The translations under genes were made by a program, and so were the position numbers. This document shows, in pieces, positions 1 to 64,000 of a stretch of 64,000 nucleotides of DNA. The notes under the pieces are model-generated. The model ran no database searches, had not been told where the DNA came from, and was given only the letters and a program-made list of their open reading frames with translations. Origin of the DNA: Terriglobales bacterium (GTDB taxonomy: Bacteria; Acidobacteriota; Terriglobia; Terriglobales; Acidobacteriaceae); NCBI GenBank assembly GCA_025936825.1, contig JAICSO010000002.1:372001-436000 (forward strand), in the 5' to 3' direction. How positions within the stretch are numbered: position 1 is the stretch's first letter; every line of letters starts with the position of its first letter.

Positions 1-236
1 CCTGCCCTGCGCTCTTCAACAAGATGAGCGCGGCGAAGAATGCTGAGGTGCTTGGAGATCGCCGGCCGGGAGACGGTGAAGGCGCGGGCAATGTCTCCTG
101 CGGGACGAGTGCCGGCGCGCAGCAGATCAAGAACAGCGCGGCGCGTAGGGTCGGCCAAGGCGTTGAAGGCGGCGTCGCGAACGCCACCTGCAGCCTGAGC
201 CGTCCTTGCTTGATATGTAACCGATCGGTAACGCAT
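1..236 (-). CDS. ArsR-family HTH regulator (3' end outside window)
   Basis: This is the N-terminal 78 codons of a winged-helix repressor read leftward off the window edge. Visible are the family's N-terminal core FNALADPTRRAVLDLL and the recognition-helix region VSRPAISKHLSILRRA, followed by VEER at the start of the wing. The wording is typical of the SdpR/ArsR branch, which often represses a neighbouring START-domain or transport gene. That neighbour, if present, lies outside. The ATG at 236 is the only good in-frame start; it sits inside a palindrome, so the mRNA is probably leaderless or nearly so and the gene may be autoregulated. The ligand cannot be predicted because the C-terminus is missing. 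Confidence 0.85.
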   Translation of the reverse strand, partial: MRYRSVTYQARTAQAAGGVRDAAFNALADPTRRAVLDLLRAGTRPAGDIARAFTVSRPAISKHLSILRRAHLVEERRA

Positions 237-247
237 AATGCGTAACC
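227..247. promoter_or_regulatory. Palindrome over ArsR start codon, likely operator
   Basis: A 21-bp near-perfect palindrome has arms GGTaACGCAT and ATGCGTaACC around a central A, with one mismatched pair. It covers the start codon of the ArsR-type gene. Further GTTAC/GTAAC words lie on both sides (216-222 and 252-257), including a CCGATCGG palindrome at 221-228. The spacing suggests an operator array for autorepression. This is inferred from symmetry and position only. Confidence 0.5.
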
Positions 248-286
248 ATACAGTTACACATTTCGGATGTCAAGAGCTTTTTTGAA

Positions 287-393
287 AAGTGGCTAGTGAT
301 TAGTGGCTAGTGGCTAGTTGACGCAACTTCCGCAGATTCCAGCTGAGGGGGGAAAGAAACTTGGCGACACTAGCCACTAGTCACTAGCCACTT
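287..393. repeat. Long inverted repeat of AGTGGCTAGTG words
   Basis: The left arm (287-311) and right arm (369-393) are 25 nt each and complementary at 24 positions; the arms are built from the words GTGGCTAGT and GTGATTAGT. The loop is about 57 nt. The element fills the gap between the convergent or adjacent genes and could fold as a hairpin in RNA of either strand. The same word type recurs at 18552-18624. Confidence 0.8.
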
Positions 394-398
394 CTTCC

Positions 399-983
399 CT
401 ACCGGTTGGAGGCAGTGCGGAACACCAAGTCCCACAGCGGCAGGAAGATGTTGAACTTGGCATCAGGGCGAGTGTGGTGGGAGAGGTGATAACGGCGCGT
501 GCTCTCCAGGCCGAGAGGCAAGGATTCGCCGAGATGAATGCGCCAGTGGAGTTCCTCGGTCAGCAGGAAATAGGCAGTAAAGGCGACGAGCACACCGGGG
601 GCCGACTGAAAGCCGAAGAACAGGTCCGCGAGGATCACAGGCACGCCGTTGGTCGCAAATAACAGAGCGACAAAGATGGGTGCGCTGCCCAGGTTGACGT
701 TCTCCGCCTCGTTGAAAGCGCCGACGGTGCTGTGATGTTCGAGATGTTTGCGGGCGAGCTTCGTGCCCGGCAGGTGCAACAGATAGCGATGATAAGCGTA
801 CTCGAAATAGTTGGCCCAGATAAAACCGGCGACAAAGCTGATGGCCAGGTTCAGCGGACGGGCTGGAAACACAGCGTAAAGCGCGATCGCGGGGAGAACG
901 CCGCAGGCGACAGCGGTCACGAAGTTGTCACGCTTGATGACACGCCCGCGGACGATGGAAGCCGCTTGAAGACCCGCGTCCAC
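399..983 (-). CDS. Fatty acid hydroxylase / sterol desaturase superfamily membrane protein
   Basis: A 194-aa integral membrane di-iron oxygenase. The histidine clusters that bind the two irons are visible: HRYLLH (65-70), HLEHH (80-84), HWRIH (145-150) and HLSHH (166-170), separated by hydrophobic helices near 22-60 and 102-142. Members hydroxylate or desaturate lipid chains or carotenoids using O2; the substrate here is unknown. The start is a GTG; no ATG lies in frame upstream before a stop, and a GGAGG sits rather far upstream (about 22 nt), so the true N-terminus is a little uncertain. Confidence 0.85.
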   Translation of the reverse strand: MDAGLQAASIVRGRVIKRDNFVTAVACGVLPAIALYAVFPARPLNLAISFVAGFIWANYFEYAYHRYLLHLPGTKLARKHLEHHSTVGAFNEAENVNLGSAPIFVALLFATNGVPVILADLFFGFQSAPGVLVAFTAYFLLTEELHWRIHLGESLPLGLESTRRYHLSHHTRPDAKFNIFLPLWDLVFRTASNR

Positions 984-1100
984 AGCTCGCGTCAGCGTAG
1001 GATAATCCTCCAGTCCTTCTACATAGGATGCTGGAAGCGGGTTATCGGGTTATCGAAAATTCGTTTGTCGTACGCCCAGAATGAGCCGTTGGAGCCCGCA

Positions 1101-1161
1101 ACGTGCAGATACACGCGAGATCCCTCGCCTCACTGGCGAAAACGCGACGCTTCGATGACGC
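1101..1161. repeat. Dispersed GATCCCTCGC...GATGACG repeat
   Basis: The segment carries CACGCGAGATCCCTCGC followed by GCTTCGATGACG. It is one copy of a short intergenic repeat seen again at 1411-1466, 8035-8153, 13656-13702 and 19890-19985. Part of it runs into the region just upstream of the small gene at 1185. Confidence 0.65.
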
Positions 1162-1184
1162 CAGGAGCGGGACAAGGAGGCTTT

Positions 1185-1367
1185 GTGGAGTTTGTCATGT
1201 TTGAGGATGTGCACGGAAAAGAGGTCTACGTGAACCCGAAGCGGGTAATCTGGGTGCGGGAGTACGGCGATCAGAATACGGAAATCAGCTGCGGCGCCGA
1301 GGACAAGTTCACGGTGCGCTTATCGCCGGCGCAGGCGGTGGCGGCGCTGGGAGTGCAGGTACGGTAG
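1185..1367 (+). CDS. Small conserved-type protein of unknown function
   Basis: A 60-aa ORF beginning with GTG four bases after a strong AAGGAGG (1174-1180); an ATG at 1197 is an alternative. The protein has the pattern of a compact beta-rich domain (VYVNPKRVIWVREYGDQNTE, then a conserved-looking KFTVRLSPAQAVAAL tail), similar in layout to small acidobacterial proteins with a YVNP-type motif. There is no signal peptide, membrane segment or cysteine pair. I do not recognise a function. It stands alone between the hydroxylase and the peptidase. Confidence 0.6.
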   Translation: MEFVMFEDVHGKEVYVNPKRVIWVREYGDQNTEISCGAEDKFTVRLSPAQAVAALGVQVR

Positions 1368-1410
1368 GATCCAATGCTCGCTTATTGGATAGATGGCGCA
1401 GGCATCCATG

Positions 1411-1466
1411 CTGCACGCCAGATCCCTCCGCCCGCTGGTGAGTGCGCGGGCGTTCAGGATGACGCA
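1411..1466. repeat. Dispersed GATCCCTC...GGATGACG repeat
   Basis: A second copy of the family at 1101-1161, with CACGCCAGATCCCTCCGCC, then a GTGAGTGCGCGGGCG stretch, then AGGATGACGC. It lies just after the small gene and before the peptidase gene end. The rest of 1368-1580 holds no gene that I can support. Confidence 0.65.
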
Positions 1467-1580
1467 GTTCATACCTTCGCAATTTTCAGCTCCGACGTTC
1501 GGGATGCGCAGTTCCTCCCGGGGTAAGCCTTTCTCATACACTTGCCTGCAACTCTGATCGCCCTCTCGTGCAACCGCTCC

Positions 1581-3539
1581 TTACTTATCAGCTGCTGAGA
1601 ACCAGCGGTCGAACCATTGCAGGGTGCGCAGAGTGTAGTCGCGGGCATCGGCGGGCTTGTTATACAGGTGGCCTTCGCCGGGATAGACGACTAGTTGCGT
1701 CGGCACCTTCATCGTTTCGAGGGCGTGATACCACTCGACGGATTGCTCCATCGGCACTTCCCCGTCGCTGTCGCCGACAAGAATTAAGGTTGGCGTTTTC
1801 ACTCGTTTTACGAAATGCAACGGATCGGATTTTTCGTATACGGCGGGATCGTCATAGACGGAAGCGCCGAAGAACGGGATCATCCATTCATCGATGTCGT
1901 TTAGGCCGTAATAGCTCTTCCAATCGGAGAGGCCAGCGCCCGCGACAGCAGCGGCGAAGCGAGTAGTTTGCGTTTCTGCCCACATGGTCATGTATCCGCC
2001 ATAGCTGTGGCCGCGAATGCCAATTTTGTGGGCATCGATGGGAAACTGCTTGATCATAGCGTCGACGCCAGCCCTGAGGTCGCGATAATCACCGCCCCCG
2101 AAATCCTTGATGTTGCCTTGGGTGAAAGCTTCGCCTTGACCATAGCTGCCGCGGGGATTGGGACAAAGTACGAACCAGCCAAGAAGAGAAGCGGCACGCA
2201 TGTCGCCCATCGCGGCGGAATTCCACTTCGAATAGCAGGACCAACTAGGCCCGCCGTGAATGCTGAGAATGAGCGGATATTTCTTCGACGAATCGTAATC
2301 CTTGGGGAAAGAAAGCCATCCTTCAACGTCATGGCCATCGCTCATCCAGTGGACATTGCGAGTCTCTCCCCAGGTCGGTTGTACTCCGTCATTGAGGTGC
2401 GTGACTTGCTTCCATTTGCCGGTCGGGCCAGCCCAGACTTCGGGTGGCGATTTAGGAGACTGGCGCACGACAGCACTCGCCGATCCATCGCGCGAAAACG
2501 AAGCGCTGGGAACCCAGACGTCGGTTTGCGTGCCAATCACTTCTTCGCCGGTCCATCCGTTCCAGTGAGCGCCGGGTTTCAGGCCTGCAGTATTCAGAAC
2601 CATGTACGCAGACCTGCCATCCGAGTTGGCAACCATGCTGATGCGGTCGTTCGAATTCCAGGAGAGCGAAGAAGGCGAAGCGTGGATCGCGGGAGTGAGA
2701 TTTCGTGCTGCGCCGCCGTTCGTGGGTACGAGCATCACTTCTCCACCGGTGAGACCCTCGTCGCTCATGAGGCCCTCGATGAGGGCGATGTGTTTCCCGT
2801 CAGGTGAGACGTGCGGCTCAGCGATCTGCCACTTAGGCTTATAGATTTCGCGCATGTTGCCGGTGCGGCCATCGATTGCGTACAGACGAGCAATCCACCA
2901 ATTGTTGTCGCCGGAGCCGTGGGCGGCGGTGCCGATCCAGCCGGAGGAATCCGGCAGCCAGTCGTATTCATACACGTAAACGTCGGCGGGTGAGACTTGC
3001 GTGAGTTTATTGCTCGCAAGGTCGATGGTGGTGAGACGCTGCTCGTAAATCTTGGAGCCGACGACTCCGGCGAGAGGCGTCATGGGCTGCAAGGGGCCTG
3101 CAACCCGCGGCATGGCTTCGATGTAGAGGATCGAGATGGTCTTTCCGTCGGGAGAGTATCGCGGAGTTTGAGCGTAGCCCTCGAAAGTGGCGTGCTGCGC
3201 GAGGTCGTCGCCGCTTGCGGAGGCGGACCACAGTTGTGATGCGGGCTTGTCGCCGGGAAGATCGTCGAGCCATGCAACGTGATGACTGTCGACAGACCAG
3301 GTGACTTCGCGGGTTGCGTTCTGACTGGGCGCGATGCGATTGGTTTCGCCATTCTCGATGGACGCAACCGAGAGTTCCCCGCCGACGATGTACGCGACGC
3401 GCGATCCGTCCGGAGAGATGGCGACCTGGTCGATGGTCTTGACCGTGGGCAAAGAGTCGATGGCCGCAGCGACTCGGTCCTGGGCCGAAGAGTTCAGCGC
3501 GAAGCACAGCAAGGCCGCGACAATCCAGAGTGGTTTCAT
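1581..3539 (-). CDS. S9 family prolyl oligopeptidase-type exported peptidase
   Basis: A 652-aa serine peptidase with a signal peptide (MKPLWIVAALLCFALNSSAQ), so periplasmic. The N-terminal two thirds are beta-propeller-like (repeated SPDGSRVAYI, SPDGKTISIL and SPDGKHIALI blades); the C-terminal alpha/beta-hydrolase has the nucleophile in GHSYGGYM (Ser about 512), an acid in GDSDGEVP and His in GEGHLYNKP. Relatives are dipeptidyl- or acylaminoacyl-peptidases that clip short peptides. The start at 3539 is chosen because it begins the signal peptide; a longer in-frame reading to 3605 would bury it. It is a single gene transcribed away from a repeat-filled gap. Confidence 0.9.
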   Translation of the reverse strand: MKPLWIVAALLCFALNSSAQDRVAAAIDSLPTVKTIDQVAISPDGSRVAYIVGGELSVASIENGETNRIAPSQNATREVTWSVDSHHVAWLDDLPGDKPASQLWSASASGDDLAQHATFEGYAQTPRYSPDGKTISILYIEAMPRVAGPLQPMTPLAGVVGSKIYEQRLTTIDLASNKLTQVSPADVYVYEYDWLPDSSGWIGTAAHGSGDNNWWIARLYAIDGRTGNMREIYKPKWQIAEPHVSPDGKHIALIEGLMSDEGLTGGEVMLVPTNGGAARNLTPAIHASPSSLSWNSNDRISMVANSDGRSAYMVLNTAGLKPGAHWNGWTGEEVIGTQTDVWVPSASFSRDGSASAVVRQSPKSPPEVWAGPTGKWKQVTHLNDGVQPTWGETRNVHWMSDGHDVEGWLSFPKDYDSSKKYPLILSIHGGPSWSCYSKWNSAAMGDMRAASLLGWFVLCPNPRGSYGQGEAFTQGNIKDFGGGDYRDLRAGVDAMIKQFPIDAHKIGIRGHSYGGYMTMWAETQTTRFAAAVAGAGLSDWKSYYGLNDIDEWMIPFFGASVYDDPAVYEKSDPLHFVKRVKTPTLILVGDSDGEVPMEQSVEWYHALETMKVPTQLVVYPGEGHLYNKPADARDYTLRTLQWFDRWFSAADK

Positions 3540-3583
3540 GGCGGTGGAAGTATACACAAGCTGGCTTGTTAGCCACCGCGAAA

Positions 3584-3655
3584 GCAGGTTCCTCCACTCG
3601 GCCAAACGATTCGCAAGCGAATCGATTAACCTCGGTCGGAATCACATTATGGTTT
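3584..3655. repeat. Dispersed GCAGGTTCCTC...CGGAATCACAT repeat
   Basis: This has GCAGGTTCCTC, an ACGATTCGCAAGCGAATCG hairpin and CGGTCGGAATCACAT. The same frame (GCAGGTTCCTC followed by CGGAATGACA) appears at 19805-19850 and 27200-27270. It lies upstream of the peptidase gene. Confidence 0.65.
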
Positions 3656-3685
3656 GTTTGAGTACAAAGCCGCGAAACTGACAAC

Positions 3686-4294
3686 CTACTTCACCGGATT
3701 GCCGTTTTGCACGAGATCAAGGAAGGCTTTGTGAATGCGTGGATCGGCGCTGAGTTCGGGGTGGAAGGTGGCGGCCATGGTCTTGCCGTGGCGGACGACG
3801 ACGGGGTCCTTGCTCTCGGTGGCGAGAACTTCTACTCCTTCGCCGATGCGCTCGATCCTGGGTGCGCGGATGAAGACCATCTCGATGGGAGCGTCGCGAA
3901 AGAGGCCTTCGCGGATGGAGCTGTCGATCTGGCGTCCGTAGGCGTTACGGCGAATGTCGATGTCGATCGCGCCGAGTCCGAGTTGTTTCGGATTTTCGAC
4001 CTCCTTGGCGAGGAGAATTGCGCCCGCGCAGGTGCCGAAGGTTGGCTTCAGGTGAACAAAATTTTTCAGCTTCTCGAATCCCGCTTCGCCGAGGAGTTTG
4101 AGGAAGGTGCTGGATTCGCCTCCCGGGATCACGAGGCCATCGATGGAATCGAGTTGCTCGGGTTTCTTGACCAGCACCACTTTGGCGCCGAGTTCTTCCA
4201 GGCGCTTGCGATGGGCGTCAAAGTCGCCTTGGAGGGCGAGGACGCCGATGGTGGGAGAAACGGTTGTTGGTTGTTGCTTATTGGTTGTTGGCAA
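3686..4294 (-). CDS. pdxT: Pyridoxal 5'-phosphate synthase glutaminase subunit
   Basis: A 202-aa class I glutamine amidotransferase that hydrolyses glutamine and passes ammonia to PdxS for vitamin B6 synthesis. Diagnostic motifs are GVLALQGDFDAH, GLVIPGGESST, the nucleophile in FGTCAGAILLA and the catalytic pair in FHPELS. The length matches the family apart from about 14 extra N-terminal residues (rich in T, Q and P) encoded by a TTGTTGG word repeat. The only usable start in frame is a TTG at 4294 with no good Shine-Dalgarno; a stop lies six codons upstream. pdxS is not in the window. Confidence 0.92.
   Translation of the reverse strand: MPTTNKQQPTTVSPTIGVLALQGDFDAHRKRLEELGAKVVLVKKPEQLDSIDGLVIPGGESSTFLKLLGEAGFEKLKNFVHLKPTFGTCAGAILLAKEVENPKQLGLGAIDIDIRRNAYGRQIDSSIREGLFRDAPIEMVFIRAPRIERIGEGVEVLATESKDPVVVRHGKTMAATFHPELSADPRIHKAFLDLVQNGNPVK
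4261..4291. repeat. GGTTGTTGGTTGTTG word repeat overlapping pdxT start
   Basis: Tandem GGTTGTTG / TATTGGTTGTTGG words. On the minus strand they encode the first residues of PdxT. The same words in inverted arrangement occur at 28252-28358. Confidence 0.7.
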
Positions 4295-4693
4295 AGGAGG
4301 ACCTGTTATTGATTATTGGCGCTAGGCGAAACGTTGTTAATTGTTCGTCGTTCGAAAATCAAAATTGCCGGTGGACTGGTTCGTCGCAAGAGCCGCTCAG
4401 TAGATTTTAACGGAAGTACTGGACGCACTCGCGAGGGGAGCTGGTGCGGCGCGCAAGAGTGAATTCTTCGTCGTGAGAGCCTGAAAACGGGGGTGCCGTC
4501 CCTTGGGGACTCCGTCGATTTCCCGGTCTACCCAGGGCTTACGCCCTGGGCTGGTTAAATTCCGCCCCTTTTCAGGGGGCTCGTTCTTGCTGGTACAAGC
4601 CCCTGCGTCCGCACAACAACAGTCTTCTGTTGACACGCGCGGTGCGCGCTCCTAGGATTCCGCAGAAATCGATACCGCTCCCGTGAGGTGCAT
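4295..4693. other. Intergenic region with palindromic repeat block
   Basis: No gene is supported here. From about 4494 to 4640 lies a mosaic repeat: CCGTCCCTTGGGGAC, then a perfect hairpin CCCAGGGC-TTAC-GCCCTGGG (4531-4550), then CCCCTTTTCAGGGGGCTCG. Related mosaics occur at 7220-7290, 14908-14975, 22066-22160 and 22295-22385. The stretch before 4490 shows nothing recognisable. Confidence 0.6.
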
Positions 4694-5224
4694 ATGGCGA
4701 CTGCTCCTGTGTCCAAAGATCGCGTGTCAGCGCGCACTGCCCTGGTGGAGCAACATGTGGGGCTGGAGAATGCGCACGATCTGGATGGTGTGCTGGGCAC
4801 CTTCGGCGACGCCGCCCACTATGACGACGAGGCTTGGGGCGAGCACTACAGCGGCCTAAATGGCGTGCGCGAGTTCTATTCGCAATTAATGAAGGCCTTG
4901 CCGGATCTCGACATCAAGGTCGTGCGTCGGCATGTCACCGAAGAATCCATCGTGCTCGAGGTCCTGATTCGAGGAACACAGCTTGGGCCGTGGCGTGGGC
5001 TTCCGGCCACCGGCAGGAAAGTCGAAATCCCACTCTGCGGGGTGTATACATTCGACGAACACGACCGGCTGGCAGGAGAGAGGATCTATTACGATCGCGC
5101 CAGCGTATTGCGGCAGCTGGGTGTGTTTCACGAACCACAAAGAATCCTGGGCAGAATTACCACGCTGCTAACGCATCCTGTCACGATTCTGTCAGCAGTG
5201 GGTCGCAAAATGGTTGGAAAATAA
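4694..5224 (+). CDS. SnoaL-like ester cyclase / NTF2-fold protein
   Basis: A 176-aa cytoplasmic protein with the NTF2/SnoaL cone fold pattern: an N-terminal helix (VEQHVGLENAHDLDGVLGTFGDAA), then YSGLNGVREFYSQLMKALPDLDIKV, then alternating strands with GTQLGPWRGLPATGRKVEIP and a conserved F-D-x-D-R turn (TFDEHDRLAGERIYYD). Many such proteins are annotated as ester cyclases or steroid-isomerase-like, but no catalytic residue can be assigned safely. ATG 4694 has GAGG five bases upstream and is preferred to the GTG at 4688. The C-terminal 40 residues extend beyond the domain. Confidence 0.75.
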   Translation: MATAPVSKDRVSARTALVEQHVGLENAHDLDGVLGTFGDAAHYDDEAWGEHYSGLNGVREFYSQLMKALPDLDIKVVRRHVTEESIVLEVLIRGTQLGPWRGLPATGRKVEIPLCGVYTFDEHDRLAGERIYYDRASVLRQLGVFHEPQRILGRITTLLTHPVTILSAVGRKMVGK

Positions 5225-5357
5225 CGCTCTACTCCCTGCCCTGCGCTTGACAATTTTTTACACGAAAATTCGCCTAAACCCCGCTCCCAGAGCAACTTCC
5301 GCCTGTATTCGGTGTTTCCTTCTATGTAGTCAAAAGGGTTGAATGAAGGGGTTGAAC

Positions 5358-5891
5358 ATGAAAGCAAAAACTTTGATTTTGTGTGTAGGAATGTTGCTCG
5401 CCGGGCTTACTGCCCAGGGCGCAATGGCCTCCGAGAAGGGGACGGCGAGAATCGAGAAGCAAGTCTCGCATGAGTTAAACATGCTGCCCTATGGGAGCGT
5501 GTTCGATTACGTGAAGTTCACCGTCGATCCGAATGGAACGGTTACGCTGACCGGCGAAGTTACGCAGCCATACATGAAGGACGACATGACGCGTGCGGTC
5601 AGACGCGTGGAAGGCGTGGAGCAGGTAGACAACCAGATTAAGGTGCTGCCTGTGTCGTTCTACGACACGCGGCTGCGGGCGCAACTGTACCGGAGCATCT
5701 ATGGATATCCAACCATGCAAAGGTACGCGTTGGGCACCGAAGGGCCGATCCGCATCATCGTGGACAACGGGCACGTGACGTTGCTCGGCGTGGTTGATAA
5801 CCAGGCGGACAAGATCATCGCGGGCATGCGGGCCAATAGCGTGCCGGGAATCTTCTCGGTCGATAACCAACTGCAAGTTGTGAAGGGCTAA
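5358..5891 (+). CDS. Periplasmic BON-domain protein
   Basis: A 177-aa exported protein: signal peptide (KAKTLILCVGMLLAGLTAQGAMA), then two BON domains at roughly 30-100 and 105-177. BON hallmarks are visible: FDYVKFTVDPNGTVTLTGEV...RRVEGVEQVDNQIKV in the first and IIVDNGHVTLLGVVDN...GIFSVDNQLQVV in the second. BON proteins (OsmY type) are thought to bind membranes or lipids and to respond to envelope stress. ATG 5358 follows AAGGGG with good spacing; an in-frame ATG at 5343 is possible. A terminator follows at 5915. Confidence 0.88.
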   Translation: MKAKTLILCVGMLLAGLTAQGAMASEKGTARIEKQVSHELNMLPYGSVFDYVKFTVDPNGTVTLTGEVTQPYMKDDMTRAVRRVEGVEQVDNQIKVLPVSFYDTRLRAQLYRSIYGYPTMQRYALGTEGPIRIIVDNGHVTLLGVVDNQADKIIAGMRANSVPGIFSVDNQLQVVKG

Positions 5892-5914
5892 GTTGCTGTT
5901 GCAGTGAGCGCGTT

Positions 5915-5950
5915 AGCCTCGGTTCCTGATGCAAGGGGCCGAGGCTTTCG
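5915..5950 (+). terminator. Rho-independent terminator after BON gene
   Basis: The stem is AGCCTCGG (5915-5922) and CCGAGGCT (5939-5946), with a 16-nt loop, followed by a short T run. It lies 24 nt after the BON gene stop. Confidence 0.7.
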
Positions 5951-6032
5951 TGTTTGTGGGGTGTCATCGTTTGTGGCTGGAATTCGGGCGTGTTTACACC
6001 AACCTGCGACGTCGGGTGCTCATCCTAGACAG

Positions 6033-6629
6033 GTGACTACGTTTTCTCTAAGAAAAGTTGCCATCCTTACTTTTGCAGTCGCGTTGCTTCCCTGTTCTCT
6101 GGCCGCGCAAAAACGGGTTGAGATCGGCGCGTTTGTCGATTATCTCGACGTCTCGCAAACCAATACCAGCAACTTCGGACTGGGCGCGCGGTTTGGCTAT
6201 CGACTGCATCACGACGTGGTGATGGAAGGCGAAGTCGCTTACGACTACGGGCTGAATTTCAACGAAGCGTACGTCAACATCGTCAATGGAAACCTTGCGG
6301 CGATAGAGCGCACGTCGGTGGGCGTGACGCACGGACTATTTGGGCCGAAGGTGCAACCGTCACACGGGTTCTTTCGTCCGTTTGCCACGTTCAAGGCGGG
6401 TTTCGTAGATTTCCGGCTGAGCCCCGGGCTGCTGCCGTATAGCAACGTGGTGAGCACGATTTTAGGGTTGCGCACTTCGAATCTAAACGCCGCCATTTAT
6501 CCCGCAGGAGGAATCGAAGGCGTGCTGGGACCGGTGGGACTGCGGGTGGAGTTTGGCGACGAAGTTTATTTCAATAACGGCGGACATAATAATTTGCGGA
6601 TCACGTTTGGGCCGACGGTGCGTTTCTAA
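6033..6629 (+). CDS. Outer-membrane beta-barrel protein
   Basis: A 198-aa exported protein: signal peptide (FSLRKVAILTFAVALLPCSLAAQ), then amphipathic strands starting KRVEIGAFVDYLDVSQT and LGARFGYRLHHDVVMEGEVAYDYG, ending with LRITFGPTVRF, whose terminal Phe is the usual outer-membrane barrel signature. Length fits an eight-strand OmpA/OmpW-type barrel; the role is unknown. The frame is open back to 5904, but GTG 6033 directly precedes the signal peptide and falls downstream of the terminator, so it is preferred; the Shine-Dalgarno is weak. Confidence 0.72.
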   Translation: MTTFSLRKVAILTFAVALLPCSLAAQKRVEIGAFVDYLDVSQTNTSNFGLGARFGYRLHHDVVMEGEVAYDYGLNFNEAYVNIVNGNLAAIERTSVGVTHGLFGPKVQPSHGFFRPFATFKAGFVDFRLSPGLLPYSNVVSTILGLRTSNLNAAIYPAGGIEGVLGPVGLRVEFGDEVYFNNGGHNNLRITFGPTVRF

Positions 6630-6727
6630 ATCACGCGGTTCCGCAGCGTGGACCAAGATTATAAAAAGTTGAGTTGACGTTCACGACCGAAACCATCTAG
6701 CATGCGGCTGAATTTCCAGGGGGACCC

Positions 6728-7162
6728 ATGAAATTGGTTTCAGTTCTCGTGTTGTTGTTCGTCGCTCAACTTTCCATCGCTCAATCCAACAATTCAGCAC
6801 AGGTGGCGCGCGGGAAATATCTTGTGCAGCGTGTCGGCATGTGCGGTGATTGCCATACGCCTCGGGACGACAAAGGCATGCCGCTGCCAGGAAAAGAATT
6901 GGCTGGGGCGCCGATTGGATTTAAGCCTCTTGCGCCCATGCCGTGGGCCGCGACCGCACCGGAAATCGCTGGGTTGCCGGGATGGAAAGACGCGCAGATC
7001 GTTACGTTCCTTACCACCGGCAAGTTAGACGGTCGGGCGCCGAACCCGCCGATGCCGGAGTATCGGTTGTCAGCGTCGGATGCACGTGCGGTGGTGGCGT
7101 ACTTGCGAACGCTGGGCGGTGCGGGGGCGAAGAGCCAGAAGAGCACGGCGACGGCGAAGTAG
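6728..7162 (+). CDS. Exported monohaem cytochrome c
   Basis: A 144-aa periplasmic cytochrome: signal peptide (KLVSVLVLLFVAQLSIAQ), haem-binding CGDCH near residue 39, and a likely distal Met in PPMPEYRLS, followed by the C-terminal helix SDARAVVAYLRTLGG typical of class I cytochromes c. Such proteins shuttle electrons to terminal oxidases or from dehydrogenases. GGGGGACC precedes the ATG. It stands alone; no partner enzyme is adjacent. Confidence 0.9.
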   Translation: MKLVSVLVLLFVAQLSIAQSNNSAQVARGKYLVQRVGMCGDCHTPRDDKGMPLPGKELAGAPIGFKPLAPMPWAATAPEIAGLPGWKDAQIVTFLTTGKLDGRAPNPPMPEYRLSASDARAVVAYLRTLGGAGAKSQKSTATAK

Positions 7163-7531
7163 TGGTCGAGTCCATCAGTCGGAGTTGCGTTAATCGGTAA
7201 CGTGTCCCAATCGGTTCTTTCGCCCCTTCGCGGGCTTGGTCATTTCGAACTTTCCCCGGGCTTACGCCCGGGGCTTTTCTCCCGCGCTTAGCGGCTGAAT
7301 CTCTTCAACACCACCTCATCGTTTTCACTGCCCCCATTGTCGCAACAAGTCTTGCCGGCGCAAGTCGGTCCCGTGTGCATTTGGTAGTCCGTACTGGAGA
7401 TCAGAAGCCGTTCTAACTCCGGTACCGGCCCTGAAATATTGTCGGCTGAGCGGAACAAATCCCGGTATATACTTCCGCGCAACTGCGGGGGCGTGTGCCT
7501 GCGGTGATTCAATGCTGAGGAGGAGGCTCGA
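7163..7531. other. Intergenic region with repeat mosaic
   Basis: No gene is supported. The segment holds a repeat mosaic at 7220-7290 (CGCCCCTTCGCGGGC followed by the hairpin listed separately). The stretch 7300-7531 carries the promoter area of the next gene but shows no motif that I can name. Confidence 0.5.
7254..7278 (+). terminator. Perfect hairpin with T tail (repeat-derived)
   Basis: The hairpin CCCCGGGC-TTAC-GCCCGGGG, an 8-bp perfect stem, is followed by CTTTTC. It belongs to the CCC(A/G)GG-TTAC hairpin repeat family. Its position 92 nt after the cytochrome stop fits a terminator. Confidence 0.6.
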
Positions 7532-7975
7532 ATGAACGCACGTCGACTGGTGCGGTTGGGTGGTGCGTTGCTGGGGACCTTGCTGTGTGCGGGGGTAGCG
7601 AACGCGCAGTTATCGGACAACTCGCCGGCGTCCATGGCAATTGCCGGCACAATGATGCTGTTCTTCGTGGTCATCGGCATCGCGATGTATATCTATGTCG
7701 CTCTGGCGCTGCAGACGATCGCAGGCAAAACTGCAACCCCGAATGGCTGGCTTGCTTGGATTCCGATCGCCAATATCTTTTTGATGTTGAGCGTGGCCAA
7801 GAAACCCATGTGGTGGTTCATCCTGTTTCTGATTCCGCTGGTGAACATCGCCGTCGCGATCATGACCTGGATGGGAGTCGCCGAGGCGGTCAAGAAGCCA
7901 AGCTGGTGGGGGATTTTGATGATCGTGCCGGTTGCCAACCTGGTGGTGCCGGGCTATCTGGCGTGGGCGGACTAG
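7532..7975 (+). CDS. DUF5684-type membrane protein
   Basis: A 147-aa protein with a signal-like N-terminus (LVRLGGALLGTLLCAGVANAQ) and four hydrophobic helices. The family wording is clear: YIYVALALQTIAGKTATPNGWLAWIPIAN, KPMWWFILFLIPLVNI, then a second copy KPSWWGILMIVPVANLVVPGYLAW. The repeated W-IP-N units point to a duplicated membrane module. Function is unknown in the family. GAGGAGG lies just before the ATG. A terminator follows at 8183. Confidence 0.82.
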   Translation: MNARRLVRLGGALLGTLLCAGVANAQLSDNSPASMAIAGTMMLFFVVIGIAMYIYVALALQTIAGKTATPNGWLAWIPIANIFLMLSVAKKPMWWFILFLIPLVNIAVAIMTWMGVAEAVKKPSWWGILMIVPVANLVVPGYLAWAD

Positions 7976-8034
7976 AAAGAATAAGCGTTTGGATTTCGGG
8001 TACTGGTTCGATTTGAACCCCACCTCACTTGTAG

Positions 8035-8153
8035 GCGTCATCCCGAGGCCCCGCGTTCTAACCAGCGGGGCGAGGGATCTCGCGTGTAGCCGCTGATGCC
8101 CCGCGCGAGATCCTTCGCTACGCCTGAAGAGCGGCTTCGCTCGAGGACGCCTA
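8035..8153. repeat. Dispersed repeat, GGGATCTCGCGTGTA / CGCGAGATCC pair
   Basis: This segment contains GTCATCCCGAGG, a CCCCGC..GCGGGG pair, AGGGATCTCGCGTGTAG and the partly inverted CGCGCGAGATCCTTCGC. It is the largest copy of the GATCCCTCGC/GGATGAC family in this window and fills most of the gap. Confidence 0.65.
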
Positions 8154-8182
8154 GAAATGAAATGCAGATTGGAATAAGTTCA

Positions 8183-8208
8183 GGCTCGGCTGAGGCCGGG
8201 CCTTTTTC
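8183..8208 (+). terminator. Rho-independent terminator
   Basis: GGCTCGGC (8183-8190), the loop TGAG, GCCGGGCC (8195-8202) and a run of five T. The stem has one wobble pair. It probably ends transcripts from the DUF5684-type gene. Confidence 0.75.
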
Positions 8209-8269
8209 ACTGGCCAACAAACAAATCCTTGCGCGCCACAACCGAAGCGTGTAGCTTGATGCGCAATCT

Positions 8270-8914
8270 ATGCAGGGATTCGGTCCAGCAAGCGAGTCGC
8301 TGCGACTCTATGAACACTATCGTCGAATGACCGACGAAGAGTTGATCGAGCTCGCGCAACATCCGTCATCCCTGACAGAAATGGCGCAGGCGGCGTTGGC
8401 GCAAGAAGTCCACTCGCGTCGTTTGACGGTACCGCCGCCAGCGCGGCCGCCCATTCCGCCGCCTCCTCCGGACGAACCGGATGCCGATGATCCATACGCG
8501 GAAGAACGAACACTGGTGACGATCTGCGAGGTTTACAGCTTGCGAGATGCGATGCAGGTGTCGAGGATCCTCGACGTCGCGGGAATTCCCTTCTACATGG
8601 GACCGGAGAAGGCGATGAGCGTCGATGCGGTCACCTCAAATTACGGCGCGGGAATCAGGGTCAAGGTCATGCGGGTCGGTGCACCATGGGCGGTCGAGGC
8701 GCTTAGCAGAAATTACGAGCCCAAGGATGAGCCTCCGGAAGAAAAGGTAGTTTGGGATGACAAGGTCGCAGTCCGTTGTCCAAGGTGCCGATCTCAGGAC
8801 GTGGCCTTTCAGCGCTTGACTAGTGATACGACGAGCAACATCGACACGCGAAGGTTTCACTGGACTTGCGGCGCGTGTGGGAACGAATGGCACGATGATG
8901 GCGTCGCGAAATAG
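8270..8914 (+). CDS. DUF2007-like protein with C-terminal zinc ribbon
   Basis: A 214-aa cytoplasmic protein in three parts: a helical N-terminal segment (MTDEELIELAQHPSSLTEMAQ and onward) common in acidobacterial proteins, a proline-rich linker (about 50-70), a DUF2007-like central domain (TLVTICEVYSLRDAMQVSRILDVAGIPFYMG), and a zinc ribbon with CPRC at about 178 and CGAC near 202. DUF2007 is described as a putative signal-transducing domain; the ribbon suggests nucleic acid or protein binding. ATG 8270 is used; the ATG at 8327 (MTDEEL) would also give an intact domain. Confidence 0.68.
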   Translation: MQGFGPASESLRLYEHYRRMTDEELIELAQHPSSLTEMAQAALAQEVHSRRLTVPPPARPPIPPPPPDEPDADDPYAEERTLVTICEVYSLRDAMQVSRILDVAGIPFYMGPEKAMSVDAVTSNYGAGIRVKVMRVGAPWAVEALSRNYEPKDEPPEEKVVWDDKVAVRCPRCRSQDVAFQRLTSDTTSNIDTRRFHWTCGACGNEWHDDGVAK

Positions 8915-8958
8915 TTGCGTTGGCTATTTGCTATGCTGATCTCTCACGAGGAGGAGCA

Positions 8959-9858
8959 TTGGCGGAGAAATTTCGCGTGGGGCTGGTGCAGATGTCGGCC
9001 ACGCCCGATCCGGACAAGAATCTGCAGCGCGCGGTGGACCGGTTGCACCAGGCGTCGGCCAAGGGCGCGCAGATCGTGTGCCTGCCGGAGTTATTCCGCA
9101 CGCAATATTTCTGCCAGCGGGAAGACGCGGCGCTGTTCGATCTGGCAGAGCCGATTCCAGGGCCGACAACTACGCGCTTGGCCGAAGTCGCGAAGCAGTT
9201 GCGAATCGTTGTGGTCGGATCGGTGTTCGAGAAGCGCGCGCCGGGGGTGTATCACAACAGCGCAGTGATGATCGATGCAGACGGTAGCCTGCGCGGCATC
9301 TATCGCAAGATGCATATCCCCGATGACCCTCTTTATTACGAAAAGTACTACTTCACGCCGGGCGATCTGGGGTTCAAGGCATTCGACACGCAGGTTGGAC
9401 GCGTGGGCACGCTCGTGTGCTGGGACCAGTGGTATCCGGAAGGCGCGCGGCTGACGGCCCTGCAAGGCGCTCAGGTGCTGTTTTATCCCACGGCGATTGG
9501 GTGGCATCCAGATGAGAAGGAGCAATACGGCACCGCGCAGTACGAGGCGTGGCAGACGATCCAGCGGGCGCACGCGATCGCCAATGGACTATACGTCTGC
9601 GCGGTGAACCGCGTAGGGCACGAGGACGGCGACATTCGCGGCAACAAGGCGCCGGGCAAAGGCCTGGAGTTCTGGGGCGGATCATTCATTGCGGACCCGT
9701 TTGGGCGCGTGATCGCCAAGGCGTCGCATGAGAAAGAAGAGATCCTGATTGGCGAAGTCGATTCGCGGGTAATCGAAGACACGCGGCGCAATTGGCCGTT
9801 CCTGCGCGATCGAAGGATCGACAGTTACGGGAAGATCACCAGCCGGTTGATTGACTGA
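8959..9858 (+). CDS. aguB: N-carbamoylputrescine amidase (nitrilase superfamily)
   Basis: A 299-aa carbon-nitrogen hydrolase that converts N-carbamoylputrescine to putrescine, CO2 and ammonia. The catalytic triad is visible as Glu44 (LPELFR), Lys117 (YRKMHIPDD) and Cys154 (LVCWDQWYPE). The YFTPGDLGF and GWHPDEKEQYG segments are characteristic of AguB rather than of other nitrilases. The TTG at 8959 is chosen because GAGGAGGAG lies directly upstream and the protein then starts as AEKFRVGLVQM. aguA lies 240 bp downstream on the same strand, so the two make an agmatine-to-putrescine pathway. Confidence 0.9.
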   Translation: MAEKFRVGLVQMSATPDPDKNLQRAVDRLHQASAKGAQIVCLPELFRTQYFCQREDAALFDLAEPIPGPTTTRLAEVAKQLRIVVVGSVFEKRAPGVYHNSAVMIDADGSLRGIYRKMHIPDDPLYYEKYYFTPGDLGFKAFDTQVGRVGTLVCWDQWYPEGARLTALQGAQVLFYPTAIGWHPDEKEQYGTAQYEAWQTIQRAHAIANGLYVCAVNRVGHEDGDIRGNKAPGKGLEFWGGSFIADPFGRVIAKASHEKEEILIGEVDSRVIEDTRRNWPFLRDRRIDSYGKITSRLID

Positions 9859-9870
9859 CACGAGGTCGGC

Positions 9871-10068
9871 ATGAATTCAGACGCAGGTAAACACTCGAGA
9901 TCGAAGCTAGTCTGGATTGGCACGTTGCTAATGCTCACGGGAGTCGTTATTTCCCTCTCACACCAGTTGCTCGGAATACCCTCAGCCAAGCAATTAACCT
10001 TGAGTATTGAAGTGCCGATCATATTGGTGGGAGCAGTCCTGGCTATTACTTGCTGGGCTCGTGACTGA
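9871..10068 (+). CDS. Small two-helix membrane protein
   Basis: A 65-aa protein that starts 12 bp after aguB stops, with CGAGG six bases before the ATG. It has a basic N-terminus and two hydrophobic segments (about 13-33 and 46-61). I do not recognise the family. Its place between aguB and aguA on the same strand suggests cotranscription. Confidence 0.6.
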   Translation: MNSDAGKHSRSKLVWIGTLLMLTGVVISLSHQLLGIPSAKQLTLSIEVPIILVGAVLAITCWARD

Positions 10069-10097
10069 TTCCACCAGGAATGTCCCTCTAGTGCTCG

Positions 10098-11390
10098 ATG
10101 ACAAAAAATAGACAGAATCCAAGTTCCTTAAAAGGACGGCTTCGCATGCCGGCGGAGTGGGAGCCACATGCGGCGACGTGGCTGGCGTGGCCTCATTACA
10201 AGCTCGATTGGCCGGGGAAGTTTGAGCCGATTCCTTGGGTGTATGCGGACATCATCCGGTATTTGAGCCGGGGCGAGCGGGTTGAGCTCATCGTTAAGGA
10301 TGCGGCGGCGGAGAAAGATGCGCGCAAGATTTTGAAGCGGGCGCATGCGCTGAATGAGAATGTACGGTTTCATCGCTGGGCAACGAATCGCGTGTGGACG
10401 CGGGATTCAGGATGCGCGTTTGTGTGTGGCGCGGGCGCCCTCGCCCGCGAAACCTCAGGGGCTAAAGCCCCGGATTCTTTGCAGAGTGACATCGCAGGGC
10501 CTGAGGCCCTGCGCCACGCAACAGCCGAAATTCAAAATCCCCACCCTGTCGCAAAAAGCGCGACAAGGGTGGGGCAACCCTCTGACGGTGGAGGCACGGA
10601 GCCTGCCCTGAGCGACCGACCGCAGGGAGAGAGTCGAATGGGCGCCCTCGCCCGTGCTCAGTTAGGGGCGATCAAGTGGCGGTTCAATGCGTGGGCAAAG
10701 TATCCGAATTGGCAGAAGGACAACAAGATCGGAAGCCTCATGGCCGATGCCGCTGGTGTGCAGGAGATCCTTGCGAAGCTGGGCGAGCGGCATGTTGTCC
10801 TCGAAGGCGGATCGATTGACGTGAACGGTTGCGGAACGCTGATCACGACCGAAGAATGCCTGCTCAGCAAGGTGCAGGAGCGCAATCCAGGGATGAGGCG
10901 GCGGGATTACGAGAAAGTCTTTGCCGAATATCTGGGCGCCAGCAATGTGATCTGGCTTGGCTCAGGCGTTGCCGGAGACGACACCCACGGGCACGTGGAC
11001 GACATCACGCGATTCGTTTCTCCGGATACGGTGGTGACCTGCGTGGATGCCGATCCGGCGAGCGAGAATTACGAGGCGCTGCGCGAGAACATTCGCCGTC
11101 TGCGCGATGCCACCACCGAAGACGGCAAGCCGCTGGCGACCATCGATCTGCCCATGCCGGCTCCGGTGTATTTCGAGGGGCGGCGCTTGCCGGCGAGCTA
11201 CGCGAATTTCTATATCGCGAATGCGGCGGTGCTGGTGCCGGTGTTTAATGATCCGAATGACCGCGTGGCGCTGGACATTCTGGCGGACATTTTTCCGGAC
11301 CGCGATGTGGTGGGTATTTATTGCGGCGACCTGATCTGGGGACTAGGCGCGATTCACTGCATGACGCAGCAGGAACCGAGGCTGCCTTGA
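10098..11390 (+). CDS. aguA: Agmatine deiminase with in-frame repeat insertion
   Basis: A 430-aa guanidino-modifying enzyme that converts agmatine to N-carbamoylputrescine. Family motifs are present: MPAEWEPHAATWLAWP, VWTRDSG (about 99-105), KWRFNAWAKYPNW (193-205), LEGGSIDVNGCG, DDTHGHVDD and the catalytic Cys in GAIHCMTQQEPR at the C-terminus. Relatives are about 345-370 aa; the excess is an 80-residue block (about 110-189) of low-complexity sequence encoded by palindromic repeat DNA, placed between the RDSG strand and the KWRFNAW strand. All catalytic residues remain. Whether the protein folds, or the insert is excised or loops out, is unknown. Confidence 0.88.
   Translation: MTKNRQNPSSLKGRLRMPAEWEPHAATWLAWPHYKLDWPGKFEPIPWVYADIIRYLSRGERVELIVKDAAAEKDARKILKRAHALNENVRFHRWATNRVWTRDSGCAFVCGAGALARETSGAKAPDSLQSDIAGPEALRHATAEIQNPHPVAKSATRVGQPSDGGGTEPALSDRPQGESRMGALARAQLGAIKWRFNAWAKYPNWQKDNKIGSLMADAAGVQEILAKLGERHVVLEGGSIDVNGCGTLITTEECLLSKVQERNPGMRRRDYEKVFAEYLGASNVIWLGSGVAGDDTHGHVDDITRFVSPDTVVTCVDADPASENYEALRENIRRLRDATTEDGKPLATIDLPMPAPVYFEGRRLPASYANFYIANAAVLVPVFNDPNDRVALDILADIFPDRDVVGIYCGDLIWGLGAIHCMTQQEPRLP
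10433..10654. repeat. Repeat mosaic inserted in aguA, flanked by 15-bp direct repeats
   Basis: The block is bounded by identical copies of GGGCGCCCTCGCCCG (10433-10447 and 10640-10654). Inside are hairpins GGGGC-TAAA-GCCCC (10458-10471), CAGGGCC-TGA-GGCCCTG (10495-10511) and a long stem CCCCACCCTGTCGC against GCGACAAGGGTGGGG (10539-10574). The boundary word occurs inverted in the intergenic repeat at 15738-15775. The inserted length (about 240 nt, 10425-10664) is a multiple of three and has no stop. Confidence 0.85.
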
Positions 11391-11416
11391 TGCCTCGGGA
11401 CCTATCGCCGGGTAAC

Positions 11417-11902
11417 TCAGAAGACTTTCTTTTCGGTGAGCGGGTTGCCGCCACACTTGCGGACGCTGCTTGTGTGCGAGGAGCTCTCAAGGCCCACGTC
11501 CACACACAGCTTTTCTCTTGCTCCTTTGGGATCGATATTCACAACGAGAGACACAATGTTGTAACCACCCTCTCCTCTGTTGCCGAACCTAACCTCGTAG
11601 AGGCCCCTAGGTAAATGCTGGATATTGAAGTCGCCCTTCTCATCGGGTTCTACCGAAACGACTTTCGCTTGTTCTTTCATTTTGTCGAACTGTGGCGTTG
11701 CGTCATCTCGCGGGACTCGCGCCTTGTCATAGACATCCACCCAGAATCCGGGCACTACTTGGCCTAATGCCATGACCTTTCCTCTAATGGAGCGAATTGG
11801 CCGTTCGTATCGGAACTGGTTTAGCTCTGTTATTGCAGATCCGAAAGTGACAAAAAGAAGCAGAGCGAGAGACAGGAGCGCGCTTTGAATAAATCTTTGC
11901 AC
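11417..11902 (-). CDS. Exported protein with carboxypeptidase-regulatory-like fold
   Basis: A 161-aa protein starting at a GTG (11902), 62 nt after bshC ends. A hydrophobic N-terminus (FIQSALLSLALLLFVTFGSA) acts as signal or anchor. The rest resembles a CarboxypepD_reg/SdrD-B beta-sandwich (RSIRGKVMALGQVVPGFWVDVYD, then DEKGDFNIQHLPRGLYEVRF, SLVVNIDPKGA). Two cysteines near the end may pair. Longer in-frame reading overlaps bshC and has no coding character, so it is rejected. Function is unknown. Confidence 0.65.
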   Translation of the reverse strand: MQRFIQSALLSLALLLFVTFGSAITELNQFRYERPIRSIRGKVMALGQVVPGFWVDVYDKARVPRDDATPQFDKMKEQAKVVSVEPDEKGDFNIQHLPRGLYEVRFGNRGEGGYNIVSLVVNIDPKGAREKLCVDVGLESSSHTSSVRKCGGNPLTEKKVF

Positions 11903-11964
11903 GGTACAGAAGCTTACGCCAACATCTCGGAAAGCTCCACGAATCAGTTTTGGCAAGTGTCGAG

Positions 11965-13572
11965 CTACAGCATAACCAGTTGGTGGTCCACGCAGTCGGG
12001 ATTGATGGTGGCGAGAAGGCCGTCGAGCAGTTCCCTGCCGTGCTTCGCCAGGAAATAGACCCCGGCGAATTCGCGCTCCTGCAAAGTTTTGTCGGGATAG
12101 AGAGCATTGCTCAGCAGGCGCGCATGGCGCTCGGCGACTTCGCTTTGGCGGAGTTCGGCGCGGGCCGCGCGGGAGCGAAGCGATTCCAACTGATGCAGCA
12201 TTTTGGATTCGGCATTCTTCGCCGAATCGACTAGCGTCTTGTCGAGACGCTCCAGGCATTCGGTGATGGCCGCCATCGAACGCGCGACGCTGGCCTGCGC
12301 CTGCTCGAAAGAGGTCTGAAGTTTGGCGTCGAGAAGATGTGAACCGATACGCTCACGCAGTGCTTCGTGCCCCTGAAACAGGTCCGCAAACCCCAGCTTA
12401 TATCTCTCAAGTAATCCTTGAGCCTTTGGCTCGATCAGTGTGGCGGAGAAGCGCGGAAGGATGGGCGTAATACGGCCTGCGAGCGCCTGGTATACAGCTC
12501 CGACTTGCGCGAAGTAGGCCACCTCAGCGGCCCCGCCCACATAGGCCAGCGTGGGAAGCAAATAATCCTGCACCACCGGCCGAAAGAGCACGTTGGGGCT
12601 GAAGACCTGCGGCGACGTTTGCGCCATCTGCAGAAGCTTAGTTTTCGTGATCTGGTCCTTGCCGATCTGGAAGTGATCGGGCGACGCCATGTGCAGCGGA
12701 ATCCGCGAGCCGTCGCGAATCACGAACAGAGGCGTCGAAGTCTCTGTGATCCGCACTTGCTGGTGATATTCGGCGGCCTGTAGTTCCTGGTCGCGCTGCA
12801 ATAGAAGCTGGTTCAGTTCCGGGGCGCGCTCAATGACTTCACGATAGAGCGGGGCGGCAATGGCGTCGAGTTCGGGATCGGAAGCGTCGAGGACGATGAC
12901 GCCCTGCTCGGAGAAGATGCGGGCAAACAGCTTGGCAAAGGCCACGCCGAAATTTTCGTCAGGGCGATAACATTCGGCGAGCTGCGCGGACATTTCGGAG
13001 TCGCCGAGCAATTCTTTGGCACGCGCGGTGAGTTCGGTGATCTCCGGGCCAAAACGAATGTTTCCGACAGGCGCGTCTTCGCCGTCGTGAGCAGAACTGG
13101 TTAGCTTCTCTAGATTCCCTTCCGCGCCGGGCAGATGGACCTGGTTCACTTCTTCGAGATCATGGTCTTCGGTGGCAAGCCAGAAGATGGGAACGCAGTC
13201 GATGCCGAGTTTCTTAGCCTCCGCGGCGTATTTCACTGCGGTGAGTGCTTTGTAAATCGAGAAGACCGGGCCGCCGAATAATCCGACCTGCTGGCCGGTC
13301 ATGAGTGCCAGCGCTCCGGAGCGAAACGCGGCAATGTTTTCTAAAGTGCGCGGCGAGGCACCGAAGGATTTGTTCTGGCGTTCGAGAACATCGGCCACGG
13401 GTTTGCGGCGATCGGCTGGATATTGGACGCGTTTCGATTCGTCCACAGCCCATTCAAGGAAATGCGCGGAACGCGGATAGAACGGCTGAACGGAAGGAGT
13501 GTGGTCGAGATAGTCGAGGAAAAGCCGTGTGGTATGCGGGATCTGGCGGAATGGGAAACAGTGCGAGTTCAA
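11965..13572 (-). CDS. bshC: Putative cysteine ligase of bacillithiol synthesis
   Basis: A 535-aa protein with the BshC layout: N-terminal RQIPHTTRLFLDYL...VQPFYP, then the Rossmann core with VMTGQQVGLFGGP-like AVMTGQQVGLFGGPVFSIYKA, PIFWLATEDHDLEEVNQ, and ending with the coiled-coil region rich in E, Q and R (about 430-500). BshC adds cysteine to glucosaminyl-malate to make bacillithiol, the low-molecular-weight thiol of Firmicutes and several acidobacteria. Length equals the family norm. It is monocistronic or cotranscribed with the downstream exported protein. Confidence 0.92.
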   Translation of the reverse strand: MNSHCFPFRQIPHTTRLFLDYLDHTPSVQPFYPRSAHFLEWAVDESKRVQYPADRRKPVADVLERQNKSFGASPRTLENIAAFRSGALALMTGQQVGLFGGPVFSIYKALTAVKYAAEAKKLGIDCVPIFWLATEDHDLEEVNQVHLPGAEGNLEKLTSSAHDGEDAPVGNIRFGPEITELTARAKELLGDSEMSAQLAECYRPDENFGVAFAKLFARIFSEQGVIVLDASDPELDAIAAPLYREVIERAPELNQLLLQRDQELQAAEYHQQVRITETSTPLFVIRDGSRIPLHMASPDHFQIGKDQITKTKLLQMAQTSPQVFSPNVLFRPVVQDYLLPTLAYVGGAAEVAYFAQVGAVYQALAGRITPILPRFSATLIEPKAQGLLERYKLGFADLFQGHEALRERIGSHLLDAKLQTSFEQAQASVARSMAAITECLERLDKTLVDSAKNAESKMLHQLESLRSRAARAELRQSEVAERHARLLSNALYPDKTLQEREFAGVYFLAKHGRELLDGLLATINPDCVDHQLVML

Positions 13573-13613
13573 CGCGAGAACCCTCGAGCGAGATGGAGTG
13601 GACAGGTCAGCAT

Positions 13614-13702
13614 GAAGTTGTCAGTTGCACAGTTCTCAGTTGCCAGTTCGCCCACCCAAGATTCCTCCGCACGCGGGTGAGAACGCGTGCGTTCGGGATG
13701 AC
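13614..13702. repeat. AGTTGTCAGTTGC words plus GGATGACG repeat
   Basis: Two repeat types are joined here: the words AGTTGTCAGTTGCACAGTT / CTCAGTTGCCAGTT (13618-13650), then AAGATTCCTCCGCACGCGGGTGAGAACGCG...CGGGATGACGTCA (13658-13702). They lie between the divergent bshC and acetyltransferase genes. Confidence 0.6.
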
Positions 13703-13819
13703 GTCATTAATAACTTAAAAGATGTCACCGCACTTTAAATCAGATGACGAAACCGGCGTCAGGATGCAAAGATAATAGGTAAGCACCACGTACATTAACG
13801 ATCTTGTCAGGAGTTTCGC

Positions 13820-14419
13820 TTGGGCGCAAATGAGGCACCGGTCACGCTGCAGGGGAAGTACGTGCGCCTGGAGCCGCTGCGTCCAGAGCACGCGGTGAAG
13901 CTTTGGGAGATCGCGAAAGACCACCTGCACGAGCTGTTTCGGTGGATTCCCTATCGGCTGGAGTCGCTCGAGGATTTCCAAGTTTTCAATCGGCACATAT
14001 TGGAAGAGCAGAAGCGGGGGCTCACAGTCCCGTTCGCAACGTTCGAGCGCAAGTCGGGGCAGATCGCCGGTACAACACGTTTCATGAACATGGACCTGCC
14101 GAACCGGAAGGTCGAGATCGGCTCGACATGGATTGCGCCACGGTGGCAGCGCACGGCGGTCAATACCGAGGCGAAGTTTCTGATGCTGCAGCATGCGTTC
14201 GAAGTATGGAAGTGCCTGCGGGTCGAACTAAAGACCGATTCGTTGAACCAGCGCTCGCGGCGGGCGATCCTAAGGCTGGGAGCCAAGGAAGAAGGCACGC
14301 TGCGCAAGCACATGGTGACTTGGAATGGAAGGCAGCGTGATTCGGTGTACTTCAGCATTCTTGATATGGAGTGGCCAGAAGTGAAGGCCGGGCTGGAACG
14401 GAAGATGGAAAAGCGATGA
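13820..14419 (+). CDS. GNAT N-acetyltransferase (RimJ/RimL-like)
   Basis: A 199-aa acetyl-CoA-dependent transferase. It starts VTLQGKYVRLEPLRPEHAVKLWEIAKDHL and has the RimL-type core IAGTTRFMNMD, KVEIGSTWIAPRWQRTAVNTEAKFLMLQHAF and a conserved LKTDSLNQRSRRAILRLGAKEEG segment that resembles uncharacterised YhhY/RimL homologues. The substrate is unknown. The TTG at 13820 has CAGGAG six bases upstream. Its stop codon overlaps the next gene's ATG (ATGA), indicating coupling. Confidence 0.85.
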   Translation: MGANEAPVTLQGKYVRLEPLRPEHAVKLWEIAKDHLHELFRWIPYRLESLEDFQVFNRHILEEQKRGLTVPFATFERKSGQIAGTTRFMNMDLPNRKVEIGSTWIAPRWQRTAVNTEAKFLMLQHAFEVWKCLRVELKTDSLNQRSRRAILRLGAKEEGTLRKHMVTWNGRQRDSVYFSILDMEWPEVKAGLERKMEKR

Positions 14420-14904
14420 TCGAAGTGGCGCGGCTCTTTCGGGCGATTCTGGCGCCCGCGATCTTTGTCTCGGCGACGGGCTTGCTGATCCTATCGATCA
14501 ATGTGCGCCTGATGGGGATGGTGACGCGGCTGCGGCAGTATGTGCACGCCAAGCACGATGCGGCGAAGAATGGGCGGGTGCAAGAGGCCGAAGCTTACAC
14601 CGAACAAATCAATTCCATTGAGAAGCGGGCGGAGTTGATTCGGCGAAGCTTTCTTCTGGTTCTGATTTCGCTCGCGACGACGATTGCGGCCTGCCTGCTT
14701 TTAGGGCTGGGTCTGTATTGGACGGAAGCGGCGGTGGCGGCTGCAATCGTGTTTGTGATCGGATTGGTTTGTTTGTTGATCGGGTCTATTTATTACTTGC
14801 GCGAGGTAATGGTGGCGCTCAGTTCGGTGCAACAGGAATCGCGGGACGAGCGCTTCATGGACTTGGGGACGCCTCCGGAGATTCGAAGCCGCGATGCGAT
14901 TTGA
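14416..14904 (+). CDS. DUF2721 membrane protein
   Basis: A 162-aa protein with three hydrophobic helices (about 8-32, 73-95, 100-122), a charged loop after the first helix (RLRQYVHAKHDAAKNGRVQEAEAY) and a cytoplasmic tail. The order of helix, INVRLMGMVTRLR loop and paired helices matches DUF2721. The role is unknown. It overlaps the acetyltransferase stop by four bases. Confidence 0.82.
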   Translation: MIEVARLFRAILAPAIFVSATGLLILSINVRLMGMVTRLRQYVHAKHDAAKNGRVQEAEAYTEQINSIEKRAELIRRSFLLVLISLATTIAACLLLGLGLYWTEAAVAAAIVFVIGLVCLLIGSIYYLREVMVALSSVQQESRDERFMDLGTPPEIRSRDAI

Positions 14905-14907
14905 GCA

Positions 14908-14990
14908 TGCCGTCCCTTCGGGCTTCCCGGCACTGCCGTGCCGGGCTTTCCTATTCCGCGCCTGCGGCGCTCCCTGTTGCGCAATACGAA
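14908..14990. repeat. Repeat mosaic with CCCGGCAC hairpin
   Basis: GCCGTCCCTTCGGGC is followed by the hairpin CCCGGCAC-TGCC-GTGCCGGG (14926-14945) with a CTTTCC tail, then CGCGCCTGCGGCGC. Nearly the same arrangement occurs at 22066-22160. It may double as a terminator for the upstream pair of genes. Confidence 0.7.
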
Positions 14991-15114
14991 GTGCATGTTA
15001 GCCGCGACCCACAGCATGGACTGCGAAGGAACAAGAAGGTTTGACGCTCCCGACCTCGCGTGAGATAGTAAAACGTTTTCATGGTTCTTTAATATTTCAG
15101 GAGCTACCGGCTGC

Positions 15115-15726
15115 ATGCGATTGATTCCACGGGAACAGAAGTTCTTCACGATGTTTGCCCAGGTGGCCGCGAACTTAACCGAGGGAGCTCTCCTGCTGCA
15201 AGATATTTTGCAGAACCCTTCGGGCGATCCTGGGCGCATCGGACAACTGCAGGAAATTGAGCATCGCGGGGACGAGATGACTCACACTGTCATCCGCATG
15301 CTCAACCAGACGTTCATCACGCCCTTCGATCGCGAGGACATCCACCGTCTGAGTTCGTCGCTGGATGATGTGCTCGATTTCGTGAATGCGGCGGCAGTTC
15401 GCATGACGCTGTACCGCATCGATAGTCCGACTCAGGTTGCCGCCGATCTGGCAGGTTTGATTGTGCGTCAGTCGCAAGAATTGTCGAAGGCAGTTGCTTT
15501 GCTGGACGACAATCAGCAACTGCTCGAGCATTGCGTCGAGGTCAACCGCCTGGAGAATGAGGCGGACCGGGTGAGCCGCAGGGCGATTGCCGAGTTGTTC
15601 GAACGCGAAAAAGATCCGATCCAACTGATCAAGATGAAAGAATTGTACGAAGTCCTGGAAACCGCCACCGACAAGGCCGAAGACGCCGCTAACGTGCTCG
15701 AGGCGGTGGCTCTGAAGAGCGCATAG
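15115..15726 (+). CDS. DUF47 (PhoU-like) phosphate transport accessory protein
   Basis: A 203-aa all-helical protein of the PhoU-like DUF47 family: it begins FFTMFAQVAANLTEGALLLQDIL and has the metal-binding-type segments EIEHRGDEMTHTVIRML and VNRLENEADRVSRRAIAELF in two bundled repeats. These proteins sit beside Pit-type phosphate carriers and are thought to regulate them. The downstream pit gene starts 68 bp later, supporting that role. AGGAG precedes the ATG by 11 bases. Confidence 0.9.
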   Translation: MRLIPREQKFFTMFAQVAANLTEGALLLQDILQNPSGDPGRIGQLQEIEHRGDEMTHTVIRMLNQTFITPFDREDIHRLSSSLDDVLDFVNAAAVRMTLYRIDSPTQVAADLAGLIVRQSQELSKAVALLDDNQQLLEHCVEVNRLENEADRVSRRAIAELFEREKDPIQLIKMKELYEVLETATDKAEDAANVLEAVALKSA

Positions 15727-15737
15727 AACGAATTATT

Positions 15738-15775
15738 TGAAGGCGGGCGAGGGCGCCCGCCGCTCCACACACAAC
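15738..15775. repeat. GGCGGGCGAGGGCGCCCGCCGC repeat between DUF47 and pit
   Basis: A short GC palindrome containing CGGGCGAGGGCGCCC, the exact reverse complement of the 15-bp word that bounds the insertion in aguA. Confidence 0.7.
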
Positions 15776-15794
15776 TATGAGAGGCTGCTGACGC

Positions 15795-16844
15795 GTGAAT
15801 ACGGGCCTGTTGCTGCTGCTCATCACCGTTGTAACCGCACTGGTTTTTGATTTTCTGAATGGGTTTCACGACGCCGCCAATAGCATAGCGACAGTGGTGT
15901 CGACCCGAGTGCTATCGCCGAAGCTGGCGGTGGCCTGGGCGGCATTCTTCAACTTCGTGGCGGCGTTCGTTCTGGGTACGGCGGTGGCGCATACCATCGG
16001 CAAAGGCATGATCCGGCTGGAGGACGTCACTCAGTACGTGGTGATCGCGGCACTCGTCGGTGCAATCGTGTGGGACCTGCTCACCTGGTGGTGGGGCCTG
16101 CCGACCTCTTCATCGCACGCGCTGATCGGCGGATATGCGGGCGCAGCGATGGCGCGGGCGGGACTGAATAACGGGTGGGCAACGGCGCACACCGTCATCA
16201 TTACTCAAGGCTGGAAAAGTACGCTGATTTTTATTGTCGTGGCGCCGGTGATGGGGTTGATTCTTGCGCTGATTTTCAGCATTGCAGGGTACTGGTTATT
16301 GCGCAACAAAACACCGCAAGGCGTCGACAAATGGTTTCGAAAATTGCAGTTGTTGTCAGCAGCGGCGTACAGCCTGGGTCACGGCGGGAACGATGCGCAG
16401 AAAACCATGGGTATCGTCGCAGGTGCTCTCTATACCGCAGGTTTCATGACCAAAGCCGAGATGAACACGAATTGGGGCCACTACCATTACTGGATCATCC
16501 TGGCTGCGAATGGTGCCATTGCCGCCGGAACATACTTCGGCGGTTGGCGCATCGTGCACACCATGGGGTCGAAGATCACCAAGCTGAAACCATTCGGCGG
16601 ATTTTGCGCCGAGAGCGCTGGCGCGCTGACGTTATTCGGCACGGCGTTGGCGGGAATTCCCGTGAGCACGACACATACGATTACTGGCGCCATCGTTGGG
16701 GTCGGCGCGGTGCACCGGCTATCAGCGGTACGGTGGGGCGTCGCGCGCAGGATTGTTTGGGCATGGATTCTAACGATCCCAGCGTCTGCTGTTGTGGCGG
16801 GCGTGGTGTTCTGGGCGATAAGGCTGTTTAATCACGGAGCGTAA
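15795..16844 (+). CDS. pit: Low-affinity inorganic phosphate transporter (Pit family)
   Basis: A 349-aa transporter with about ten membrane helices. The two inverted PHO4 signatures are visible: GFHDAANSIATVVSTRVL near the N-terminus and LGHGGNDAQKTMGIV near residue 195, plus TSSSHALIGGYAG and VSTTHTITGAIVGVG, the family's paired re-entrant motifs. It moves metal-phosphate with protons. The GTG at 15795 is the start; the DUF47 gene upstream makes the usual pair. Confidence 0.93.
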   Translation: MNTGLLLLLITVVTALVFDFLNGFHDAANSIATVVSTRVLSPKLAVAWAAFFNFVAAFVLGTAVAHTIGKGMIRLEDVTQYVVIAALVGAIVWDLLTWWWGLPTSSSHALIGGYAGAAMARAGLNNGWATAHTVIITQGWKSTLIFIVVAPVMGLILALIFSIAGYWLLRNKTPQGVDKWFRKLQLLSAAAYSLGHGGNDAQKTMGIVAGALYTAGFMTKAEMNTNWGHYHYWIILAANGAIAAGTYFGGWRIVHTMGSKITKLKPFGGFCAESAGALTLFGTALAGIPVSTTHTITGAIVGVGAVHRLSAVRWGVARRIVWAWILTIPASAVVAGVVFWAIRLFNHGA

Positions 16845-16915
16845 AATCGGCTGTTGGCTCTTGGCTCCTAGCTTTAGCACGCGGATGTAAGTCTCATAGA
16901 AATTCCCTTCTGCCT

Positions 16916-17335
16916 TTACTCAGACTGACCGTGCTCCTCCGAACTTGCGATTGTCCCCTGATGGTAAAGGATGCGCCAGCCTTCGTTCGTCTTCTGCCAA
17001 ATGGTGGAACGGCGGGTGAGAAGCGTGTCTTGTAGAAGCGTGTAGGTCATGAGATATGTGTCGGGCCCCAGTCGGCGGAGGGCATGGTCAGAAGATTTCC
17101 ATCCGGCTGAGGCGGCGTTGAGGGGCGGCTTCTTGGCCAGCAAGTCGAGAATGAATTCCCTGCTGTAGCGACGACCGGATGCACCGACCTCCCAATAATC
17201 CGGCGACATTCTTTTCTCGAAATCGCGGCGTGTGAGGCCGAAATCCTCGGTATGAAAAATCGGCTCCAGGGGCAGGAGTTCGTGCAGGATCGGGAGTAAG
17301 TCGGCGTCAGTGCTAGCAAACGGCGAGTCGGCCAT
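16916..17335 (-). CDS. DUF4440/SnoaL-like NTF2-fold protein
   Basis: A 139-aa small protein. It has an N-terminal helix ([16 protein letters not shown]), an acidic mid-section with [20 protein letters not shown], and beta strands ending [20 protein letters not shown], which is the DUF4440 ending. The enzymatic role is unknown. ATG 17335 is chosen; ATG 17368 is possible, while longer reading would overlap the start of the divergent ribBA gene and lacks coding character. Confidence 0.72.
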
Positions 17336-17405
17336 GGGACATTTTACGTCTCCCGCAAACGCAGCCATCAGCCCGAGGTTTGCTGCTGATTGGTACAATT
17401 TCACC

Positions 17406-18569
17406 ATGCGCTCACGACCGCCATTTACGACCGTTCCGGATGCGATTGAGGAGATACGCGCAGGACGGATGATCGTCATTGTGGATGACGAAGACCGCGA
17501 AAATGAGGGCGACCTGACGCTGGCGGCGGAGAAGGTCACGCCCGAGGCGATCAACTTCATGGCGAAATACGGGCGCGGGCTGGTGTGCCTGACGCTGACC
17601 GAAGAGCGGCTCGATCACCTGCGGATCGGGATGATGAGCGCCGAAAACACGTCGAAATACGGCACCGCGTTTTGCGAGGCAATTGATGCGCGAGTGGGAG
17701 TGACCACTGGCATCTCCGCGTACGACCGGGCACATACGATTTTGGTCGCAATTGATCCGGCCACGCGACCGTCAGATTTGGCGCGACCTGGCCACGTCTT
17801 TCCTCTTCGCGCGCGCAAAGGCGGCGTATTGGTACGTGCGGGACAGACCGAGGCTTCCGTCGATCTGGCGCGCATGGCAGGCATGGTGCCGGCGGGGATT
17901 ATCTGCGAAATCATGCGCGACGATGGCACTATGGCGCGCGTACCGGACCTGGTTGAGTTCTGCAATGAACACAAGATGAAGATGCTCACGGTGGCGGAAC
18001 TCATTCGCTACCGCATGCAGCATGAGCGCTACGTGCACCGCGTGGGCGAGGCGCTGGTCCACACGCAGTACGGCGAGTTTCGCGTCATCGCTTACGAGAG
18101 CGAGGTGGACGGCGGCGAATCGCACCTGGCGATTATTCGCGGAGACATCAGCGGGAGTGAACCGGTGCTGGTGCGGATGCATTCTCATTGCGTAATGGGG
18201 GACGTGTTTGGCTCGACCTCATGCGATTGCGGCAAGACCTTGGCAGGCGCCTTGCAGGCCATCGCTGCCGAAGGGCGTGGGGCTGTGATTTACCTGCATC
18301 ACACCACGCGCAGTTTTGGCGTGGAAAAAGTTGGTGAGCACAACGCACTGTCGTTTCACAAAGACCGCACCGATCCGAACTTGCCGGAAAGCCAGCGGCA
18401 GACCCAGCGTCAGATCGGGCTGGGAGCACAGATTCTGTCTGATCTGAATCTTCGCCGAATACGTTTGTTGACGAATCATCCGCGCAGGCTTGCGGCGCTG
18501 GAAGGCTTCGAGATCGAGATTGTGGAGCAGGTGCCGGTGGAGATGAAGAAAGTGGCTAGTGGCCAGTAA
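17406..18569 (+). CDS. ribBA: RibBA-type protein: DHBP synthase plus GTP cyclohydrolase II domain
   Basis: A 387-aa two-domain riboflavin enzyme. Residues 1-205 form 3,4-dihydroxy-2-butanone-4-phosphate synthase ([25 protein letters not shown]-like [13 protein letters not shown]). Residues 210-385 form GTP cyclohydrolase II with zinc ligands in [18 protein letters not shown]. The usual QEGRGIGL segment reads HHTTRSFGV and the usual RDYGIGAQIL reads [10 protein letters not shown], so the second domain is divergent and may be weak or altered. No FMN riboswitch is seen upstream. The last residues (VASGQ) come from a repeat. Confidence 0.9.
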
Positions 18570-18624
18570 GAGCCGAAACCCGATCAAGGTTTTGTCTAGC
18601 CGCTAATCACTACCCACTAAAATG
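18552..18624. repeat. AGTGGCTAGTGG word inverted repeat at ribBA end
   Basis: The left words AGTGGCTAGTGGCCAGT include the ribBA stop codon; the right words CTAGCCGCTAATCACTACCCACT form an imperfect complement. It is the same word family as 287-393, and it separates two convergent genes. Confidence 0.7.
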
Positions 18625-18880
18625 GTTTTCGAATCTTAATTTCGCTGTCACGGATGAAGAATTGGGCGGAGCAGGAGTGCGATCCGCAGATGACAGCGAT
18701 CAGGCCTGCTATCTGTTTCCGCGTGATCAGGCCGAGGGTGCCGCAGTTGGGGCAGGAGAGCACGGCCCAATAAGGATCTTCTTTCTCGCCGATGCGACCG
18801 GCGTTCTCGAGCACGAAAATCGTGCCGGGCTGCATTTGCTCCGGAATCCACTCGCTCAGAATTTCGAGTTCAGCAACCAT
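18617..18880 (-). CDS. Small zinc-ribbon-type protein
   Basis: An 87-aa protein with CPNCG at about 43 and a second pair C-GSHSC about 20 residues later, the spacing of a small zinc ribbon. There is no signal peptide. GGAGGGGAA just before the ATG is an excellent ribosome site. It starts 19 bp after the MerR gene stops, so the two probably form an operon and it may be a MerR-controlled effector. The function is not recognised. Confidence 0.75.
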   Translation of the reverse strand: MVAELEILSEWIPEQMQPGTIFVLENAGRIGEKEDPYWAVLSCPNCGTLGLITRKQIAGLIAVICGSHSCSAQFFIRDSEIKIRKPF

Positions 18881-18899
18881 TTCCCCTCCTGTGGGCGAA

Positions 18900-19367
18900 T
18901 CACGAACTCAATCTCGCTTTGCGTTTCTCCGGAGCGCAGCGGCCAGGCCGCTTGCGCCCATCTACCACGGCCCGCACCCGGCGGACCGTGTCACTCAAGC
19001 AGATGGCAAACATCGGCTGACGAGAGTTCTTCAGGATGTCGACAATCTGCTGCGGCGAAGTCTCGAGATATAGCGCGCGGCCATCGGTCAGCAGGTGATA
19101 ATTGGACGTGGCGCCGACTGTCTCCGCCAAACGTTTGCTGAACTCCTTCTGCAGAAACCGGACGACCTGGCGCATGCGCTGCAGCGAGAATCCCTTGCGG
19201 CGAAGCTCGCAAATGACGGCTACTTCGGTGAGGTCTTCGAATGTGTAGACGCGGCGATGCCCTTCGCGGGCCGGGACCACCAGGCCCCGTTCGTCCCACC
19301 ATTGCAACTGGCGGGCGGTAATGCCGGTCAGGCGGATGATTTCACGAGATGTGAACGAGTCCTGCAT
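18900..19367 (-). CDS. MerR-family transcriptional regulator
   Basis: A 155-aa regulator. The N-terminal winged helix reads FTSREIIRLTGITARQLQWWDERGLVVPAREGHRRVYTFEDLTEVAVICELRRKGFSLQRMR, a complete MerR DNA-binding domain, followed by a helical region (about 75-100) and a C-terminal part of unknown ligand type without the cysteine cluster of metal sensors. The start is set at MQDSF (19367), because two identical palindromes lie immediately upstream and a longer start at 19403 would run through them. It is followed by a zinc-ribbon gene. Confidence 0.88.
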   Translation of the reverse strand: MQDSFTSREIIRLTGITARQLQWWDERGLVVPAREGHRRVYTFEDLTEVAVICELRRKGFSLQRMRQVVRFLQKEFSKRLAETVGATSNYHLLTDGRALYLETSPQQIVDILKNSRQPMFAICLSDTVRRVRAVVDGRKRPGRCAPEKRKARLSS

Positions 19368-19378
19368 TCGAAACCACG

Positions 19379-19418
19379 AATGTTTCAAACATTCTGTCGC
19401 CAAAATGTTTCAAACATT
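19379..19418. promoter_or_regulatory. Two perfect 15-bp palindromes, likely MerR operator
   Basis: AATGTTTCAAACATT occurs at 19379-19393 and again at 19404-19418, centres 25 bp apart (about 2.4 helical turns). They begin 12 bp upstream of the MerR start. Symmetry, identity and position point to autoregulation by the adjacent regulator. Confidence 0.75.
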
Positions 19419-19506
19419 GTAGGCATGAGTTGGGAGTGGAAGGGGTAACTAGGAAGCTACGGGTATAGTTCATCGACTCTCTGTATGCATGGAATCCCAA
19501 ACCCCT

Positions 19507-19560
19507 CACCACAGAGGACATTGAGTTTCGCAGACGAAAAGCCACAGAGGGAACACACAC
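19507..19560. repeat. Partial CACAGAGGACA repeat
   Basis: CCACAGAGGACATTGAG followed by GCCACAGAGGGAACACAC. It looks like a one-armed copy of the ACCACNNAGGACAC inverted-repeat family seen at 33837, 57133, 61425 and 63253. Confidence 0.6.
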
Positions 19561-19584
19561 TGAAGCATTGCATTTCTCAGGCAC

Positions 19585-19788
19585 CTACGAGCCGCCGCCG
19601 ACGAAGTGGACGATTTCGAGTTTGTCGCCGCTAGAGAGTTTGGTTTCGGGCCAGCGCTCGCGACGGACAAGCTCGCGGTTGAGTTCGATGGCGACGCGGT
19701 CTGGTTTCATGCCCAGATGTGAGACGAGGTCAGCGAGCGTAGTGATGTTCGGGAGGTCGCGATCTTCGCCGTTGATGGTAAGGGTCAT
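19585..19788 (-). CDS. ThiS/MoaD-like sulfur carrier protein
   Basis: A 67-aa ubiquitin-fold protein: LTINGEDRDLPNITTLADLVSHLG, then VAIELNRELVRRERWPETKL, then GDKLEIVHFVGGGS. This matches ThiS in layout. ThiS normally ends in a Gly-Gly that is adenylated and thiocarboxylated; here the tail is GGGS, so either a terminal Ser must be removed or the protein is a ThiS relative used in another pathway. No thiG, thiF or thiazole gene is adjacent. ATG 19788 is preferred to the TTG at 19800. Confidence 0.8.
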   Translation of the reverse strand: MTLTINGEDRDLPNITTLADLVSHLGMKPDRVAIELNRELVRRERWPETKLSSGDKLEIVHFVGGGS

Positions 19789-19804
19789 TGCTGGTTCCAA
19801 TCCA

Positions 19805-19985
19805 AAAGCAGGTTCCTCACGGCTAAAGCCATTCGGAATGACATCAATTCTAAAGGTGCCATTTCAAAAAAGTGAATTGAATAGACGAACGTGTCATCCT
19901 GAGCGAAGAGCAATTCATGGCGCGTGCGAGGTCCCTCGCCCCGCCGGTGAAAGCGCGGACGCATCGGGACGACGCCTAAGGAAGG
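19805..19985. repeat. Two dispersed repeats (GCAGGTTCCTC and GGTCCCTCGCC types)
   Basis: GCAGGTTCCTCACGGC..CATTCGGAATGACATCA (19808-19844), then TGTCATCCTGAGCGAAGAG and GTGCGAGGTCCCTCGCCCCGCC..CGGGACGACGCC (19890-19977). They fill the gap between the ThiS-like gene and the ABC gene. Confidence 0.65.
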
Positions 19986-19992
19986 TTCGGTT

Positions 19993-20781
19993 TCACCACA
20001 GGTGGTAATAGCCGTCGCGCTTCTCGACTTCTACGTTTAGTCCAAATACTTTTGACAGGGCGCCGGACTGCAGAATGTCCAGCTTTTTTCCATCCGCCAC
20101 GATGCGGCCTTTTGACATCAGCAGGACGCGGTCAATCTCGGGGATGACGTCGGACAGATCATGTGTGACCAGCACAATTCCGATTCCCGATCGCGCCAAC
20201 TGGCTCATGGTTTGCCGCAGCATCTTCTTGGCGAACAGGTCGAGCGAATTACTGGGTTCGTCGAACAGCAACGCCTTGGGTTGATGAACCAGCGCCCGGG
20301 CAATCAGGACGCGACGTGCCTCGCCGGAGGACATTTCCTGGACCGGGCGCTCTGCGAGGTGCGAGATGTCGAGTTGGGCAAGTGCGGCGTCCGCGGTGGC
20401 GGCCATTTCTGGGGTGACCAAGTGATTCGGATACACGTCGTTGCTGCTGAAGAAGCCCGAAAGCACGACGTCGCGGCCGAGCGCTTCGCCGGTGCACCAG
20501 CCCATGAGGTCGTTGGAAACGATGCCGAGCAGCGGGCGCAGGTCGAAGACGTTCCAGGTTTCCTCGCCGAGGATTTTCATGCTGGAGTCGGGGCCGATCA
20601 TCGGATAACATTCGCGCGTGATGGTTTTGATCAGCGTGGATTTGCCGCAGCCGTTGGGGCCGAGGATAGCAACGTGCTCCCCGCTCTGGATCTGCAGGTT
20701 GAAGGCGTCCAGCACCACGCGAGTGCCGCGACAGACCTGGATGTTGTGAAGATCGAGGAGTGGTGAGCCGTCTGGGGACAT
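19993..20781 (-). CDS. ABC transporter ATP-binding protein (stand-alone)
   Basis: A 262-aa ABC ATPase. Walker A is GPNGCGKST (about 38-46), the signature MSSGEARRVLIARAL, Walker B ALLFDEPSNSLD and the switch His in LVTHDLSDVIPEIDRV. The wording around FDLRPLLGIVSNDLMGW resembles the ModF/iron-type ATPases with a single NBD. No permease or binding protein is adjacent, so the transport partner (if any) is elsewhere. The start at MSPDGSP (20781) is preferred to a longer reading. Confidence 0.85.
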   Translation of the reverse strand: MSPDGSPLLDLHNIQVCRGTRVVLDAFNLQIQSGEHVAILGPNGCGKSTLIKTITRECYPMIGPDSSMKILGEETWNVFDLRPLLGIVSNDLMGWCTGEALGRDVVLSGFFSSNDVYPNHLVTPEMAATADAALAQLDISHLAERPVQEMSSGEARRVLIARALVHQPKALLFDEPSNSLDLFAKKMLRQTMSQLARSGIGIVLVTHDLSDVIPEIDRVLLMSKGRIVADGKKLDILQSGALSKVFGLNVEVEKRDGYYHLW

Positions 20782-20822
20782 CAGTTCCAGAATACTAAAC
20801 GTGAATAGCCCACTCCCGCATA

Positions 20823-21401
20823 TCAGCCCCACAAAACATCAAGCTCAGGCAGCGCATCAGGACTGGTCAGGATGTATTCATGACGGTCGAGTTTGGCACC
20901 GTCGAGGCAACGTGTCGCTGCCTTGTGCGCAACCCGGAGTTTCTCGAATCCTAATTTCTCCACGATGCGCCTGCTGGCCTCGTTGCCATCGAAGTACCCG
21001 ATACTAATTGCTCTTGCGCCAAGGTGGCCGAAAGCATAGCGAATTGCTGCATTGACGGCCTCTGTCGCCATGCCCTGCCCGGCGTATTGAGGCGCGACCC
21101 AGTATCCCGTTTCATAAACGTCTTGCTGATCCGTGCTGTCCAATGCGGTTCGGACGACGAAATCCCCGTTGATTCGATGGAAACCAGCCAGTGCGATTCC
21201 GACTTGATTCTGGTAATCCATTACTCGCCGGATAGAGTCTTCCATCGCTTGCCGAGACCATTGGTTGTCGAAGGCCCAGGTCATCCAACGCTGCAAATCA
21301 GGCCACGCTTCCTCCTTTGCGGCCTGGATTGAATCCAAATCGTCAAGCGTTGGCGGACGCAAGATCAGGCGCGGCGTAACGATCGGCATCGAATGGCGCA
21401 T
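20823..21401 (-). CDS. GNAT N-acetyltransferase
   Basis: A 192-aa acetyltransferase of the RimJ/RimL kind: TPRLILRPPTLDDLDSIQAAKEEAW, YETGYWVAPQYAGQGMATEAVNAAIRYAFGHLGARAISIGYFDGNEASRRIVEKLGFEKLRVA. The Q-x-G-x-A acetyl-CoA-binding loop and the N-x-x-S-x-x-x-x-E-K-x-G-F tail are intact. The substrate is unknown. It stands on the same strand as the ABC gene, 41 bp upstream. Confidence 0.88.
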   Translation of the reverse strand: MRHSMPIVTPRLILRPPTLDDLDSIQAAKEEAWPDLQRWMTWAFDNQWSRQAMEDSIRRVMDYQNQVGIALAGFHRINGDFVVRTALDSTDQQDVYETGYWVAPQYAGQGMATEAVNAAIRYAFGHLGARAISIGYFDGNEASRRIVEKLGFEKLRVAHKAATRCLDGAKLDRHEYILTSPDALPELDVLWG

Positions 21402-21463
21402 GGGAGGCTACGCTGGAATTCTAGACGAGAGCAGTTCCGATGACTTCACATCGAGACGTGCCT

Positions 21464-22054
21464 TTATGCTTCGACGCGGCGCAGTTGGAACTTGCGGGTG
21501 GCGGTGCGGCCACTGGAATTGACTTGCACGAGCACGGAGGAATCGGAGAGAGAGGCTTCATCGACGAGGACGACCAACTCAGCTTCGCCCGTGTCGTTGG
21601 TGGTCAGTTGGGTATAGAAGGGGGCGGCATTGGCGCGGGCGAGGCGAACGGTCAAGCGTGCGTTGGAGACTCCTTGGCCATCTTCGGTGGCGCGGAGGCG
21701 AACCGAGAGCTTCTCTTCCGCGTGGATGGAGCTGGCGTTCAGCCACTGGATGTCGAGTTGTTTGATGGCGGCGAGAGTTTCCGGAGTTTCGCGGTTATCA
21801 AAGACTTCCTGCAGGCGGCCTTCCCGGATAGCCTCCAGCACCAAACGGTGCTGCTCGCGTAAGATTTGCTCCTTCTTCTGGTCGGTGAAGTCGGGTTCGT
21901 GGGCCTGTTCAGAATATGAGGTGGCTCGCTTGCCGATGCAGCGGCCGCGGACGAAGACCTGAGTTTGCAGGAGCAGGTCGGCCTCGCGGGCCTCGCTCTG
22001 CACGTGGTAGATCGTGTCTTCGTGTTTGACGTCGGTATTGAAGCCGAAAATCAT
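21464..22054 (-). CDS. Conserved hypothetical protein of acidobacterial type
   Basis: A 196-aa cytoplasmic protein. It begins MIFGFNTDVKHEDTIYHVQSEAREADLLLQTQVFVRGRCIGKRATSY, which looks like a folded beta domain, followed by a helical middle (FTDQKKEQILREQHRLVLEAIREGR) and a C-terminal beta-sandwich-like half (LTVRLARANAAPFYTQLTTNDTGEAELVV), resembling an immunoglobulin-like fold. No catalytic motif is visible. The function is not recognised. Confidence 0.7.
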   Translation of the reverse strand: MIFGFNTDVKHEDTIYHVQSEAREADLLLQTQVFVRGRCIGKRATSYSEQAHEPDFTDQKKEQILREQHRLVLEAIREGRLQEVFDNRETPETLAAIKQLDIQWLNASSIHAEEKLSVRLRATEDGQGVSNARLTVRLARANAAPFYTQLTTNDTGEAELVVLVDEASLSDSSVLVQVNSSGRTATRKFQLRRVEA

Positions 22055-22584
22055 GGGGTATCGTCCCTACAGGGACTCGCTTAATCCGTCACGTTTTCCC
22101 GGCACTTCCGTCGCCGGGCTTTCCTATCCCGCGCCTGCGGCGCTGCGCTTTGCTGCCCTGCGTACTCGGTGCTCCAGCGCGCGAAGAAATTGTTGAGTAT
22201 TGTTCAGTGTCCTAGAAAAACGCGGTGGGCGCAATAATTACGGTGGTCACGTCGTGGGGACGGAATGGTGTATTAACGGACGAAGGTTGCGAATTTGTGC
22301 CGTCCCTGCGGGACGCTGGCAGATTTCCCAGCTTACCCAGGACTTACGTCCTGGGCTAAGTATGTGTCGCTCCTCCGGAGCTGAGTTTTGCTCGCAATTG
22401 GATGGCGTTGTTTACGGCTAAAAATCACCGACGGCTGGTGACTGCCCAAGGTGCCTTCAGGAAACTTCCGCCTAGAGGATATTCACAGTCGACTGCTTCT
22501 CTTGGGCTGGAGAACAGCAGTTTCCTCGCGCCAAAAGCTATTCGAAATGACATAGCGCGGAGATCGGAGCACCGGAGATGGGCT
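22055..22584. other. Gene-free block of stacked intergenic repeats
   Basis: No gene is supported. The block contains CGTCCCTACAGGGACTCG with a CCCGGCAC..CGCCGGG hairpin (22066-22160), CCGTCCCTGCGGGACGC and the perfect hairpin CCCAGGAC-TTAC-GTCCTGGG (22295-22385; stem 22336-22355), and degenerate copies of the TTCCTCGCG..ATTCGAAATGACA type (22460-22556). Repeats of two families sit end to end. Confidence 0.65.
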
Positions 22585-23322
22585 CTATTCTTCAGCGCCG
22601 ACGGCGGCGAGTTGTACCAGCGGCGCAGCGGTGTTCCCGGCGGCCGCGTGTAGGCCGCACTCGGTTTTGCGGAAGCCGGACCAGCGTCCCGCGCGAGCGT
22701 CTTCGCCCGGCAGAACAGCGCGGGTGCAATTGGTGCAGCCAATGCTTGGGTAATTTCGATCGTGGAGCGGGTTGTAGGGCACGTCGTGCTTAACGATATA
22801 ACTCCATACTGTCTGGTGTCTCCAATCCGCGAGAGGATTGATCTTCACCAGGTTGAATTTCGGGTCCCATTCGACTTTCTTAGCCGAGGCGCGCTGCGGG
22901 GTCTGCCCGCGGCGAATTGCGGTGATCCAGGCATCCAGCGTAGCAAGCTTGCGGCGCAGCGGCTCGATCTTGCGAAGTTCGCAGCACCTGTCGGGATTAG
23001 TTGCCCAAAGCTCTGGACCAAACTCGCGTTTCTGCTCTTCCGGCGAAAGCTGGGAGAGAATCCGCTCGATCTTGACTCCGTAGCGCTCTTCGACGCGGTC
23101 GATCAAATCGTAAGTTTCGGGGAACAGGAACTCGGTGTCGCCGGTGAAGACTTTCAACCCCGGATGGATGCGCGAGGCGATGTCGAGAAGCACCATACCC
23201 TCGGCGCCCATTCCGGTGGCGATGGCCACGCGGTCGCCGTATGTACTGAACGCCCATGACAAGACCTGCTCTGCGTTCCATCTTTCGGCTGCGAGGCTTA
23301 TATGCTCAATGTCGGTCTTCAC
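22585..23322 (-). CDS. cysH: Assimilatory adenylyl-sulfate (APS) reductase, iron-sulfur type
   Basis: A 245-aa reductase of the PAPS/APS reductase family. It has the ATP-PP-loop-like IATGMGAEGMVLLDIASR, GDTEFLFPETYDLIDRV, and two Cys pairs (RCCELRKIEPL and CTNCTRAV) with the catalytic ECGLH near the C-terminus. The two pairs bind a 4Fe-4S cluster, which marks enzymes that use APS rather than PAPS. It converts activated sulfate to sulfite with thioredoxin. GTG 23322 overlaps the cobA stop (GTGA), showing tight coupling in the sirohaem/sulfate operon. Confidence 0.92.
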   Translation of the reverse strand: MKTDIEHISLAAERWNAEQVLSWAFSTYGDRVAIATGMGAEGMVLLDIASRIHPGLKVFTGDTEFLFPETYDLIDRVEERYGVKIERILSQLSPEEQKREFGPELWATNPDRCCELRKIEPLRRKLATLDAWITAIRRGQTPQRASAKKVEWDPKFNLVKINPLADWRHQTVWSYIVKHDVPYNPLHDRNYPSIGCTNCTRAVLPGEDARAGRWSGFRKTECGLHAAAGNTAAPLVQLAAVGAEE

Positions 23323-24116
23323 GCGCTTTCTCCGGTACCAGGACTTACCACTGAGTACTGAGGTCGCACAGAAAAATCTTTGAACTGCTCGCGCAACTGG
23401 CGCGCTTCGGCAAAACGCACGACCTCGCCAACAACCAGCAGACGCGCGGCGGTCAGGCGCGGCGCCGCAAAAAGATTGGCGACAACGGTGAGGTGCACTT
23501 GCTCGGATTCGATAGTTGCGCCGGAAATGATCGCGCAAGGCGTTTCCGGCGCAACTCCGGAGGACAACAGACGCTGCTGCAACGAGGACAATTGATGGCC
23601 GGGCATGTACACGACTAATGTCGCGTTTTGGGGGAGGGCGTCAGGCCAATTCGCTATGTGCTCAGCGTTCCTGCTGTTTCCGGTAACCAGAATCAAAGTC
23701 GAAGAAAGATCGCGATGGGTGAGCGGAATCTGCGTGCCGGCGGCGGCGCCAAGGGCGGCCGTGATTCCGGGGACAACTTCGGTCTCGATGCCCGCCAGGC
23801 GAAGGGCTTCGAGCTCTTCCCCGCCCCGTCCGAAGATGAAGGGATCGCCACCTTTCAGTCGGACGACATTCAGGCCCATGAGCGAGTACTGAACCAAAAG
23901 CTTGTTGATGTCCTCTTGCGGCGTGCTCTTCATGCCGCAGCGCTTGCCGACATCGATCAACTTGGCATCGTGCGGCACTAGCGCGAGAATTTCGGGACTG
24001 ACCAGGCTGTCGTGCAGAACGACATCGGCGGAGCGGAGCACTTTGACCGCCTTGACCGTAAGGAGTTCCGGATCGCCTGGGCCCGCGCCCACCAGAAATG
24101 CTTTGCCGGCCTGCAT
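23319..24116 (-). CDS. cobA: Uroporphyrinogen-III C-methyltransferase
   Basis: A 265-aa SAM-dependent methyltransferase that makes precorrin-2, the step before sirohaem. Family signatures are complete: FLVGAGPGDPELLTVKAVKVL at the N-terminus, HDSLVSPEIL, RLKGGDPFIFGRGGEELEAL, VVPGITAALGAAA and THRDLSSTLILVTG. Its ATG overlaps the stop of the upstream dehydrogenase gene (ATGA), and its stop overlaps cysH (GTGA). Sirohaem is the cofactor of sulfite reductase, so the operon couples cofactor supply to sulfate reduction. Confidence 0.95.
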   Translation of the reverse strand: MQAGKAFLVGAGPGDPELLTVKAVKVLRSADVVLHDSLVSPEILALVPHDAKLIDVGKRCGMKSTPQEDINKLLVQYSLMGLNVVRLKGGDPFIFGRGGEELEALRLAGIETEVVPGITAALGAAAGTQIPLTHRDLSSTLILVTGNSRNAEHIANWPDALPQNATLVVYMPGHQLSSLQQRLLSSGVAPETPCAIISGATIESEQVHLTVVANLFAAPRLTAARLLVVGEVVRFAEARQLREQFKDFSVRPQYSVVSPGTGESA

Positions 24117-24712
24117 CAGTTTCGCCCGCCTTTCTGCGCCGCAACCTGCGCGTCAAAAGAAGAGCGGCTGGCGAGTTCGTGCAGGATGCGCTTGCGAACA
24201 TCAGGATCCAGATCGCTGGCGGCAAGTTCTTCACGCTGCTTGCCAAGTTCGGCGACCCACGACTCGTACTCAGGGCCAAACTGTTGTTCGAGCTCCTGGC
24301 GAATACGTTGGGCCAGTGCGGGACTTTGGCCGCCGGTCGAGATCGCGATCTGCAGGTCTCCACGTCGAACTAGAGCCGGGTAATAGAAGTCGCAATTCGG
24401 CGGATCATCCACAGCGTTGCAGAGAATGCCTTTGGCGTGGGCTTCCGTAAATACGCGCGCATTCACGTCGCGACAAGAGGTAGCGACGATGACCAGAAAC
24501 TTCCCTTCCAAGTCGGCGGACTCGAATTCACGCTGATGCCAGTCGATAGCTCCCGCGGACGCCCATTGGCGAATCTGCGATGTGGCCTCAGGGGCAACAA
24601 CCTTTACGGAGGCGCGCTCGGCAAGAAGACCCTGAATCTTGCCTTCGGCGATAGCTCCGGCGCCGACTACCAGGCAAGGCCGCGATTCGAGTTTTAAGAA
24701 AATAGGAAACAT
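24116..24712 (-). CDS. Precorrin-2 dehydrogenase/sirohaem synthase N-terminal domain protein
   Basis: A 198-aa protein equal to the N-terminal half of CysG. It begins FPIFLKLESRPCLVVGAGAIAEGKIQGLL (NAD-binding GAGAIAEGK), followed by VVAPEATSQIRQWA, VIVATSCRDVNARVFTEAH, NAVDDPPNCDFYYPALVRRGDLQIAISTGGQSPALAQRIR, ending in a helical dimerisation part. It oxidises precorrin-2 to sirohydrochlorin and may insert iron. ATG 24712 is only 8 nt after the terminator hairpin of the leader, so hairpin formation would also hide the ribosome site. Confidence 0.93.
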   Translation of the reverse strand: MFPIFLKLESRPCLVVGAGAIAEGKIQGLLAERASVKVVAPEATSQIRQWASAGAIDWHQREFESADLEGKFLVIVATSCRDVNARVFTEAHAKGILCNAVDDPPNCDFYYPALVRRGDLQIAISTGGQSPALAQRIRQELEQQFGPEYESWVAELGKQREELAASDLDPDVRKRILHELASRSSFDAQVAAQKGGRN

Positions 24713-24720
24713 GCGTTTAC

Positions 24721-24780
24721 CACAAAAGGAAAAGCCCGCTACCAGGGTCACTGGCGACGGGCTTTTCTAAACCTTTTGTG
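24721..24780 (-). terminator. Attenuator hairpin in the cysG-cobA-cysH leader
   Basis: On the minus strand the stem is AAAAGCCCG...CCAG / CTGG...CGGGCTTTT followed by CCTTTTGTGG, an intrinsic terminator. An outer stem CACAAAAGG (24721-24729) with CCTTTTGTG (24772-24780) encloses it. The 5' arm contains GCCAGTG (plus-strand 24749-24755), which can instead pair with CACTGGC in the leader ORF (plus-strand 24813-24819). It sits 8 nt before the first structural gene, where a plain end-of-gene terminator would be odd. Confidence 0.8.
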
Positions 24781-24791
24781 TTCTCAGTGTG

Positions 24792-24878
24792 TCAGGTCAG
24801 AAGCTTCCGCATGCCAGTGTGTAGACACGGACAACAACAGAAACAACACTGGCAACAGCTTTTACGAGAAGCGTTCAT
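24792..24878 (-). CDS. Poly-cysteine leader peptide of the sulfate/sirohaem operon
   Basis: A 28-codon ORF starting at ATG 24878 and ending with TGA at 24792. Codons 8-18 hold eight cysteines in the order CC-Q-CC-F-CCC-P-C; the rest has no repeated residue of that kind. It lies between a candidate promoter and a terminator hairpin, directly upstream of genes for cysteine-destined sulfate reduction. The Cys codons overlap RNA segment 1 (TGCCAGTGT, plus-strand 24846-24854), which pairs with segment 2 (ACACTGGCA, plus-strand 24812-24820). This is the arrangement expected of ribosome-mediated, cysteine-responsive attenuation. It is too short to have been expected from length alone; the support is composition and context. 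Confidence 0.85.
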   Translation of the reverse strand: MNASRKSCCQCCFCCCPCLHTGMRKLLT

Positions 24879-24889
24879 TGGTTCCGTAT

Positions 24890-24919
24890 ATCGTAGGGAC
24901 TGGCTCATTTCGATGTCAA
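24890..24919 (-). promoter_or_regulatory. Candidate sigma-70 promoter for the cysteine leader
   Basis: A perfect TTGACA -35 box (plus-strand 24914-24919), an 18-bp spacer and TACGAT as -10 (plus-strand 24890-24895). Transcription would start around 24882-24884, only a few bases before the leader ATG, so the leader message would be nearly leaderless. Confidence 0.6.
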
Positions 24920-24981
24920 CGTTACTGATGACCAATTTACATGCAAAGTTTCAATCTTATGTATCAAAATTCCAGCGACCC

Positions 24982-26544
24982 TCAATGGGCCATGGACGGG
25001 CCCTTGCCTCCCTTGGGCTTACGCATCAGGAACAATAAAGGTAGCAGTACCAGGAACATACCTCCCAGGAAGCGGAAAACGTCGTTGTAGGACAGCATGG
25101 AGGCTTGCCGCAGGACCATGCCCCAAACGGCCCCTTCGGCCTGATGGGCGGCAGTAACCGCGTCGGCACCCCGGCTCATAAACACCTGTTCAAGGCCGCG
25201 AAAAGTCTGCTGCGCGGCGGGGTTGGAGCCGTTTACATGGGCCCCGAGAATATTGGTGTGCGCCTGCATCTGGCGGAATTGCAGGGTAGTAACAGCAGAA
25301 ATCCCCATGCTGGCGCCGATGTTGCGCATCAGGTTGAAGAGGCTGGTGGCGTTGCCCATGCGCTCGCGCGGAATGGGATCGTTGGTGACGGTGGTCAGGG
25401 GCACGAAAATTAAACCCAGGCCTGCACCCTGAATCATCAGCGGCCACCAGAAATTCCAGAAGCCGACGTCGAGGCTGAAAGTGGAAACGAGGAACATCGC
25501 GATCGCGGTAGCGGTAAGGCCGACCGCAAGGAGTTTTCGTGCATCAACCTTGCCGGTGAGAATGCCGACAATCGGCATGAACAGGAATGACGCCAATCCA
25601 CGGGGCAAATTCGTGACGCCGGCGTGAGTGGCGGTGTAGCCGAGCAATTCCTGCATCAGGAGCGGCAACAGCACCGTGCTGCCGTAAAGCACGAAACCAA
25701 CAATGGTCATCAGGAACGTGCCGACCGCGTAGGATCGGTATTTGAAGACGGTGAGGTCGATGACCGGGTGCTTGGCCTTCAGCTCGCGGATGATCAGGCC
25801 ACCCATGCCAATAATCGCCAGCACCAGCAGCGTAATGATGAAGTGGGACCCAAACCAGTCTTCTTCCTGGCCCTTGTCGAGCATGATCTGCAACGATCCC
25901 ATGCCGACCGTGAGCAGGCCGATACCCCAATAATCGATGCCGGTTTTTTCGCGGCGCAAATACGGCGGGTCAAAGACGAATGCTTGCGTGAGAAGAATGG
26001 CGATCACGCCGATGGGGACGTTGATATAGAAGACCCAGCGCCAGCTGTAGTTGTCGGTCAGCCAGCCCCCGGCGACCGGGCCGAGCATGGGCGCGACCAC
26101 AATGCCGAGCGCCCAGAACGCCATGGCTTGTCCCCGCTTTTCGGGCGGGAAGGATTCGAGCAGGATTGCCTGGGACAACGGCTGCAGTCCTCCGCCGCAC
26201 GCGCCTTGAATGACGCGGAAGATGATCAGGAACGGTAAGGACGGGGCCAGCCCGCAAAAGAAGGATGCGACGGTAAATCCGGTGACGGCCATCATGAGCA
26301 GGCGCTTGCGGCCGAAACGGCCGGCGAGCCAGCCGGTCATGGGCAGAATGATGGCGTTCGCGACCAGATAAGAGGTCAGAGTCCAGGTTGCTTCATCAGT
26401 GCTGGCGGAGAGGCTTCCGGCGATGTGCGGCAGCGAGACGTTAACGACGGTGGTGTCCAAGACCTCCATGAAGGTGCTGGACATGACCGCGATAGCGATG
26501 AGCCAGGGATTGATTTGGGGTTGGACCTGCGGGGCTGAGCTCAT
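24982..26544 (-). CDS. DHA2-family multidrug efflux MFS transporter (EmrB-like)
   Basis: A 520-aa inner-membrane exporter with about fourteen helices. Motifs: FMEVLDTTVVNVSLPHIAGSL (motif D1), GWLAGRFGRKRLLM (motif A), GACGGGLQPLSQAILLESFPPEKRG and GPVAGGWLTDNYSWRWVFYINVPIG (motif C), all typical of EmrB/QacA drug-proton antiporters. No EmrA-like adaptor or TolC is adjacent. The C-terminus ends basic (FLMRKPKGGKG). It lies upstream of the cysteine leader, on the same strand; the leader's own promoter and terminator separate them. Confidence 0.92.
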   Translation of the reverse strand: MSSAPQVQPQINPWLIAIAVMSSTFMEVLDTTVVNVSLPHIAGSLSASTDEATWTLTSYLVANAIILPMTGWLAGRFGRKRLLMMAVTGFTVASFFCGLAPSLPFLIIFRVIQGACGGGLQPLSQAILLESFPPEKRGQAMAFWALGIVVAPMLGPVAGGWLTDNYSWRWVFYINVPIGVIAILLTQAFVFDPPYLRREKTGIDYWGIGLLTVGMGSLQIMLDKGQEEDWFGSHFIITLLVLAIIGMGGLIIRELKAKHPVIDLTVFKYRSYAVGTFLMTIVGFVLYGSTVLLPLLMQELLGYTATHAGVTNLPRGLASFLFMPIVGILTGKVDARKLLAVGLTATAIAMFLVSTFSLDVGFWNFWWPLMIQGAGLGLIFVPLTTVTNDPIPRERMGNATSLFNLMRNIGASMGISAVTTLQFRQMQAHTNILGAHVNGSNPAAQQTFRGLEQVFMSRGADAVTAAHQAEGAVWGMVLRQASMLSYNDVFRFLGGMFLVLLPLLFLMRKPKGGKGPSMAH

Positions 26545-26749
26545 CGTCTTTCGTCTTACGCCTCGTGCGGATTCAAATTAGATTCGATTCCCTGCGGTTT
26601 GGGTGCGGCGAGTTGCCCAGGTAATCGCGCTGGTAATCAGGTAAGCGCGGTATTGCTTCTAAGAGATGCAAGAACAGCATAATGGGTTCTGCTTGGGCCT
26701 GTGTACCCCGCATCTAATTAAGTGGGACGGCCTGTAGCCCTCCCCGGTT

Positions 26750-27166
26750 ATGGCTGTGCGAATTTTGATTGCCGATGACGATGCCGCTATACGCCGCTTG
26801 TTGCGACGTCTGCTCGAGTCGCACGACGAGTGGAGCGTCTGCGGAGATGCCTGCGACGGCAACGAAGCTGTCAGTAAAGCCGCGGAACTGAATCCCGACA
26901 TTGTTGTGCTCGATCTGGCGATGCCGCAGTGCAACGGATTGCAGGCGGCGCGGGAGATTGCACGGGCGACGCCGGAAACGCCGATGCTGCTGCTCACGGT
27001 GCAGCAGGTTTCCAGCGAACTCACCAAAGAAGCGGTCCACGCTGGATTCAGGGGCGCGGTGTCGAAGAATACCGGCAGCGAAGTGGTAAGGGCGGTGGAA
27101 AGCCTGATCAATCACCAGCGGTTCTTTGAGCCGGTGGAGAGTGAAGCCCATCGGCGCGGGGTGTAG
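26750..27166 (+). CDS. Single-domain response regulator (receiver only)
   Basis: A 138-aa CheY-like receiver with no output domain. The acid pocket Asp9-Asp11, phospho-acceptor Asp55 (VVLDLAMP), Thr83 (LLLT) and Lys106 (VSKN) are all present. The C-terminal 15 residues (PVESEAHRRGV) are a short tail, not a DNA-binding domain. No histidine kinase lies within the window, so it must receive phosphate from elsewhere. GTG 26756 is an alternative start. Confidence 0.9.
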   Translation: MAVRILIADDDAAIRRLLRRLLESHDEWSVCGDACDGNEAVSKAAELNPDIVVLDLAMPQCNGLQAAREIARATPETPMLLLTVQQVSSELTKEAVHAGFRGAVSKNTGSEVVRAVESLINHQRFFEPVESEAHRRGV

Positions 27167-27199
27167 AACGTGCATGGTGATCTAGCCGTTTTTTTCAAA

Positions 27200-27270
27200 C
27201 AAAGGCAGGTTCCTCGACTGTGAAGATCATCCGCAAGCGAATGATCTTCTTCGCTCGGAATGACATTACG
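27200..27270. repeat. Dispersed GCAGGTTCCTC...CGGAATGACATTA repeat
   Basis: It holds GGCAGGTTCCTCGACTGTG, an AAGATCATCCGC..GCGAATGATCTT hairpin, and CTCGGAATGACATTACG. It is the cleanest copy of the family also seen at 3584-3655 and 19808-19844. Confidence 0.7.
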
Positions 27271-27341
27271 TAAAAAATAACGCTCGCAAAAAGTTGCTAC
27301 CCGCGCGTTTGGGTACCACAGTAGTACTTAGCTTTGTTGAA

Positions 27342-28246
27342 TCAGCCTATCTCGGCAAGGGCGGCGAGCAATCCCTCATCCGGCACCGGCGGCATAGCGC
27401 CGGAATTGGAGGCGACCCACGCTCCCATGCGATTGGCGAAGTCGTTGGCTTCGGCTAGCGGTGCACCGTGAAGGACTTGATTGACCAAGCCTGCGGTGAA
27501 GGCGTCACCAGCGCCGACAGCATCGCGCACTTTCACGCGATATCCAGGATGGTCGTGCTCTTCGGTCGCGCTAATCAGCAAACTTCCCTTCTCGCCGCGA
27601 GTGATACAAATCAGAGGAGATTGAAACTGTCGAGAACTTCGCGTCCAAAACTGCGGAGGTCCTTCACGGGTAACTCCAGAAGTGTGGCAACCTTGGGCAC
27701 CTCGTCTTGATTGAGTTTGACGATGGTGGCGCGCGAGATCGATTCCCGCAGCACGTCGGCGGAATAGAACGACTGACGCAGGTTAACATCGAATACTTTG
27801 GCGGCCTCCGGTCGAAGCTCGTCAATAAAAGTACGGATGGTCTGCTTCGATACAGGCGAGCGCTGGGCGAGCGATCCGAACGAAACTGCGTCGGCGGAAC
27901 TCGCCAGGTGCTGCAGCGAGGGTGTCCACTCCAGAAAATCCCACGCAGAGGGATACGTGATGGTGAAATCGGGCTGGCCTTTCTTGTCGAGTTTCACTTT
28001 CACCGTGCCAGTGGGATGTTCGTTGTCGCTCTGGACAAAATCATCGGTCAGGCCAAAGGCGGCGAGGGATTCGCGAATGTCGTTGCCGAATTCATCGGCC
28101 CCGACGCGGCTCACGACCGTTCCGTTGTCACCTAGCAAATGCGAACAGTAGGCGAAGTTGGCGGGAGCGCCGCCGAGTTGGCGTCCCGTGGGAAAAACAT
28201 CCCAGAGGAGTTCTCCGAGGCCGACGATGGTGAGAGGGGCGTTCAA
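27342..28246 (-). pseudogene. PfkB-family sugar kinase (fructokinase-like), frameshifted
   Basis: The N-terminal part (28246-27611) has the PfkB start GLGELLWDVFPTGRQLGGAPANFAYCSHLLG and runs to a premature TGA after DSFNLL. The next frame continues at once with ICITRGEKGSLLIS and holds the catalytic DAVGAGDAFTAGLV, ending at 27342. A one-base deletion near 27611 explains both. Without the second half there is no catalytic Asp, so the gene is inactive unless the shift is a sequencing error or is corrected by slippage; no slippery heptamer is seen. Confidence 0.75.
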
Positions 28247-28251
28247 GGAAC

Positions 28252-28358
28252 TGTCGTTGGTTGTTGGCTCTCGGCTTTAGGCTTTTGGCTGCAGGTTTTG
28301 GGAAACCATCATATTCGCTTGCTTAGAATCCCAACAACCAATAACCAACAACCAATAA
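28252..28358. repeat. GGTTGTTGG word inverted repeat
   Basis: The left arm starts with GTCGTTGGTTGTTGGC; the right arm reads CCAACAACCAATAACCAACAACC. The loop is about 60 nt. It separates ppk2 and the kinase remnant; the ppk2 stop codon follows it directly. Confidence 0.7.
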
Positions 28359-29240
28359 CTATTTTTTCCGCTCCAGTTGTGACTTCGCGGCCTGCAGTTG
28401 TTTGCGCTTGTCGGGATCGACGGTCGGATACGAGAGCTTCAAATCCTTAAGCGTATCGACAATTGCTGCGGCGACGACAAGGCGCGTGTACCACTTGTTG
28501 TCGGCTGGGACTACGTACCACGGCGAGTGTTTGCTCGACGTGGCGGCGATCATTTCTTCGTAGGCCGTCATGTAGTCGTCCCAGTATTCGCGCTCGTGGA
28601 TGTCGGCGGCGGAAAACTTCCAATTCTTGTCCGGCGTTTCGAGGCGTTCGAGAAAACGGCGCTTCTGCTCCTTCTTGGAGACGTTTAGAAAGAACTTGCG
28701 AGTGATGATGCCGTTGCGCCAGAGATAACGCTCGAAATTGCGAATGTCCTCGAAGCGGTCTTCCCAAAGATTCTTTCCCAGCAACTGTTCGGGGACGCGC
28801 TCATTTTTCAAGATTTCGGGATGAACGCGGACGACGAGAGTTTCTTCGTAATATGAGCGGTTGAAGATGCCTATGTGACCACGCTCCGGAAGGCACTTGG
28901 TCGTGCGCCAGAGAAAATCATGATTCAGGTCCTCGGACGATGGAGCTTTAAAGGAATAGACCTGGCATCCCTGGGGATTTACGCCCGACATGACATGTTT
29001 GATTGCGCCATCTTTACCGGCCGCGTCCATGGCCTGGAAGATGAGCAGCACGCCCCAACGGTCCTGGGCGTAGAGTCTGTCCTGCAACTCCGCCATTTCA
29101 CGGATGCTCTGCTCGAGCAGTTTTTCCGCGTGTTCCTTGGAATGAAGGTGCGCGGTGTCGTCGGGATTAAAGTCTTCCAGACGGAAGCCTTTGCCCGATT
29201 CGATTCGGTATGGCTTGGAAAACTTATTGGCCCAACTCAT
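28359..29240 (-). CDS. ppk2: Polyphosphate kinase 2 family protein
   Basis: A 293-aa cytoplasmic enzyme that transfers phosphate between polyphosphate and nucleotides. The fold's Walker A is MDAAGKDG (71-78); the lid and Walker B regions appear as FNRSYYEETLVVRVHPE and the RKFFLNVSKKEQKRRFLERLETPDKNWKFSAADIHEREYWDDYMTAYEEMI block that defines PPK2. The single-domain length fits class I/III, which usually phosphorylate NDPs or NMPs. It is followed by the word-repeat; the gene upstream is the Cys-rich small ORF. Confidence 0.92.
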   Translation of the reverse strand: MSWANKFSKPYRIESGKGFRLEDFNPDDTAHLHSKEHAEKLLEQSIREMAELQDRLYAQDRWGVLLIFQAMDAAGKDGAIKHVMSGVNPQGCQVYSFKAPSSEDLNHDFLWRTTKCLPERGHIGIFNRSYYEETLVVRVHPEILKNERVPEQLLGKNLWEDRFEDIRNFERYLWRNGIITRKFFLNVSKKEQKRRFLERLETPDKNWKFSAADIHEREYWDDYMTAYEEMIAATSSKHSPWYVVPADNKWYTRLVVAAAIVDTLKDLKLSYPTVDPDKRKQLQAAKSQLERKK

Positions 29241-29282
29241 GCGTCCCTCGCGGATTGAGGTAAGCGGGAGTGTAACACTAGT

Positions 29283-29526
29283 CGTCAGCCATCAGGTCGA
29301 CTCGTGCTGGCTATTTCGCTTTCTTGTTCTCTGATTTCGGGGCGGCTGTTGCTCTTGGTTTGCGTTTGAGGTAGCCAAGCAGGCCATCACAGCAAGGAAC
29401 CGAATGCATGACCACGCCACCAGAGTGACATGGGCATTTACAGTCGCGACGGCTTTTCACCGGCATTGTCCTTGCTTCCCGAAATGCTAGTCGGTTGGCT
29501 CTGCACGACCAAACTGATGGCTGACG
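29283..29526. repeat. 13-bp inverted repeat flanking a small Cys-rich gene
   Basis: CGTCAGCCATCAG (29283-29295) and its exact complement CTGATGGCTGACG (29514-29526) bracket the small gene at 29311-29466. The right copy continues as GCTGATGGCTGATGG, a further word-repeat family. Confidence 0.7.
29311..29466 (-). CDS. Small Cys/His-rich protein
   Basis: A 51-aa ORF (ATG 29466, TAG 29313-29311) with AAGGA just before the start. It has the pattern C-x-C-x-x-x-CH near residue 9 (DCKCPCH) and H-x-x-x-CCDG around residue 21 (MHSVPCC), then a basic Lys/Pro-rich tail. Cys/His spacing suggests one metal site. I recognise the general C-x-CPCH / PCC pattern from uncharacterised small proteins but no function. 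It is bracketed by inverted repeats. Confidence 0.6.
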   Translation of the reverse strand: MPVKSRRDCKCPCHSGGVVMHSVPCCDGLLGYLKRKPRATAAPKSENKKAK

Positions 29527-29547
29527 GCTGATGGCTGATGGCCGGTT

Positions 29548-30690
29548 CTACAGCTTCACCGTCTTTCCGCTCTTCGCAGCCTCGTATACCGCCTCGATAA
29601 TGGTCAAATCGCGCAGACCTTCCTCGCCGGGAGTGAGCGGCTCTTTATTCTGCATGACGCAGTCGGACATGTGGTCCATTTCGAGGGCGAAGTGGTCAGC
29701 TTCCTGCAACTCGATCTGCTCGATCTTGTTGCCGCGTTCAATCCACATGCGGTTGCCGTTGTACCAGGTGGCGGGATCCATCTCGAGGCGAGCCTCGGTG
29801 CCCATCACGCGATAGTGGCTCTGGTGAAAGTAGCTGTAGCTCGACGAACAGTTCGCAATCACGCCGCTCGGGAAGCGCAACTGGAAAATCACATTGCTCT
29901 CGACTTCCTTGAAGCGAGGATCGTTGCGATCGGTGAAGCTCATGGCGTTGACTTCCGTCGGCTCTTCGCCGGTGAGGTAGCGCGCAGCATTCAGAGCGTA
30001 GATGCCAATATCCATCATGGAACCGCCACCGGACAGAGCCTTGTGGAGCCGCCACTGGGCAGGATCACCGGCGGCAAAGCCTGCGTCGGCGAGGATCATC
30101 TGCGTAGGACCGAGCTCGTGGGCGCGGGCAATGCGGATGGCCTCCTTGTTATACGGTTCGTAATGGCAGCGATACGCGATCATCAGCTTGCGATCAGCCT
30201 TTTTCGCGGCGTCGATCATCTGACGGCATTCGGCGGAGGTACTCGCCATCGGCTTCTCACAGAGCACGTGTTTGCCGGCCTGCAAACCGCGAATGGTGTA
30301 CTCAGCGTGCATGCCATTCGGCAGCACGATGTAGATGACGTCGACTTCGGGATTGTCCTTGATGGAGTCGTAATTCTGGTAGTTGTAGATGTTCTTGGGA
30401 TTGACGTTGTAGCGGAGCGCCAGCTTGTTGGCTTTGTCAGGGTGGCCGCTGACGAATGCGACAACTTTGGATTTCTCGCATTTCGCGAACGCAGGAAGAA
30501 TCTGGTTGATAGCGAGGCTGCCGAGGCCGACAATGGCCCAGCCAAGTTTCTTGCCGGGAGGATCAGGCACGCGCAGTTGCGCATGAGCATTCTTCAACAA
30601 AGGTGCGGTAACGCCAGTTGCCACTAGCCCTTGGCCTACACGCGTGATGAATCCGCGTCGCGTGAGTTCTTTTTCGGAGATCTTCATCAT
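29548..30690 (-). CDS. Gfo/Idh/MocA-family oxidoreductase with Tat-type leader
   Basis: A 380-aa NAD(P)-dependent dehydrogenase. The N-terminus has a twin-arginine-type signal (LTRRGFITRVGQGLVATGVTAPLLKNAHA), followed by the Rossmann core LGWAIVGLGSLAINQILPAF, VLCEKPMASTSAECRQMI and the C-terminal sugar-binding half with the catalytic-type GGGSMMDIGIYALN. Members oxidise or rearrange sugars and polyols. The ATG overlaps the RraA stop by one base (TGATG), so the two are translationally coupled. The export signal suggests action outside the cytoplasm, which is uncommon for this NAD-using family. Confidence 0.88.
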   Translation of the reverse strand: MMKISEKELTRRGFITRVGQGLVATGVTAPLLKNAHAQLRVPDPPGKKLGWAIVGLGSLAINQILPAFAKCEKSKVVAFVSGHPDKANKLALRYNVNPKNIYNYQNYDSIKDNPEVDVIYIVLPNGMHAEYTIRGLQAGKHVLCEKPMASTSAECRQMIDAAKKADRKLMIAYRCHYEPYNKEAIRIARAHELGPTQMILADAGFAAGDPAQWRLHKALSGGGSMMDIGIYALNAARYLTGEEPTEVNAMSFTDRNDPRFKEVESNVIFQLRFPSGVIANCSSSYSYFHQSHYRVMGTEARLEMDPATWYNGNRMWIERGNKIEQIELQEADHFALEMDHMSDCVMQNKEPLTPGEEGLRDLTIIEAVYEAAKSGKTVKL

Positions 30691-31631
30691 CACTTCACCT
30701 CGCTTTGCTTTTGAGCGCGTTCTTTGTGGAGTTCGTAGAGCCGCTTCTTCAGGTAGTCCGCGTATTCCTGCTTGAGTTTGGGGTCGCTTGGCGAGCCGTA
30801 GATTTCGCTCGACTTGTACTTCCCTTCCGCAAATTTCATCTTGGTCCACTCGTCGTGGATGTGCGTCTCGTCAGCCTTGTCGAGGACCTCCTGCACAAAC
30901 TGCGGCGGGACGAAGTACACGCCTTCGCGATCGCCGACAACGAGGTCTCCAGGCATCACGGTGACGTCGCCAATGCGAACTGGAACATTAATTCCCGTAA
31001 GCATCACGTTGCCAATAGGAGTGGGATCGACGGCGCGAAAATAGGCTGCCATGTCGATTTCGGCAATCCCGTTCAAGTCGCGCACGCTGCCATCGACCAC
31101 GAGGCCGCCATCTTTCGTAGCCTGCTTAATGTAGAAAAACAGGTTGTCGCCGACGATGGTGCCGTTCACTTTTTTGCCGAACATGTCGACGACCAAGACG
31201 TCGCCAGGTTGCAGCATGTCAATGGCGGTCTGGTTATACAGGCGCGGCATGCCTTTGGCTTTGGCCTTGGCGTTGGCAACGTCGTTCACGTCTTCGCGCA
31301 CGGGCATGAATTGCACGGTGAAGGCTCGGCCTACCAGCATCTTTCCCGGATGGAGCACCTGGAATCCATCGGCGTACTGATTGTTGTAGCCCTTGGCCTG
31401 CAGCACGGCCCACACTTCCTCGGCAGAAAGACCGCGAGCACGCTCGATGAGATCGTTGGGAACCTTGGGCCGACCGTCGGACAAGCGTCCGAAGGGATTC
31501 TGCGCAGTGTAGTCGATGAGGTCCTGCTTGGAAAACTGAATTAGCTGCGCCTGCGTGTTCAGCGCGGCGAACAAAATCAAAGTGAGGAAAGTAGACACCA
31601 GCCGCGAGGGCGCGGAAAAAACGATTCGCAT
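30690..31631 (-). CDS. Exported RraA-like (HMG-aldolase family) protein
   Basis: A 313-aa protein with a Sec signal peptide (APSRLVSTFLTLILFAALNTQAQ), then the RraA fold: AKGMPRLYNQTAIDMLQPGDVLVVDMFGKKVNGTIVGDNLFFYIKQATKDGGLVVDGSVRDLNGIAEIDMAAYFR. The GDN / GGxVVDGxxRD motif contains the metal- and substrate-binding residues of hydroxyacid/oxaloacetate aldolases. Regulator RraA of RNase E is an unlikely role because the protein is exported. A C-terminal 60-residue basic extension is unusual. It is coupled to the Gfo/Idh gene. Confidence 0.87.
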   Translation of the reverse strand: MRIVFSAPSRLVSTFLTLILFAALNTQAQLIQFSKQDLIDYTAQNPFGRLSDGRPKVPNDLIERARGLSAEEVWAVLQAKGYNNQYADGFQVLHPGKMLVGRAFTVQFMPVREDVNDVANAKAKAKGMPRLYNQTAIDMLQPGDVLVVDMFGKKVNGTIVGDNLFFYIKQATKDGGLVVDGSVRDLNGIAEIDMAAYFRAVDPTPIGNVMLTGINVPVRIGDVTVMPGDLVVGDREGVYFVPPQFVQEVLDKADETHIHDEWTKMKFAEGKYKSSEIYGSPSDPKLKQEYADYLKKRLYELHKERAQKQSEVK

Positions 31632-31741
31632 CAGTATCGGCCTCCGATAGAAGCGCGATCACGAAACTCTCAAATTGAGGAAAATTTGTCAAACACAAAA
31701 CCGATTGGGCGGTTACAATGCTTGGCTTGCAAGCTCTCCCA

Positions 31742-33826
31742 ATGAGCACTCGCCCGAGCCGCGTCCGCTGGTTGCTGATCTTCTGGATGTTCGTGATCAG
31801 CGCCATCGCATTTCTGGACCGCGTGAATATTGGTATCGCCGGCACATCGATGGAGCGCGCGTACGGTTTTGACCATGTCAAGTTTGGACTCGTGGCCAGC
31901 GCTTTCAACTGGGGATATGCGCTGTTCCAGGCTCCGGGCGGACGACTCGCAGATCGATTCGGGCCGCGGCGAATCCTGGCGCTCGGGACGCTTTGGTGGG
32001 CGGTGTTTACCGCGCTAACGGCAGCGGTCCCGGTGGGCCTCCCTCTCGCGATCGCAGCGATTGTGGCGGTGCGATTTTCGCTGGGAATCGGCGAGGCGGT
32101 TGTCTATCCGGCGGGAAACCGGCTGGTGGCGAGTTGGATTCCGCTTAGCGAACGTGGCATCGCCAACGGACTGATCTTCGCGGGAGTGGGAGCAGGATCT
32201 TTTTTTGCGCCGCCGCTGATTACTTACGTCTTGATCAATTGGGGATGGCGCTGGTCATTCTGGATCAGCGCGGTAATCGGACTCGCGGGCGGCATTGTCT
32301 GGTTTGTGATCGCGCGCGACAAGCCTGAAGACCACCCCTCGGTAAACGACGGCGAAGCAGCGCTCATTCGCGAGGGTCTGCCGAGGACGGAGGCTTCCAG
32401 CAAGCCGGTGGCGTGGCGTGCGATCTTCACCAGCAGAGACGTCGCGGCAGTCACTGCAAGTTACTTCTGCTATGGCTACGTCGCATACATTTTTTTCACC
32501 TGGTTTTTTATTTACCTCAATGCCGTACGCGGGCTGAATCTCAAGACGAGTGCGGTCTACTCAATGCTTCCCTTCGCGGCTATGGCGATCTGTTCTTCGG
32601 TCGGCGGTTGGATCAGTGACGTGGTTACAAAAGCGGCCGGAAAGCGCGCAGGACGTTGTGGTGTGGCAGGTGCTGCTATGGTGCTATGCACCATTTTCCT
32701 CGCGCTGGCCATGTTCGCCGCCGATGCGCGTCTTGCGAGCGTCGTGCTTGCCGGTGGCGCAGGCGCACTCTATCTTTCACAGAGTTCGTTCTGGTCGGTG
32801 AGTTCGGAGATGGCGGGGGCCTCGTCGGGGTCCGTTTCCGGCGTGATGAACATGGGCGGGCAAATAGCGGGCGCGGTTACCGCGCTGATGACGCCCATCA
32901 TTGCCAAGTATTTCGGATGGAACACGCCATTCTTTGTGGCAGCCGGATTGTGTTGTTTGGGTGGGCTGTTCTGGATGTGGGTCGATATCGATCGCGGCGC
33001 GGCCTCGCTGAGCCGTTTGGATGTAGGGCAAACGCGACCGCAACTTCAGGAGCACGAAATGAATAAGTTCTTCAAACGCGGCTGGATCGGCAGAGCGGTG
33101 GTCTTTTCGGTTTTATTCGTTGTCGCTATTGTTCTGGCGGACGCTCCACGCGCGTTTTCGCGACCGGCCGAGGCCAGTACTGATGCAGGGCTGCTCGATG
33201 GATATCGCCACGTGGAAGTTGCGTCGGTGTCGGATGCGCTGGAGAAAATCACCGGGCAGCGCATGTATCTCTCGCACCGCATGAAGCCGATCTTCACGTC
33301 ACGATTCGCTGGATTTGCAGTCACTGTGAAGCTGCGCAAAGAGGAGAATCAGGACCCGCACGCGCTGGATGGAATGCTGGCGGCGATTGACCAGGGCGGT
33401 CCGAATTCGGTTTACGTGATGGTGGTGGAAGATGGTGCGGATATCGCTGGCATGGGCGGATTAATGGGGACAGCCATGCAGGCGCGTGGATTCTCCGGCG
33501 CGGTGATTGATGGCGGCGTGCGCGACACGGCGTATCTCACCAAGATTGGTTTTCCCGTTTATGCGCTTGGAAATGTGCCGTCAACGTCGGTTGGACACTA
33601 CCGGTTTGCAGGCGCGAATGTTCCCGTGGAATGCGACAGCGTAATGATCTCCGCAGGCGACGTTGTTGCGGCAGATCCGGATGGTGTGGTGGTGGTGCCC
33701 CGCGCAAAAGCCGCTGAAGTGCTGGCGATGGCGCAGGACATGGATTTCAAGGAGCACTCGATGTACGCGTACATTGAGAAGCTTAAATCGATTGAAGAAG
33801 CGGTGAAGAAGTTCGGGCGCCTGTAA
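31742..33826 (+). CDS. MFS anion:proton symporter fused in frame to RraA-like domain
   Basis: A 694-aa ORF. Residues 1-430 form a twelve-helix ACS-type MFS carrier (LLIFWMFVISAIAFLDRVNIGIAG, GGRLADRFGPRR, EAVVYPAGNRLVASWIP). After a short linker (RPQLQEHE) comes one hydrophobic helix (about 447-465) and an RraA-like domain (HALDGMLAAIDQGGPNSVYVMV, GLMGTAMQARGFSGAVIDGGVRD). A ribosome site AGGAG lies six bases before an in-frame ATG at 33059, so the second half may also be made alone. TACAAT at 31714-31719 could be a -10 box. The carrier probably imports sugar acids. Confidence 0.82.
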   Translation: MSTRPSRVRWLLIFWMFVISAIAFLDRVNIGIAGTSMERAYGFDHVKFGLVASAFNWGYALFQAPGGRLADRFGPRRILALGTLWWAVFTALTAAVPVGLPLAIAAIVAVRFSLGIGEAVVYPAGNRLVASWIPLSERGIANGLIFAGVGAGSFFAPPLITYVLINWGWRWSFWISAVIGLAGGIVWFVIARDKPEDHPSVNDGEAALIREGLPRTEASSKPVAWRAIFTSRDVAAVTASYFCYGYVAYIFFTWFFIYLNAVRGLNLKTSAVYSMLPFAAMAICSSVGGWISDVVTKAAGKRAGRCGVAGAAMVLCTIFLALAMFAADARLASVVLAGGAGALYLSQSSFWSVSSEMAGASSGSVSGVMNMGGQIAGAVTALMTPIIAKYFGWNTPFFVAAGLCCLGGLFWMWVDIDRGAASLSRLDVGQTRPQLQEHEMNKFFKRGWIGRAVVFSVLFVVAIVLADAPRAFSRPAEASTDAGLLDGYRHVEVASVSDALEKITGQRMYLSHRMKPIFTSRFAGFAVTVKLRKEENQDPHALDGMLAAIDQGGPNSVYVMVVEDGADIAGMGGLMGTAMQARGFSGAVIDGGVRDTAYLTKIGFPVYALGNVPSTSVGHYRFAGANVPVECDSVMISAGDVVAADPDGVVVVPRAKAAEVLAMAQDMDFKEHSMYAYIEKLKSIEEAVKKFGRL
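33048..33061 (+). promoter_or_regulatory. Internal ribosome site and ATG inside the fusion
   Basis: AGGAG (33048-33052), a six-base spacer, then ATG (33059-33061) in the same frame as the transporter ORF, at the transporter/RraA boundary. The following residues (NKFFKRGWIGRAVVFSVLFVV) look like an independent membrane anchor or signal. Confidence 0.65.
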
Positions 33827-33836
33827 GAAAGACGTC

Positions 33837-33913
33837 TACCACCAAGGACACTAAGTCACACGAAGGTTTCTGAGCAAATGTGTTCCTTAGTGCTCCTTCG
33901 TGTCCTTAGTGGT
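33837..33913. repeat. ACCACCAAGGACAC inverted repeat
   Basis: The left arm ACCACCAAGGACACTAAG... and the right arm ...CCTTCGTGTCCTTAGTGGT are imperfect complements around a 15-nt loop. It belongs to the ACCACNNAGGACAC family with 57133, 61425 and 63253, and here it lies between two same-strand genes. Confidence 0.75.
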
Positions 33914-33948
33914 AAGTGGTCTTGAGCAATTAGCTACGGAGGTCGGGC

Positions 33949-35304
33949 ATGGGAAAAACCACATTGAATCGTCGCGACGCAATCAAAACTTCGGCATTGG
34001 CACTGGGCGCGGGACTGCTGGTGGATGAACCGGTTTATGCCAAGGGCGTTAATACGAACTCTTCGCCGTCGACGCTGAAGGTTACCGACATGCGTGTCGC
34101 CACGGTAGTGAAGCCAGGACCGAGCCCTTGCCCGATCATCCGCATTGATACGAACCAGGGCGTATATGGACTAGGCGAAGTGCGTGATGGCGCGAGTGCG
34201 ACTTACGCGCTGTTTCTGAAGAGCCGGATCGTGGGCGAGAACCCGCTGCAACTCGATCACATTTTCCGCAAGATCAAGCAATTTGGCGGGCACGCGCGCC
34301 AAGGGGGCGGTGTGTGCGCAATCGAGATGGCGCTGTGGGACATCGCCGGCAAAGTTTACAACGCGCCAGTGTACGCGATGGTCGGCGGCGGAAAATTTCG
34401 CGACAAAATTCGCGTATACGCCGACACAACAGAGTCGAAAGATCCAAAGGTTTATGCGCAGCGCATGAAAGAGCGTAAAGAAGTCATGGGCCTGACCTGG
34501 CTGAAGATGGACCTGGGGATTGAGATGGTTTCCGACACGCCAGGTACTGTGACCGGACCGTCAAAACTGACGAACTGGGAAGAGAACCAACTCGAACATC
34601 AGTTTCTCGGAATGGAGGTCACTGAAAAGGGTGTGTCGATGCTTGAGGAGTTCGTGGCCGCGGTGCGCGACGCGGTCGGTATGGAGATTCCACTGTCGAT
34701 GGACCATCTTGGACATCTAGGTGTGAAGTCCATCATCCGTCTGGGCAAAGCGTACGAGAAGTACAACCTGGAGTGGCTGGAAGATGTAATTCCATGGATG
34801 TACACCGACCAGCTCAAAGAAATTTCGGATCAGAGCCCGACGCCGATTTTGACCGGCGAAGACATCTACTTGAAGGAGCCGTTCAAAGTTCTGTGCGAGA
34901 AGAATGTAGTGGACAAGATTCAACCCGATCTGGCGACGGCGGGAGGAATTCTCGAAACGCACAAAATTGGCGACATGGCTGAAGAGTACGGCGTGCCCAT
35001 GGCGATGCACTTTGCGGGGACTCCGGTGAGCTGCATGGCGAATGTGCACTGCGCGGCTGCGACGCAGAACTTCCTCGCTCTGGAAAATCATTCGCTGGAT
35101 GTGCCGTGGTGGTCGTCGCTGGTGCAGGAGTACGCGAGCACTCCGATCGTCAACCATGGTTGGATCGATGTCCCTGACCGGCCAGGTCTAGGCGTCACGC
35201 TGAACGACGATGTGGTGCGACAGCATCTCGCGCCAGGAACCGGTTACTTCGAACCCACGCCGCAGTGGGATAACGAACGGTCGTGGGATCGCCTGTGGAG
35301 CTAA
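33949..35304 (+). CDS. Enolase-superfamily (mandelate racemase/muconate lactonizing) protein with Tat-like leader
   Basis: A 451-aa enzyme. A twin-arginine-like leader (LNRRDAIKTSALALGAGLLVDEPVYA) precedes the two-domain fold: N-terminal capping domain (VIRIDTNQGVYGLGEVRDG-type, ALWDIAGKVYNAPVYAMVGGG) and barrel with KMDLG, SMDHLG, LEWLEDVIPW, TGEDIY and the C-terminal MHFAGTPVSCMANVH. Metal ligands are expected at the Asp/Glu of SMDHLG, LEWLED and TGED. Family members dehydrate sugar acids. RBS GGTCGG-like before ATG is weak. It closes the 29.5-35 kb catabolic set. Confidence 0.88.
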   Translation: MGKTTLNRRDAIKTSALALGAGLLVDEPVYAKGVNTNSSPSTLKVTDMRVATVVKPGPSPCPIIRIDTNQGVYGLGEVRDGASATYALFLKSRIVGENPLQLDHIFRKIKQFGGHARQGGGVCAIEMALWDIAGKVYNAPVYAMVGGGKFRDKIRVYADTTESKDPKVYAQRMKERKEVMGLTWLKMDLGIEMVSDTPGTVTGPSKLTNWEENQLEHQFLGMEVTEKGVSMLEEFVAAVRDAVGMEIPLSMDHLGHLGVKSIIRLGKAYEKYNLEWLEDVIPWMYTDQLKEISDQSPTPILTGEDIYLKEPFKVLCEKNVVDKIQPDLATAGGILETHKIGDMAEEYGVPMAMHFAGTPVSCMANVHCAAATQNFLALENHSLDVPWWSSLVQEYASTPIVNHGWIDVPDRPGLGVTLNDDVVRQHLAPGTGYFEPTPQWDNERSWDRLWS

Positions 35305-35347
35305 CTTCCAGGTTGGCGCACCCACGAGAGTTCAGATTTCGCGGAAG

Positions 35348-37162
35348 TTACTTGGCGATTGCAACTTCGACCCGTCGGTTCAGGGCCCTGCCGCTCGCCG
35401 TGCTGTTATCCGCCACCGGACGTGTCGCCCCGAAACCTTGCGGAACGAGCCGGGCGGGGTCGACTCCGTGATCCTTTAGCCATGCGATGACCGAGGCCGA
35501 ACGGTTTTGCGACAAGCTTTGATTGTGTGCGGCGTTTCCTTGATCGTCAGTGTGGCCGCCGATCGTCCAACGGGACTCGGGGTGATTGTTGATGAGACCA
35601 AGGACTGCATTCAAGGCAGGCAGGCTGTCGCCGCGCAGCTTCGCAGAATCAGTATCGAAGTGGATGCCGTAGATCGTTGCCTGCCCAGTTTGCGCCAGTT
35701 CTTTTTCGAGCGCGGCGGTATCTTCCTGGTGACGATGTAACGGGACTTCGGCATTCCCACTCTGCCCAGCTGGAAGGTCCACGGGCACGGAGTTCTCGTC
35801 GTAGCCGGGGGCGGCCGCCGTGACCGTCACCAGTCCTGCTGGCAGTCCCGTTAACTGACATTTTCCACTCTGATCTGTTGATACGGAACCGAGCCCGGCC
35901 GTCACTGTGGCCCCGGGAATCGGCGTGTGCTTGTCCGCATCCACAACGGAAGCAAGAAGCGAGACCTGATACTTGAATTGGTGTGGATTTACGAGAATGC
36001 GCGCGAAATCGATTGCGTATCCGTCCCCTTGTTTCGTCGTGGGATCGTCGATCAGCAGTTTGACCTCGCCCGAGTTGAGAAGTGGCCAATACTCGGGTAG
36101 CAACTTCAAGGTCAGCAATTTTCCAATTGGGCCTGTCTGGTTAAGCGAATTGATCGCGTTCTCAAATGTGGGGATTCTGGTTCCGTTTAAGCTGACTTGG
36201 AAATGTGAGCCAAAGGCCGCGGCCTGGAAATCATCGACAAAAATCTGCACAACAACTGCCTTGATCTGAGGTGGGAGCGTACCCACCGCCAAGCGGACCG
36301 CCTGCGGCATGGAATCGTAGCGTTCCCTGCACACCTGCCCCGGAGGTGGTGGCTCTATAACTTCGCAACTTTCCAAAAGCCCGCTGTATCCATCGTGCAG
36401 GGATAGCCATCGCGTTGGGGAACGTACCGATGGATCTAGCGCGGACCCAATCATGATGCGATCGGTCCCTTCCGGCGCGCCGTCGCGAGGTTTCCATGGA
36501 AAGTCATGTTGCGGAGTCGAGTTGCCGGAGAATGGATCGAACCCTTGCGGCCAGCCAAAACCGAGATTGTTGATATCTCCAGTGCGCACCACGAGGTCGG
36601 CTTCGGGGCCGTTCTCAGTGCGCTCGTACTTTAAGGCCCAGTCTTTGCTCGGGTCGCCGCTTGCAGGGGCAGCAACGATAGGAGCCGCAGCAACAGCTGG
36701 AGGAATCACAACAAAATGCGGAGACGCAGGAATGGACTGAGCAGGAGAAGTGCCCGCAGGCGGATTCGAAACGCTGGAAGGAGTTTCAGACGACGAAGCG
36801 CCAGTGCTGGTTGAAGTGGCGCCGATGGCAGACTTCAGGTCGTCGAGGTCTTTGTCAGCATTGGAATCGCTGCTGGAACTTGCGTCGGCGAGTGCTGCTT
36901 TTTGCCTGGCACGATGGGCCGCATAGATCACCGTCATCGTAATTGTCGCCACCAAAAAAACAGCGAAAACGACAGCTGCCATGACAATCTTCGGAATTCG
37001 ACCTGGCGGTTTGCTCGGAGCGGCGACAGCGTGAGTGCCCGGCTGCTCGTGCCGAGCCGACAGCGAATCGCTTACCCCAGGGCGTCGCTTTGCGCCGCAT
37101 TTCGTGCAGAATGCGTCCGATTCGGCAACTGCCGCCCCGCAATGCTCACAACCGTTGCTCAT
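35348..37162 (-). CDS. OmpA-family protein with cytoplasmic zinc ribbon and transmembrane helix
   Basis: A 604-aa protein with an unusual order: a double zinc ribbon (CEHCG at about 5-9, CTKCG at about 21-25) at the N-terminus, a transmembrane helix (about 60-82), a Ser/Ala/Pro-rich spacer, a region with two short lectin-like stretches, a CarboxypepD_reg-like beta-sandwich (ASVVDADKHTPIPGATVTAGLG), and a C-terminal OmpA domain (IYGIHFDTDSAKLRGDSLPALNAVLGLINNHPESRWTIGGHTDDQGNAAHN...RALNRRVEVAI) that binds peptidoglycan. The start is at 37162 after GGGAGAC. It is the last gene of the eight-gene exported run. Confidence 0.87.
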   Translation of the reverse strand: MSNGCEHCGAAVAESDAFCTKCGAKRRPGVSDSLSARHEQPGTHAVAAPSKPPGRIPKIVMAAVVFAVFLVATITMTVIYAAHRARQKAALADASSSSDSNADKDLDDLKSAIGATSTSTGASSSETPSSVSNPPAGTSPAQSIPASPHFVVIPPAVAAAPIVAAPASGDPSKDWALKYERTENGPEADLVVRTGDINNLGFGWPQGFDPFSGNSTPQHDFPWKPRDGAPEGTDRIMIGSALDPSVRSPTRWLSLHDGYSGLLESCEVIEPPPPGQVCRERYDSMPQAVRLAVGTLPPQIKAVVVQIFVDDFQAAAFGSHFQVSLNGTRIPTFENAINSLNQTGPIGKLLTLKLLPEYWPLLNSGEVKLLIDDPTTKQGDGYAIDFARILVNPHQFKYQVSLLASVVDADKHTPIPGATVTAGLGSVSTDQSGKCQLTGLPAGLVTVTAAAPGYDENSVPVDLPAGQSGNAEVPLHRHQEDTAALEKELAQTGQATIYGIHFDTDSAKLRGDSLPALNAVLGLINNHPESRWTIGGHTDDQGNAAHNQSLSQNRSASVIAWLKDHGVDPARLVPQGFGATRPVADNSTASGRALNRRVEVAIAK

Positions 37163-37273
37163 ACAGTCTCCCTCGAACCTGCGAACGCGCATGATCAACG
37201 TTTCGACAGATATTCAGAACGTTGAATCGTCGCCTCACCGTGAGCCGCAAACACTTCAGTCCCGCGCCGCCTC

Positions 37274-37975
37274 TCATTTTTTGACCATAGCTTCTTCGTA
37301 ATGGACCTTCTCGAGCAAGCTCCCGTCGTTTTTGTGCATTTCATCGTCGAGGATGAGCTTCACCGGGCATCCATCCGAAGTAACCCATGCGTCGCCTTTA
37401 TCGAATCCGCCCGGTCCCAAGGTAGAGTTGCCCAGCATTTGCCGCGTCGTCGCATCCCACCGTGCCGTATCGATTGAATAGTGGGTCGTCTGATATCCAT
37501 TGACTTGCCCGCTATCGGATTCGCGCTGCACGGCAGAGCTGTGATTGAATGTCGCGACTGTGCCCGCCATGCCAGAAATTCCGGTTAAACCGGCCAAAGC
37601 AGCTTGCCAAGCGGATGAGTCCGAACGGGCTGCATGAAGGGGTTGTTGCGTCCCATCGGGTTGCATGCGAAAACCATCCACTGTCTGCGGCGCGAAATCG
37701 GCTTCCTGGTGCACAGTGACGCCATCCGAGGCATTCTTTTTGTAGACGTAATGAAAGGACTCCGGCGGGTTCTGCAAGCGCTCGTAGACACAGTTGAGAT
37801 CAATGCCCGGATCGTTCTTGGCTTGCGCCACAGTTCGACCTTTGCCTGACTCTTCTTGCGCAGATTTGGAGCTTTGTTTGGAGCACGCAGTAGTCAAAGC
37901 AAAGATGGCCATCACGCCTGCGATGGTGATTGCTACAAGCAAGTGTCGTGTAGCAGGTCTGCAATGCTTTCTCAT
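37274..37975 (-). CDS. Lipoprotein, paralogue of the next gene upstream
   Basis: A 233-aa lipoprotein. The lipobox is LTTAC at the end of the hydrophobic segment (VAITIAGVMAIFALTTAC). Shared blocks with the neighbour (38040) include NPPESFHYVYKK, VNGYQTTHYSIDTARWDA, DKGDAWVTSDGCPVKLILDDEMHKNDG and HYEEAMVKK, so the pair arose by tandem duplication. No catalytic motif is visible. A TTG at 37981 gives a better Shine-Dalgarno distance and is a possible alternative start. Confidence 0.75.
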   Translation of the reverse strand: MRKHCRPATRHLLVAITIAGVMAIFALTTACSKQSSKSAQEESGKGRTVAQAKNDPGIDLNCVYERLQNPPESFHYVYKKNASDGVTVHQEADFAPQTVDGFRMQPDGTQQPLHAARSDSSAWQAALAGLTGISGMAGTVATFNHSSAVQRESDSGQVNGYQTTHYSIDTARWDATTRQMLGNSTLGPGGFDKGDAWVTSDGCPVKLILDDEMHKNDGSLLEKVHYEEAMVKK

Positions 37976-38039
37976 TTTCAAGTTATTCTTCCTCCGTTTT
38001 AGAAATATCGCATCGAGCCTACCCAACGTGCCCTCTCGT

Positions 38040-38708
38040 TCATTTCTTAACCAGCGCGAGCTCGTAATGACCCTTGTCGACAGTTCCGTCGTTCTGGACA
38101 ATTGCTTCGTCCAGAATCATTTTCACGGCGCAGCCATCCGCCGGAGCCCAAATCGTACCTTTCTCAAAACTGCCCTTCCCAAATAACGTCCGGAATTGCT
38201 GTTGGTCAGAAGCGTTGGCGCGGGTGGTATCAATTGCATACTTGGTCGTGCTGTAGCCGTTCACCGACTCCGCGCCTTGCGGGATCAGCGCCGATGTTCC
38301 GTTCAGCGAGTCGATCCGGGCAGATAAGCCGGTGAACCTGAGATTCGAGAGGTCCAACACAGCAGCATTCCAACTATCGTCCTTCGATCGAACGCCATGG
38401 TAAGAATGCGAACCGGAGGCGTCCTTGTTGATGATGTCCATCGCTTGCGGGGTAATTTCCGCCTCATTCTCCATCGTGCCAGACGCACCCGAGTATTTGT
38501 ACGAGTAGTGGAACGGCTCCGGCGGGTTGCTGATACGGTCACCCACACACATTGTTTCCACGTGCGTGTCCGGGCTTGAGGCGGCCTCCATGTTGCCGTG
38601 CCCGGTGTTTGAAGCTCGGTTCGAATTACAAGCCAGCAATGCCCCGCATAGAAGACCGAGAACGCAATAGAGCGCCAGTCTCACCAGCCATTGTCTGTTG
38701 TGTCCCAT
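38040..38708 (-). CDS. Lipoprotein, paralogue of the next gene downstream
   Basis: A 222-aa lipoprotein with lipobox LLAC. Blocks NPPEPFHYSYKY, VNGYSTTKYAIDTTRANASDQQQF, SFEKGTIWAPADGCAVKMILDEAIVQNDG and HYELALVKK match its neighbour at 37274. AGGAGACG precedes the ATG by seven bases. The function is unknown. It lies 107 bp after the large lipoprotein gene in the same direction. Confidence 0.78.
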   Translation of the reverse strand: MGHNRQWLVRLALYCVLGLLCGALLACNSNRASNTGHGNMEAASSPDTHVETMCVGDRISNPPEPFHYSYKYSGASGTMENEAEITPQAMDIINKDASGSHSYHGVRSKDDSWNAAVLDLSNLRFTGLSARIDSLNGTSALIPQGAESVNGYSTTKYAIDTTRANASDQQQFRTLFGKGSFEKGTIWAPADGCAVKMILDEAIVQNDGTVDKGHYELALVKK

Positions 38709-38814
38709 TGTTCGTCTCCTGTTTAGAGATACGTCGGTCGCTGAGCCATCCGGCAAGCTGGAATACGAAGTCCAGTCCTCGGTCGAATGCGGCGCACTCA
38801 AGCCCCGTCCTCCA

Positions 38815-40347
38815 TTATTTCGGTCCACAAACATCGCTATCCGGGTTCCTCCAAGACTTCGAGCTCTTGAACCACTCCACCGTAGGAGAGGTCCCCTTCA
38901 TTGCAAGCACTTGAGCGTCGGCCCCAGCCTGCGCGTACATATTGAAATGAGTGTTTGAGCACGGTACAAGGCTCAAGGGCCCGGAAGCGGAGTAATCGAA
39001 TTCCGCTACAAGTTGAACGTAGGCCCCACCGTTTATTTTGAAGAAATCACCTGGTCCGGCCTGTTTGGACAATTTCTTCGAAAACAGGTTTTGCTGGAGC
39101 CTTTGGAACCAGGACCAGGACGTAATCGTTTGGGGCAGCAGCTCATTAAGCGCCTCCTTGAAGCTATCTGTCCCGATCGAGAGCGAAATCTTGGGCGCGT
39201 TGACGGCGAGCACAATGCCATGCGCCGCAAGCGATGAAGACGTGGTCTTGTTCAGCGATGGAGTGGCCTGCATATTTCCATTTGTCGAACTTTGTGAACC
39301 TTGCACAATCAGGCCGCCCGCGCCGTCATAATTCAAGTCAAACCCGCCGGAGGCGGCGTCGTGTTGCGTTCCAAAACCCGGTTTGAAAATCAGGTTTGCA
39401 TTTATCTGGAACAGGAAAGGCAGTCCGTAGACGTCAATCACGTCCTTTGCAAGGGGCGGCAACGCAAGGCGCGATTCCCCAATACCAAAATTCTGGCCGG
39501 CGGTGAGAGCTGCCCAGGTAACGTGAAGACTCCCCTTTAACGGAGTGTTGTATTGAAAGCTTTGCACCTTTCCGTTTTTTATATCGGCGTCGAATGAGGA
39601 GGAGACGTGGCTCACATCTCCTGTAGCTGTGACTTTAGCCTTGAGCCCGGTTAGGTCCTTTGTGGCGGAGAGGGAGAAATTCAGCCCATCACCCTTCCTC
39701 GTGGCGCCAGCCTCGAAATCCCAATTATCAACCTTGCCCTGAGCGTGGAAACCGAACGAGCCACTATCCGCATAGACGAGAGGAGGATGGAAAAGAGCCC
39801 TGAGCCTCCCACTCACAGTATTGGCATCGCGCCGAGGAAAGAGCTCGGCATGAGGGTGGACGAGATTCATCGGCGCTGTAAATTGAATGTGACCATCCTG
39901 AATGAGATCCGAAAGCGATGCGTCATCCGTTATGAGTCCAACTTGTGTGCCTTGCTTTTCGACGTCAATAATCCGCCGTACGCCAAGGTGTTCCAGGAAG
40001 AGCACCTTCCCTGCGGTAAGACCCTGCAGACGCGCATCAGATGAGTCAAAAAGTAATGCGCTTCCGTCAGGGCTCACTGCGCGAAGCGCTTCTTGAACAG
40101 TGGGCAAATCGATTCGCACCGTCTTATCTGTGTACCTAACCTTGTACACAGCGTTTTGCGGTACGTAGAACTGCGGCGGAGTGCTGGAAATGTTCGCGCC
40201 GCCCATGCTCCCTGTATCGACTTTTTTCGAGCAAGACGATAGCCAAAGCAGGGCACACAGGACTAGCAGCGACTGCGTGATTGCCGAGATCAATCCTCGG
40301 CCGCCCATTGGTATTGGATTGCGCTGCGGCGCGATCGAGTCACTCAT
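38815..40347 (-). CDS. Large lipoprotein of unknown function
   Basis: A 510-aa lipoprotein with lipobox LSSC after a hydrophobic segment (SAITQSLLVLCALLWLSSC). The body is beta-rich with repeated alternating strands (DNWDFEAGATRKGDGLNFSLSAT, KVTATGDVSHVSSSFDADIKNGKVQSF) and a C-terminal SDVCGPK. No enzyme signature is seen. It sits fifth in the run of exported proteins, with 58-bp spacing to its upstream neighbour. Confidence 0.75.
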   Translation of the reverse strand: MSDSIAPQRNPIPMGGRGLISAITQSLLVLCALLWLSSCSKKVDTGSMGGANISSTPPQFYVPQNAVYKVRYTDKTVRIDLPTVQEALRAVSPDGSALLFDSSDARLQGLTAGKVLFLEHLGVRRIIDVEKQGTQVGLITDDASLSDLIQDGHIQFTAPMNLVHPHAELFPRRDANTVSGRLRALFHPPLVYADSGSFGFHAQGKVDNWDFEAGATRKGDGLNFSLSATKDLTGLKAKVTATGDVSHVSSSFDADIKNGKVQSFQYNTPLKGSLHVTWAALTAGQNFGIGESRLALPPLAKDVIDVYGLPFLFQINANLIFKPGFGTQHDAASGGFDLNYDGAGGLIVQGSQSSTNGNMQATPSLNKTTSSSLAAHGIVLAVNAPKISLSIGTDSFKEALNELLPQTITSWSWFQRLQQNLFSKKLSKQAGPGDFFKINGGAYVQLVAEFDYSASGPLSLVPCSNTHFNMYAQAGADAQVLAMKGTSPTVEWFKSSKSWRNPDSDVCGPK

Positions 40348-40404
40348 ATCTTCCTCTGCTGCAGCCCCTTAATTTTCCATTTCCTTTCGTTCCTTAGTCA
40401 CTGT

Positions 40405-41457
40405 TTATTCGGCGTCTGCCGCGATCTGGAATGTCCACACCGCGTCGAACATCAGACCGTCACCCTGCGCACGCGCTACATCTCCGCCTGAGAATGGCTT
40501 GGTCTTCGACACTGGGCGCAATACAACGGCATATTCACCGGGAAATAACTCCGCGGCCGGCGAGAGCTTGAATTTCCCAGGACCCAAGGGTTCGTTTTTG
40601 GTGGCGACGCGCTCTTCGAGAAAATGCGAATAGACTTGCCAGTCGGCGGCCGGAGTTGACCGCGCATCTTCTTTGCCCTGAGTTGCGCCAACGATCCGGC
40701 AAGTATTTTGTGCGGGGGTTAGTTTCACGATGGTCGGCTCGTAGTCGCCTGCCGCAATTCCAGGCACGCGCGAAAAATCGACCGTGAATGCAGGCGAAAC
40801 CGTCTGCAACGCGTTTCCGGACGCTGGACTGGGAACTCCCCAGACGTATGTAACCGTCGGCTTCCGGTGAGACATGACTCCGGAAAAAATGCCGCCTGCC
40901 TGCCCCACCATGGAGCCGCCGACCATGGAATTGGTGTGGGCGGCTGCGTCCCAAGCCACCGTATTCACGGCAGTTTGCAGGCCTTGGGTCACCGCAGCAT
41001 CCGCAGCCAGCGCCTTCATCGAAGATGGCTTCGTTTTTGTTTCGGCCAGCTGCGTCTTCTCCAGCGGCAATTCTCTCTGGCTCGATCCTTGCAGCACGTA
41101 CACCTTAGGCATGCGGCTCTTTGAGACCGGCGGCTCAGGCGGAGGCGTGGCGGCCGACTTGGATGCTGCTGCAGGTGACTCTTTCCCTGAAGGGGAGTTC
41201 GAGCCCGCCATCATCGCGTTGAGTTCGTTCTCCGTGACTCCGGCCTTATGCAAGCGCACGAGTTCAGCGGTGGAAGTGTTGTATTTGCCAGGATGCGTCT
41301 GGATATCACGCACCACCACAGACTCCGGCAAGCCGCTCTTCACCATCGTGATCACATCGTCATTGGTGAGAAGCTTTGGAGCCTGTTCCGCATAAACACT
41401 GCCCAGCAACAGCGCGCATATCAGCACGGCAGAAAATAGTACTGTTCGTCTCATCAT
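40405..41457 (-). CDS. Exported protein with LTNDDVITMVKSGL-type segment
   Basis: A 350-aa protein with signal peptide (RRTVLFSAVLICALLLGSVYA). Residues 28-85 have the acidobacterial-type pattern KLLTNDDVITMVKSGLPESVVVRDIQTHPGKYNTSTAELVRLHKAGVTENELNAMM, a small helical motif common in exported proteins, repeated later only weakly. The remainder (about 150-350) is a beta-rich domain with a WGVPSPASG stretch. Function is unknown. GAGGAG precedes the ATG. Confidence 0.75.
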   Translation of the reverse strand: MMRRTVLFSAVLICALLLGSVYAEQAPKLLTNDDVITMVKSGLPESVVVRDIQTHPGKYNTSTAELVRLHKAGVTENELNAMMAGSNSPSGKESPAAASKSAATPPPEPPVSKSRMPKVYVLQGSSQRELPLEKTQLAETKTKPSSMKALAADAAVTQGLQTAVNTVAWDAAAHTNSMVGGSMVGQAGGIFSGVMSHRKPTVTYVWGVPSPASGNALQTVSPAFTVDFSRVPGIAAGDYEPTIVKLTPAQNTCRIVGATQGKEDARSTPAADWQVYSHFLEERVATKNEPLGPGKFKLSPAAELFPGEYAVVLRPVSKTKPFSGGDVARAQGDGLMFDAVWTFQIAADAE

Positions 41458-41508
41458 TTGGATGTTCTCCTCAGTTCTTCTTCACAACTTGTGCGGTGCA
41501 ACCGCCGG

Positions 41509-43620
41509 CTATGGTCCAGTGACGATTGGAGGCACTCCGGTGGGACCGGTGACCCACACCTTCAGCCCGTAAATCGAGTAGTAGTTGCTTGAATTACCGG
41601 AACCTGCAGTGAGTACTGGATAAGTCACGGTGATTGTGTTTCCGTTAACCGTCGCGGGCTGTGACGTAATGCTGGACGACGTGTTCGCAACCAGCAGGTC
41701 GGTCTGAGTACTATCCACTACAAATCCCGGCGCGAGTTTCAAACTGAACTGGTCTTGGCCCGCAACTGGACCCGCAAGCCCCTGCCGCATGACCCCGACG
41801 GTTCCGTTCAGTCCGTAGTAATTCGATACGGGGGATAAAAAATACGGCGAGCCGGATTGATACAGCGAGGCTTGGTTCTGGGGTATGTTGGCCAGCAAAA
41901 CGGTTGCGCGACTCGCGACGAACTGGCCGCCCGCCGCGTAACCGGACTGGCGAGCCTTGACCTGCAGCCCCACCCACGACCAATCGGGAATGCCCGAGGT
42001 ATTGGTAGCAACCGACGCCACGATTTCGTGGTCACTCCAACTCTGAATCGTGAATTGGACTGTATAGAGAGTGCTGGTTTGGTAAGTCTGCGAATTAGAC
42101 CATCCTGAGTTTTGAGACTGGGACTGCAACAGTTGGAGCTGAACCGTCCCGGAACTGTTCCCGAAACCGCAGCCAATAATCGTGTAAGGGTTGGCCTGCG
42201 GATCAGGCGAGTACACGACGCCTTGCCCCTGAATGTTTCCAGCGACGGAGAAAATCGTCGGGGCGCCACCCTGCGCCTCCGACTGTTTGCACCATGCATT
42301 TTGTTTTGGACTTAGCAAGTTGGAATACGCATACGGTGCGGAGATGCTTGTCGGGCGCGCGTTGGACGGCAGCGCTGCAAGGGTTGGGAATGGAGCGGCG
42401 GAAAGCGTATGCGACGAAGGAACCGATGCTTGCCTCTGCTGGTGCAGGACGGCGATGATCGACGAGTTCGCCGCCAGCGAATTCCGCACGCGCCTTCCTG
42501 AAACAACTCTAACTCCCCCGCTCAATGCTGGTAAGAGGGCAGGCTTCACGCCGCCTGTGAAACTTGGATTTGCTGCTGTTCTCAAACCGCCATTGAGTGC
42601 ACCATTGCCTGCCGCGTTTGTGCTGCTTGGGAAACCCGCCAAACCGCCGGAGGCAGCCTTTGGCGGATACGGCTGCGGATTCAGTTGCACGGTTCCACCG
42701 CCACCGGGGAGTGTAGGTGCGAGCTGAGCGGGAGTACCCGGTTGCGAATTGACGGGTGCTGTTGTTGTGGGCGACGGCGTGACTGCGGGCACCAGCATTC
42801 CGCGTGATGGTGAACCTGCGGACGATTGGTTGCTGAGCAATGTCCCGTTCGAGCCGCTTTGACTCAACATCGGCTGTTGCGTAGGGCCAGGATTCATTTG
42901 CACTGGGGTGTTTTGAGGTCCGGAATTTGTTTGAACGAAACCACCAGGCGCGCCACTCTGATTTCCTCCGGACCCGCCGCCTGCGCTCAATGGCGTTAAC
43001 GACTGGCGAATCACGAGTGGCAGATTCACGTCATAGGCGACGTTCTGGCAGGAGCCCCAACTCCCGAGCAGATTTCCCACCGTGGCTTTGGTCAGCGGTG
43101 GCAGCGTACTGCAGGGCGCATTGTTGAACTGGACGGGGCCGACTGCCGGGTTCTTCGCAACTGTCGCCGGCATCAATGTTCCGACGGCCTGCGTGAGGTT
43201 GAGCTTGACGTAAAGGTTTTGATTTAGGGGCGCATTGTTGTAGGAGTACGCGCACCCGTCGTACGACGTCGTGTTTACCGAGGTAAGAGGCGGGTGGACC
43301 GTGGCGATTGGGATCAGATGACTCTGCGTTCCCATGGGTCCGAAAGGCGTATACGGACTCTGGCTGGCTGCGGCCACCGTAATTGTAAGTGCGTTGCAGA
43401 TCGAAGGCCCGAGGTGAGAAGTAGCCTGCGCATCCCAATAGACGAACCCGTAAATGGTGCCAGTCATCACCTGGCGTCCGCCCGGCGGCTGATGTGCCTG
43501 CGGCCCCGGCGGGGTGATGTTGGGATTCGGCGGCCTGGTCGCAGGAATCTGTGCCGCGAGAGTGCCGCACAATGTCGCGGTCGTTAACGCCGTTGCGAGA
43601 CGAATAAGAGATTTGTTCAT
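41509..43620 (-). CDS. Large secreted Gly/Ser/Pro/Asn-rich protein with IPT-like domain
   Basis: A 703-aa protein with a signal peptide (KSLIRLATALTTATLCGTLAAQ). An early stretch (about 55-200) looks beta-rich; the middle (about 215-420) is low-complexity and carries the short words AANSSIIAVLHQQRQ and MLVPAVTP that recur in the next protein. The C-terminal half begins with a GCGFG-type IPT/TIG-like repeat (YTIIGCGFGNSSGTVQLQLLQ). No catalytic site is evident. AAGGAG with nine-base spacing supports ATG 43620. Confidence 0.75.
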   Translation of the reverse strand: MNKSLIRLATALTTATLCGTLAAQIPATRPPNPNITPPGPQAHQPPGGRQVMTGTIYGFVYWDAQATSHLGPSICNALTITVAAASQSPYTPFGPMGTQSHLIPIATVHPPLTSVNTTSYDGCAYSYNNAPLNQNLYVKLNLTQAVGTLMPATVAKNPAVGPVQFNNAPCSTLPPLTKATVGNLLGSWGSCQNVAYDVNLPLVIRQSLTPLSAGGGSGGNQSGAPGGFVQTNSGPQNTPVQMNPGPTQQPMLSQSGSNGTLLSNQSSAGSPSRGMLVPAVTPSPTTTAPVNSQPGTPAQLAPTLPGGGGTVQLNPQPYPPKAASGGLAGFPSSTNAAGNGALNGGLRTAANPSFTGGVKPALLPALSGGVRVVSGRRVRNSLAANSSIIAVLHQQRQASVPSSHTLSAAPFPTLAALPSNARPTSISAPYAYSNLLSPKQNAWCKQSEAQGGAPTIFSVAGNIQGQGVVYSPDPQANPYTIIGCGFGNSSGTVQLQLLQSQSQNSGWSNSQTYQTSTLYTVQFTIQSWSDHEIVASVATNTSGIPDWSWVGLQVKARQSGYAAGGQFVASRATVLLANIPQNQASLYQSGSPYFLSPVSNYYGLNGTVGVMRQGLAGPVAGQDQFSLKLAPGFVVDSTQTDLLVANTSSSITSQPATVNGNTITVTYPVLTAGSGNSSNYYSIYGLKVWVTGPTGVPPIVTGP

Positions 43621-43644
43621 CGAAGCTACTCCTTGCATTTCGGG

Positions 43645-45171
43645 TTAGTGTCCCAGCAACAGGGGACGTTGCGTTCCTTGCTTTATGGTCAAGCTGTTTG
43701 TGTTTCCACTCGGCCAGGGACTAACGCCTCTCGGGCCGACAACTGTGATCTGCAGTGCGTATGCTGAGACGCTTCCGTAATTCATCCACTGTTGCGTGCT
43801 GCCGCTGGACATTTGCGTTGCTGGCCAGCAACCTTCTTCAACCCAAAACACCTGGAACGAGGTCGTCGAGGTGTAGTTCACATTCCAGTTTCCGTTCGTT
43901 GTCGGCACGCCATTTACTGATTGGCAGTAGCTGCTGTCGAAAGTTGTGTGCCGCAGTTGGACTCCGGTGTGCGGATCGAGTTGGAAGCCGGCAGCAAAAT
44001 GAAACTGGTATGTATCCGTCGCACCGGCGAAGCTGAGTCCAGGAGCAGCCGGGATCGGGAACTGCCCGGCCAAGCTTTGCCGCGATACTGCAATGGTTTC
44101 TCCCGGTTGTATCAGGCTGACCGAAGGCGATTCAGCATCTGCCTGCACCTGGCCGCTGGCCGAGTTCACCAGTGCCAGATTGATTCCCGCGGGAATGCAA
44201 CCATTTTGGGACGTCCAACAGCTTGGAGCTTTCAGGATCCCGGATAAGACCTGGTCAGCACGTGCGGCGCTGAAATTGAAGCCGGTGGCTTGGTATAGTT
44301 GCCCGCCCGCTGTCTTCACCACCAGCGTCACATTGTTCGTGTCATATAACCCGCTCGCGTTGGGATCGATCTGCGCAACAATCTGGCGATCGCTCCACTG
44401 ATTGGGCGCTACCTGGAATGTCACTTGTCCCTGGAAATTTTGGTTTCCCGGATTGATGACTGATGTAGGCGCCGCTTGAACCCCGGTCAGATACACCGCC
44501 CCAGGGATCGTTCCAAAACCGCAGCCCTGTATGAGAAACGTCCCATCGGGGCCGGGAACGGGACTGAACCACACGCCGGATTTCTGACCATCGACTCCAC
44601 CGATTCCCACCATGCATGCTTGCGTCGGAATCACATGGCTGCCAGGCTTCTGCGGCTGCTGTGGGTGCGCCTGTGCGACCGCGCTGGGCGCTTGCTGCAT
44701 TGTCGGGGGCACGGTGCGACCGTTCGAGACTCCGCCTCCTGATCCCGGGGAGTTCATGATCTGACTTGCCCCAATCTGGGGTGATGACGCGCTGGCGGGC
44801 GGGTTCAACATTTGCGCCGTGCCGCCGTTCAAGAGCGGGCCGGTGTTGTTGTTCGAGACAGGCCGAACTGCGGGAACCAGCATCGATTGCCCAGCCATGC
44901 TCTGCTTCCTCAACACGGCGATGATCGCGGAATTTGCCGCAGTGCCGCCGGGCATCACTCCAGTAGGACTTATTACAAGTAAGTGCGACATCGCCGATGT
45001 AACTAGCCGGTTCGAGTTCGCACTAGTGTTTTGTAGACCCGGGTTTACGCCCCTGGCTTGCATCAATGTGGTGGCCGGTCTTCCCTGCACCGCTCTGTTG
45101 CTCTGCTGTGCGACGGCGACGCAGCATGATGCGAAGATCAAGAAACCTAAAGCTAAATCTCGTCTCAACAC
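43645..45171 (-). CDS. Large secreted protein, module-sharing paralogue of the next gene
   Basis: A 508-aa secreted protein. The signal peptide is ALGFLIFASCCVAVAQ. It shares AANSAIIAVLRKQSM and SMLVPAVRP with its neighbour at 41509, and a GCGFG IPT-like segment (FLIQGCGFGTIPGAVYLTG), but the order and spacing of the modules differ. GGAGGAG is four bases before GTG 45171 and seven before TTG 45168; either may start the protein. The function is not known. Confidence 0.73.
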   Translation of the reverse strand: MLRRDLALGFLIFASCCVAVAQQSNRAVQGRPATTLMQARGVNPGLQNTSANSNRLVTSAMSHLLVISPTGVMPGGTAANSAIIAVLRKQSMAGQSMLVPAVRPVSNNNTGPLLNGGTAQMLNPPASASSPQIGASQIMNSPGSGGGVSNGRTVPPTMQQAPSAVAQAHPQQPQKPGSHVIPTQACMVGIGGVDGQKSGVWFSPVPGPDGTFLIQGCGFGTIPGAVYLTGVQAAPTSVINPGNQNFQGQVTFQVAPNQWSDRQIVAQIDPNASGLYDTNNVTLVVKTAGGQLYQATGFNFSAARADQVLSGILKAPSCWTSQNGCIPAGINLALVNSASGQVQADAESPSVSLIQPGETIAVSRQSLAGQFPIPAAPGLSFAGATDTYQFHFAAGFQLDPHTGVQLRHTTFDSSYCQSVNGVPTTNGNWNVNYTSTTSFQVFWVEEGCWPATQMSSGSTQQWMNYGSVSAYALQITVVGPRGVSPWPSGNTNSLTIKQGTQRPLLLGH

Positions 45172-45208
45172 CGCTCCTCCTTTATTTGTTCGAGGACTCG
45201 AGGAACCA

Positions 45209-46237
45209 TTAATTGATCGCATTCGCCCGGATACTTATCTGCTTGGCACTATCCCCGCTCCAGTCCGCACTGAACCTGTGATATCCGGACTTCGCGATGG
45301 TGTGATAACTCCCGTTCATGAGGACGGCGTCCGCTTGCATCGAGTTCATATTCCAGTTGTCGCCCCCTGATCCCCCGGTGAAAGTGGTTTCCAGCGTGAA
45401 GCCACGGATCTGGTCCACGGTCACCGGGTGGTTCAGCAGAACCTCCGCACCCTTCGTGCTTCCGTTAGGCCAATTTTGACTATGGTTGACGTTGGCTTCG
45501 GTTTGAGTGGTGCCGTCGGTAAACAGAACGGTTACATCGAGGTTGTCCTTCCCGCCGCGGAGGTCGTCGTCCTTAGTCCAGAAAGTGAATAGAATTTTTT
45601 TGACCTGATTTGGACTGGGGCATCCTGCAGGTTGTGTGTTGATGTCGAGCGAGGGCTTGCTTCCTGTGAACCTATGCGCTCCAAACGACGCGACTGGCAG
45701 ATCGACTCCATTTCCCAAGCCGAACGCCTGGAATTGAGCCATGTCCCAGTTGTCCTCGCTTTGAATGCCTTCTAGTGCGTTAATGGGTGCCAGCATTGGA
45801 CCTGAAATTGGGAGTGCGCTCTGGGCAACTTGTCCTGCCGAAGGAGCGTTGTACCCGGCTTGCGCGGAATGGACGAGCCGAATCTGCTTTATGTCACTTG
45901 GTGGGACGGGGTGGTTGAGGTGAATTGCAACGAAATTGACAGTATTGTTACCCCAACCGACACCGTTATTCACATTGGGAGCGGGCTGCATGTCGCCATT
46001 GGCAAAATGGATTTCGACATCCAGATTGTTCTTTCCGCCGCGCAGGTCATCGTTTCCGGTAACGATTTTGAGGTTGAGCATTCCGACCGTGCATCCGGCG
46101 TTGCCCTGGAGTAGCGTCCGAGACTGCTGGCCGAGAAGGACTCCGCGCCTTGGCTGAGATCCTTGACCGAATGCTGCAGTGGTAATTACCAGGGCGCTGA
46201 GCACTACCAGCACCCGATTCGTATATGGTTTCTTCAT
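45209..46237 (-). CDS. Exported protein with two DDLRGG repeats
   Basis: A 342-aa protein with signal peptide (TNRVLVVLSALVITTAAFGQG). Two copies of a beta-domain of about 130 residues are visible, each containing DDLRGGKxNLDV, a NVN...W-N turn, HPV and DNWDM or DNWNM (repeat 1 about 60-190, repeat 2 about 210-330). The conserved aspartates and the DDLRGG motif suggest calcium binding, but I cannot name the family. It is the first gene of the eight-gene run; GGAG lies nine bases before the ATG. Confidence 0.78.
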   Translation of the reverse strand: MKKPYTNRVLVVLSALVITTAAFGQGSQPRRGVLLGQQSRTLLQGNAGCTVGMLNLKIVTGNDDLRGGKNNLDVEIHFANGDMQPAPNVNNGVGWGNNTVNFVAIHLNHPVPPSDIKQIRLVHSAQAGYNAPSAGQVAQSALPISGPMLAPINALEGIQSEDNWDMAQFQAFGLGNGVDLPVASFGAHRFTGSKPSLDINTQPAGCPSPNQVKKILFTFWTKDDDLRGGKDNLDVTVLFTDGTTQTEANVNHSQNWPNGSTKGAEVLLNHPVTVDQIRGFTLETTFTGGSGGDNWNMNSMQADAVLMNGSYHTIAKSGYHRFSADWSGDSAKQISIRANAIN

Positions 46238-46646
46238 CGCCTTCCGCTCCGTTATCGTTTTTTCGGCTTGCATGGTGCTGAGATACTCCAGCGCACCGCG
46301 AATGGTCAAAGGAACCGCACGTGAAATGAACCTGACACGATAAGCGTCATGATTTCAGTCAGTTAGGGCCAAAGATGAACTGAAGAACCGCTGTTGCAAA
46401 CAGAGTTCACACCGTCGAGGGAGTGCCAACCCTGGCAAAAACTGGAAGGCCGAATCAAAGTGCGGAGACGCGGAAGGCAATTGCGGCAGGGTTTTAGGAC
46501 TGAATGCGCGTTCGCTAACGTTCGATATTTTTTTGCTGGTCCCGGTTCGTGAAGTCGCTAGCTCGGCGACATACGGCTCAGATGGAACTCCAGAAGCCCT
46601 GCCGCTTTGGGAGTCTTGGAATGAAATTCCCGGTGCTTGGAGTTTC
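46238..46646. other. Intergenic region upstream of the exported-protein run
   Basis: No gene is supported. A weak sigma-70-like pair on the minus strand, TTGACC (plus-strand 46304-46309) with TATCTC (46280-46285) and an 18-bp gap, could serve the exported-protein run. A reading frame antisense through 46355-46780 is not accepted. Confidence 0.35.
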
Positions 46647-47513
46647 CTACGCTGCCTCTGGACGATGTAGGGTAAGGTCCATGGTCTCGGACGCGATCTG
46701 AATGCTATCCGCCTTGGACACTCGTTTAAATACTTCGGTATAGATGAAGCTGCTCGCGGACCGGCGCTTCTTGGGGTCAACCACGTAGCGCAAGGTCAAC
46801 TCCAACCAATTACTCGTCACCTTCACATAAACTACAGGCTTCAATTCCAACTGCGGGACGAGAAACTGATGTCGCATTTGCTCCAGATCATGCTCGGCAT
46901 TTTGCAGGAATTCGCGCGTGTACTGCGTTCCGACTTCGGTGAGGATGCGAGTGGCCGCTTCCATATCGCTCTGGTAAGTGATGGGCAGCACGACTTCGTC
47001 CCAGATAAGGGAGAGGTGCTGGGTGTAGTTCAATATCGGCGTCCCGAAAATCATGGAATTGGGAATCAGCAGAATGCGGCCGCTGTACTGATCAGCGCTT
47101 ATCCAAGAGCCAATCTCGAGCAAACGAGTGTAGAAGAATCCAATGTCGATTACATCGCCTGCCATTTTTTGAAGCTCGATGCGATCGCCGGCGGTGTACA
47201 TATGGCCGGTGAAAATGGCGAGGCGCCCGGCGATGCTGAGCAATGGCTCTTTAAGTGCGATGGCGAGACCGGCGCCGATGAGCCCGATCATCGTTCCCTG
47301 GTGCTTGAGCGTGTGGGCCCACAGCATGACGATGACGATTCCAGCAGCAAAGGCAATGATGGTGGTAAAGAACTTGCGTCTGCGATATTGCTCCCGGTGG
47401 TCATGGGTGGCGTGGTGAACATATCCGGCAGCTGCGAAGTGCAGCCCGAGGGCAACCACAACGGCGATGACCGTTCCAATGACGGGTACCGGATATGGCA
47501 GCCAGTGTGGCAT
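46647..47513 (-). CDS. Small-conductance mechanosensitive channel (MscS family)
   Basis: A 288-aa channel. Three N-terminal helices (about 8-30, 50-66 and 75-95; the third pore-like segment AAGLAIALKEPLLSIAGRLAIF) are followed by the cytoplasmic beta-barrel with DRIELQKMAGDVIDIGFFYTRLLEI and RILLIPNSMIFGTPILNYTQ, the MscS signature. It relieves osmotic downshock. Length is slightly short, with the C-terminal domain truncated near residue 280 but intact in fold. It is followed by a channel-like gene on the same strand. Confidence 0.9.
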   Translation of the reverse strand: MPHWLPYPVPVIGTVIAVVVALGLHFAAAGYVHHATHDHREQYRRRKFFTTIIAFAAGIVIVMLWAHTLKHQGTMIGLIGAGLAIALKEPLLSIAGRLAIFTGHMYTAGDRIELQKMAGDVIDIGFFYTRLLEIGSWISADQYSGRILLIPNSMIFGTPILNYTQHLSLIWDEVVLPITYQSDMEAATRILTEVGTQYTREFLQNAEHDLEQMRHQFLVPQLELKPVVYVKVTSNWLELTLRYVVDPKKRRSASSFIYTEVFKRVSKADSIQIASETMDLTLHRPEAA

Positions 47514-47563
47514 CGAGTTCTAGATGGCCGAGGAATGTCGGTCGTTGCCCTGCTTGCGGAGTT

Positions 47564-48493
47564 TCAGGACGCCTTCTTTCTTGGATACGGAATCGTGCGT
47601 TTCTGCAGGATCAAATCGGACATCTGCTCACTGGCATAGGCCCGCAAAACAGCTTGCTTATCTTCGACTGGCACGTTGAGGAAGTCTTTCGCCAACATTT
47701 CAAGAAAGTTTTCGACAGCACCCCCCAACACGGTGCCCGCAATTTTAAGAGCCGGTTGGGATGCGGATGAGCTTCGGTCCGCCAACTCGAGCAGGTACGA
47801 GAGCGCGCCAGCGAGAGCCGTCTCCGGCTCACCCATGTCGAAGTAGTACGTGATAGGAAACTGTGCCATCTGATTGCGCAAGGACGCGAGGTCCGCACCG
47901 ATCGCCATGATCCAATCTTCAGCTCTGTCAGGCGCATCTCGAACGAGGTCGAGATGGTTCTCGCGTTCGCTGTGATGCAGCAAGGTAGCTTGTTGCGCAA
48001 GCGCACGGCGCGATTCGAGCACTGGATAAATAGAAAGCAGCCATGAAACGCTCGCGGTCAACAGGCCGAACCCGATGACGGCTTCAGTTCCGCGGGCCAA
48101 CTGCAGCCAATGCAGCTTCGCGTACGAACCTTCCGATAGAGTTATGAGTGCTCCGAGGGAGACACTCAATGCCTCGACGATCCCCTGATGTGCACTGCCG
48201 CCCGCTGCATGGCTGAATTCGAAGCCATTCGCAAGCTGCGGCAGATAGATGAGAGCGAAGCCCAGCCACGTCAGCCCAGCCCAGCTCACAATGATCAAAA
48301 GAATTGCGGTGGGCCCAGCGTATGTGAGGACCTGCGACCGTTTTCGCGCCAGGAACCGAAAAGTCCGCCAGGTAAGCTTTGCGGTCCAGTCGCTCATTGC
48401 ACCGCGGCCGGTCGGATGGAATAAGGTTTGGTAAACGTCAATGAGAGCTGCGGCTATTAGCAGCACGCCAATCACACTGACGACAATTGCCAT
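47564..48493 (-). CDS. Ion-channel-like membrane protein
   Basis: A 309-aa membrane protein with a 2TM channel-like N-terminal half: helix 1 (about 2-22), a second helix (about 60-85), a possible pore loop (VEALSVSLGALITLSEGS) and a third helix (TEAVIGFGLLTASVSWLLS, about 133-152). The pore loop lacks the GYGD filter of potassium channels, so ion selectivity is unknown. The C-terminal half is helical and cytoplasmic. It lies 50 bp upstream of mscS, on the same strand, suggesting a shared osmotic role. Confidence 0.6.
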   Translation of the reverse strand: MAIVVSVIGVLLIAAALIDVYQTLFHPTGRGAMSDWTAKLTWRTFRFLARKRSQVLTYAGPTAILLIIVSWAGLTWLGFALIYLPQLANGFEFSHAAGGSAHQGIVEALSVSLGALITLSEGSYAKLHWLQLARGTEAVIGFGLLTASVSWLLSIYPVLESRRALAQQATLLHHSERENHLDLVRDAPDRAEDWIMAIGADLASLRNQMAQFPITYYFDMGEPETALAGALSYLLELADRSSSASQPALKIAGTVLGGAVENFLEMLAKDFLNVPVEDKQAVLRAYASEQMSDLILQKRTIPYPRKKAS

Positions 48494-48564
48494 GGATTAT
48501 TGAGGTACGTGGCACGTTCCGAGTTGTACGCTCGCGCAATGCGTCAATAAACGCCACTCACGTT

Positions 48565-48581
48565 ATGTCGTATCACGACAT
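48565..48581. promoter_or_regulatory. Palindrome upstream of xoxF
   Basis: ATGTCGT-ATC-ACGACAT, two 7-bp arms around 3 bp, lies 66 bp before the xoxF ATG in the space between two divergent genes. Its symmetry and position suggest a regulator site. No regulator is encoded nearby. Confidence 0.45.
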
Positions 48582-48646
48582 TTATTCTGCGAGCACTCGC
48601 GTCAGGCCACCTTTCTGTAACCCCTGCATCGAAGGCATGTCGCACG

Positions 48647-50536
48647 ATGCGCACGTTTGCTCAAAGCGATGTAAGCCGCCCTCTGGTTCGGAATCGCGCC
48701 GTTCTCGTGTCTTCTCTGGTCGCGGTGCTCTGTCTTTCACTGAGCAACTTCGCCCAAGCTGATTCCAAGAGCCATACTTCCGGCATGCTCATGCCGGAAA
48801 CCGAGTCGAATTACCAGCCACATCCCTATGGTGGGACACTGGCCCCGGACGACGGCCAATGGGTGCGGCCAGCAAAGGACTACGCCAGTACCCGCTACAG
48901 CACACTCGATCAGATCAACACCACAAACGTGCAGAATCTAAAGCTGGCGTTCACGTTTTCAACCGGACTAACGCGCGGTCACGAAGCTGCGCCGCTGGTG
49001 GTGAACAACACGATGTACATCGTGACGCCGTGGCCCAACAAGCTGTACGCACTTGATCTCACCAAGCCTGGCGCTCCGATGAAGTGGCAGTATCAGCCGC
49101 TGCCCACGCCTGCTGCTCAGGGTGTGGCCTGTTGTGACGTCGTCAATCGCGGCGCTTCCTACGACTCCGGAAAGATTTACTACAACACGCTCGACGATCA
49201 GACCGTATGCGTCGACGCCAATACGGGTAAAGAAGTTTGGAAGACTCGAGTGGGCGACATTAATAAGGGCGAGAGCATCACCATGGCGCCGATCGTCGCC
49301 AAAGGCAAGGTTCTTGTAGGCGTCAGCGGTGGCGAGTTCGGTGTTCGCGGATGGCTGAAGGCGCTTGACGCTAAAACCGGCAAAGTGGCGTGGACCGGCT
49401 ACACTGCCGGCCCTGACAAAGATGTGCTGATCGGGCCGCGGTTCAAGCCATTTTATGCGCAGGATCGTGGGCAGGATCTTGGAGTCAAGAGCTGGCCTCC
49501 GGATGCATGGAAAATCGGCGGCGGTGGGGCCTGGGGATGGATTTCCTACGATCCCGAACTCAACCTTGTCTATTACGGCACCGCGAATCCGGGGCCTTGG
49601 GACTCCGACGCGCGGCCCGGGGATAACAAGTTCACCGCCGGCATCTTTGCTCGCGATGTCGACACCGGCGAAGCGGTCTGGTTTTACCAGTACAGCCCGC
49701 ACGATCTCTACGACTACGACGCCGTTAACGAAAACATCCTTCTCGATCTCCCGATCAATGGACAGACGCGCAAAGTGCTGATCCATCCGGACCGCAACGG
49801 CTATGTCTATGTCATGGATCGGACCAACGGCGAGGTGCTCTCCGCCAGCCCATTTGCGCCGATCACGACCAGCAAAGGGGTAGACCTGAAAACTGGCTTG
49901 CTGCAATACGTCGAGGAGAAGAAGCCAACGCGCGGCAAAGTTGCACGCGGCCTGTGTCCGACGGCCCCCGGCGCCAAGGATTGGCAGCCTTCCGCATTTT
50001 CCGCAAAAACCGGGTTGCTGTATATCCCGCATAACAATTTGTGCATGGACGAAGAGGATGTGGCAGTGAACTACATCGCGGGCACGCCGTATGTCGGCGC
50101 GAACGTTGTGATGTACGACGCGCCCGGCGGTTATGGCGGTGAATTTACCGCATGGGATCCGATTAGCGGCAAGGTGGTTTGGACAATTCCCGATCATTTC
50201 CCAGTGTGGAGCGGAGCCCTCGCGACCGCCGGAAACGTTGTGTTCTACGGCACGATGGATGGCTGGTTTCGCGCAGTCGATGCGGTGAACGGGAAGAAAC
50301 TCTGGGAATTCAAAACCGGCTCGGGAATCATCGGCCAGCCGGTCACATATAAAGGACCAGATGGCAAGCAGTATGTAGCCATTCTTTCCGGAGTAGGTGG
50401 ATGGGCGGGCGCGATTGTTGCCGGGGGCCTTGATGCGCGGGACAAGTCGGCCGCACTCGGCTTTGCGGGAGTGATGCAGGACCTGCCGAAGTACACGAAC
50501 CAGGGAGGCATGCTGTATGTGTTCCAGCTTCCGTAG
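48647..50536 (+). CDS. xoxF: Lanthanide-type PQQ-dependent alcohol dehydrogenase
   Basis: A 629-aa periplasmic quinoprotein. The N-terminus (VLVSSLVAVLCLSLSNFAQA) is a signal peptide; the rest is an eight-bladed propeller with W-motif blades. Visible key parts: the vicinal Cys pair 162-163 (disulfide near PQQ), Glu230 in GGEFG, Asn314, the catalytic Asp356 in HDLYDYDAVNEN and, two residues on, Asp358. The extra Asp at that place is the mark of rare-earth-using XoxF/ExaF enzymes rather than calcium MxaF. Substrate (methanol, ethanol or another alcohol) is not certain. It opens a nine-gene electron-transfer run. Confidence 0.92.
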   Translation: MRTFAQSDVSRPLVRNRAVLVSSLVAVLCLSLSNFAQADSKSHTSGMLMPETESNYQPHPYGGTLAPDDGQWVRPAKDYASTRYSTLDQINTTNVQNLKLAFTFSTGLTRGHEAAPLVVNNTMYIVTPWPNKLYALDLTKPGAPMKWQYQPLPTPAAQGVACCDVVNRGASYDSGKIYYNTLDDQTVCVDANTGKEVWKTRVGDINKGESITMAPIVAKGKVLVGVSGGEFGVRGWLKALDAKTGKVAWTGYTAGPDKDVLIGPRFKPFYAQDRGQDLGVKSWPPDAWKIGGGGAWGWISYDPELNLVYYGTANPGPWDSDARPGDNKFTAGIFARDVDTGEAVWFYQYSPHDLYDYDAVNENILLDLPINGQTRKVLIHPDRNGYVYVMDRTNGEVLSASPFAPITTSKGVDLKTGLLQYVEEKKPTRGKVARGLCPTAPGAKDWQPSAFSAKTGLLYIPHNNLCMDEEDVAVNYIAGTPYVGANVVMYDAPGGYGGEFTAWDPISGKVVWTIPDHFPVWSGALATAGNVVFYGTMDGWFRAVDAVNGKKLWEFKTGSGIIGQPVTYKGPDGKQYVAILSGVGGWAGAIVAGGLDARDKSAALGFAGVMQDLPKYTNQGGMLYVFQLP

Positions 50537-51329
50537 ATTCGTGTGCGTCGCGGCACTGCTTATCAGTTGTTCCGCATTCGGGCGTGACCTTCGGGTATGC
50601 GCCGATCCCGATAATCTGCCGTTCTCCAACAATAAACGGCAGGGTTTTGAGAATCAGATCGCGCAGTTAGTAGCGCGGGACCTGCACGCCACCCTGGTTT
50701 ATCAATGGCAGCGCATGGGGCGGGGTTTCGTTCGCGATTATCTCAACACCTCGCAATGCGACGTTCTGATCGGGATTCCTGCGAATTTCAAGCCAGTGCT
50801 GGCGACCACGCCCTATTACAGGTCGAGCTATGTGTTTGTGACTCGCAAAGACGGTAAGCTCAAGCCCGCGTCGCTCGACGATCCTGCACTTCATCAACTC
50901 AAAATCGGCGTGCAGGTTTTAGAAGAGGACTACACGCCTCCCGCCACTGCGCTGGCGCGCCGCCATCTGCAAAACCAGATTGTAGGCTTCGACACGACAG
51001 GTGAAGATGCCGACTCCATCATTCGCGCGGTTGCAGACCGCAAGGTGGACACTGCCATCGTGTGGGGGCCGTTGGCAGGATTTTTCGCAAAGAAGTACGC
51101 CCAGTTACAACTCACGCCGGTTGAGCCCGAGGTCGATCCGCCTGCATTGCCCTTCACTTTTGCGATCGCCATGGGAGTACGCAAGGGAAATACCGATTTG
51201 CGCGACGAACTCCAAAGTGTGATTGACCGGCGCCAAGGCGAGATCAATGCCATCCTCGACCGCTATGGCGTGCCACGATTGGAGATGGCGCCGCCACTGG
51301 CTGCGGAAAGCCATGGAGGCGCACAATGA
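50517..51329 (+). CDS. xoxJ: XoxJ/MxaJ-like periplasmic binding-protein partner
   Basis: A 270-aa exported solute-binding-type protein (signal MCSSFRRFVCVAALLISCSAFG). Wording matches the quinoprotein-associated MxaJ/XoxJ group: RVCADPDNLPFSNNKRQGFENQIAQLVARDLHATLVYQWQRMGRGFVRDYLNTSQCDVLIGIP and VWGPLAGFFAKKYAQLQLTPVEP. XoxJ is thought to help load or activate the dehydrogenase. The ATG overlaps the xoxF end by 20 bases with GGGAGG upstream; the stop overlaps the cytochrome gene (ATGA). Confidence 0.88.
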   Translation: MCSSFRRFVCVAALLISCSAFGRDLRVCADPDNLPFSNNKRQGFENQIAQLVARDLHATLVYQWQRMGRGFVRDYLNTSQCDVLIGIPANFKPVLATTPYYRSSYVFVTRKDGKLKPASLDDPALHQLKIGVQVLEEDYTPPATALARRHLQNQIVGFDTTGEDADSIIRAVADRKVDTAIVWGPLAGFFAKKYAQLQLTPVEPEVDPPALPFTFAIAMGVRKGNTDLRDELQSVIDRRQGEINAILDRYGVPRLEMAPPLAAESHGGAQ

Positions 51330-51877
51330 TTTACTCGCGCCTGCTACTCGCGACATCTCTTGCGGCAGTGGCGACTCTCGCCGCCTGCAATCGCGAAGAG
51401 CGTGAGTTGCGCCCATCACCCTCCGCGTCACAGGTGGTGAACCAAGCCCAGGTCAGTGGTCTGAACCCCGGTGCGAATCCTCTACCCACGCCACCAACGC
51501 CGTCCATCTATGAAGAGAGCGCGTATGCCGTGTCAGAAGGCAAAACTCTTTTCGGTCAGTACAACTGTTCTGGCTGTCATGCGAATGGCGGAGGCGGAAT
51601 CGGACCGCCGCTCATGGACAATAACTGGATTTATGGCAGCCAGCCGCAGAACATTTTCACCACCATTGTCGAAGGCCGTCCGAATGGCATGCCATCGTTC
51701 CGCAATCGCATTCCCGAGTACCAGGTCTGGGAACTCGTGGCCTACGTTCGCTCGCTCAGCGGCTTGCTTCCGAAAGATGTCGCGCCCTCGCGCAACGATC
51801 AGCTCTATGTGAAACCGCCGGAAGCGTCAATGCCAAAGCAAACGCCGACGGGAATCACGGGGGAACCGAGCAAATGA
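51326..51877 (+). CDS. Lipoprotein cytochrome c (XoxG-like)
   Basis: A 183-aa lipoprotein with lipobox LAAC. The single haem motif is CSGCH near residue 82, followed by GGGIGPPLMDNNWIYGS and the distal-Met region GRPNGMPSFRNRIPEYQVWELVAYVRSLSG. Class I cytochrome c of the kind that receives electrons from XoxF. It is four-base coupled to both neighbours, so it probably links XoxF to the oxidase. Proline/Ser-rich spacer (about 30-60) may let the haem domain reach out from the membrane. Confidence 0.9.
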   Translation: MIYSRLLLATSLAAVATLAACNREERELRPSPSASQVVNQAQVSGLNPGANPLPTPPTPSIYEESAYAVSEGKTLFGQYNCSGCHANGGGGIGPPLMDNNWIYGSQPQNIFTTIVEGRPNGMPSFRNRIPEYQVWELVAYVRSLSGLLPKDVAPSRNDQLYVKPPEASMPKQTPTGITGEPSK

Positions 51878-52887
51878 TTGCGGCGTCCAGCCCGATGCGC
51901 GCGGCCGCTGTCCTCGCCTCGTTTTTTCAGGGCGAGCACAACAGCCTGCATCCTGCCGGTCCTTTCTCGAGCAACATCGAGTGGCTGTACTGGGTGATTT
52001 TCTGGATTGTGTTTGTTGCGTTCGTGCTGACGATCCTGGCGTTCGCGCGGGCCTCAGCTAAGACCTACAGCCGCGCCGAAGAGATGCTCCCGATCATGAA
52101 AGATGAGGAAGGTGATCGGAAGGCGAAATGGGCAGTGGGAACCGCGATCACCGTCACTGTGCTCACGTTATTTGCCGTGCTCTTCATGAGCGTGATCACC
52201 GGCAAAAAAGTCGAGGGAATGACTTCCAGCAACCCAGTCACGATCCAGATCACGGGTCATCAGTGGTGGTGGGAAGTGATATATCCGAATCCACAAGCGG
52301 ACCAGACCGTGATCACAGCCAACGAGATCCACATTCCTGTCGGCAAACCGGTCGTCATTCTCACTAGTTCCGCGGACGTGATTCATAGCTTCTGGGCGCC
52401 GAGTGTACACGGAAAGCGCGATCTCATCCCCGGCTACTCGTCGGCGTTCTGGATTCAAGTGGACCAGCCGGGTACTTATCCCGGCCGGTGCGCAGAATTT
52501 TGCGGATTGCAGCACGCGCACATGGGATTCTCGATCATTGCGGAGGATGAAGCTACTTTTGAGGCCTGGGAGCAGCAGCAACTGAAGCCCGCGCCAGACC
52601 CGACCGATGCTGAGGCGCAGCATGGGCGCGAAGTGTTTCTCACGCACACCTGCGTGATGTGCCATACCATTCGCGGCACCGATGCTGGATCCCGCGTCGG
52701 CCCTGACCTGACGCACCTTGCCAGCCGCAACATGATCGCCGCCGAGACTCTGCCCAATACAACCGGCGCTCTGGCGGGATGGATTGTCGATCCCCAGCGA
52801 ATCAAGCCCGGGAACAAGATGACACCGAATCCGCTGGCGCCGGATGACCTGAACGCGCTGGTTACGTATTTGAGAACGTTGCAGTGA
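51874..52887 (+). CDS. coxB: Cytochrome c oxidase subunit II with fused cytochrome c (caa3 type)
   Basis: A 337-aa protein: two transmembrane helices (about 38-62 and 90-110), the CuA domain with HQWWWEV, VIHSFWAPSVHG and the ligand set CAEFCGLQHAHM, then a C-terminal cytochrome c domain with CVMCH near 262 and a distal Met in KMTPNPLAP. The haem-fused subunit II marks a caa3-type oxidase that can take electrons straight from soluble or lipid-anchored cytochrome c. ATGA overlap with the cytochrome upstream. Confidence 0.94.
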   Translation: MIAASSPMRAAAVLASFFQGEHNSLHPAGPFSSNIEWLYWVIFWIVFVAFVLTILAFARASAKTYSRAEEMLPIMKDEEGDRKAKWAVGTAITVTVLTLFAVLFMSVITGKKVEGMTSSNPVTIQITGHQWWWEVIYPNPQADQTVITANEIHIPVGKPVVILTSSADVIHSFWAPSVHGKRDLIPGYSSAFWIQVDQPGTYPGRCAEFCGLQHAHMGFSIIAEDEATFEAWEQQQLKPAPDPTDAEAQHGREVFLTHTCVMCHTIRGTDAGSRVGPDLTHLASRNMIAAETLPNTTGALAGWIVDPQRIKPGNKMTPNPLAPDDLNALVTYLRTLQ

Positions 52888-52893
52888 GGAACC

Positions 52894-54822
52894 GTGGCCA
52901 TTAGCGAACCCATCGTACTGCCGCATGCGACGGACGAAGTCCGCCTGGCGCGGACCTGGGCACAGCCGCGTGGCTTCTGGGGATGGTTCATGAACGTGCA
53001 CCACACCGCCATCGGGGTGCGCTTCATGGTGACGTCGTTCATCTTCTTTTTGCTCGGCGGAGTGCTCGCCGCGATGATACGGTTGCAACTTTCCCGTCCG
53101 GAAAACCACGCAATCGGCCCAGATCTTTACAACCAGATCTTCACCATCCATGGCAGCACGATGATCTTTCTTTTTGCCGTGCCCATGATGTTCCAGGGCT
53201 TCGGCGTGTACGTGGTGCCGCTGATCTGCGGGACGCGCAACATCGCCTTCCCGCGGCTGAATGCGTTCAGCTACTACATCTATGTCGTTGGCGGCCTGCT
53301 GCTCTGGGTTGGATTGTTCCTCAAGACTGGAGCCGATGCGGGATGGTTCGCCTACACGCCACTTTCCGGCCCGCAATTCACTCCTGGCAAGCGTAGCGAC
53401 TTCTGGGCACAGATGATCACCTTCACAGAGGTGTCAGCGCTGGGCGTTGCGATCTGCCTCGCGACGACGATTCTGCGGCAGCGCGCACCTGGCATGACCC
53501 TGAACCGCATGCCAATCATTCTCTGGGAGAAGTTGGTGCTCTCCTTCATGGTGATCTTCGCCATGCCGGCGGTCATGGTGGTTAGTTCCATGCTGCTCAT
53601 GGACCGCACCATCAACACGCAGTTTTTCAATCCCGCGAACGGCGGCGATGTCTTGCTTTATCAACACCTCTTCTGGTTCTTCGGACATCCGGAGGTGTAC
53701 ATCATCTTCTTGCCCGGGGCAGCAATCGTCTCGACGCTGGTGCCGGTATTCGCACGGCGACACATCTTCGGGCACCTGGCGATCGTCACGTCAGTCGTCG
53801 CGACCGGCTTCCTCGGATTCGGGGTATGGGTTCATCACATGTTCGCCACTGGTATTCCGCAGATGAGTGCCAGCTTCTTCACCGCGGCAACGCTGATGAT
53901 CGTGCTCCCGACAGCAGTTCAGTTCTACTGTTGGATCGCAACCATCTGGAACGGGCGTTTGCAGATGAAGTTGCCGATGCTCTGGGTCTTCGGCTTCTTC
54001 TTCGTGTTTCTTATTGGCGGACTATCAGGCGTAATGCTCGCCTCGGTGCCGGTGGATTGGCAGGTGCACGACACATTCTTCGTAGTCGCACATTTCCACT
54101 ATGTGCTGATCGGCGGCGCGCTGTTCCCGATGTTCGCCGGTCTCTACTACTGGGTCCCTAAGATCACGGGCCGAATGATGAACGACCTGCTAGGCAAGGT
54201 CCACTTCTGGTTGTTCTTCATCGGCTTCAACATGACGTTCTTCACCATGCACTTCCTCGGCCTGCGTGGGATGCCGCGCCGCGTGTACACCTACCCGCCC
54301 GAAATGCACTGGGGCGGACTGAACATGCTCGCCAGCGTAGGTGCGCTGTTCATGGCAGCAGGGCTGATTGTATTCATCGTGAATTTCTTCCAAAGCAAGG
54401 CGAGGGGAACACTCGCGGGGCCGAATCCCTGGGCAGCCGGCAGCCTGGAGTGGGCTACGTCTTCTCCGCCCCCGGATTACAACTTCACCGAACTGTTCAC
54501 CGTGAACGGACGGGAGCCACTGTGGGACAACGCGCCGAATCAGCCAATCGTGAGCGGAGTGCGCGACGACATTCCCGAGGTGCTGATCACCAACAGCCTC
54601 GATTCCGAACCGCAGCACAAGGATGAAATGCCTGGTGCAAGCATCTGGCCATTCCTCACCTCGATCACCGTTTCGATTGCGTTCATCTGGTCGATTTTCA
54701 GTCCCTGGGGCATCGCGTACGGCGCGATTCCGGTTGTGATCACTCTGATCGGCTGGCTATGGCCACGAGGGCACTCCCCTGCTCCGCGGCAACCGGCACT
54801 GGAGGGCAGATGGAGCAAGTAA
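52894..54822 (+). CDS. coxA: Cytochrome c oxidase subunit I
   Basis: A 642-aa haem-copper oxidase core with about twelve helices and a C-terminal extension (one or two extra helices near 580-625). Motifs: FTIHGSTMIFLF, WFFGHPEVYIIFLPG (CuB His and Glu of the D-channel, type A1), WVHHMFATG, DTFFVVAHFHYVLIGG (haem a and a3 ligands). It reduces O2 to water and pumps protons. GTG 52894 follows a AGGA three bases away. It overlaps coxC by 13 bases. Confidence 0.95.
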   Translation: MAISEPIVLPHATDEVRLARTWAQPRGFWGWFMNVHHTAIGVRFMVTSFIFFLLGGVLAAMIRLQLSRPENHAIGPDLYNQIFTIHGSTMIFLFAVPMMFQGFGVYVVPLICGTRNIAFPRLNAFSYYIYVVGGLLLWVGLFLKTGADAGWFAYTPLSGPQFTPGKRSDFWAQMITFTEVSALGVAICLATTILRQRAPGMTLNRMPIILWEKLVLSFMVIFAMPAVMVVSSMLLMDRTINTQFFNPANGGDVLLYQHLFWFFGHPEVYIIFLPGAAIVSTLVPVFARRHIFGHLAIVTSVVATGFLGFGVWVHHMFATGIPQMSASFFTAATLMIVLPTAVQFYCWIATIWNGRLQMKLPMLWVFGFFFVFLIGGLSGVMLASVPVDWQVHDTFFVVAHFHYVLIGGALFPMFAGLYYWVPKITGRMMNDLLGKVHFWLFFIGFNMTFFTMHFLGLRGMPRRVYTYPPEMHWGGLNMLASVGALFMAAGLIVFIVNFFQSKARGTLAGPNPWAAGSLEWATSSPPPDYNFTELFTVNGREPLWDNAPNQPIVSGVRDDIPEVLITNSLDSEPQHKDEMPGASIWPFLTSITVSIAFIWSIFSPWGIAYGAIPVVITLIGWLWPRGHSPAPRQPALEGRWSK

Positions 54823-55421
54823 GAGAGCGACCCGTGCTTGATGTGTCTGGCTTGCCCAGCGTCGCGTTCGGCAAGAGCAACACTACCTGGCTCGCGAACG
54901 TGCTCTACATGATGATCGAGGGCACCATGTTTGCCCTGCTGTTCGCAAGCTACTTCTACTTGCGGACGCGCACCGACAGTTGGCCCCCAGTACAGGATCC
55001 GCCGCTTTTGACCTATGGCGTGATCAACGGGATCGTGTTCCTGCTCAGCCTGATCCCCGCGCGCTATGCGCAGAAGGTCGCGCCCACGGGTGATCGCGGC
55101 AGAATTCGCTTGGCCCTTACCGGACTCGCATTGTTTGCGATCGTGAACATGGTCCTGCGCGGATTCGAGTTGGCGAACCTGAACTGCCGCTGGTACGACA
55201 ACGCGTACGGATCAATCATGTGGTCGCTCATCGGACTACACACCGGACACTTGATCACTGAATTTATTGAAACGGTTTCGATCCTTGGGATCGCCTTCAC
55301 GCCGAAGATGGAAGGCACGCGGCTAGCCGATGTCGCCATCAACTCGGATTACTGGTACTTCGTGGTGGGCTCGGCGGTGTTGATGGATTTCATCATCTAC
55401 GGCACCACGCGGTTTTTGTGA
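54810..55421 (+). CDS. coxC: Cytochrome c oxidase subunit III
   Basis: A 203-aa protein with five to seven membrane helices: NTTWLANVLYMMIEGTMFALLFASYFYLRTR (with the conserved Glu), LTYGVINGIVFLLSLIPARYA, LIGLHTGHLITEFIETVSILGIAF and the closing YWYFVVGSAVLMDFIIYGTTRF. This fits the compact CoxC/CyoC family. ATG 54810 directly follows GGAGGG within coxA's last codons. Confidence 0.92.
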   Translation: MEQVRERPVLDVSGLPSVAFGKSNTTWLANVLYMMIEGTMFALLFASYFYLRTRTDSWPPVQDPPLLTYGVINGIVFLLSLIPARYAQKVAPTGDRGRIRLALTGLALFAIVNMVLRGFELANLNCRWYDNAYGSIMWSLIGLHTGHLITEFIETVSILGIAFTPKMEGTRLADVAINSDYWYFVVGSAVLMDFIIYGTTRFL

Positions 55422-55424
55422 GTT

Positions 55425-55796
55425 ATGGCAGAACTCGAACATACAGTTCGCAAAGGAGAGGCGCCCGCGCTGATCTGGTGGTGCATGTTCGGCGGGCCGT
55501 TCGCTTGGGCTTGCGATCTGGGGTTCAGCTACGTGCTTGAGCAGCACACTTGCTCGACCGGACACCATTACGTGCTTCATGTAATCACGGTCGTTTGCGC
55601 GATCATCGCGCTAACCGGGCTGGCGGCGGGAATGGCCGCGTATAAGCGGGTGCCGGAGGAGGCCAATGATCACGGCGTGCGGCCGATGGACAGAACGCAT
55701 TTCCAAATTCTCTTCGGGATGGTGTTCAGCATCGCGTTCACCATCGTAATCATTGCCGAAGCGGTTCCACGCTGGATTCTGCATCCGTGTCAGTGA
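55425..55796 (+). CDS. Small three-helix membrane protein of the cox operon
   Basis: A 123-aa membrane protein starting four bases after coxC. Hydrophobic spans at about 14-35, 50-72 and 98-118; a basic-acidic loop between helices two and three contains PEEANDHGVRPMD. Position within the oxidase operon suggests an oxidase-associated small protein, perhaps a helper like subunit IV; no family name is claimed. Confidence 0.72.
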   Translation: MAELEHTVRKGEAPALIWWCMFGGPFAWACDLGFSYVLEQHTCSTGHHYVLHVITVVCAIIALTGLAAGMAAYKRVPEEANDHGVRPMDRTHFQILFGMVFSIAFTIVIIAEAVPRWILHPCQ

Positions 55797-55797
55797 G

Positions 55798-56730
55798 ATG
55801 AAAAAGTGGCTCCAATTCGCTGCCGCGATCACGGTCGTGCTCACGAGCGTTTCGACATTTGCGGAAGACGCCGGCGGTACGCCTCGCTCGACTGCATGGA
55901 CTTGGTCTGCCTACATCACAGTGCCGCTGTTTGCTCTAGCCCTGCTGTACGTCCTCGGCCTGCTTCGGATGCGGCGACGAGGCGCGCAACTGCATTGGTT
56001 TCCAATTCTCTGCTTCGCCAGCGGATGGCTCTCGCTTTTCCTCGCGCTCGATTCGCCCGTGCACGAAATCAGCGAGCAACTCTTCTGGGTGCATATGACC
56101 CAGCACGAGATCCTCATGCTGATCTCCGCGCCGCTGCTGATTCTGAGCCAGCCGGCTGCACCGCTGTTGTTCGCGCTGCCGGAACGGTGGCGTGTTCCCG
56201 TCGCAAATATCGGCAAGGTCAAAATTATCGAACATACATGGTTGCTTATCTCCGCGCCCGTCGCGGCGTGGCTCTTACACGCAGCCGCGCTTTGGGTCTG
56301 GCATGCCCCAAAGTTGTTTGACGCGGCGCTGGAAAGCGAATGGGTGCATGCGGCCCAGCACATCAGCTTCCTGGGTACTGCGCTGCTGTTCTGGTGGACG
56401 CTATTTCATAAGCACGCAGGCCGACTCGGGTACGGCGGCGCCATCTTGTACGTCTTCACGACAGCGGTCCACACCAGCGTCTTGGGCGCGCTGCTTACCT
56501 TCGCTCCTCATGCCTGGTATGCGCCGTATGCGCAAACTGCACAGCTGTGGGGACTAACCGCACTTCAGGACCAGCAAATCGGCGGTCTCATCATGTGGAT
56601 CCCCGCAGGCACCTTGTTGACAATTGTCGCTCTGGTGCTGCTCTCGAAGTGGATGAGCCATTCCGATACGCGCTGGGAATACACGCGCGCAGCAGCGCTG
56701 ATTCGCGCCTCGCAAGGAGCGGCGGAATGA
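55798..56730 (+). CDS. ctaG: Cytochrome c oxidase assembly protein, caa3 CtaG
   Basis: A 310-aa membrane protein of the caa3_CtaG family: N-terminal signal-like helix, then about seven helices with conserved histidines HMTQHEILMLISAPLLILSQPAAPLLF, SPVHEISEQLFWVHMTQHE and a WLLHAAALWVWHAPKLFDAAL block, ending LIMWIPAGTLLTIVALVLLSKWM. It helps place copper in the oxidase. The ATG overlaps the preceding stop region by a few bases; the stop overlaps the next gene (ATGA). Confidence 0.9.
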   Translation: MKKWLQFAAAITVVLTSVSTFAEDAGGTPRSTAWTWSAYITVPLFALALLYVLGLLRMRRRGAQLHWFPILCFASGWLSLFLALDSPVHEISEQLFWVHMTQHEILMLISAPLLILSQPAAPLLFALPERWRVPVANIGKVKIIEHTWLLISAPVAAWLLHAAALWVWHAPKLFDAALESEWVHAAQHISFLGTALLFWWTLFHKHAGRLGYGGAILYVFTTAVHTSVLGALLTFAPHAWYAPYAQTAQLWGLTALQDQQIGGLIMWIPAGTLLTIVALVLLSKWMSHSDTRWEYTRAAALIRASQGAAE

Positions 56731-57125
56731 GGGCGAGCCTTGCGATCGCACTCCTTGCCGTACTTGCAGGCGCTCTCGCCTCCTGCGACAACCTGAGCGA
56801 CCGTCGTGTGCACGCAGCGTACATCACGACCGGCGGCGGCAATGCCCGCACTGGGCGCGACACGATTCGAAAGTACGGCTGCTATGCGTGTCACACCATC
56901 GACGGAGTGCCGGGCGCGCATGGCCTGGTTGGGCCGCCTTTGGACGGCATTGCTTTGCGCGAGTTCATTGCCGGCGAGCTTCCCAACACGCCGGAAAATC
57001 TGATGCGCTGGATTCAGCATCCGCGCCAGGTTGAACCGCACACCGTGATGCCGGAGATGGGCGTAACTGAGCAGGACAGCCGCGACATCACTGCTTACTT
57101 GTACACATTGCGAGGGAGAAACTGA
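56727..57125 (+). CDS. Lipoprotein cytochrome c, last gene of the cox unit
   Basis: A 132-aa lipoprotein (lipobox LASC). It has one haem motif CYACH near residue 53, then GPPLDGIALREFIAGELPNTPENLMRWIQHPRQVEPHTVMPEMGVTEQDSRDITAYLYTLRG, with a distal Met in MPEMG. AAGGAG precedes the ATG by seven bases. It is the third cytochrome c domain in the run and may be a soluble-side electron donor or part of the supercomplex. Confidence 0.9.
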   Translation: MRASLAIALLAVLAGALASCDNLSDRRVHAAYITTGGGNARTGRDTIRKYGCYACHTIDGVPGAHGLVGPPLDGIALREFIAGELPNTPENLMRWIQHPRQVEPHTVMPEMGVTEQDSRDITAYLYTLRGRN

Positions 57126-57132
57126 AGATCTT

Positions 57133-57248
57133 GAACCGCAAAGAACACAAAGGTCGCAGAGAACCCCGTTATGTTGCGACCGCTCTGGATAACAATTGTT
57201 CGGTCGATCCTTCGGATTTCTTTGCGACCTTTGCGTCCTTTGCGGTTC
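57133..57248. repeat. GAACCGCAAAG inverted repeat
   Basis: The 26-nt arms at 57133-57158 and 57223-57248 (GAACCGCAAAG...GGTCGCA) match at 24 positions, with about 64 nt between. It follows the cox unit and may end its transcript. A reading frame through the right arm gives CDLCVLCG, a false peptide. Confidence 0.8.
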
Positions 57249-57291
57249 GAGCATTTTCGAGGTTAATGTTCCGGCAAATGGAGTAATAATT

Positions 57292-58080
57292 ATGAATGCA
57301 CACCCCTTCCTAAAATCAATTCTCGTCCTTCTAGTCATTTCGGCTTCCGCATTCGCGCAGAAGTCGACCGACAATCCCGACCCGCACGACTGCTCCAAAC
57401 TGCCCGACTACAACAAGCTGAAGACGGCGCTCACCGAAGCCGTGAAGCAGGGCAAGGAGGCGAACGGGGGTCTGGGCAATCAGGAGTGGGGCACAGTAGT
57501 AAATCGCGACGGAATCGTGTGCGCCGTGGTCTTCACAGGTCCGAATCGCGCCGCCGAGTGGCCTGGCAGCCGCGTGATTTCCGCGATGAAAGCCAATACG
57601 GTGAACGCGCTCAGCACGAACAATTTCGCGTTGTCCTCCGGCAACCTGTATGCGGGAGCTCAACCCGGCGGATCACTCTACGGGCTGAACAGTCCCCCGA
57701 ATCCAAACGTAGCTTACTTCGGCAATCCGCAAGAGTTCGGAATGCAAAACGATCCCATGGTTGGTAAAGCCATTGGTGGAGTAATTGTTTTTGGCGGAGG
57801 CCTCGCGCTCTACAGCAAGAAAGGCGAACTTGTAGGCGGACTTGGCGTCAGCGGCGACACGGCTTGCGCAGACCACGTCATCGCATGGAAGACGCGCCAC
57901 TCGCTTGGCTTCGATGCTGTGCCAATGGGTGTCGCTCCCGGCCCCAGCGACAATTTAATCTTCGATATTCAGAACGGCGTCAGCCAAAGCGGCTTCGGCC
58001 ATCCCGATTGCAAAGGCGGCAATCCCAGCAAGAACATCATCGAGCAGCTGAACCAAAAATTGCCAGTCGGTCCGAAGTGA
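57292..58080 (+). CDS. Exported haem/GlcG-HbpS-family protein
   Basis: A 262-aa protein with signal peptide (KSILVLLVISASAFAQ). The GlcG/HbpS (DUF336) fold is indicated by the helical start LPDYNKLKTALTEAVKQGKEANGGLGNQEWGTVVNRDGIVCAVVFTG and IGGVIVFGGGLALYSKKGELVGGLGVSGDTACADHVIAWKTRH. Members bind haem or small acids. An extended insert (about 115-160) is more than the usual family size. Function here is not certain. GGAG is nine bases before the ATG; the longer frame before it belongs to the repeat. Confidence 0.8.
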   Translation: MNAHPFLKSILVLLVISASAFAQKSTDNPDPHDCSKLPDYNKLKTALTEAVKQGKEANGGLGNQEWGTVVNRDGIVCAVVFTGPNRAAEWPGSRVISAMKANTVNALSTNNFALSSGNLYAGAQPGGSLYGLNSPPNPNVAYFGNPQEFGMQNDPMVGKAIGGVIVFGGGLALYSKKGELVGGLGVSGDTACADHVIAWKTRHSLGFDAVPMGVAPGPSDNLIFDIQNGVSQSGFGHPDCKGGNPSKNIIEQLNQKLPVGPK

Positions 58081-58340
58081 TGGTTGGTGTGCATCTCTGA
58101 CAGTTACTGAGCGTCTTCTCGAACGTGCGTAAGTAAGAAGGTGTGATTGGTTTCACGCTGATCAGTAACGGCGATCACAGCTTCCCGGTTCTGCAGCGAC
58201 GAAATTTGAGTCGAGTATCACGGTCAACCCTGCTGGTTCATCGTGCTCGGGCGTCGAAATTCTTCCTTTTCCCAATTCTGCTGATCAGCTGCGAGTATCC
58301 CACCAGCGAGATTCCGTCAATCCCATTCCAAAGGTGACTT

Positions 58341-59273
58341 ATGAAGTTTTTGTTATCCGCAATGATCCTGTTATCGTGCGCAACCGCTCAGGTCATTACC
58401 GAGTATCCGATCCCAACCAGAACCATAGCCGGCAACGTGTGTGCCAGCCCAGATACTCCCTATGTCTATTTCACCGCCAATACGACAATTGGACGTGTGG
58501 CGAGTGACGGCTCCATTACTGAGTTCAATGTTCCCCTTGGAGGCCCGAACGAAATGAAGCTCGTTGGGTGTTCATTCAGCCCCAAGGGAATTCTCTATTT
58601 CGGCGACCAAAACAACTACGTCATTTATGCGTTTAGCCCTAAAACGCAAGTGTTCGTGAAGTTCCCGTTACCCGCGCCGAATGTAGGCATGGCAGGAGTT
58701 CAATTTCATTCCGACTGGCTGCTCTACATCATGGTTTCGGGCAGCAATGTCATTCACCGGATGCAGCGAGATGGAACGTTTTTGACACCGATCCAATTGG
58801 CGGCAGGGAGTTACCCGCATGGGCCGTCGAGTTGTGGCGGAAATGTGTGGTTTGCGGAAAACACCGCAAACCGCGTGGCCTTCGTCGATACAGCGGGAAC
58901 GGTTTCGGAGTTTGCCGTTCCTGGTTCGTATACTGCCCCTTTTTCAACCGTATGCGCGCCCGATGGCGGCGTGTATTTCACACTTAATGCAGCCAACCAG
59001 ATTGGTCGCATTGACATGGCCACCTCTCAGGTGACGACGTGGGATATCCCGACGCCGAACTCCATGCCTAAAGGTATTTCCTTATCTTCCACGGGGGTAT
59101 GCTTCGCCGAGAGCAATGTGAACAAGATTGGGTGCATGCCTTTGCTGGGCCCCCAGATCACCGAAACCTCGATACCCTTACCCGGGGCGGCACCTAACAA
59201 ACTTGCGTACGGCCCTGATGGAGCAGTGTGGTTCAGCGAAGCCAACATGAGTTATGTAGCCAGGTGGCGCTGA
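58341..59273 (+). CDS. Secreted Vgb-like beta-propeller protein
   Basis: A 310-aa secreted protein (signal MKFLLSAMILLSCATAQ). Repeated blades of about 42 residues have the pattern I-T-E-Y/F-x-(I/V)-P, as in ITEYPIPTRTI, ITEFNVPLGGP, VSEFAVPGS and ITETSIPLPGA, with G-x-(I/L)-x-(F/W)-(A/S)-E-x-x-x-N-x-(I/V)-G-R/x between. This is the virginiamycin B lyase-like propeller; lyase catalytic histidines are not confidently seen, so an adhesive or sensory role is as likely. Confidence 0.78.
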   Translation: MKFLLSAMILLSCATAQVITEYPIPTRTIAGNVCASPDTPYVYFTANTTIGRVASDGSITEFNVPLGGPNEMKLVGCSFSPKGILYFGDQNNYVIYAFSPKTQVFVKFPLPAPNVGMAGVQFHSDWLLYIMVSGSNVIHRMQRDGTFLTPIQLAAGSYPHGPSSCGGNVWFAENTANRVAFVDTAGTVSEFAVPGSYTAPFSTVCAPDGGVYFTLNAANQIGRIDMATSQVTTWDIPTPNSMPKGISLSSTGVCFAESNVNKIGCMPLLGPQITETSIPLPGAAPNKLAYGPDGAVWFSEANMSYVARWR

Positions 59274-59298
59274 CGGCAAAGTAATTCATGGAGTTCGG

Positions 59299-59853
59299 TC
59301 AAGTCGATCCATCTTTGAGTTGGAGTACCGTCAGAATCGAATTGACTCGCTCTGCCAAGTTGCCCGCGGCAACATAGACAAGATCAAAACCCAAGCGGCA
59401 ATAAGCCTGTTCGTGAATGGCTTCGAATCGGAGGCTTTCTTCAAAGGAGATACGACGGGCTTGCGTGGGCGTGATGAATCCAAGATTTCGAATAAAGAAG
59501 ACTTTTTTTTGAAATACCGATTCTCGCTTGATACGTTCCAATTCGCTGGTCAGGAATGGCGAGAATGGGTAGCCAAGATACGTCGCTAGCGCAGCCGTAC
59601 ACACGACTGAGCGGTCGTGGAACTGAGCGCCATCGCTTGTATGTGAGCTGCGAGTCTCGCGCTCCTTCTGAAGATGTGCGATGGCGTCGATGAAGGACGG
59701 CTCCTTCCAGGGTTCCGAAATACCTTGCGCTTGCGCTGCGGCGATGATGTCAGTCGCCGACTCTTCCACCACACTGAACTTGTCGAGTTCCAGTTGGCGG
59801 ATGATCGAGGTTTTCCCCGAGCCGGGCGTGCCGGTGATGATGTATCTCTTCAT
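59299..59853 (-). CDS. AAA-family P-loop NTPase (AAA_28-like)
   Basis: A 184-aa ATPase with Walker A GTPGSGKT (8-15) and a compact kinase-like lid (DRSVVCTAALATYLGYPFSP). The family is uncharacterised; it resembles broad phosphotransferases that act on small molecules. It is followed on the same strand by the HAD gene at 59881-60591. Start ATG 59853 is preferred to an upstream TTG. Confidence 0.78.
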   Translation of the reverse strand: MKRYIITGTPGSGKTSIIRQLELDKFSVVEESATDIIAAAQAQGISEPWKEPSFIDAIAHLQKERETRSSHTSDGAQFHDRSVVCTAALATYLGYPFSPFLTSELERIKRESVFQKKVFFIRNLGFITPTQARRISFEESLRFEAIHEQAYCRLGFDLVYVAAGNLAERVNSILTVLQLKDGST

Positions 59854-59880
59854 TCCTGCTTGCGTGTGCAAGATTCGAAA

Positions 59881-60591
59881 TCAGTGTCGGGTTCCGGCTG
59901 GCCAATAAATCGTCCACTCGCGCTCCCTTGCGAGATTCTCGAGATCGGGATTCGGATTTACGGCAACCGCGTAGCGGGCTATGCGGAGCATCTCGGCGTC
60001 CCAGCGCGAGTTGCCGAAGGCGGCGTCGGGAGGGCGCCCGATCACTTCAAGAATGGCCTGAGGTTTGCCGATGCCGGAGGGAACGCGGATGAGGCGATCG
60101 GTGATGATGCCGTTCTCCACCTCTACCGCTGCGGCGAGGATCTTTTCTCGCGCAATACCGAAGTGCTTCATGGCTTCGCGGATGGTCCACTCGTTCGTGG
60201 AGGAGACGGCCCAGACATCGCATCCGGATTTCTGCAGTTCGAAAATCAATTGCCGCATCTCGGGAAAGATCCGGGCGACAAAATTCTCCTCGAAGAACTC
60301 CCGTGAGAGGCGAAGAACGTCCTCTTCGCGCAGTCCCTTGTGCAACTGGACCATCTCGCCGCACATGTCATCTTCGCTGACTTTGCCCGCGAGGTATTCA
60401 GCGTAACGCGCGCGGGCCCAGTGGGCGATTTCGTCGGACAGCACTCCGCGTTTCAATTCCCAATCGAAGAAGCGTTCGCCGGCGTCTCCAGACCAAAGCG
60501 TACCGTCGCAATCAAAGACGGCCAGACGCGGAGAAAGGCGCAGAACTGACTCAACAAGAGGTGATTGGGATGCAGACGACGTTTCGGTCAT
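59881..60591 (-). CDS. HAD-IB-type phosphatase (SerB-like)
   Basis: A 236-aa HAD hydrolase. Motif I is AVFDCDGTLW (Asp27, Asp29), motif II is in VWAVSSTNEWTIREA (Ser), motif III Lys is in SGIGKPQAI and motif IV Asp in AAFGNSRWDAEML. Members hydrolyse phosphoserine-like small phosphates. The substrate is unknown. It lies 27 bp upstream of the small ATPase on the same strand. Confidence 0.88.
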   Translation of the reverse strand: MTETSSASQSPLVESVLRLSPRLAVFDCDGTLWSGDAGERFFDWELKRGVLSDEIAHWARARYAEYLAGKVSEDDMCGEMVQLHKGLREEDVLRLSREFFEENFVARIFPEMRQLIFELQKSGCDVWAVSSTNEWTIREAMKHFGIAREKILAAAVEVENGIITDRLIRVPSGIGKPQAILEVIGRPPDAAFGNSRWDAEMLRIARYAVAVNPNPDLENLAREREWTIYWPAGTRH

Positions 60592-60610
60592 GGGCGGAAC
60601 TGAGCCGGTC

Positions 60611-60687
60611 GAATCATTGAGTCATTGAGCAATTGAATCACTGAAAGGCGTTGCACACAGGTTCGATGACTCGATGGTTCAAATTCT
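60611..60687. repeat. TCATTGAGTCATTGAG word repeat
   Basis: GAATCATTGAGTCATTGAGC and a diverged inverse GATGACTCGATGGTTC form a weak inverted repeat. It lies between the HAD and the MobA-like genes. Confidence 0.5.
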
Positions 60688-60744
60688 GGCTCTGCTCTAT
60701 CGTTTATAATATCCCCACCTCCGCAGTTCCTTGTACGCCCAGTT

Positions 60745-61383
60745 TTATGGAGCGGCTTCCAGGGATTGCATGGATTTGTAAGCTTCCGGCGTGTCCAAGT
60801 TTGTTGTCACCATTGGGTCCGAGGTTTCGAAGTACGCGATTCGTTGTCGATGCGCGTGTTCCACGTCCCGAGCATTCGAGCTTACGGGCGCCCGAAGGAA
60901 CGCCTCGATCATCTCGCGGCCGATCAGAATGGGATGTCCGTGGACACCCTGGTATTCCGGAACGATCGCCCAAATGCCGTGTACACGAGAATGAAAAGCG
61001 TTGACCAGCGCGGCAAGGGTTTCAGGCTGGAGCGGCGGACGGTCGACCAGGGTGACCATTGCACCGTCGCGGCCGCGGTTCAGGACTTCTTGCAATCCCA
61101 CTTGGAAAGAGCTGAACTGCCCCCGTTTCGGATCGGGATTTACGACGAGATCAGCTCCGCAGCCGTACACGACCGGACGAAGACGTTCGGCATTCGCGCC
61201 AGCAACGACCAGGACAAGGTCACATGGATCGGACAGAGCACGAATGGACGAGGAAAGCAGGGTGCTATGCGGCCCGAGGACGGGCGTATCGGTTTTGGGC
61301 CACGGGAGTAGCGCCTTGTCGCGTCCCATGCGGGAGGATTCTCCCGCCGCGAGAATTACGCCGCAAAGACCAGAGGTAGGCAT
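60745..61383 (-). CDS. Molybdopterin cytidylyl/MobA-like nucleotidyltransferase
   Basis: A 212-aa transferase with the N-terminal nucleotide-binding signature GVILAAGESSRMGRDKALLPW (GxLAAGxSxRMGxxK), TLVDRPPLQPETLAALVNAF and GVHGHPILIGREMIEAFL. Typical of MocA/MobA enzymes that attach CMP or GMP to molybdopterin; CoxI-type accessory enzymes look alike. No molybdoenzyme gene is adjacent. Followed on the same strand by an intergenic repeat. Confidence 0.85.
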   Translation of the reverse strand: MPTSGLCGVILAAGESSRMGRDKALLPWPKTDTPVLGPHSTLLSSSIRALSDPCDLVLVVAGANAERLRPVVYGCGADLVVNPDPKRGQFSSFQVGLQEVLNRGRDGAMVTLVDRPPLQPETLAALVNAFHSRVHGIWAIVPEYQGVHGHPILIGREMIEAFLRAPVSSNARDVEHAHRQRIAYFETSDPMVTTNLDTPEAYKSMQSLEAAP

Positions 61384-61424
61384 GTTGCTATCGCACTTGC
61401 CTGGCTACGCCAGTGAAGACCTTT

Positions 61425-61549
61425 ACCACCGAGGACACAGAGGTGCACGGAGGAACGGCCACAGAGGAATTCAGATCTGCAACGAAATTCTGCGCTTGGC
61501 AAGACCTCCTCTGTGTTTTTCCTCTGTGTGCCTCTGTGTCCTCTGTGGT
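61425..61549. repeat. ACCACAGAGGACACAGAGG inverted repeat
   Basis: The arms ACCACCGAGGACACAGAGG (61425-61443) and CCTCTGTGTCCTCTGTGGT (61531-61549) match at 18 of 19 positions; inner CACAGAGG and CCTCTGTG copies repeat the word. The loop is about 90 nt. Confidence 0.85.
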
Positions 61550-61611
61550 AGAGATCTTGATCTTTTCCGACCTCAGGCAATGAACGAAAACTGGGGCCGA
61601 GAACATACGGT

Positions 61612-62475
61612 CTATTCTGGCGCTTCGCCGTTCAGGAGCTTGCCCAATGCACACCAACTGCAGCGCACGCCGATATAGAAGGTTCCGAACTTTGCGTAAA
61701 CAGCGCTGACCTGATCGAAGCGCATCTCGTAGATCAGTTTCTTAAACACCAGTGGATCATCGGCAAACAGATCCACGCCCCACTCCCAATCGTCGAAACC
61801 GATTGAGCCGCTGATGATCTGACGAACTTCGCCAGCATAGCGGCGCCCGACCAAGCCGTGCTCATTCATCTGGCGGGCACGTTCTTCCATCGGAAGCGTG
61901 TACCAGTTCTTGTCTTCGCCGCGGAGGCGATCCATGGGATAAAAACAGATGTACTTGTTCTTGGGAATTTCCGGAAACAAGCGGGGGCGCATGGCTTCGC
62001 GCTGGCGTGCCAAGGTGTCGTTGATGGCCTGCTTCCATTCGTCCGAGTGCGGCTCAATTCCCTTCTCCGCAAGCTCGCGATAAGTCTTCATGCTCGACTC
62101 GTAGAGGCCGAGTTCGATCACGGACAGGTACGACGTCGTCGTTTCCAGGTACTCGCTCAAACGCAACCGCGAGAGGTCGAGTTCAACCTTATTCAGTTCG
62201 TCGAATCCCGAACGAAAGTGGACAAGCATCAGGTCGCCCTTGTGTCCGAGCACCGAGTACAGAGCGGATTGGCCAGAGGGATTCTGCTCGGCTCTACTCA
62301 GAAAGCCAGCAGCTTCATGCACAATCTCCGTCTTAAACGACTGCCGCAACTGCCGCCACGCTGTCCACCGGACGCGCATCATCTGGTGCAGGACGCTGTA
62401 GCCTTCGAGGGTTAAAGGAACGGGAGGCAGCTCGGTGGAAGCCGTCTCGGGGCGTGCTGTGCGGGGCGAGGACAT
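61612..62475 (-). CDS. hemQ: Coproheme decarboxylase (chlorite dismutase family)
   Basis: A 287-aa haem enzyme that decarboxylates coproheme to protohaem in the coproporphyrin-dependent pathway. Family hallmarks are FYPMDRLRGEDKNWYTLPMEERARQMNEHGLVGRRYAGEVRQIISGSIGFDDWEWGVDLFADDPLVFKKLIYEMRFDQVSAVYAKFG, with the proximal His in EHGLVGR. The absence of the chlorite-dismutase Arg context points to HemQ. An N-terminal helix region (about 1-60) is as expected. Confidence 0.93.
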   Translation of the reverse strand: MSSPRTARPETASTELPPVPLTLEGYSVLHQMMRVRWTAWRQLRQSFKTEIVHEAAGFLSRAEQNPSGQSALYSVLGHKGDLMLVHFRSGFDELNKVELDLSRLRLSEYLETTTSYLSVIELGLYESSMKTYRELAEKGIEPHSDEWKQAINDTLARQREAMRPRLFPEIPKNKYICFYPMDRLRGEDKNWYTLPMEERARQMNEHGLVGRRYAGEVRQIISGSIGFDDWEWGVDLFADDPLVFKKLIYEMRFDQVSAVYAKFGTFYIGVRCSWCALGKLLNGEAPE

Positions 62476-62604
62476 GGGAACAGATCAATTTTAGCCTGAT
62501 TCAGGTGAGTTGTTCAGTCCCCTCGCTGGTATTGCCGAGAAGGCAACAATTTCCGTGGCGCACCGCAGCCGGTGAACATCCAAGTCAGCAACCAGGAGAG
62601 GATC

Positions 62605-63225
62605 ATGCCTAAGAAGAACAGTTCTGGAAATCATGGTGTGCTGAATGCTGAACCCCGCATCCATCAGCGCGGACCAGAGATTCAGCCGTACGGAACCGTA
62701 ACGCACGCTATCCATCTGCAACTGGAAGAACCTGTCCGTCTGGAAATGACTGAGCAGCTCAATCAGCTGCTTGCGGATTCTATGTCTCTGCGCGATCTCT
62801 ATAAGAAGGCCCACTGGCAAGTGGCAGGGCCAACGTTTTACCAGCTTCATCTCTTGTTTGATAAGCATTTTGAAGAGCAGGTCGAGGTTGTCGACACCAT
62901 TGCCGAACGTATTCAGTTGCTTGGAGGCCTGGCGATCGCCATGGCAGCCGATGTTGCTGAAACTACCCGGATTGAGCGCCCGCCACGGGGACGAGAAGAG
63001 GTTCCGGTCGTAGTCTCACGGCTGGTCGATGCTCACCAGGTGATCATCCAGCAGTGCCGGGAGATTGCGGAGCGCTCGTCGAAGCTTGGCGATCAGGGTA
63101 CCAACGACATGGTGGTGAGCGACGTCCTGCGCACGAATGAATTGCAGGCATGGTTTATCAGTGAGCACCTGGTCGATATGCCCCTGGTGCACTCGACCGA
63201 GGAGACCTCGCAGGCGGCGGACTAA
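62605..63225 (+). CDS. Dps-family ferritin-like DNA/iron-protection protein
   Basis: A 206-aa ferritin-like protein. The Dps core shows MTEQLNQLLADSMSLRDLYKKAHWQVAGPTFYQLHLLFDKHFEEQVEVVDTIAERIQLLGG, carrying the intersubunit iron-binding His, Asp and Glu. The C-terminal half (IERPPRGREEVPVVVSRLVDAHQVIIQQCREIAERS) completes the four-helix bundle. An N-terminal extension of about 35 residues (NSSGNHGVLNAEPRIHQRGP) is long for the family. AGGAGAG precedes the ATG by five bases. Confidence 0.9.
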   Translation: MPKKNSSGNHGVLNAEPRIHQRGPEIQPYGTVTHAIHLQLEEPVRLEMTEQLNQLLADSMSLRDLYKKAHWQVAGPTFYQLHLLFDKHFEEQVEVVDTIAERIQLLGGLAIAMAADVAETTRIERPPRGREEVPVVVSRLVDAHQVIIQQCREIAERSSKLGDQGTNDMVVSDVLRTNELQAWFISEHLVDMPLVHSTEETSQAAD

Positions 63226-63252
63226 GCAGCGCTGAAAGCAAAAGCGCTTAAC

Positions 63253-63316
63253 CCACTGAGGACACGAAGACACGAAGAAATGTCTTCCTTTCCATGCCTT
63301 CGTGTCCTTTGTGTGA
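63253..63316. repeat. CCACTGAGGACACGAAG inverted repeat
   Basis: CCACTGAGGACACGAAGACACGAAG pairs imperfectly with the run CTTCGTGTCCTTTGTGTG (from 63299). It is the shortest member of the ACCACNNAGGACAC family in the window and lies directly after the Dps gene. Confidence 0.75.
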
Positions 63317-63410
63317 GACTCAGGACACCTTCTGCACTGAAAACCCGTAAAACGCCATTCCCCAGCGCGCCATCCAAGAAAACGCTAGTAAAGGACTAAT
63401 CGGGGGAACC

Positions 63411-63743
63411 ATGGCTGAACCGGTCTCTGCACTACCGAATCCAACAACTCCAAAAGGAGAACCTGTTCCCTGGCCGGCGCCCGCAGCGCCTCTGCCTGTT
63501 TCACCTGAAATCAGCGGCAGCAACACGGAAACTGCCGTATCGGATTTTTCAGACCGCTTGCACACGGGATTTCAGGAGTACTACAGCCGGTTGCAAACAG
63601 GAGTCTCCGACATCCTGAAACGCTCACGCCAACGTTTTCGCGATACGGCGCAAGAACGGCCGATGCAAATCGTAATTGGCGTAGCCGTCGCGTCCCTGCT
63701 CGCTGGAGCAGCACTTCGGATTTGGAGAAGTCATCATGATTGA
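63411..63743 (+). CDS. DUF883-like protein with C-terminal membrane anchor
   Basis: A 110-aa protein: Pro-rich N-terminus (PTTPKGEPVPWPAPAAPLPVSPE), an amphipathic helical stretch (YYSRLQTGVSDILKRSRQRFRDTAQERP) and a C-terminal transmembrane helix (MQIVIGVAVASLLAGAALRIW). The helix-plus-anchor layout resembles DUF883/ElaB-type stress proteins that bind ribosomes, but the match is loose. It overlaps the holin-like gene by eight bases. Confidence 0.65.
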   Translation: MAEPVSALPNPTTPKGEPVPWPAPAAPLPVSPEISGSNTETAVSDFSDRLHTGFQEYYSRLQTGVSDILKRSRQRFRDTAQERPMQIVIGVAVASLLAGAALRIWRSHHD

Positions 63744-64000
63744 TAGATCGGAAGGAGTACATCGCACGAATGGCGAAGCAGTTCACTATCGAAACGGAAG
63801 TGAGCGCAGCCTGGGTTCTATTGTCGCCGAGATCAAAGACGAGCTGAAGGAGTTCGTCAATACTCGAGTCGCGATGATCAAAGCCGAATTGCAGGAGACC
63901 ATGACCGCAGCCAAGACAGCCGTGCCGCTAGCGCTTATCGCACTCGCGCTGTTCGCGATAGGGTTCCTGCTGCTGACGATGGCCGCGGTTGTCCTGGTGG
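63736..64000 (+). CDS. Phage-holin-superfamily-like membrane protein (3' end outside window)
   Basis: The first 88 codons of a protein that begins with a helical cytoplasmic stretch (LGSIVAEIKDELKEFVNTRVAMIKAELQETMTAAK) followed by a strong transmembrane helix (PLALIALALFAIGFLLLTMAAVVLV). This is the putative Holin-X/YqjE-type pattern, common in bacteria outside phages and linked to membrane stress genes. Overlap with the DUF883-like gene supports an operon. The C-terminus is not visible. Confidence 0.7.
   Translation, partial: MIDRSEGVHRTNGEAVHYRNGSERSLGSIVAEIKDELKEFVNTRVAMIKAELQETMTAAKTAVPLALIALALFAIGFLLLTMAAVVLV

Follow-up and report, generated by a model that had tools for sequence, protein, structure and literature searches.

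A putative cysteine-tuned transcription attenuator with a leaderless sensor ORF upstream of sirohaem and sulfate-reduction genes in Acidobacteriota

Introduction

Leader-peptide attenuators of the enterobacterial trp/his type follow a 1:2, 2:3, 3:4 pairing logic, with leader codons for the end product of the pathway. For cysteine, the closest described systems are the poly-cysteine leaderless short ORFs of mycobacteria (Canestrari et al. 2020, as presented in passages of PMC9094748 and PMC13236596). The original prediction for the DNA analyzed here noted that such ORFs are reported to act as cysteine attenuators. The Mycobacterium smegmatis case is described as translation attenuation in a passage of PMC13236596, and actinobacterial cys leader peptides are reported as lacking an obvious or conserved terminator hairpin in an excerpt of a 2005 study (PMC1262725). 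In alphaproteobacteria, the uORFC-8-2 motif is found upstream of cysS in Rhodobacterales (excerpt of PMC8632094). For Acidobacteriota, a 2010 survey lists almost no predicted attenuator with known function, as far as its excerpt goes (PMC2965389). A search of the open-access literature by titles and abstract starts, which for some queries covered the best 20 or 40 matches and left most subscription papers outside, brought up no recognisable report of cysteine attenuation in acidobacteria or ahead of sulfite reductase or peroxiredoxin genes.

Here, a poly-cysteine leader is described from a 64,000-nucleotide stretch of DNA (the window). It is very likely a ribosome-mediated transcription attenuator tuned to cysteine, with promoter use, translation, stalling, termination and the response to cysteine all inferred. 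The evidence consists of sequence, conservation and mutually exclusive predicted folds; there are no expression, ribosome or term-seq data.

The window leader shares with the trp/his attenuators the pairing logic and the use of end-product codons, but differs in the amino acid sensed, in its leaderless start and in an antiterminator rod that encloses a stop-codon hairpin. As in the mycobacterial and actinobacterial leaders, as far as the excerpts describe them, a short Cys-rich ORF proposed as a cysteine sensor precedes cysteine-synthesis operons, and the mycobacterial ORFs are likewise leaderless, by the title of Canestrari et al. 2020. Compared with what those excerpts report, however, the leaders here are predicted to have a conserved intrinsic terminator and an antiterminator that exclude each other, and the genes differ from the mycobacterial ones (sulfite reductase, sirohaem genes, cysH and peroxiredoxin). 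With its predicted terminator, the leader does not fit the mycobacterial terminator-less, translation-acting class, as portrayed in parts of PMC1262725 and PMC13236596. The uORFC-8-2 motif also has uORF Cys codons within a stem, followed by an intrinsic terminator, but in the excerpt of PMC8632094 it has two tandem Cys codons and precedes cysteinyl-tRNA synthetase. If the proposed reading is correct, cysteine attenuation here would work through a terminator, with a leaderless ORF as the sensor, and would be conserved in different families of apparent Acidobacteriota; it would also offer a natural test case for leaderless translation coupled to transcription.

Results and Discussion

The leader ORF, its predicted promoter and the genes that follow

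The leader ORF lies on the minus strand (24792-24878), begins with ATG at 24878, and has 28 codons plus the stop codon TGA (24794-24792). It translates as MNASRKSCCQCCFCCCPCLHTGMRKLLT, with Cys at codons 8, 9, 11, 12, 14, 15, 16 and 18, so that the predicted 28-codon ORF with eight Cys within codons 8-18 is exact on translation. When all 64 kb of the window were scanned in six frames, no other stretch was as dense in Cys as this 8-of-11 one (24825-24857, minus strand; P 1.3e-14 per stretch, given a Cys frequency of 1% in the window). Clustered codons for one amino acid in a short leader ORF are a criterion for an attenuator, met here by sequence, with translation inferred. TGT is used in seven of the eight Cys codons, versus 31 of the 123 Cys codons in 31 window ORFs. 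In the 38 leaders aligned below, TGT makes up 70% of 283 Cys codons (198 TGT, 85 TGC). As both codons are used, it is Cys itself that is kept, not only the DNA, and the preference for the locally rarer codon is consistent with a sensor role.

A sigma-70-like promoter, TTGACA-18-TACGAT (24890-24919, minus strand), is the sole promoter-like site in the 1 kb scanned (mean of 0.4 in shuffles), and the leader ATG lies 11 nt downstream of its -10 box. The expectation that a TTGACA promoter would make the message nearly leaderless describes a trait common to the 38 leaders: a TTGAC -35 box, 16-18 nt from the -10 box, is present in 37 (shuffle rate 0.6%), and the ATG follows the -10 box by 6-13 nt in 36. 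SD-like motifs precede the ORF in two of the 38. Given this spacing and the rarity of SD-like motifs, the message is probably leaderless or nearly so, with the start site inferred from promoter-like sites. To the same extent, the mycobacterial-type criterion of a leaderless Cys-rich ORF is met. Just upstream of the -35 box, GTAA occurs with TTGAC following within 1-4 nt in 13 of the 38 leaders (no chance level is available); it might serve for activator binding or as an UP-like element.

The leader is followed on the minus strand by genes for precorrin-2 dehydrogenase (the sirohaem synthase N-terminal domain, 24116-24712), uroporphyrinogen-III C-methyltransferase (SUMT, 23319-24116) and CysH, a (P)APS reductase (22585-23322). 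These genes serve the synthesis of cysteine, as is required of genes behind a cysteine attenuator. The three assignments match those first proposed, except that APS reductase specifically cannot be affirmed, as the choice between APS and PAPS is not settled. CysH scores above the cut-off of the NCBIfam model for phosphoadenylyl-sulfate reductase and somewhat below that for APS reductase (222.7 vs 235.3 bits). Its CC and CXXC motifs are those of the iron-sulfur APS type.

Predicted RNA structures and proposed mechanism

Three alternative pairings are predicted in the window leader, all on the minus strand. Segment 1 (24843-24858) is the 5' arm of the 1:2 hairpin and segment 2 (24807-24822) its 3' arm; the 9-nt core of segment 1 (24846-24854) and positions 24812-24820 (plus-strand numbering) are perfect complements, as predicted. 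Part of segment 2 (24819-24807) also forms the 5' arm of the antiterminator, and segment 3 (24749-24763) is both the 3' arm of the antiterminator and the 5' arm of the terminator. The 7-nt pairing originally noted between segment 2 and the terminator (24813-24819 with 24749-24755) is exact, but the helix is larger than 7 bp. The predicted fold of the antiterminator is a long rod of segments 2 and 3 that encloses an inner hairpin (24766-24801, formed by 24801-24794 with 24774-24766), with the stop codon at the edge of its loop. This 2:3 structure has 22 pairs including the inner hairpin (-24.7 kcal/mol, z -3.49). The leader as a whole folds more stably than 200 of 200 dinucleotide shuffles (z -3.25).

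The terminator hairpin (3:4; 24721-24780, U-rich tract at 24733-24724) folds as had been claimed, 8 nt before the first gene (ATG 24712-24710). Thus a predicted intrinsic terminator lies between the leader ORF and the first gene, a further criterion for an attenuator. A simple terminator scan reported no terminator at the leader (shuffle mean 1.2), but folding places the hairpin clearly; we take the miss to reflect the loop and T-tract limits of the scan, although this is presumed only. The exclusivity of the 1:2, 2:3 and 3:4 pairings that had been inferred is borne out at the level of predicted folds, in the window leader and in its relatives. In Rfam, the best match in 24400-25300 of the window was below the gathering score (the rnk leader and others, far below), and five related leader loci had no match.

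In the proposed mechanism, RNA polymerase would begin transcription close to where the leader ORF starts, and the leaderless or nearly leaderless message would be loaded with a ribosome. When charged Cys-tRNA is plentiful, the ribosome would pass the Cys codons and reach the stop codon, where it would sit inside the would-be antiterminator while segment 1 pairs with segment 2 behind it. Segment 3 would then be free, the terminator would form, and transcription would end just before the first gene. When Cys-tRNA is short, the ribosome would stall at the first Cys codons and cover segment 1, so that segment 2 would pair with segment 3 in the long rod around the stop-codon hairpin. Formation of the terminator would be blocked and the sirohaem and sulfate-reduction genes transcribed.

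Conservation of the leader in relatives

Precorrin-2 dehydrogenase was searched in 61 genomes (the window's own genome and 60 relatives), with matches in 30, and the upstream region was read at 31 loci, the second copy of the own genome included. The leader lies directly before the gene at five of the 31 loci (own genome, three congeners and one other genus); at several others it is further upstream, before sulfite reductase. The second precorrin-2 dehydrogenase of the own genome (L002, G000:C96:105267-105824) is 53% identical, and a second NIR_SIR match (C96:98574) is located some 6 kb away; a scan upstream of this gene copy found no Cys leader.

Of 300 genomes of the family, 55 had matches at E <=0.1 to a profile built from four leader peptides. 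Thirty loci from this profile were inspected: 18 were accepted, 11 were chance-like and one (L176) is an odd early-stop variant. In this variant (L176/L220, genome G012), the leader is MTLTRDHVKMLCCCCA and the ORF does not include the conserved TGGCGCGGG segment. With a wider profile, matches at E 0.001 were obtained in 34 of 298 genomes, from which 20 of 21 new places were used; four matches had no locus. Locus L182, with no ORF under the 5-Cys filter, was left out, and its genome has a 4-Cys leader. The resulting alignment (A5) holds 38 leaders from 38 genomes. The promoter is present in 37 of these, the 1:2 hairpin in 37, the 2:3 pairing in 38 and the terminator in 38, and in every leader a GGG-T-run end follows the stop codon. 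Absence of the Cys run or of the pairing segments from relatives would have refuted the original prediction; both are kept, the pairing in some relatives with partly different letters. However, Cys codons served to find the leaders and a motif to locate the segments, so Cys content and motif presence in this set are partly so by construction. A diverged leader outside the 38 (genome G035, L010) has a fold z of -7.15.

At the level of the phylum, a profile of 18 leader peptides gave two matches in 297 genomes, both in the window's family and one of them the own genome. Either the design reaches no further or a 28-residue model is too narrow. A contig scan for the Cys-codon pattern gave at least 117 stretches, in which in-frame short ORFs are mostly low-complexity TGY runs; with neighboring genes left out, it is uninformative on spread outside the class.

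Folding and covariation in the 38 leaders

The part from segment 2 to segment 3 was folded alone, as the state with a ribosome held on the Cys codons. Single-sequence folds were used in place of an RNAalifold consensus, as the latter had 6 pairs and almost no covariation term (-0.01, one of the six pairs covarying). In all 38 single folds, the segment 2:segment 3 helix has at least five of its six core pairs, and 6-15 further pairs form inside the rod, around the stop codon. Rod stability has a mean z of -3.1 against dinucleotide shuffles, with at most 4% of shuffles as stable in 35 leaders and 9-14% in the other three (L199, L200 and L202). Segment 2 ends 17 nt from the stop codon in 37 of the 38, so a terminating ribosome would sit inside the rod.

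In full-length folds, the terminator forms in 38 of 38, and two to five of the five core bases of segment 2 are paired upstream. In 37 leaders (all but L203), the upstream partner of segment 2 begins at about the first Cys codon and the two arms flank the CCC codons. This partner reads GCCAGUG in most of the window's genus; elsewhere it is CGCCAGA, UCGCGC or another sequence, to which segment 2 remains complementary. Against synonymous shuffles of the leader, the 1:2 signal is weak (mean z -0.9). Of the two folds, the terminator has the greater stability in 30 leaders (mean -26.8 vs -23.5 for the rod), and thus the decision on readthrough would have to be kinetic.

Covariation support is modest, since the CTGGC/GCCAG core hardly varies. 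At one flank of the 2:3 helix, 14 of the 38 leaders have A-U, 11 have U-A and 11 are unpaired. Cells of the 2:3 helix changed on both sides number 17, versus 9.2 in shuffles, and 88.1% of cells are paired, versus 86.1% shuffled and 28-53% slid. Three 2:3 pairs are changed on both sides, a number reached by 156 of 500 shuffles. All 38 leaders have the GGC codon of segment 2, while the codon that follows it is GCG in 17, GCA in 8, GCC in 4 and others in 9.

Leaders upstream of sulfite reductase

A search was also seeded with sulfite reductase, not with Cys codons, and the 250 nt upstream were examined for an ORF of 10-45 codons with at least 4 Cys in 14. Sulfite reductase was found in 74 of 120 family genomes, at 78 places, and a Cys-rich ORF was upstream at 56 of 78 in the sense direction, versus 1 of 78 in antisense and 1 of 77 further upstream. 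A class-wide search found the gene in 71 of 250 genomes; 17 non-duplicate loci from the 30 listed were added, for an enlarged set of 95. In this set, the Cys ORF is present at 69 of 95 loci, versus 2 of 95 in antisense and 1 of 94 further upstream, and 26 fail the rule. A terminator of -10 kcal/mol or lower is present at 65 of 95 (2 and 2 in the controls), and ORF and terminator occur together at 58 of 95. With a 3-Cys version of the rule, the count is 82 of 95 (3 and 8 in the controls).

Two other families of the class contribute 19 genomes with sulfite reductase to the class-wide search. At eight of their loci that were inspected, seven have at least 4 Cys in 14 and the eighth has 3 Cys, and a hairpin and T-run follow the ORF at 8 of 8 (by eye). 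Outside the first group, the 2:3 pairing has z < -1.5 at 25 of 55 loci tested, and a clear 2:3 helix is absent or weak at the other 30. In genus g50, the pairing is seen at one of five loci tested, and a second design may exist there. In Granulicella sp. L60 (Terriglobia, Acidobacteriota), sulfite reductase has the leader MAFGITDFAACCTCRRDCARRCLCLGNRPIE, then a hairpin and T-run; this locus is 80% identical over 1,787 bases to a family f1 locus. By this similarity, the group of genomes with the leader is linked to Acidobacteriota.

Alternative explanations

Poly-TGY runs do arise by chance elsewhere in this genome and in unrelated genomes, but for a chance Cys run to have met a chance hairpin is scarcely credible here, with position, frame, stop distance, pairing and gene context conserved in many genera. 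The leader might instead encode a working small Cys-rich peptide for metal or redox binding, with the hairpin serving only for ordinary termination or for processing. Short peptides rich in Cys are able to bind metals, and the peptide end TGAGRLLT is conserved in many leaders. That end, however, overlaps segment 2 and the stop-codon hairpin, and within segment 2 it is the GGC codon that is invariant while the codon after it varies. The number and spacing of Cys also vary, as does length, which is 27-31 among the 38 leaders and falls to 11 ahead of peroxiredoxin (starts inferred). The ORF moreover directly precedes sulfur genes, and the terminator behind it is able to pair with it, all of which makes a functional peptide very improbable.

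The regulation may also be translational, with the hairpin hiding the ribosome-binding site of the first gene and stalling freeing it. In four leaders (L156, L160, L161 and L165), the likely start of sulfite reductase lies 7-8 nt past the stem, at the end of the U-run (starts inferred), and the 3' arm GGUGGG could serve as an SD; the mycobacterial poly-Cys ORFs are also called translation attenuation in a passage of PMC13236596. However, the GC-rich hairpin with a T-run in 38 of 38 leaders is what intrinsic terminators would show, and translational attenuation as the main explanation is considered unlikely, although the two modes are not mutually exclusive. Transcription attenuation tuned to cysteine is thus the preferred reading.

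Other leaders of the same genome and a possible redox signal

The window's own genome has a second poly-Cys leader on the same contig, beginning about 9.8 kb left of the window and placed before sulfite reductase (G000:C34 from 362174, plus strand; L319/L333). It translates as MAMLKTCTQKLMACCCCACCVPSGDGE and has the segments CCCAGAAG, CUUCUGGG and CCAGAAG, plus a terminator. It keeps the attenuator logic with other letters. A third leader, MRAFCMPCCCCCTRAPVCG (G000:C45 near 116750, minus strand; L335), precedes a peroxiredoxin gene with AhpC-TSA and 1-cysPrx_C domains (1-Cys-type). Other poly-TGY sites of the genome are chance-like, by two non-exhaustive patterns and with three sites left out.

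A search of the window's family for this peroxiredoxin found it in 88 of 120 genomes. At least 4 Cys in 14 precede the gene at 15 of 30 listed loci (L375-L404), versus 1 of 30 in antisense and 0 of 28 further upstream. With the rule relaxed to 3 Cys, with CC, among the last 15 codons (run without a control), 20 of the 30 listed loci have a Cys leader; of these 20, a CCCA(C/T)C arm follows in 18 and a recognisable 3' arm in 14. The 2:3 pairing has z < -1.5 in 9 of 18. The poly-Cys attenuator design thus apparently extends to an antioxidant gene, and this apparent branch hints at a redox regulon that relies on the charging of tRNA. Possibly, though this is somewhat less likely than not, charged Cys-tRNA is a general thiol/redox signal, with poly-Cys attenuators over sulfite reductase, over sirohaem synthesis and APS reduction and over 1-Cys-type peroxiredoxin. 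Depletion or oxidation of the cysteine pool would then turn on both cysteine synthesis and peroxide defence without a protein sensor.

Operon layout

Ferredoxin-type sulfite/nitrite reductase is the first gene of the operon in seven of ten regions read. In the remaining three, all from the window's genus, the first gene is precorrin-2 dehydrogenase or SUMT. A four-gene run of sulfite/nitrite reductase, precorrin-2 dehydrogenase, SUMT and cysH was verified in genome G031 with Pfam and NCBIfam. In two congeners, a LysR-type regulator gene follows cysH (L237:2611-3501 and L241:3133-4023), and a protein regulator may act on the same operon.
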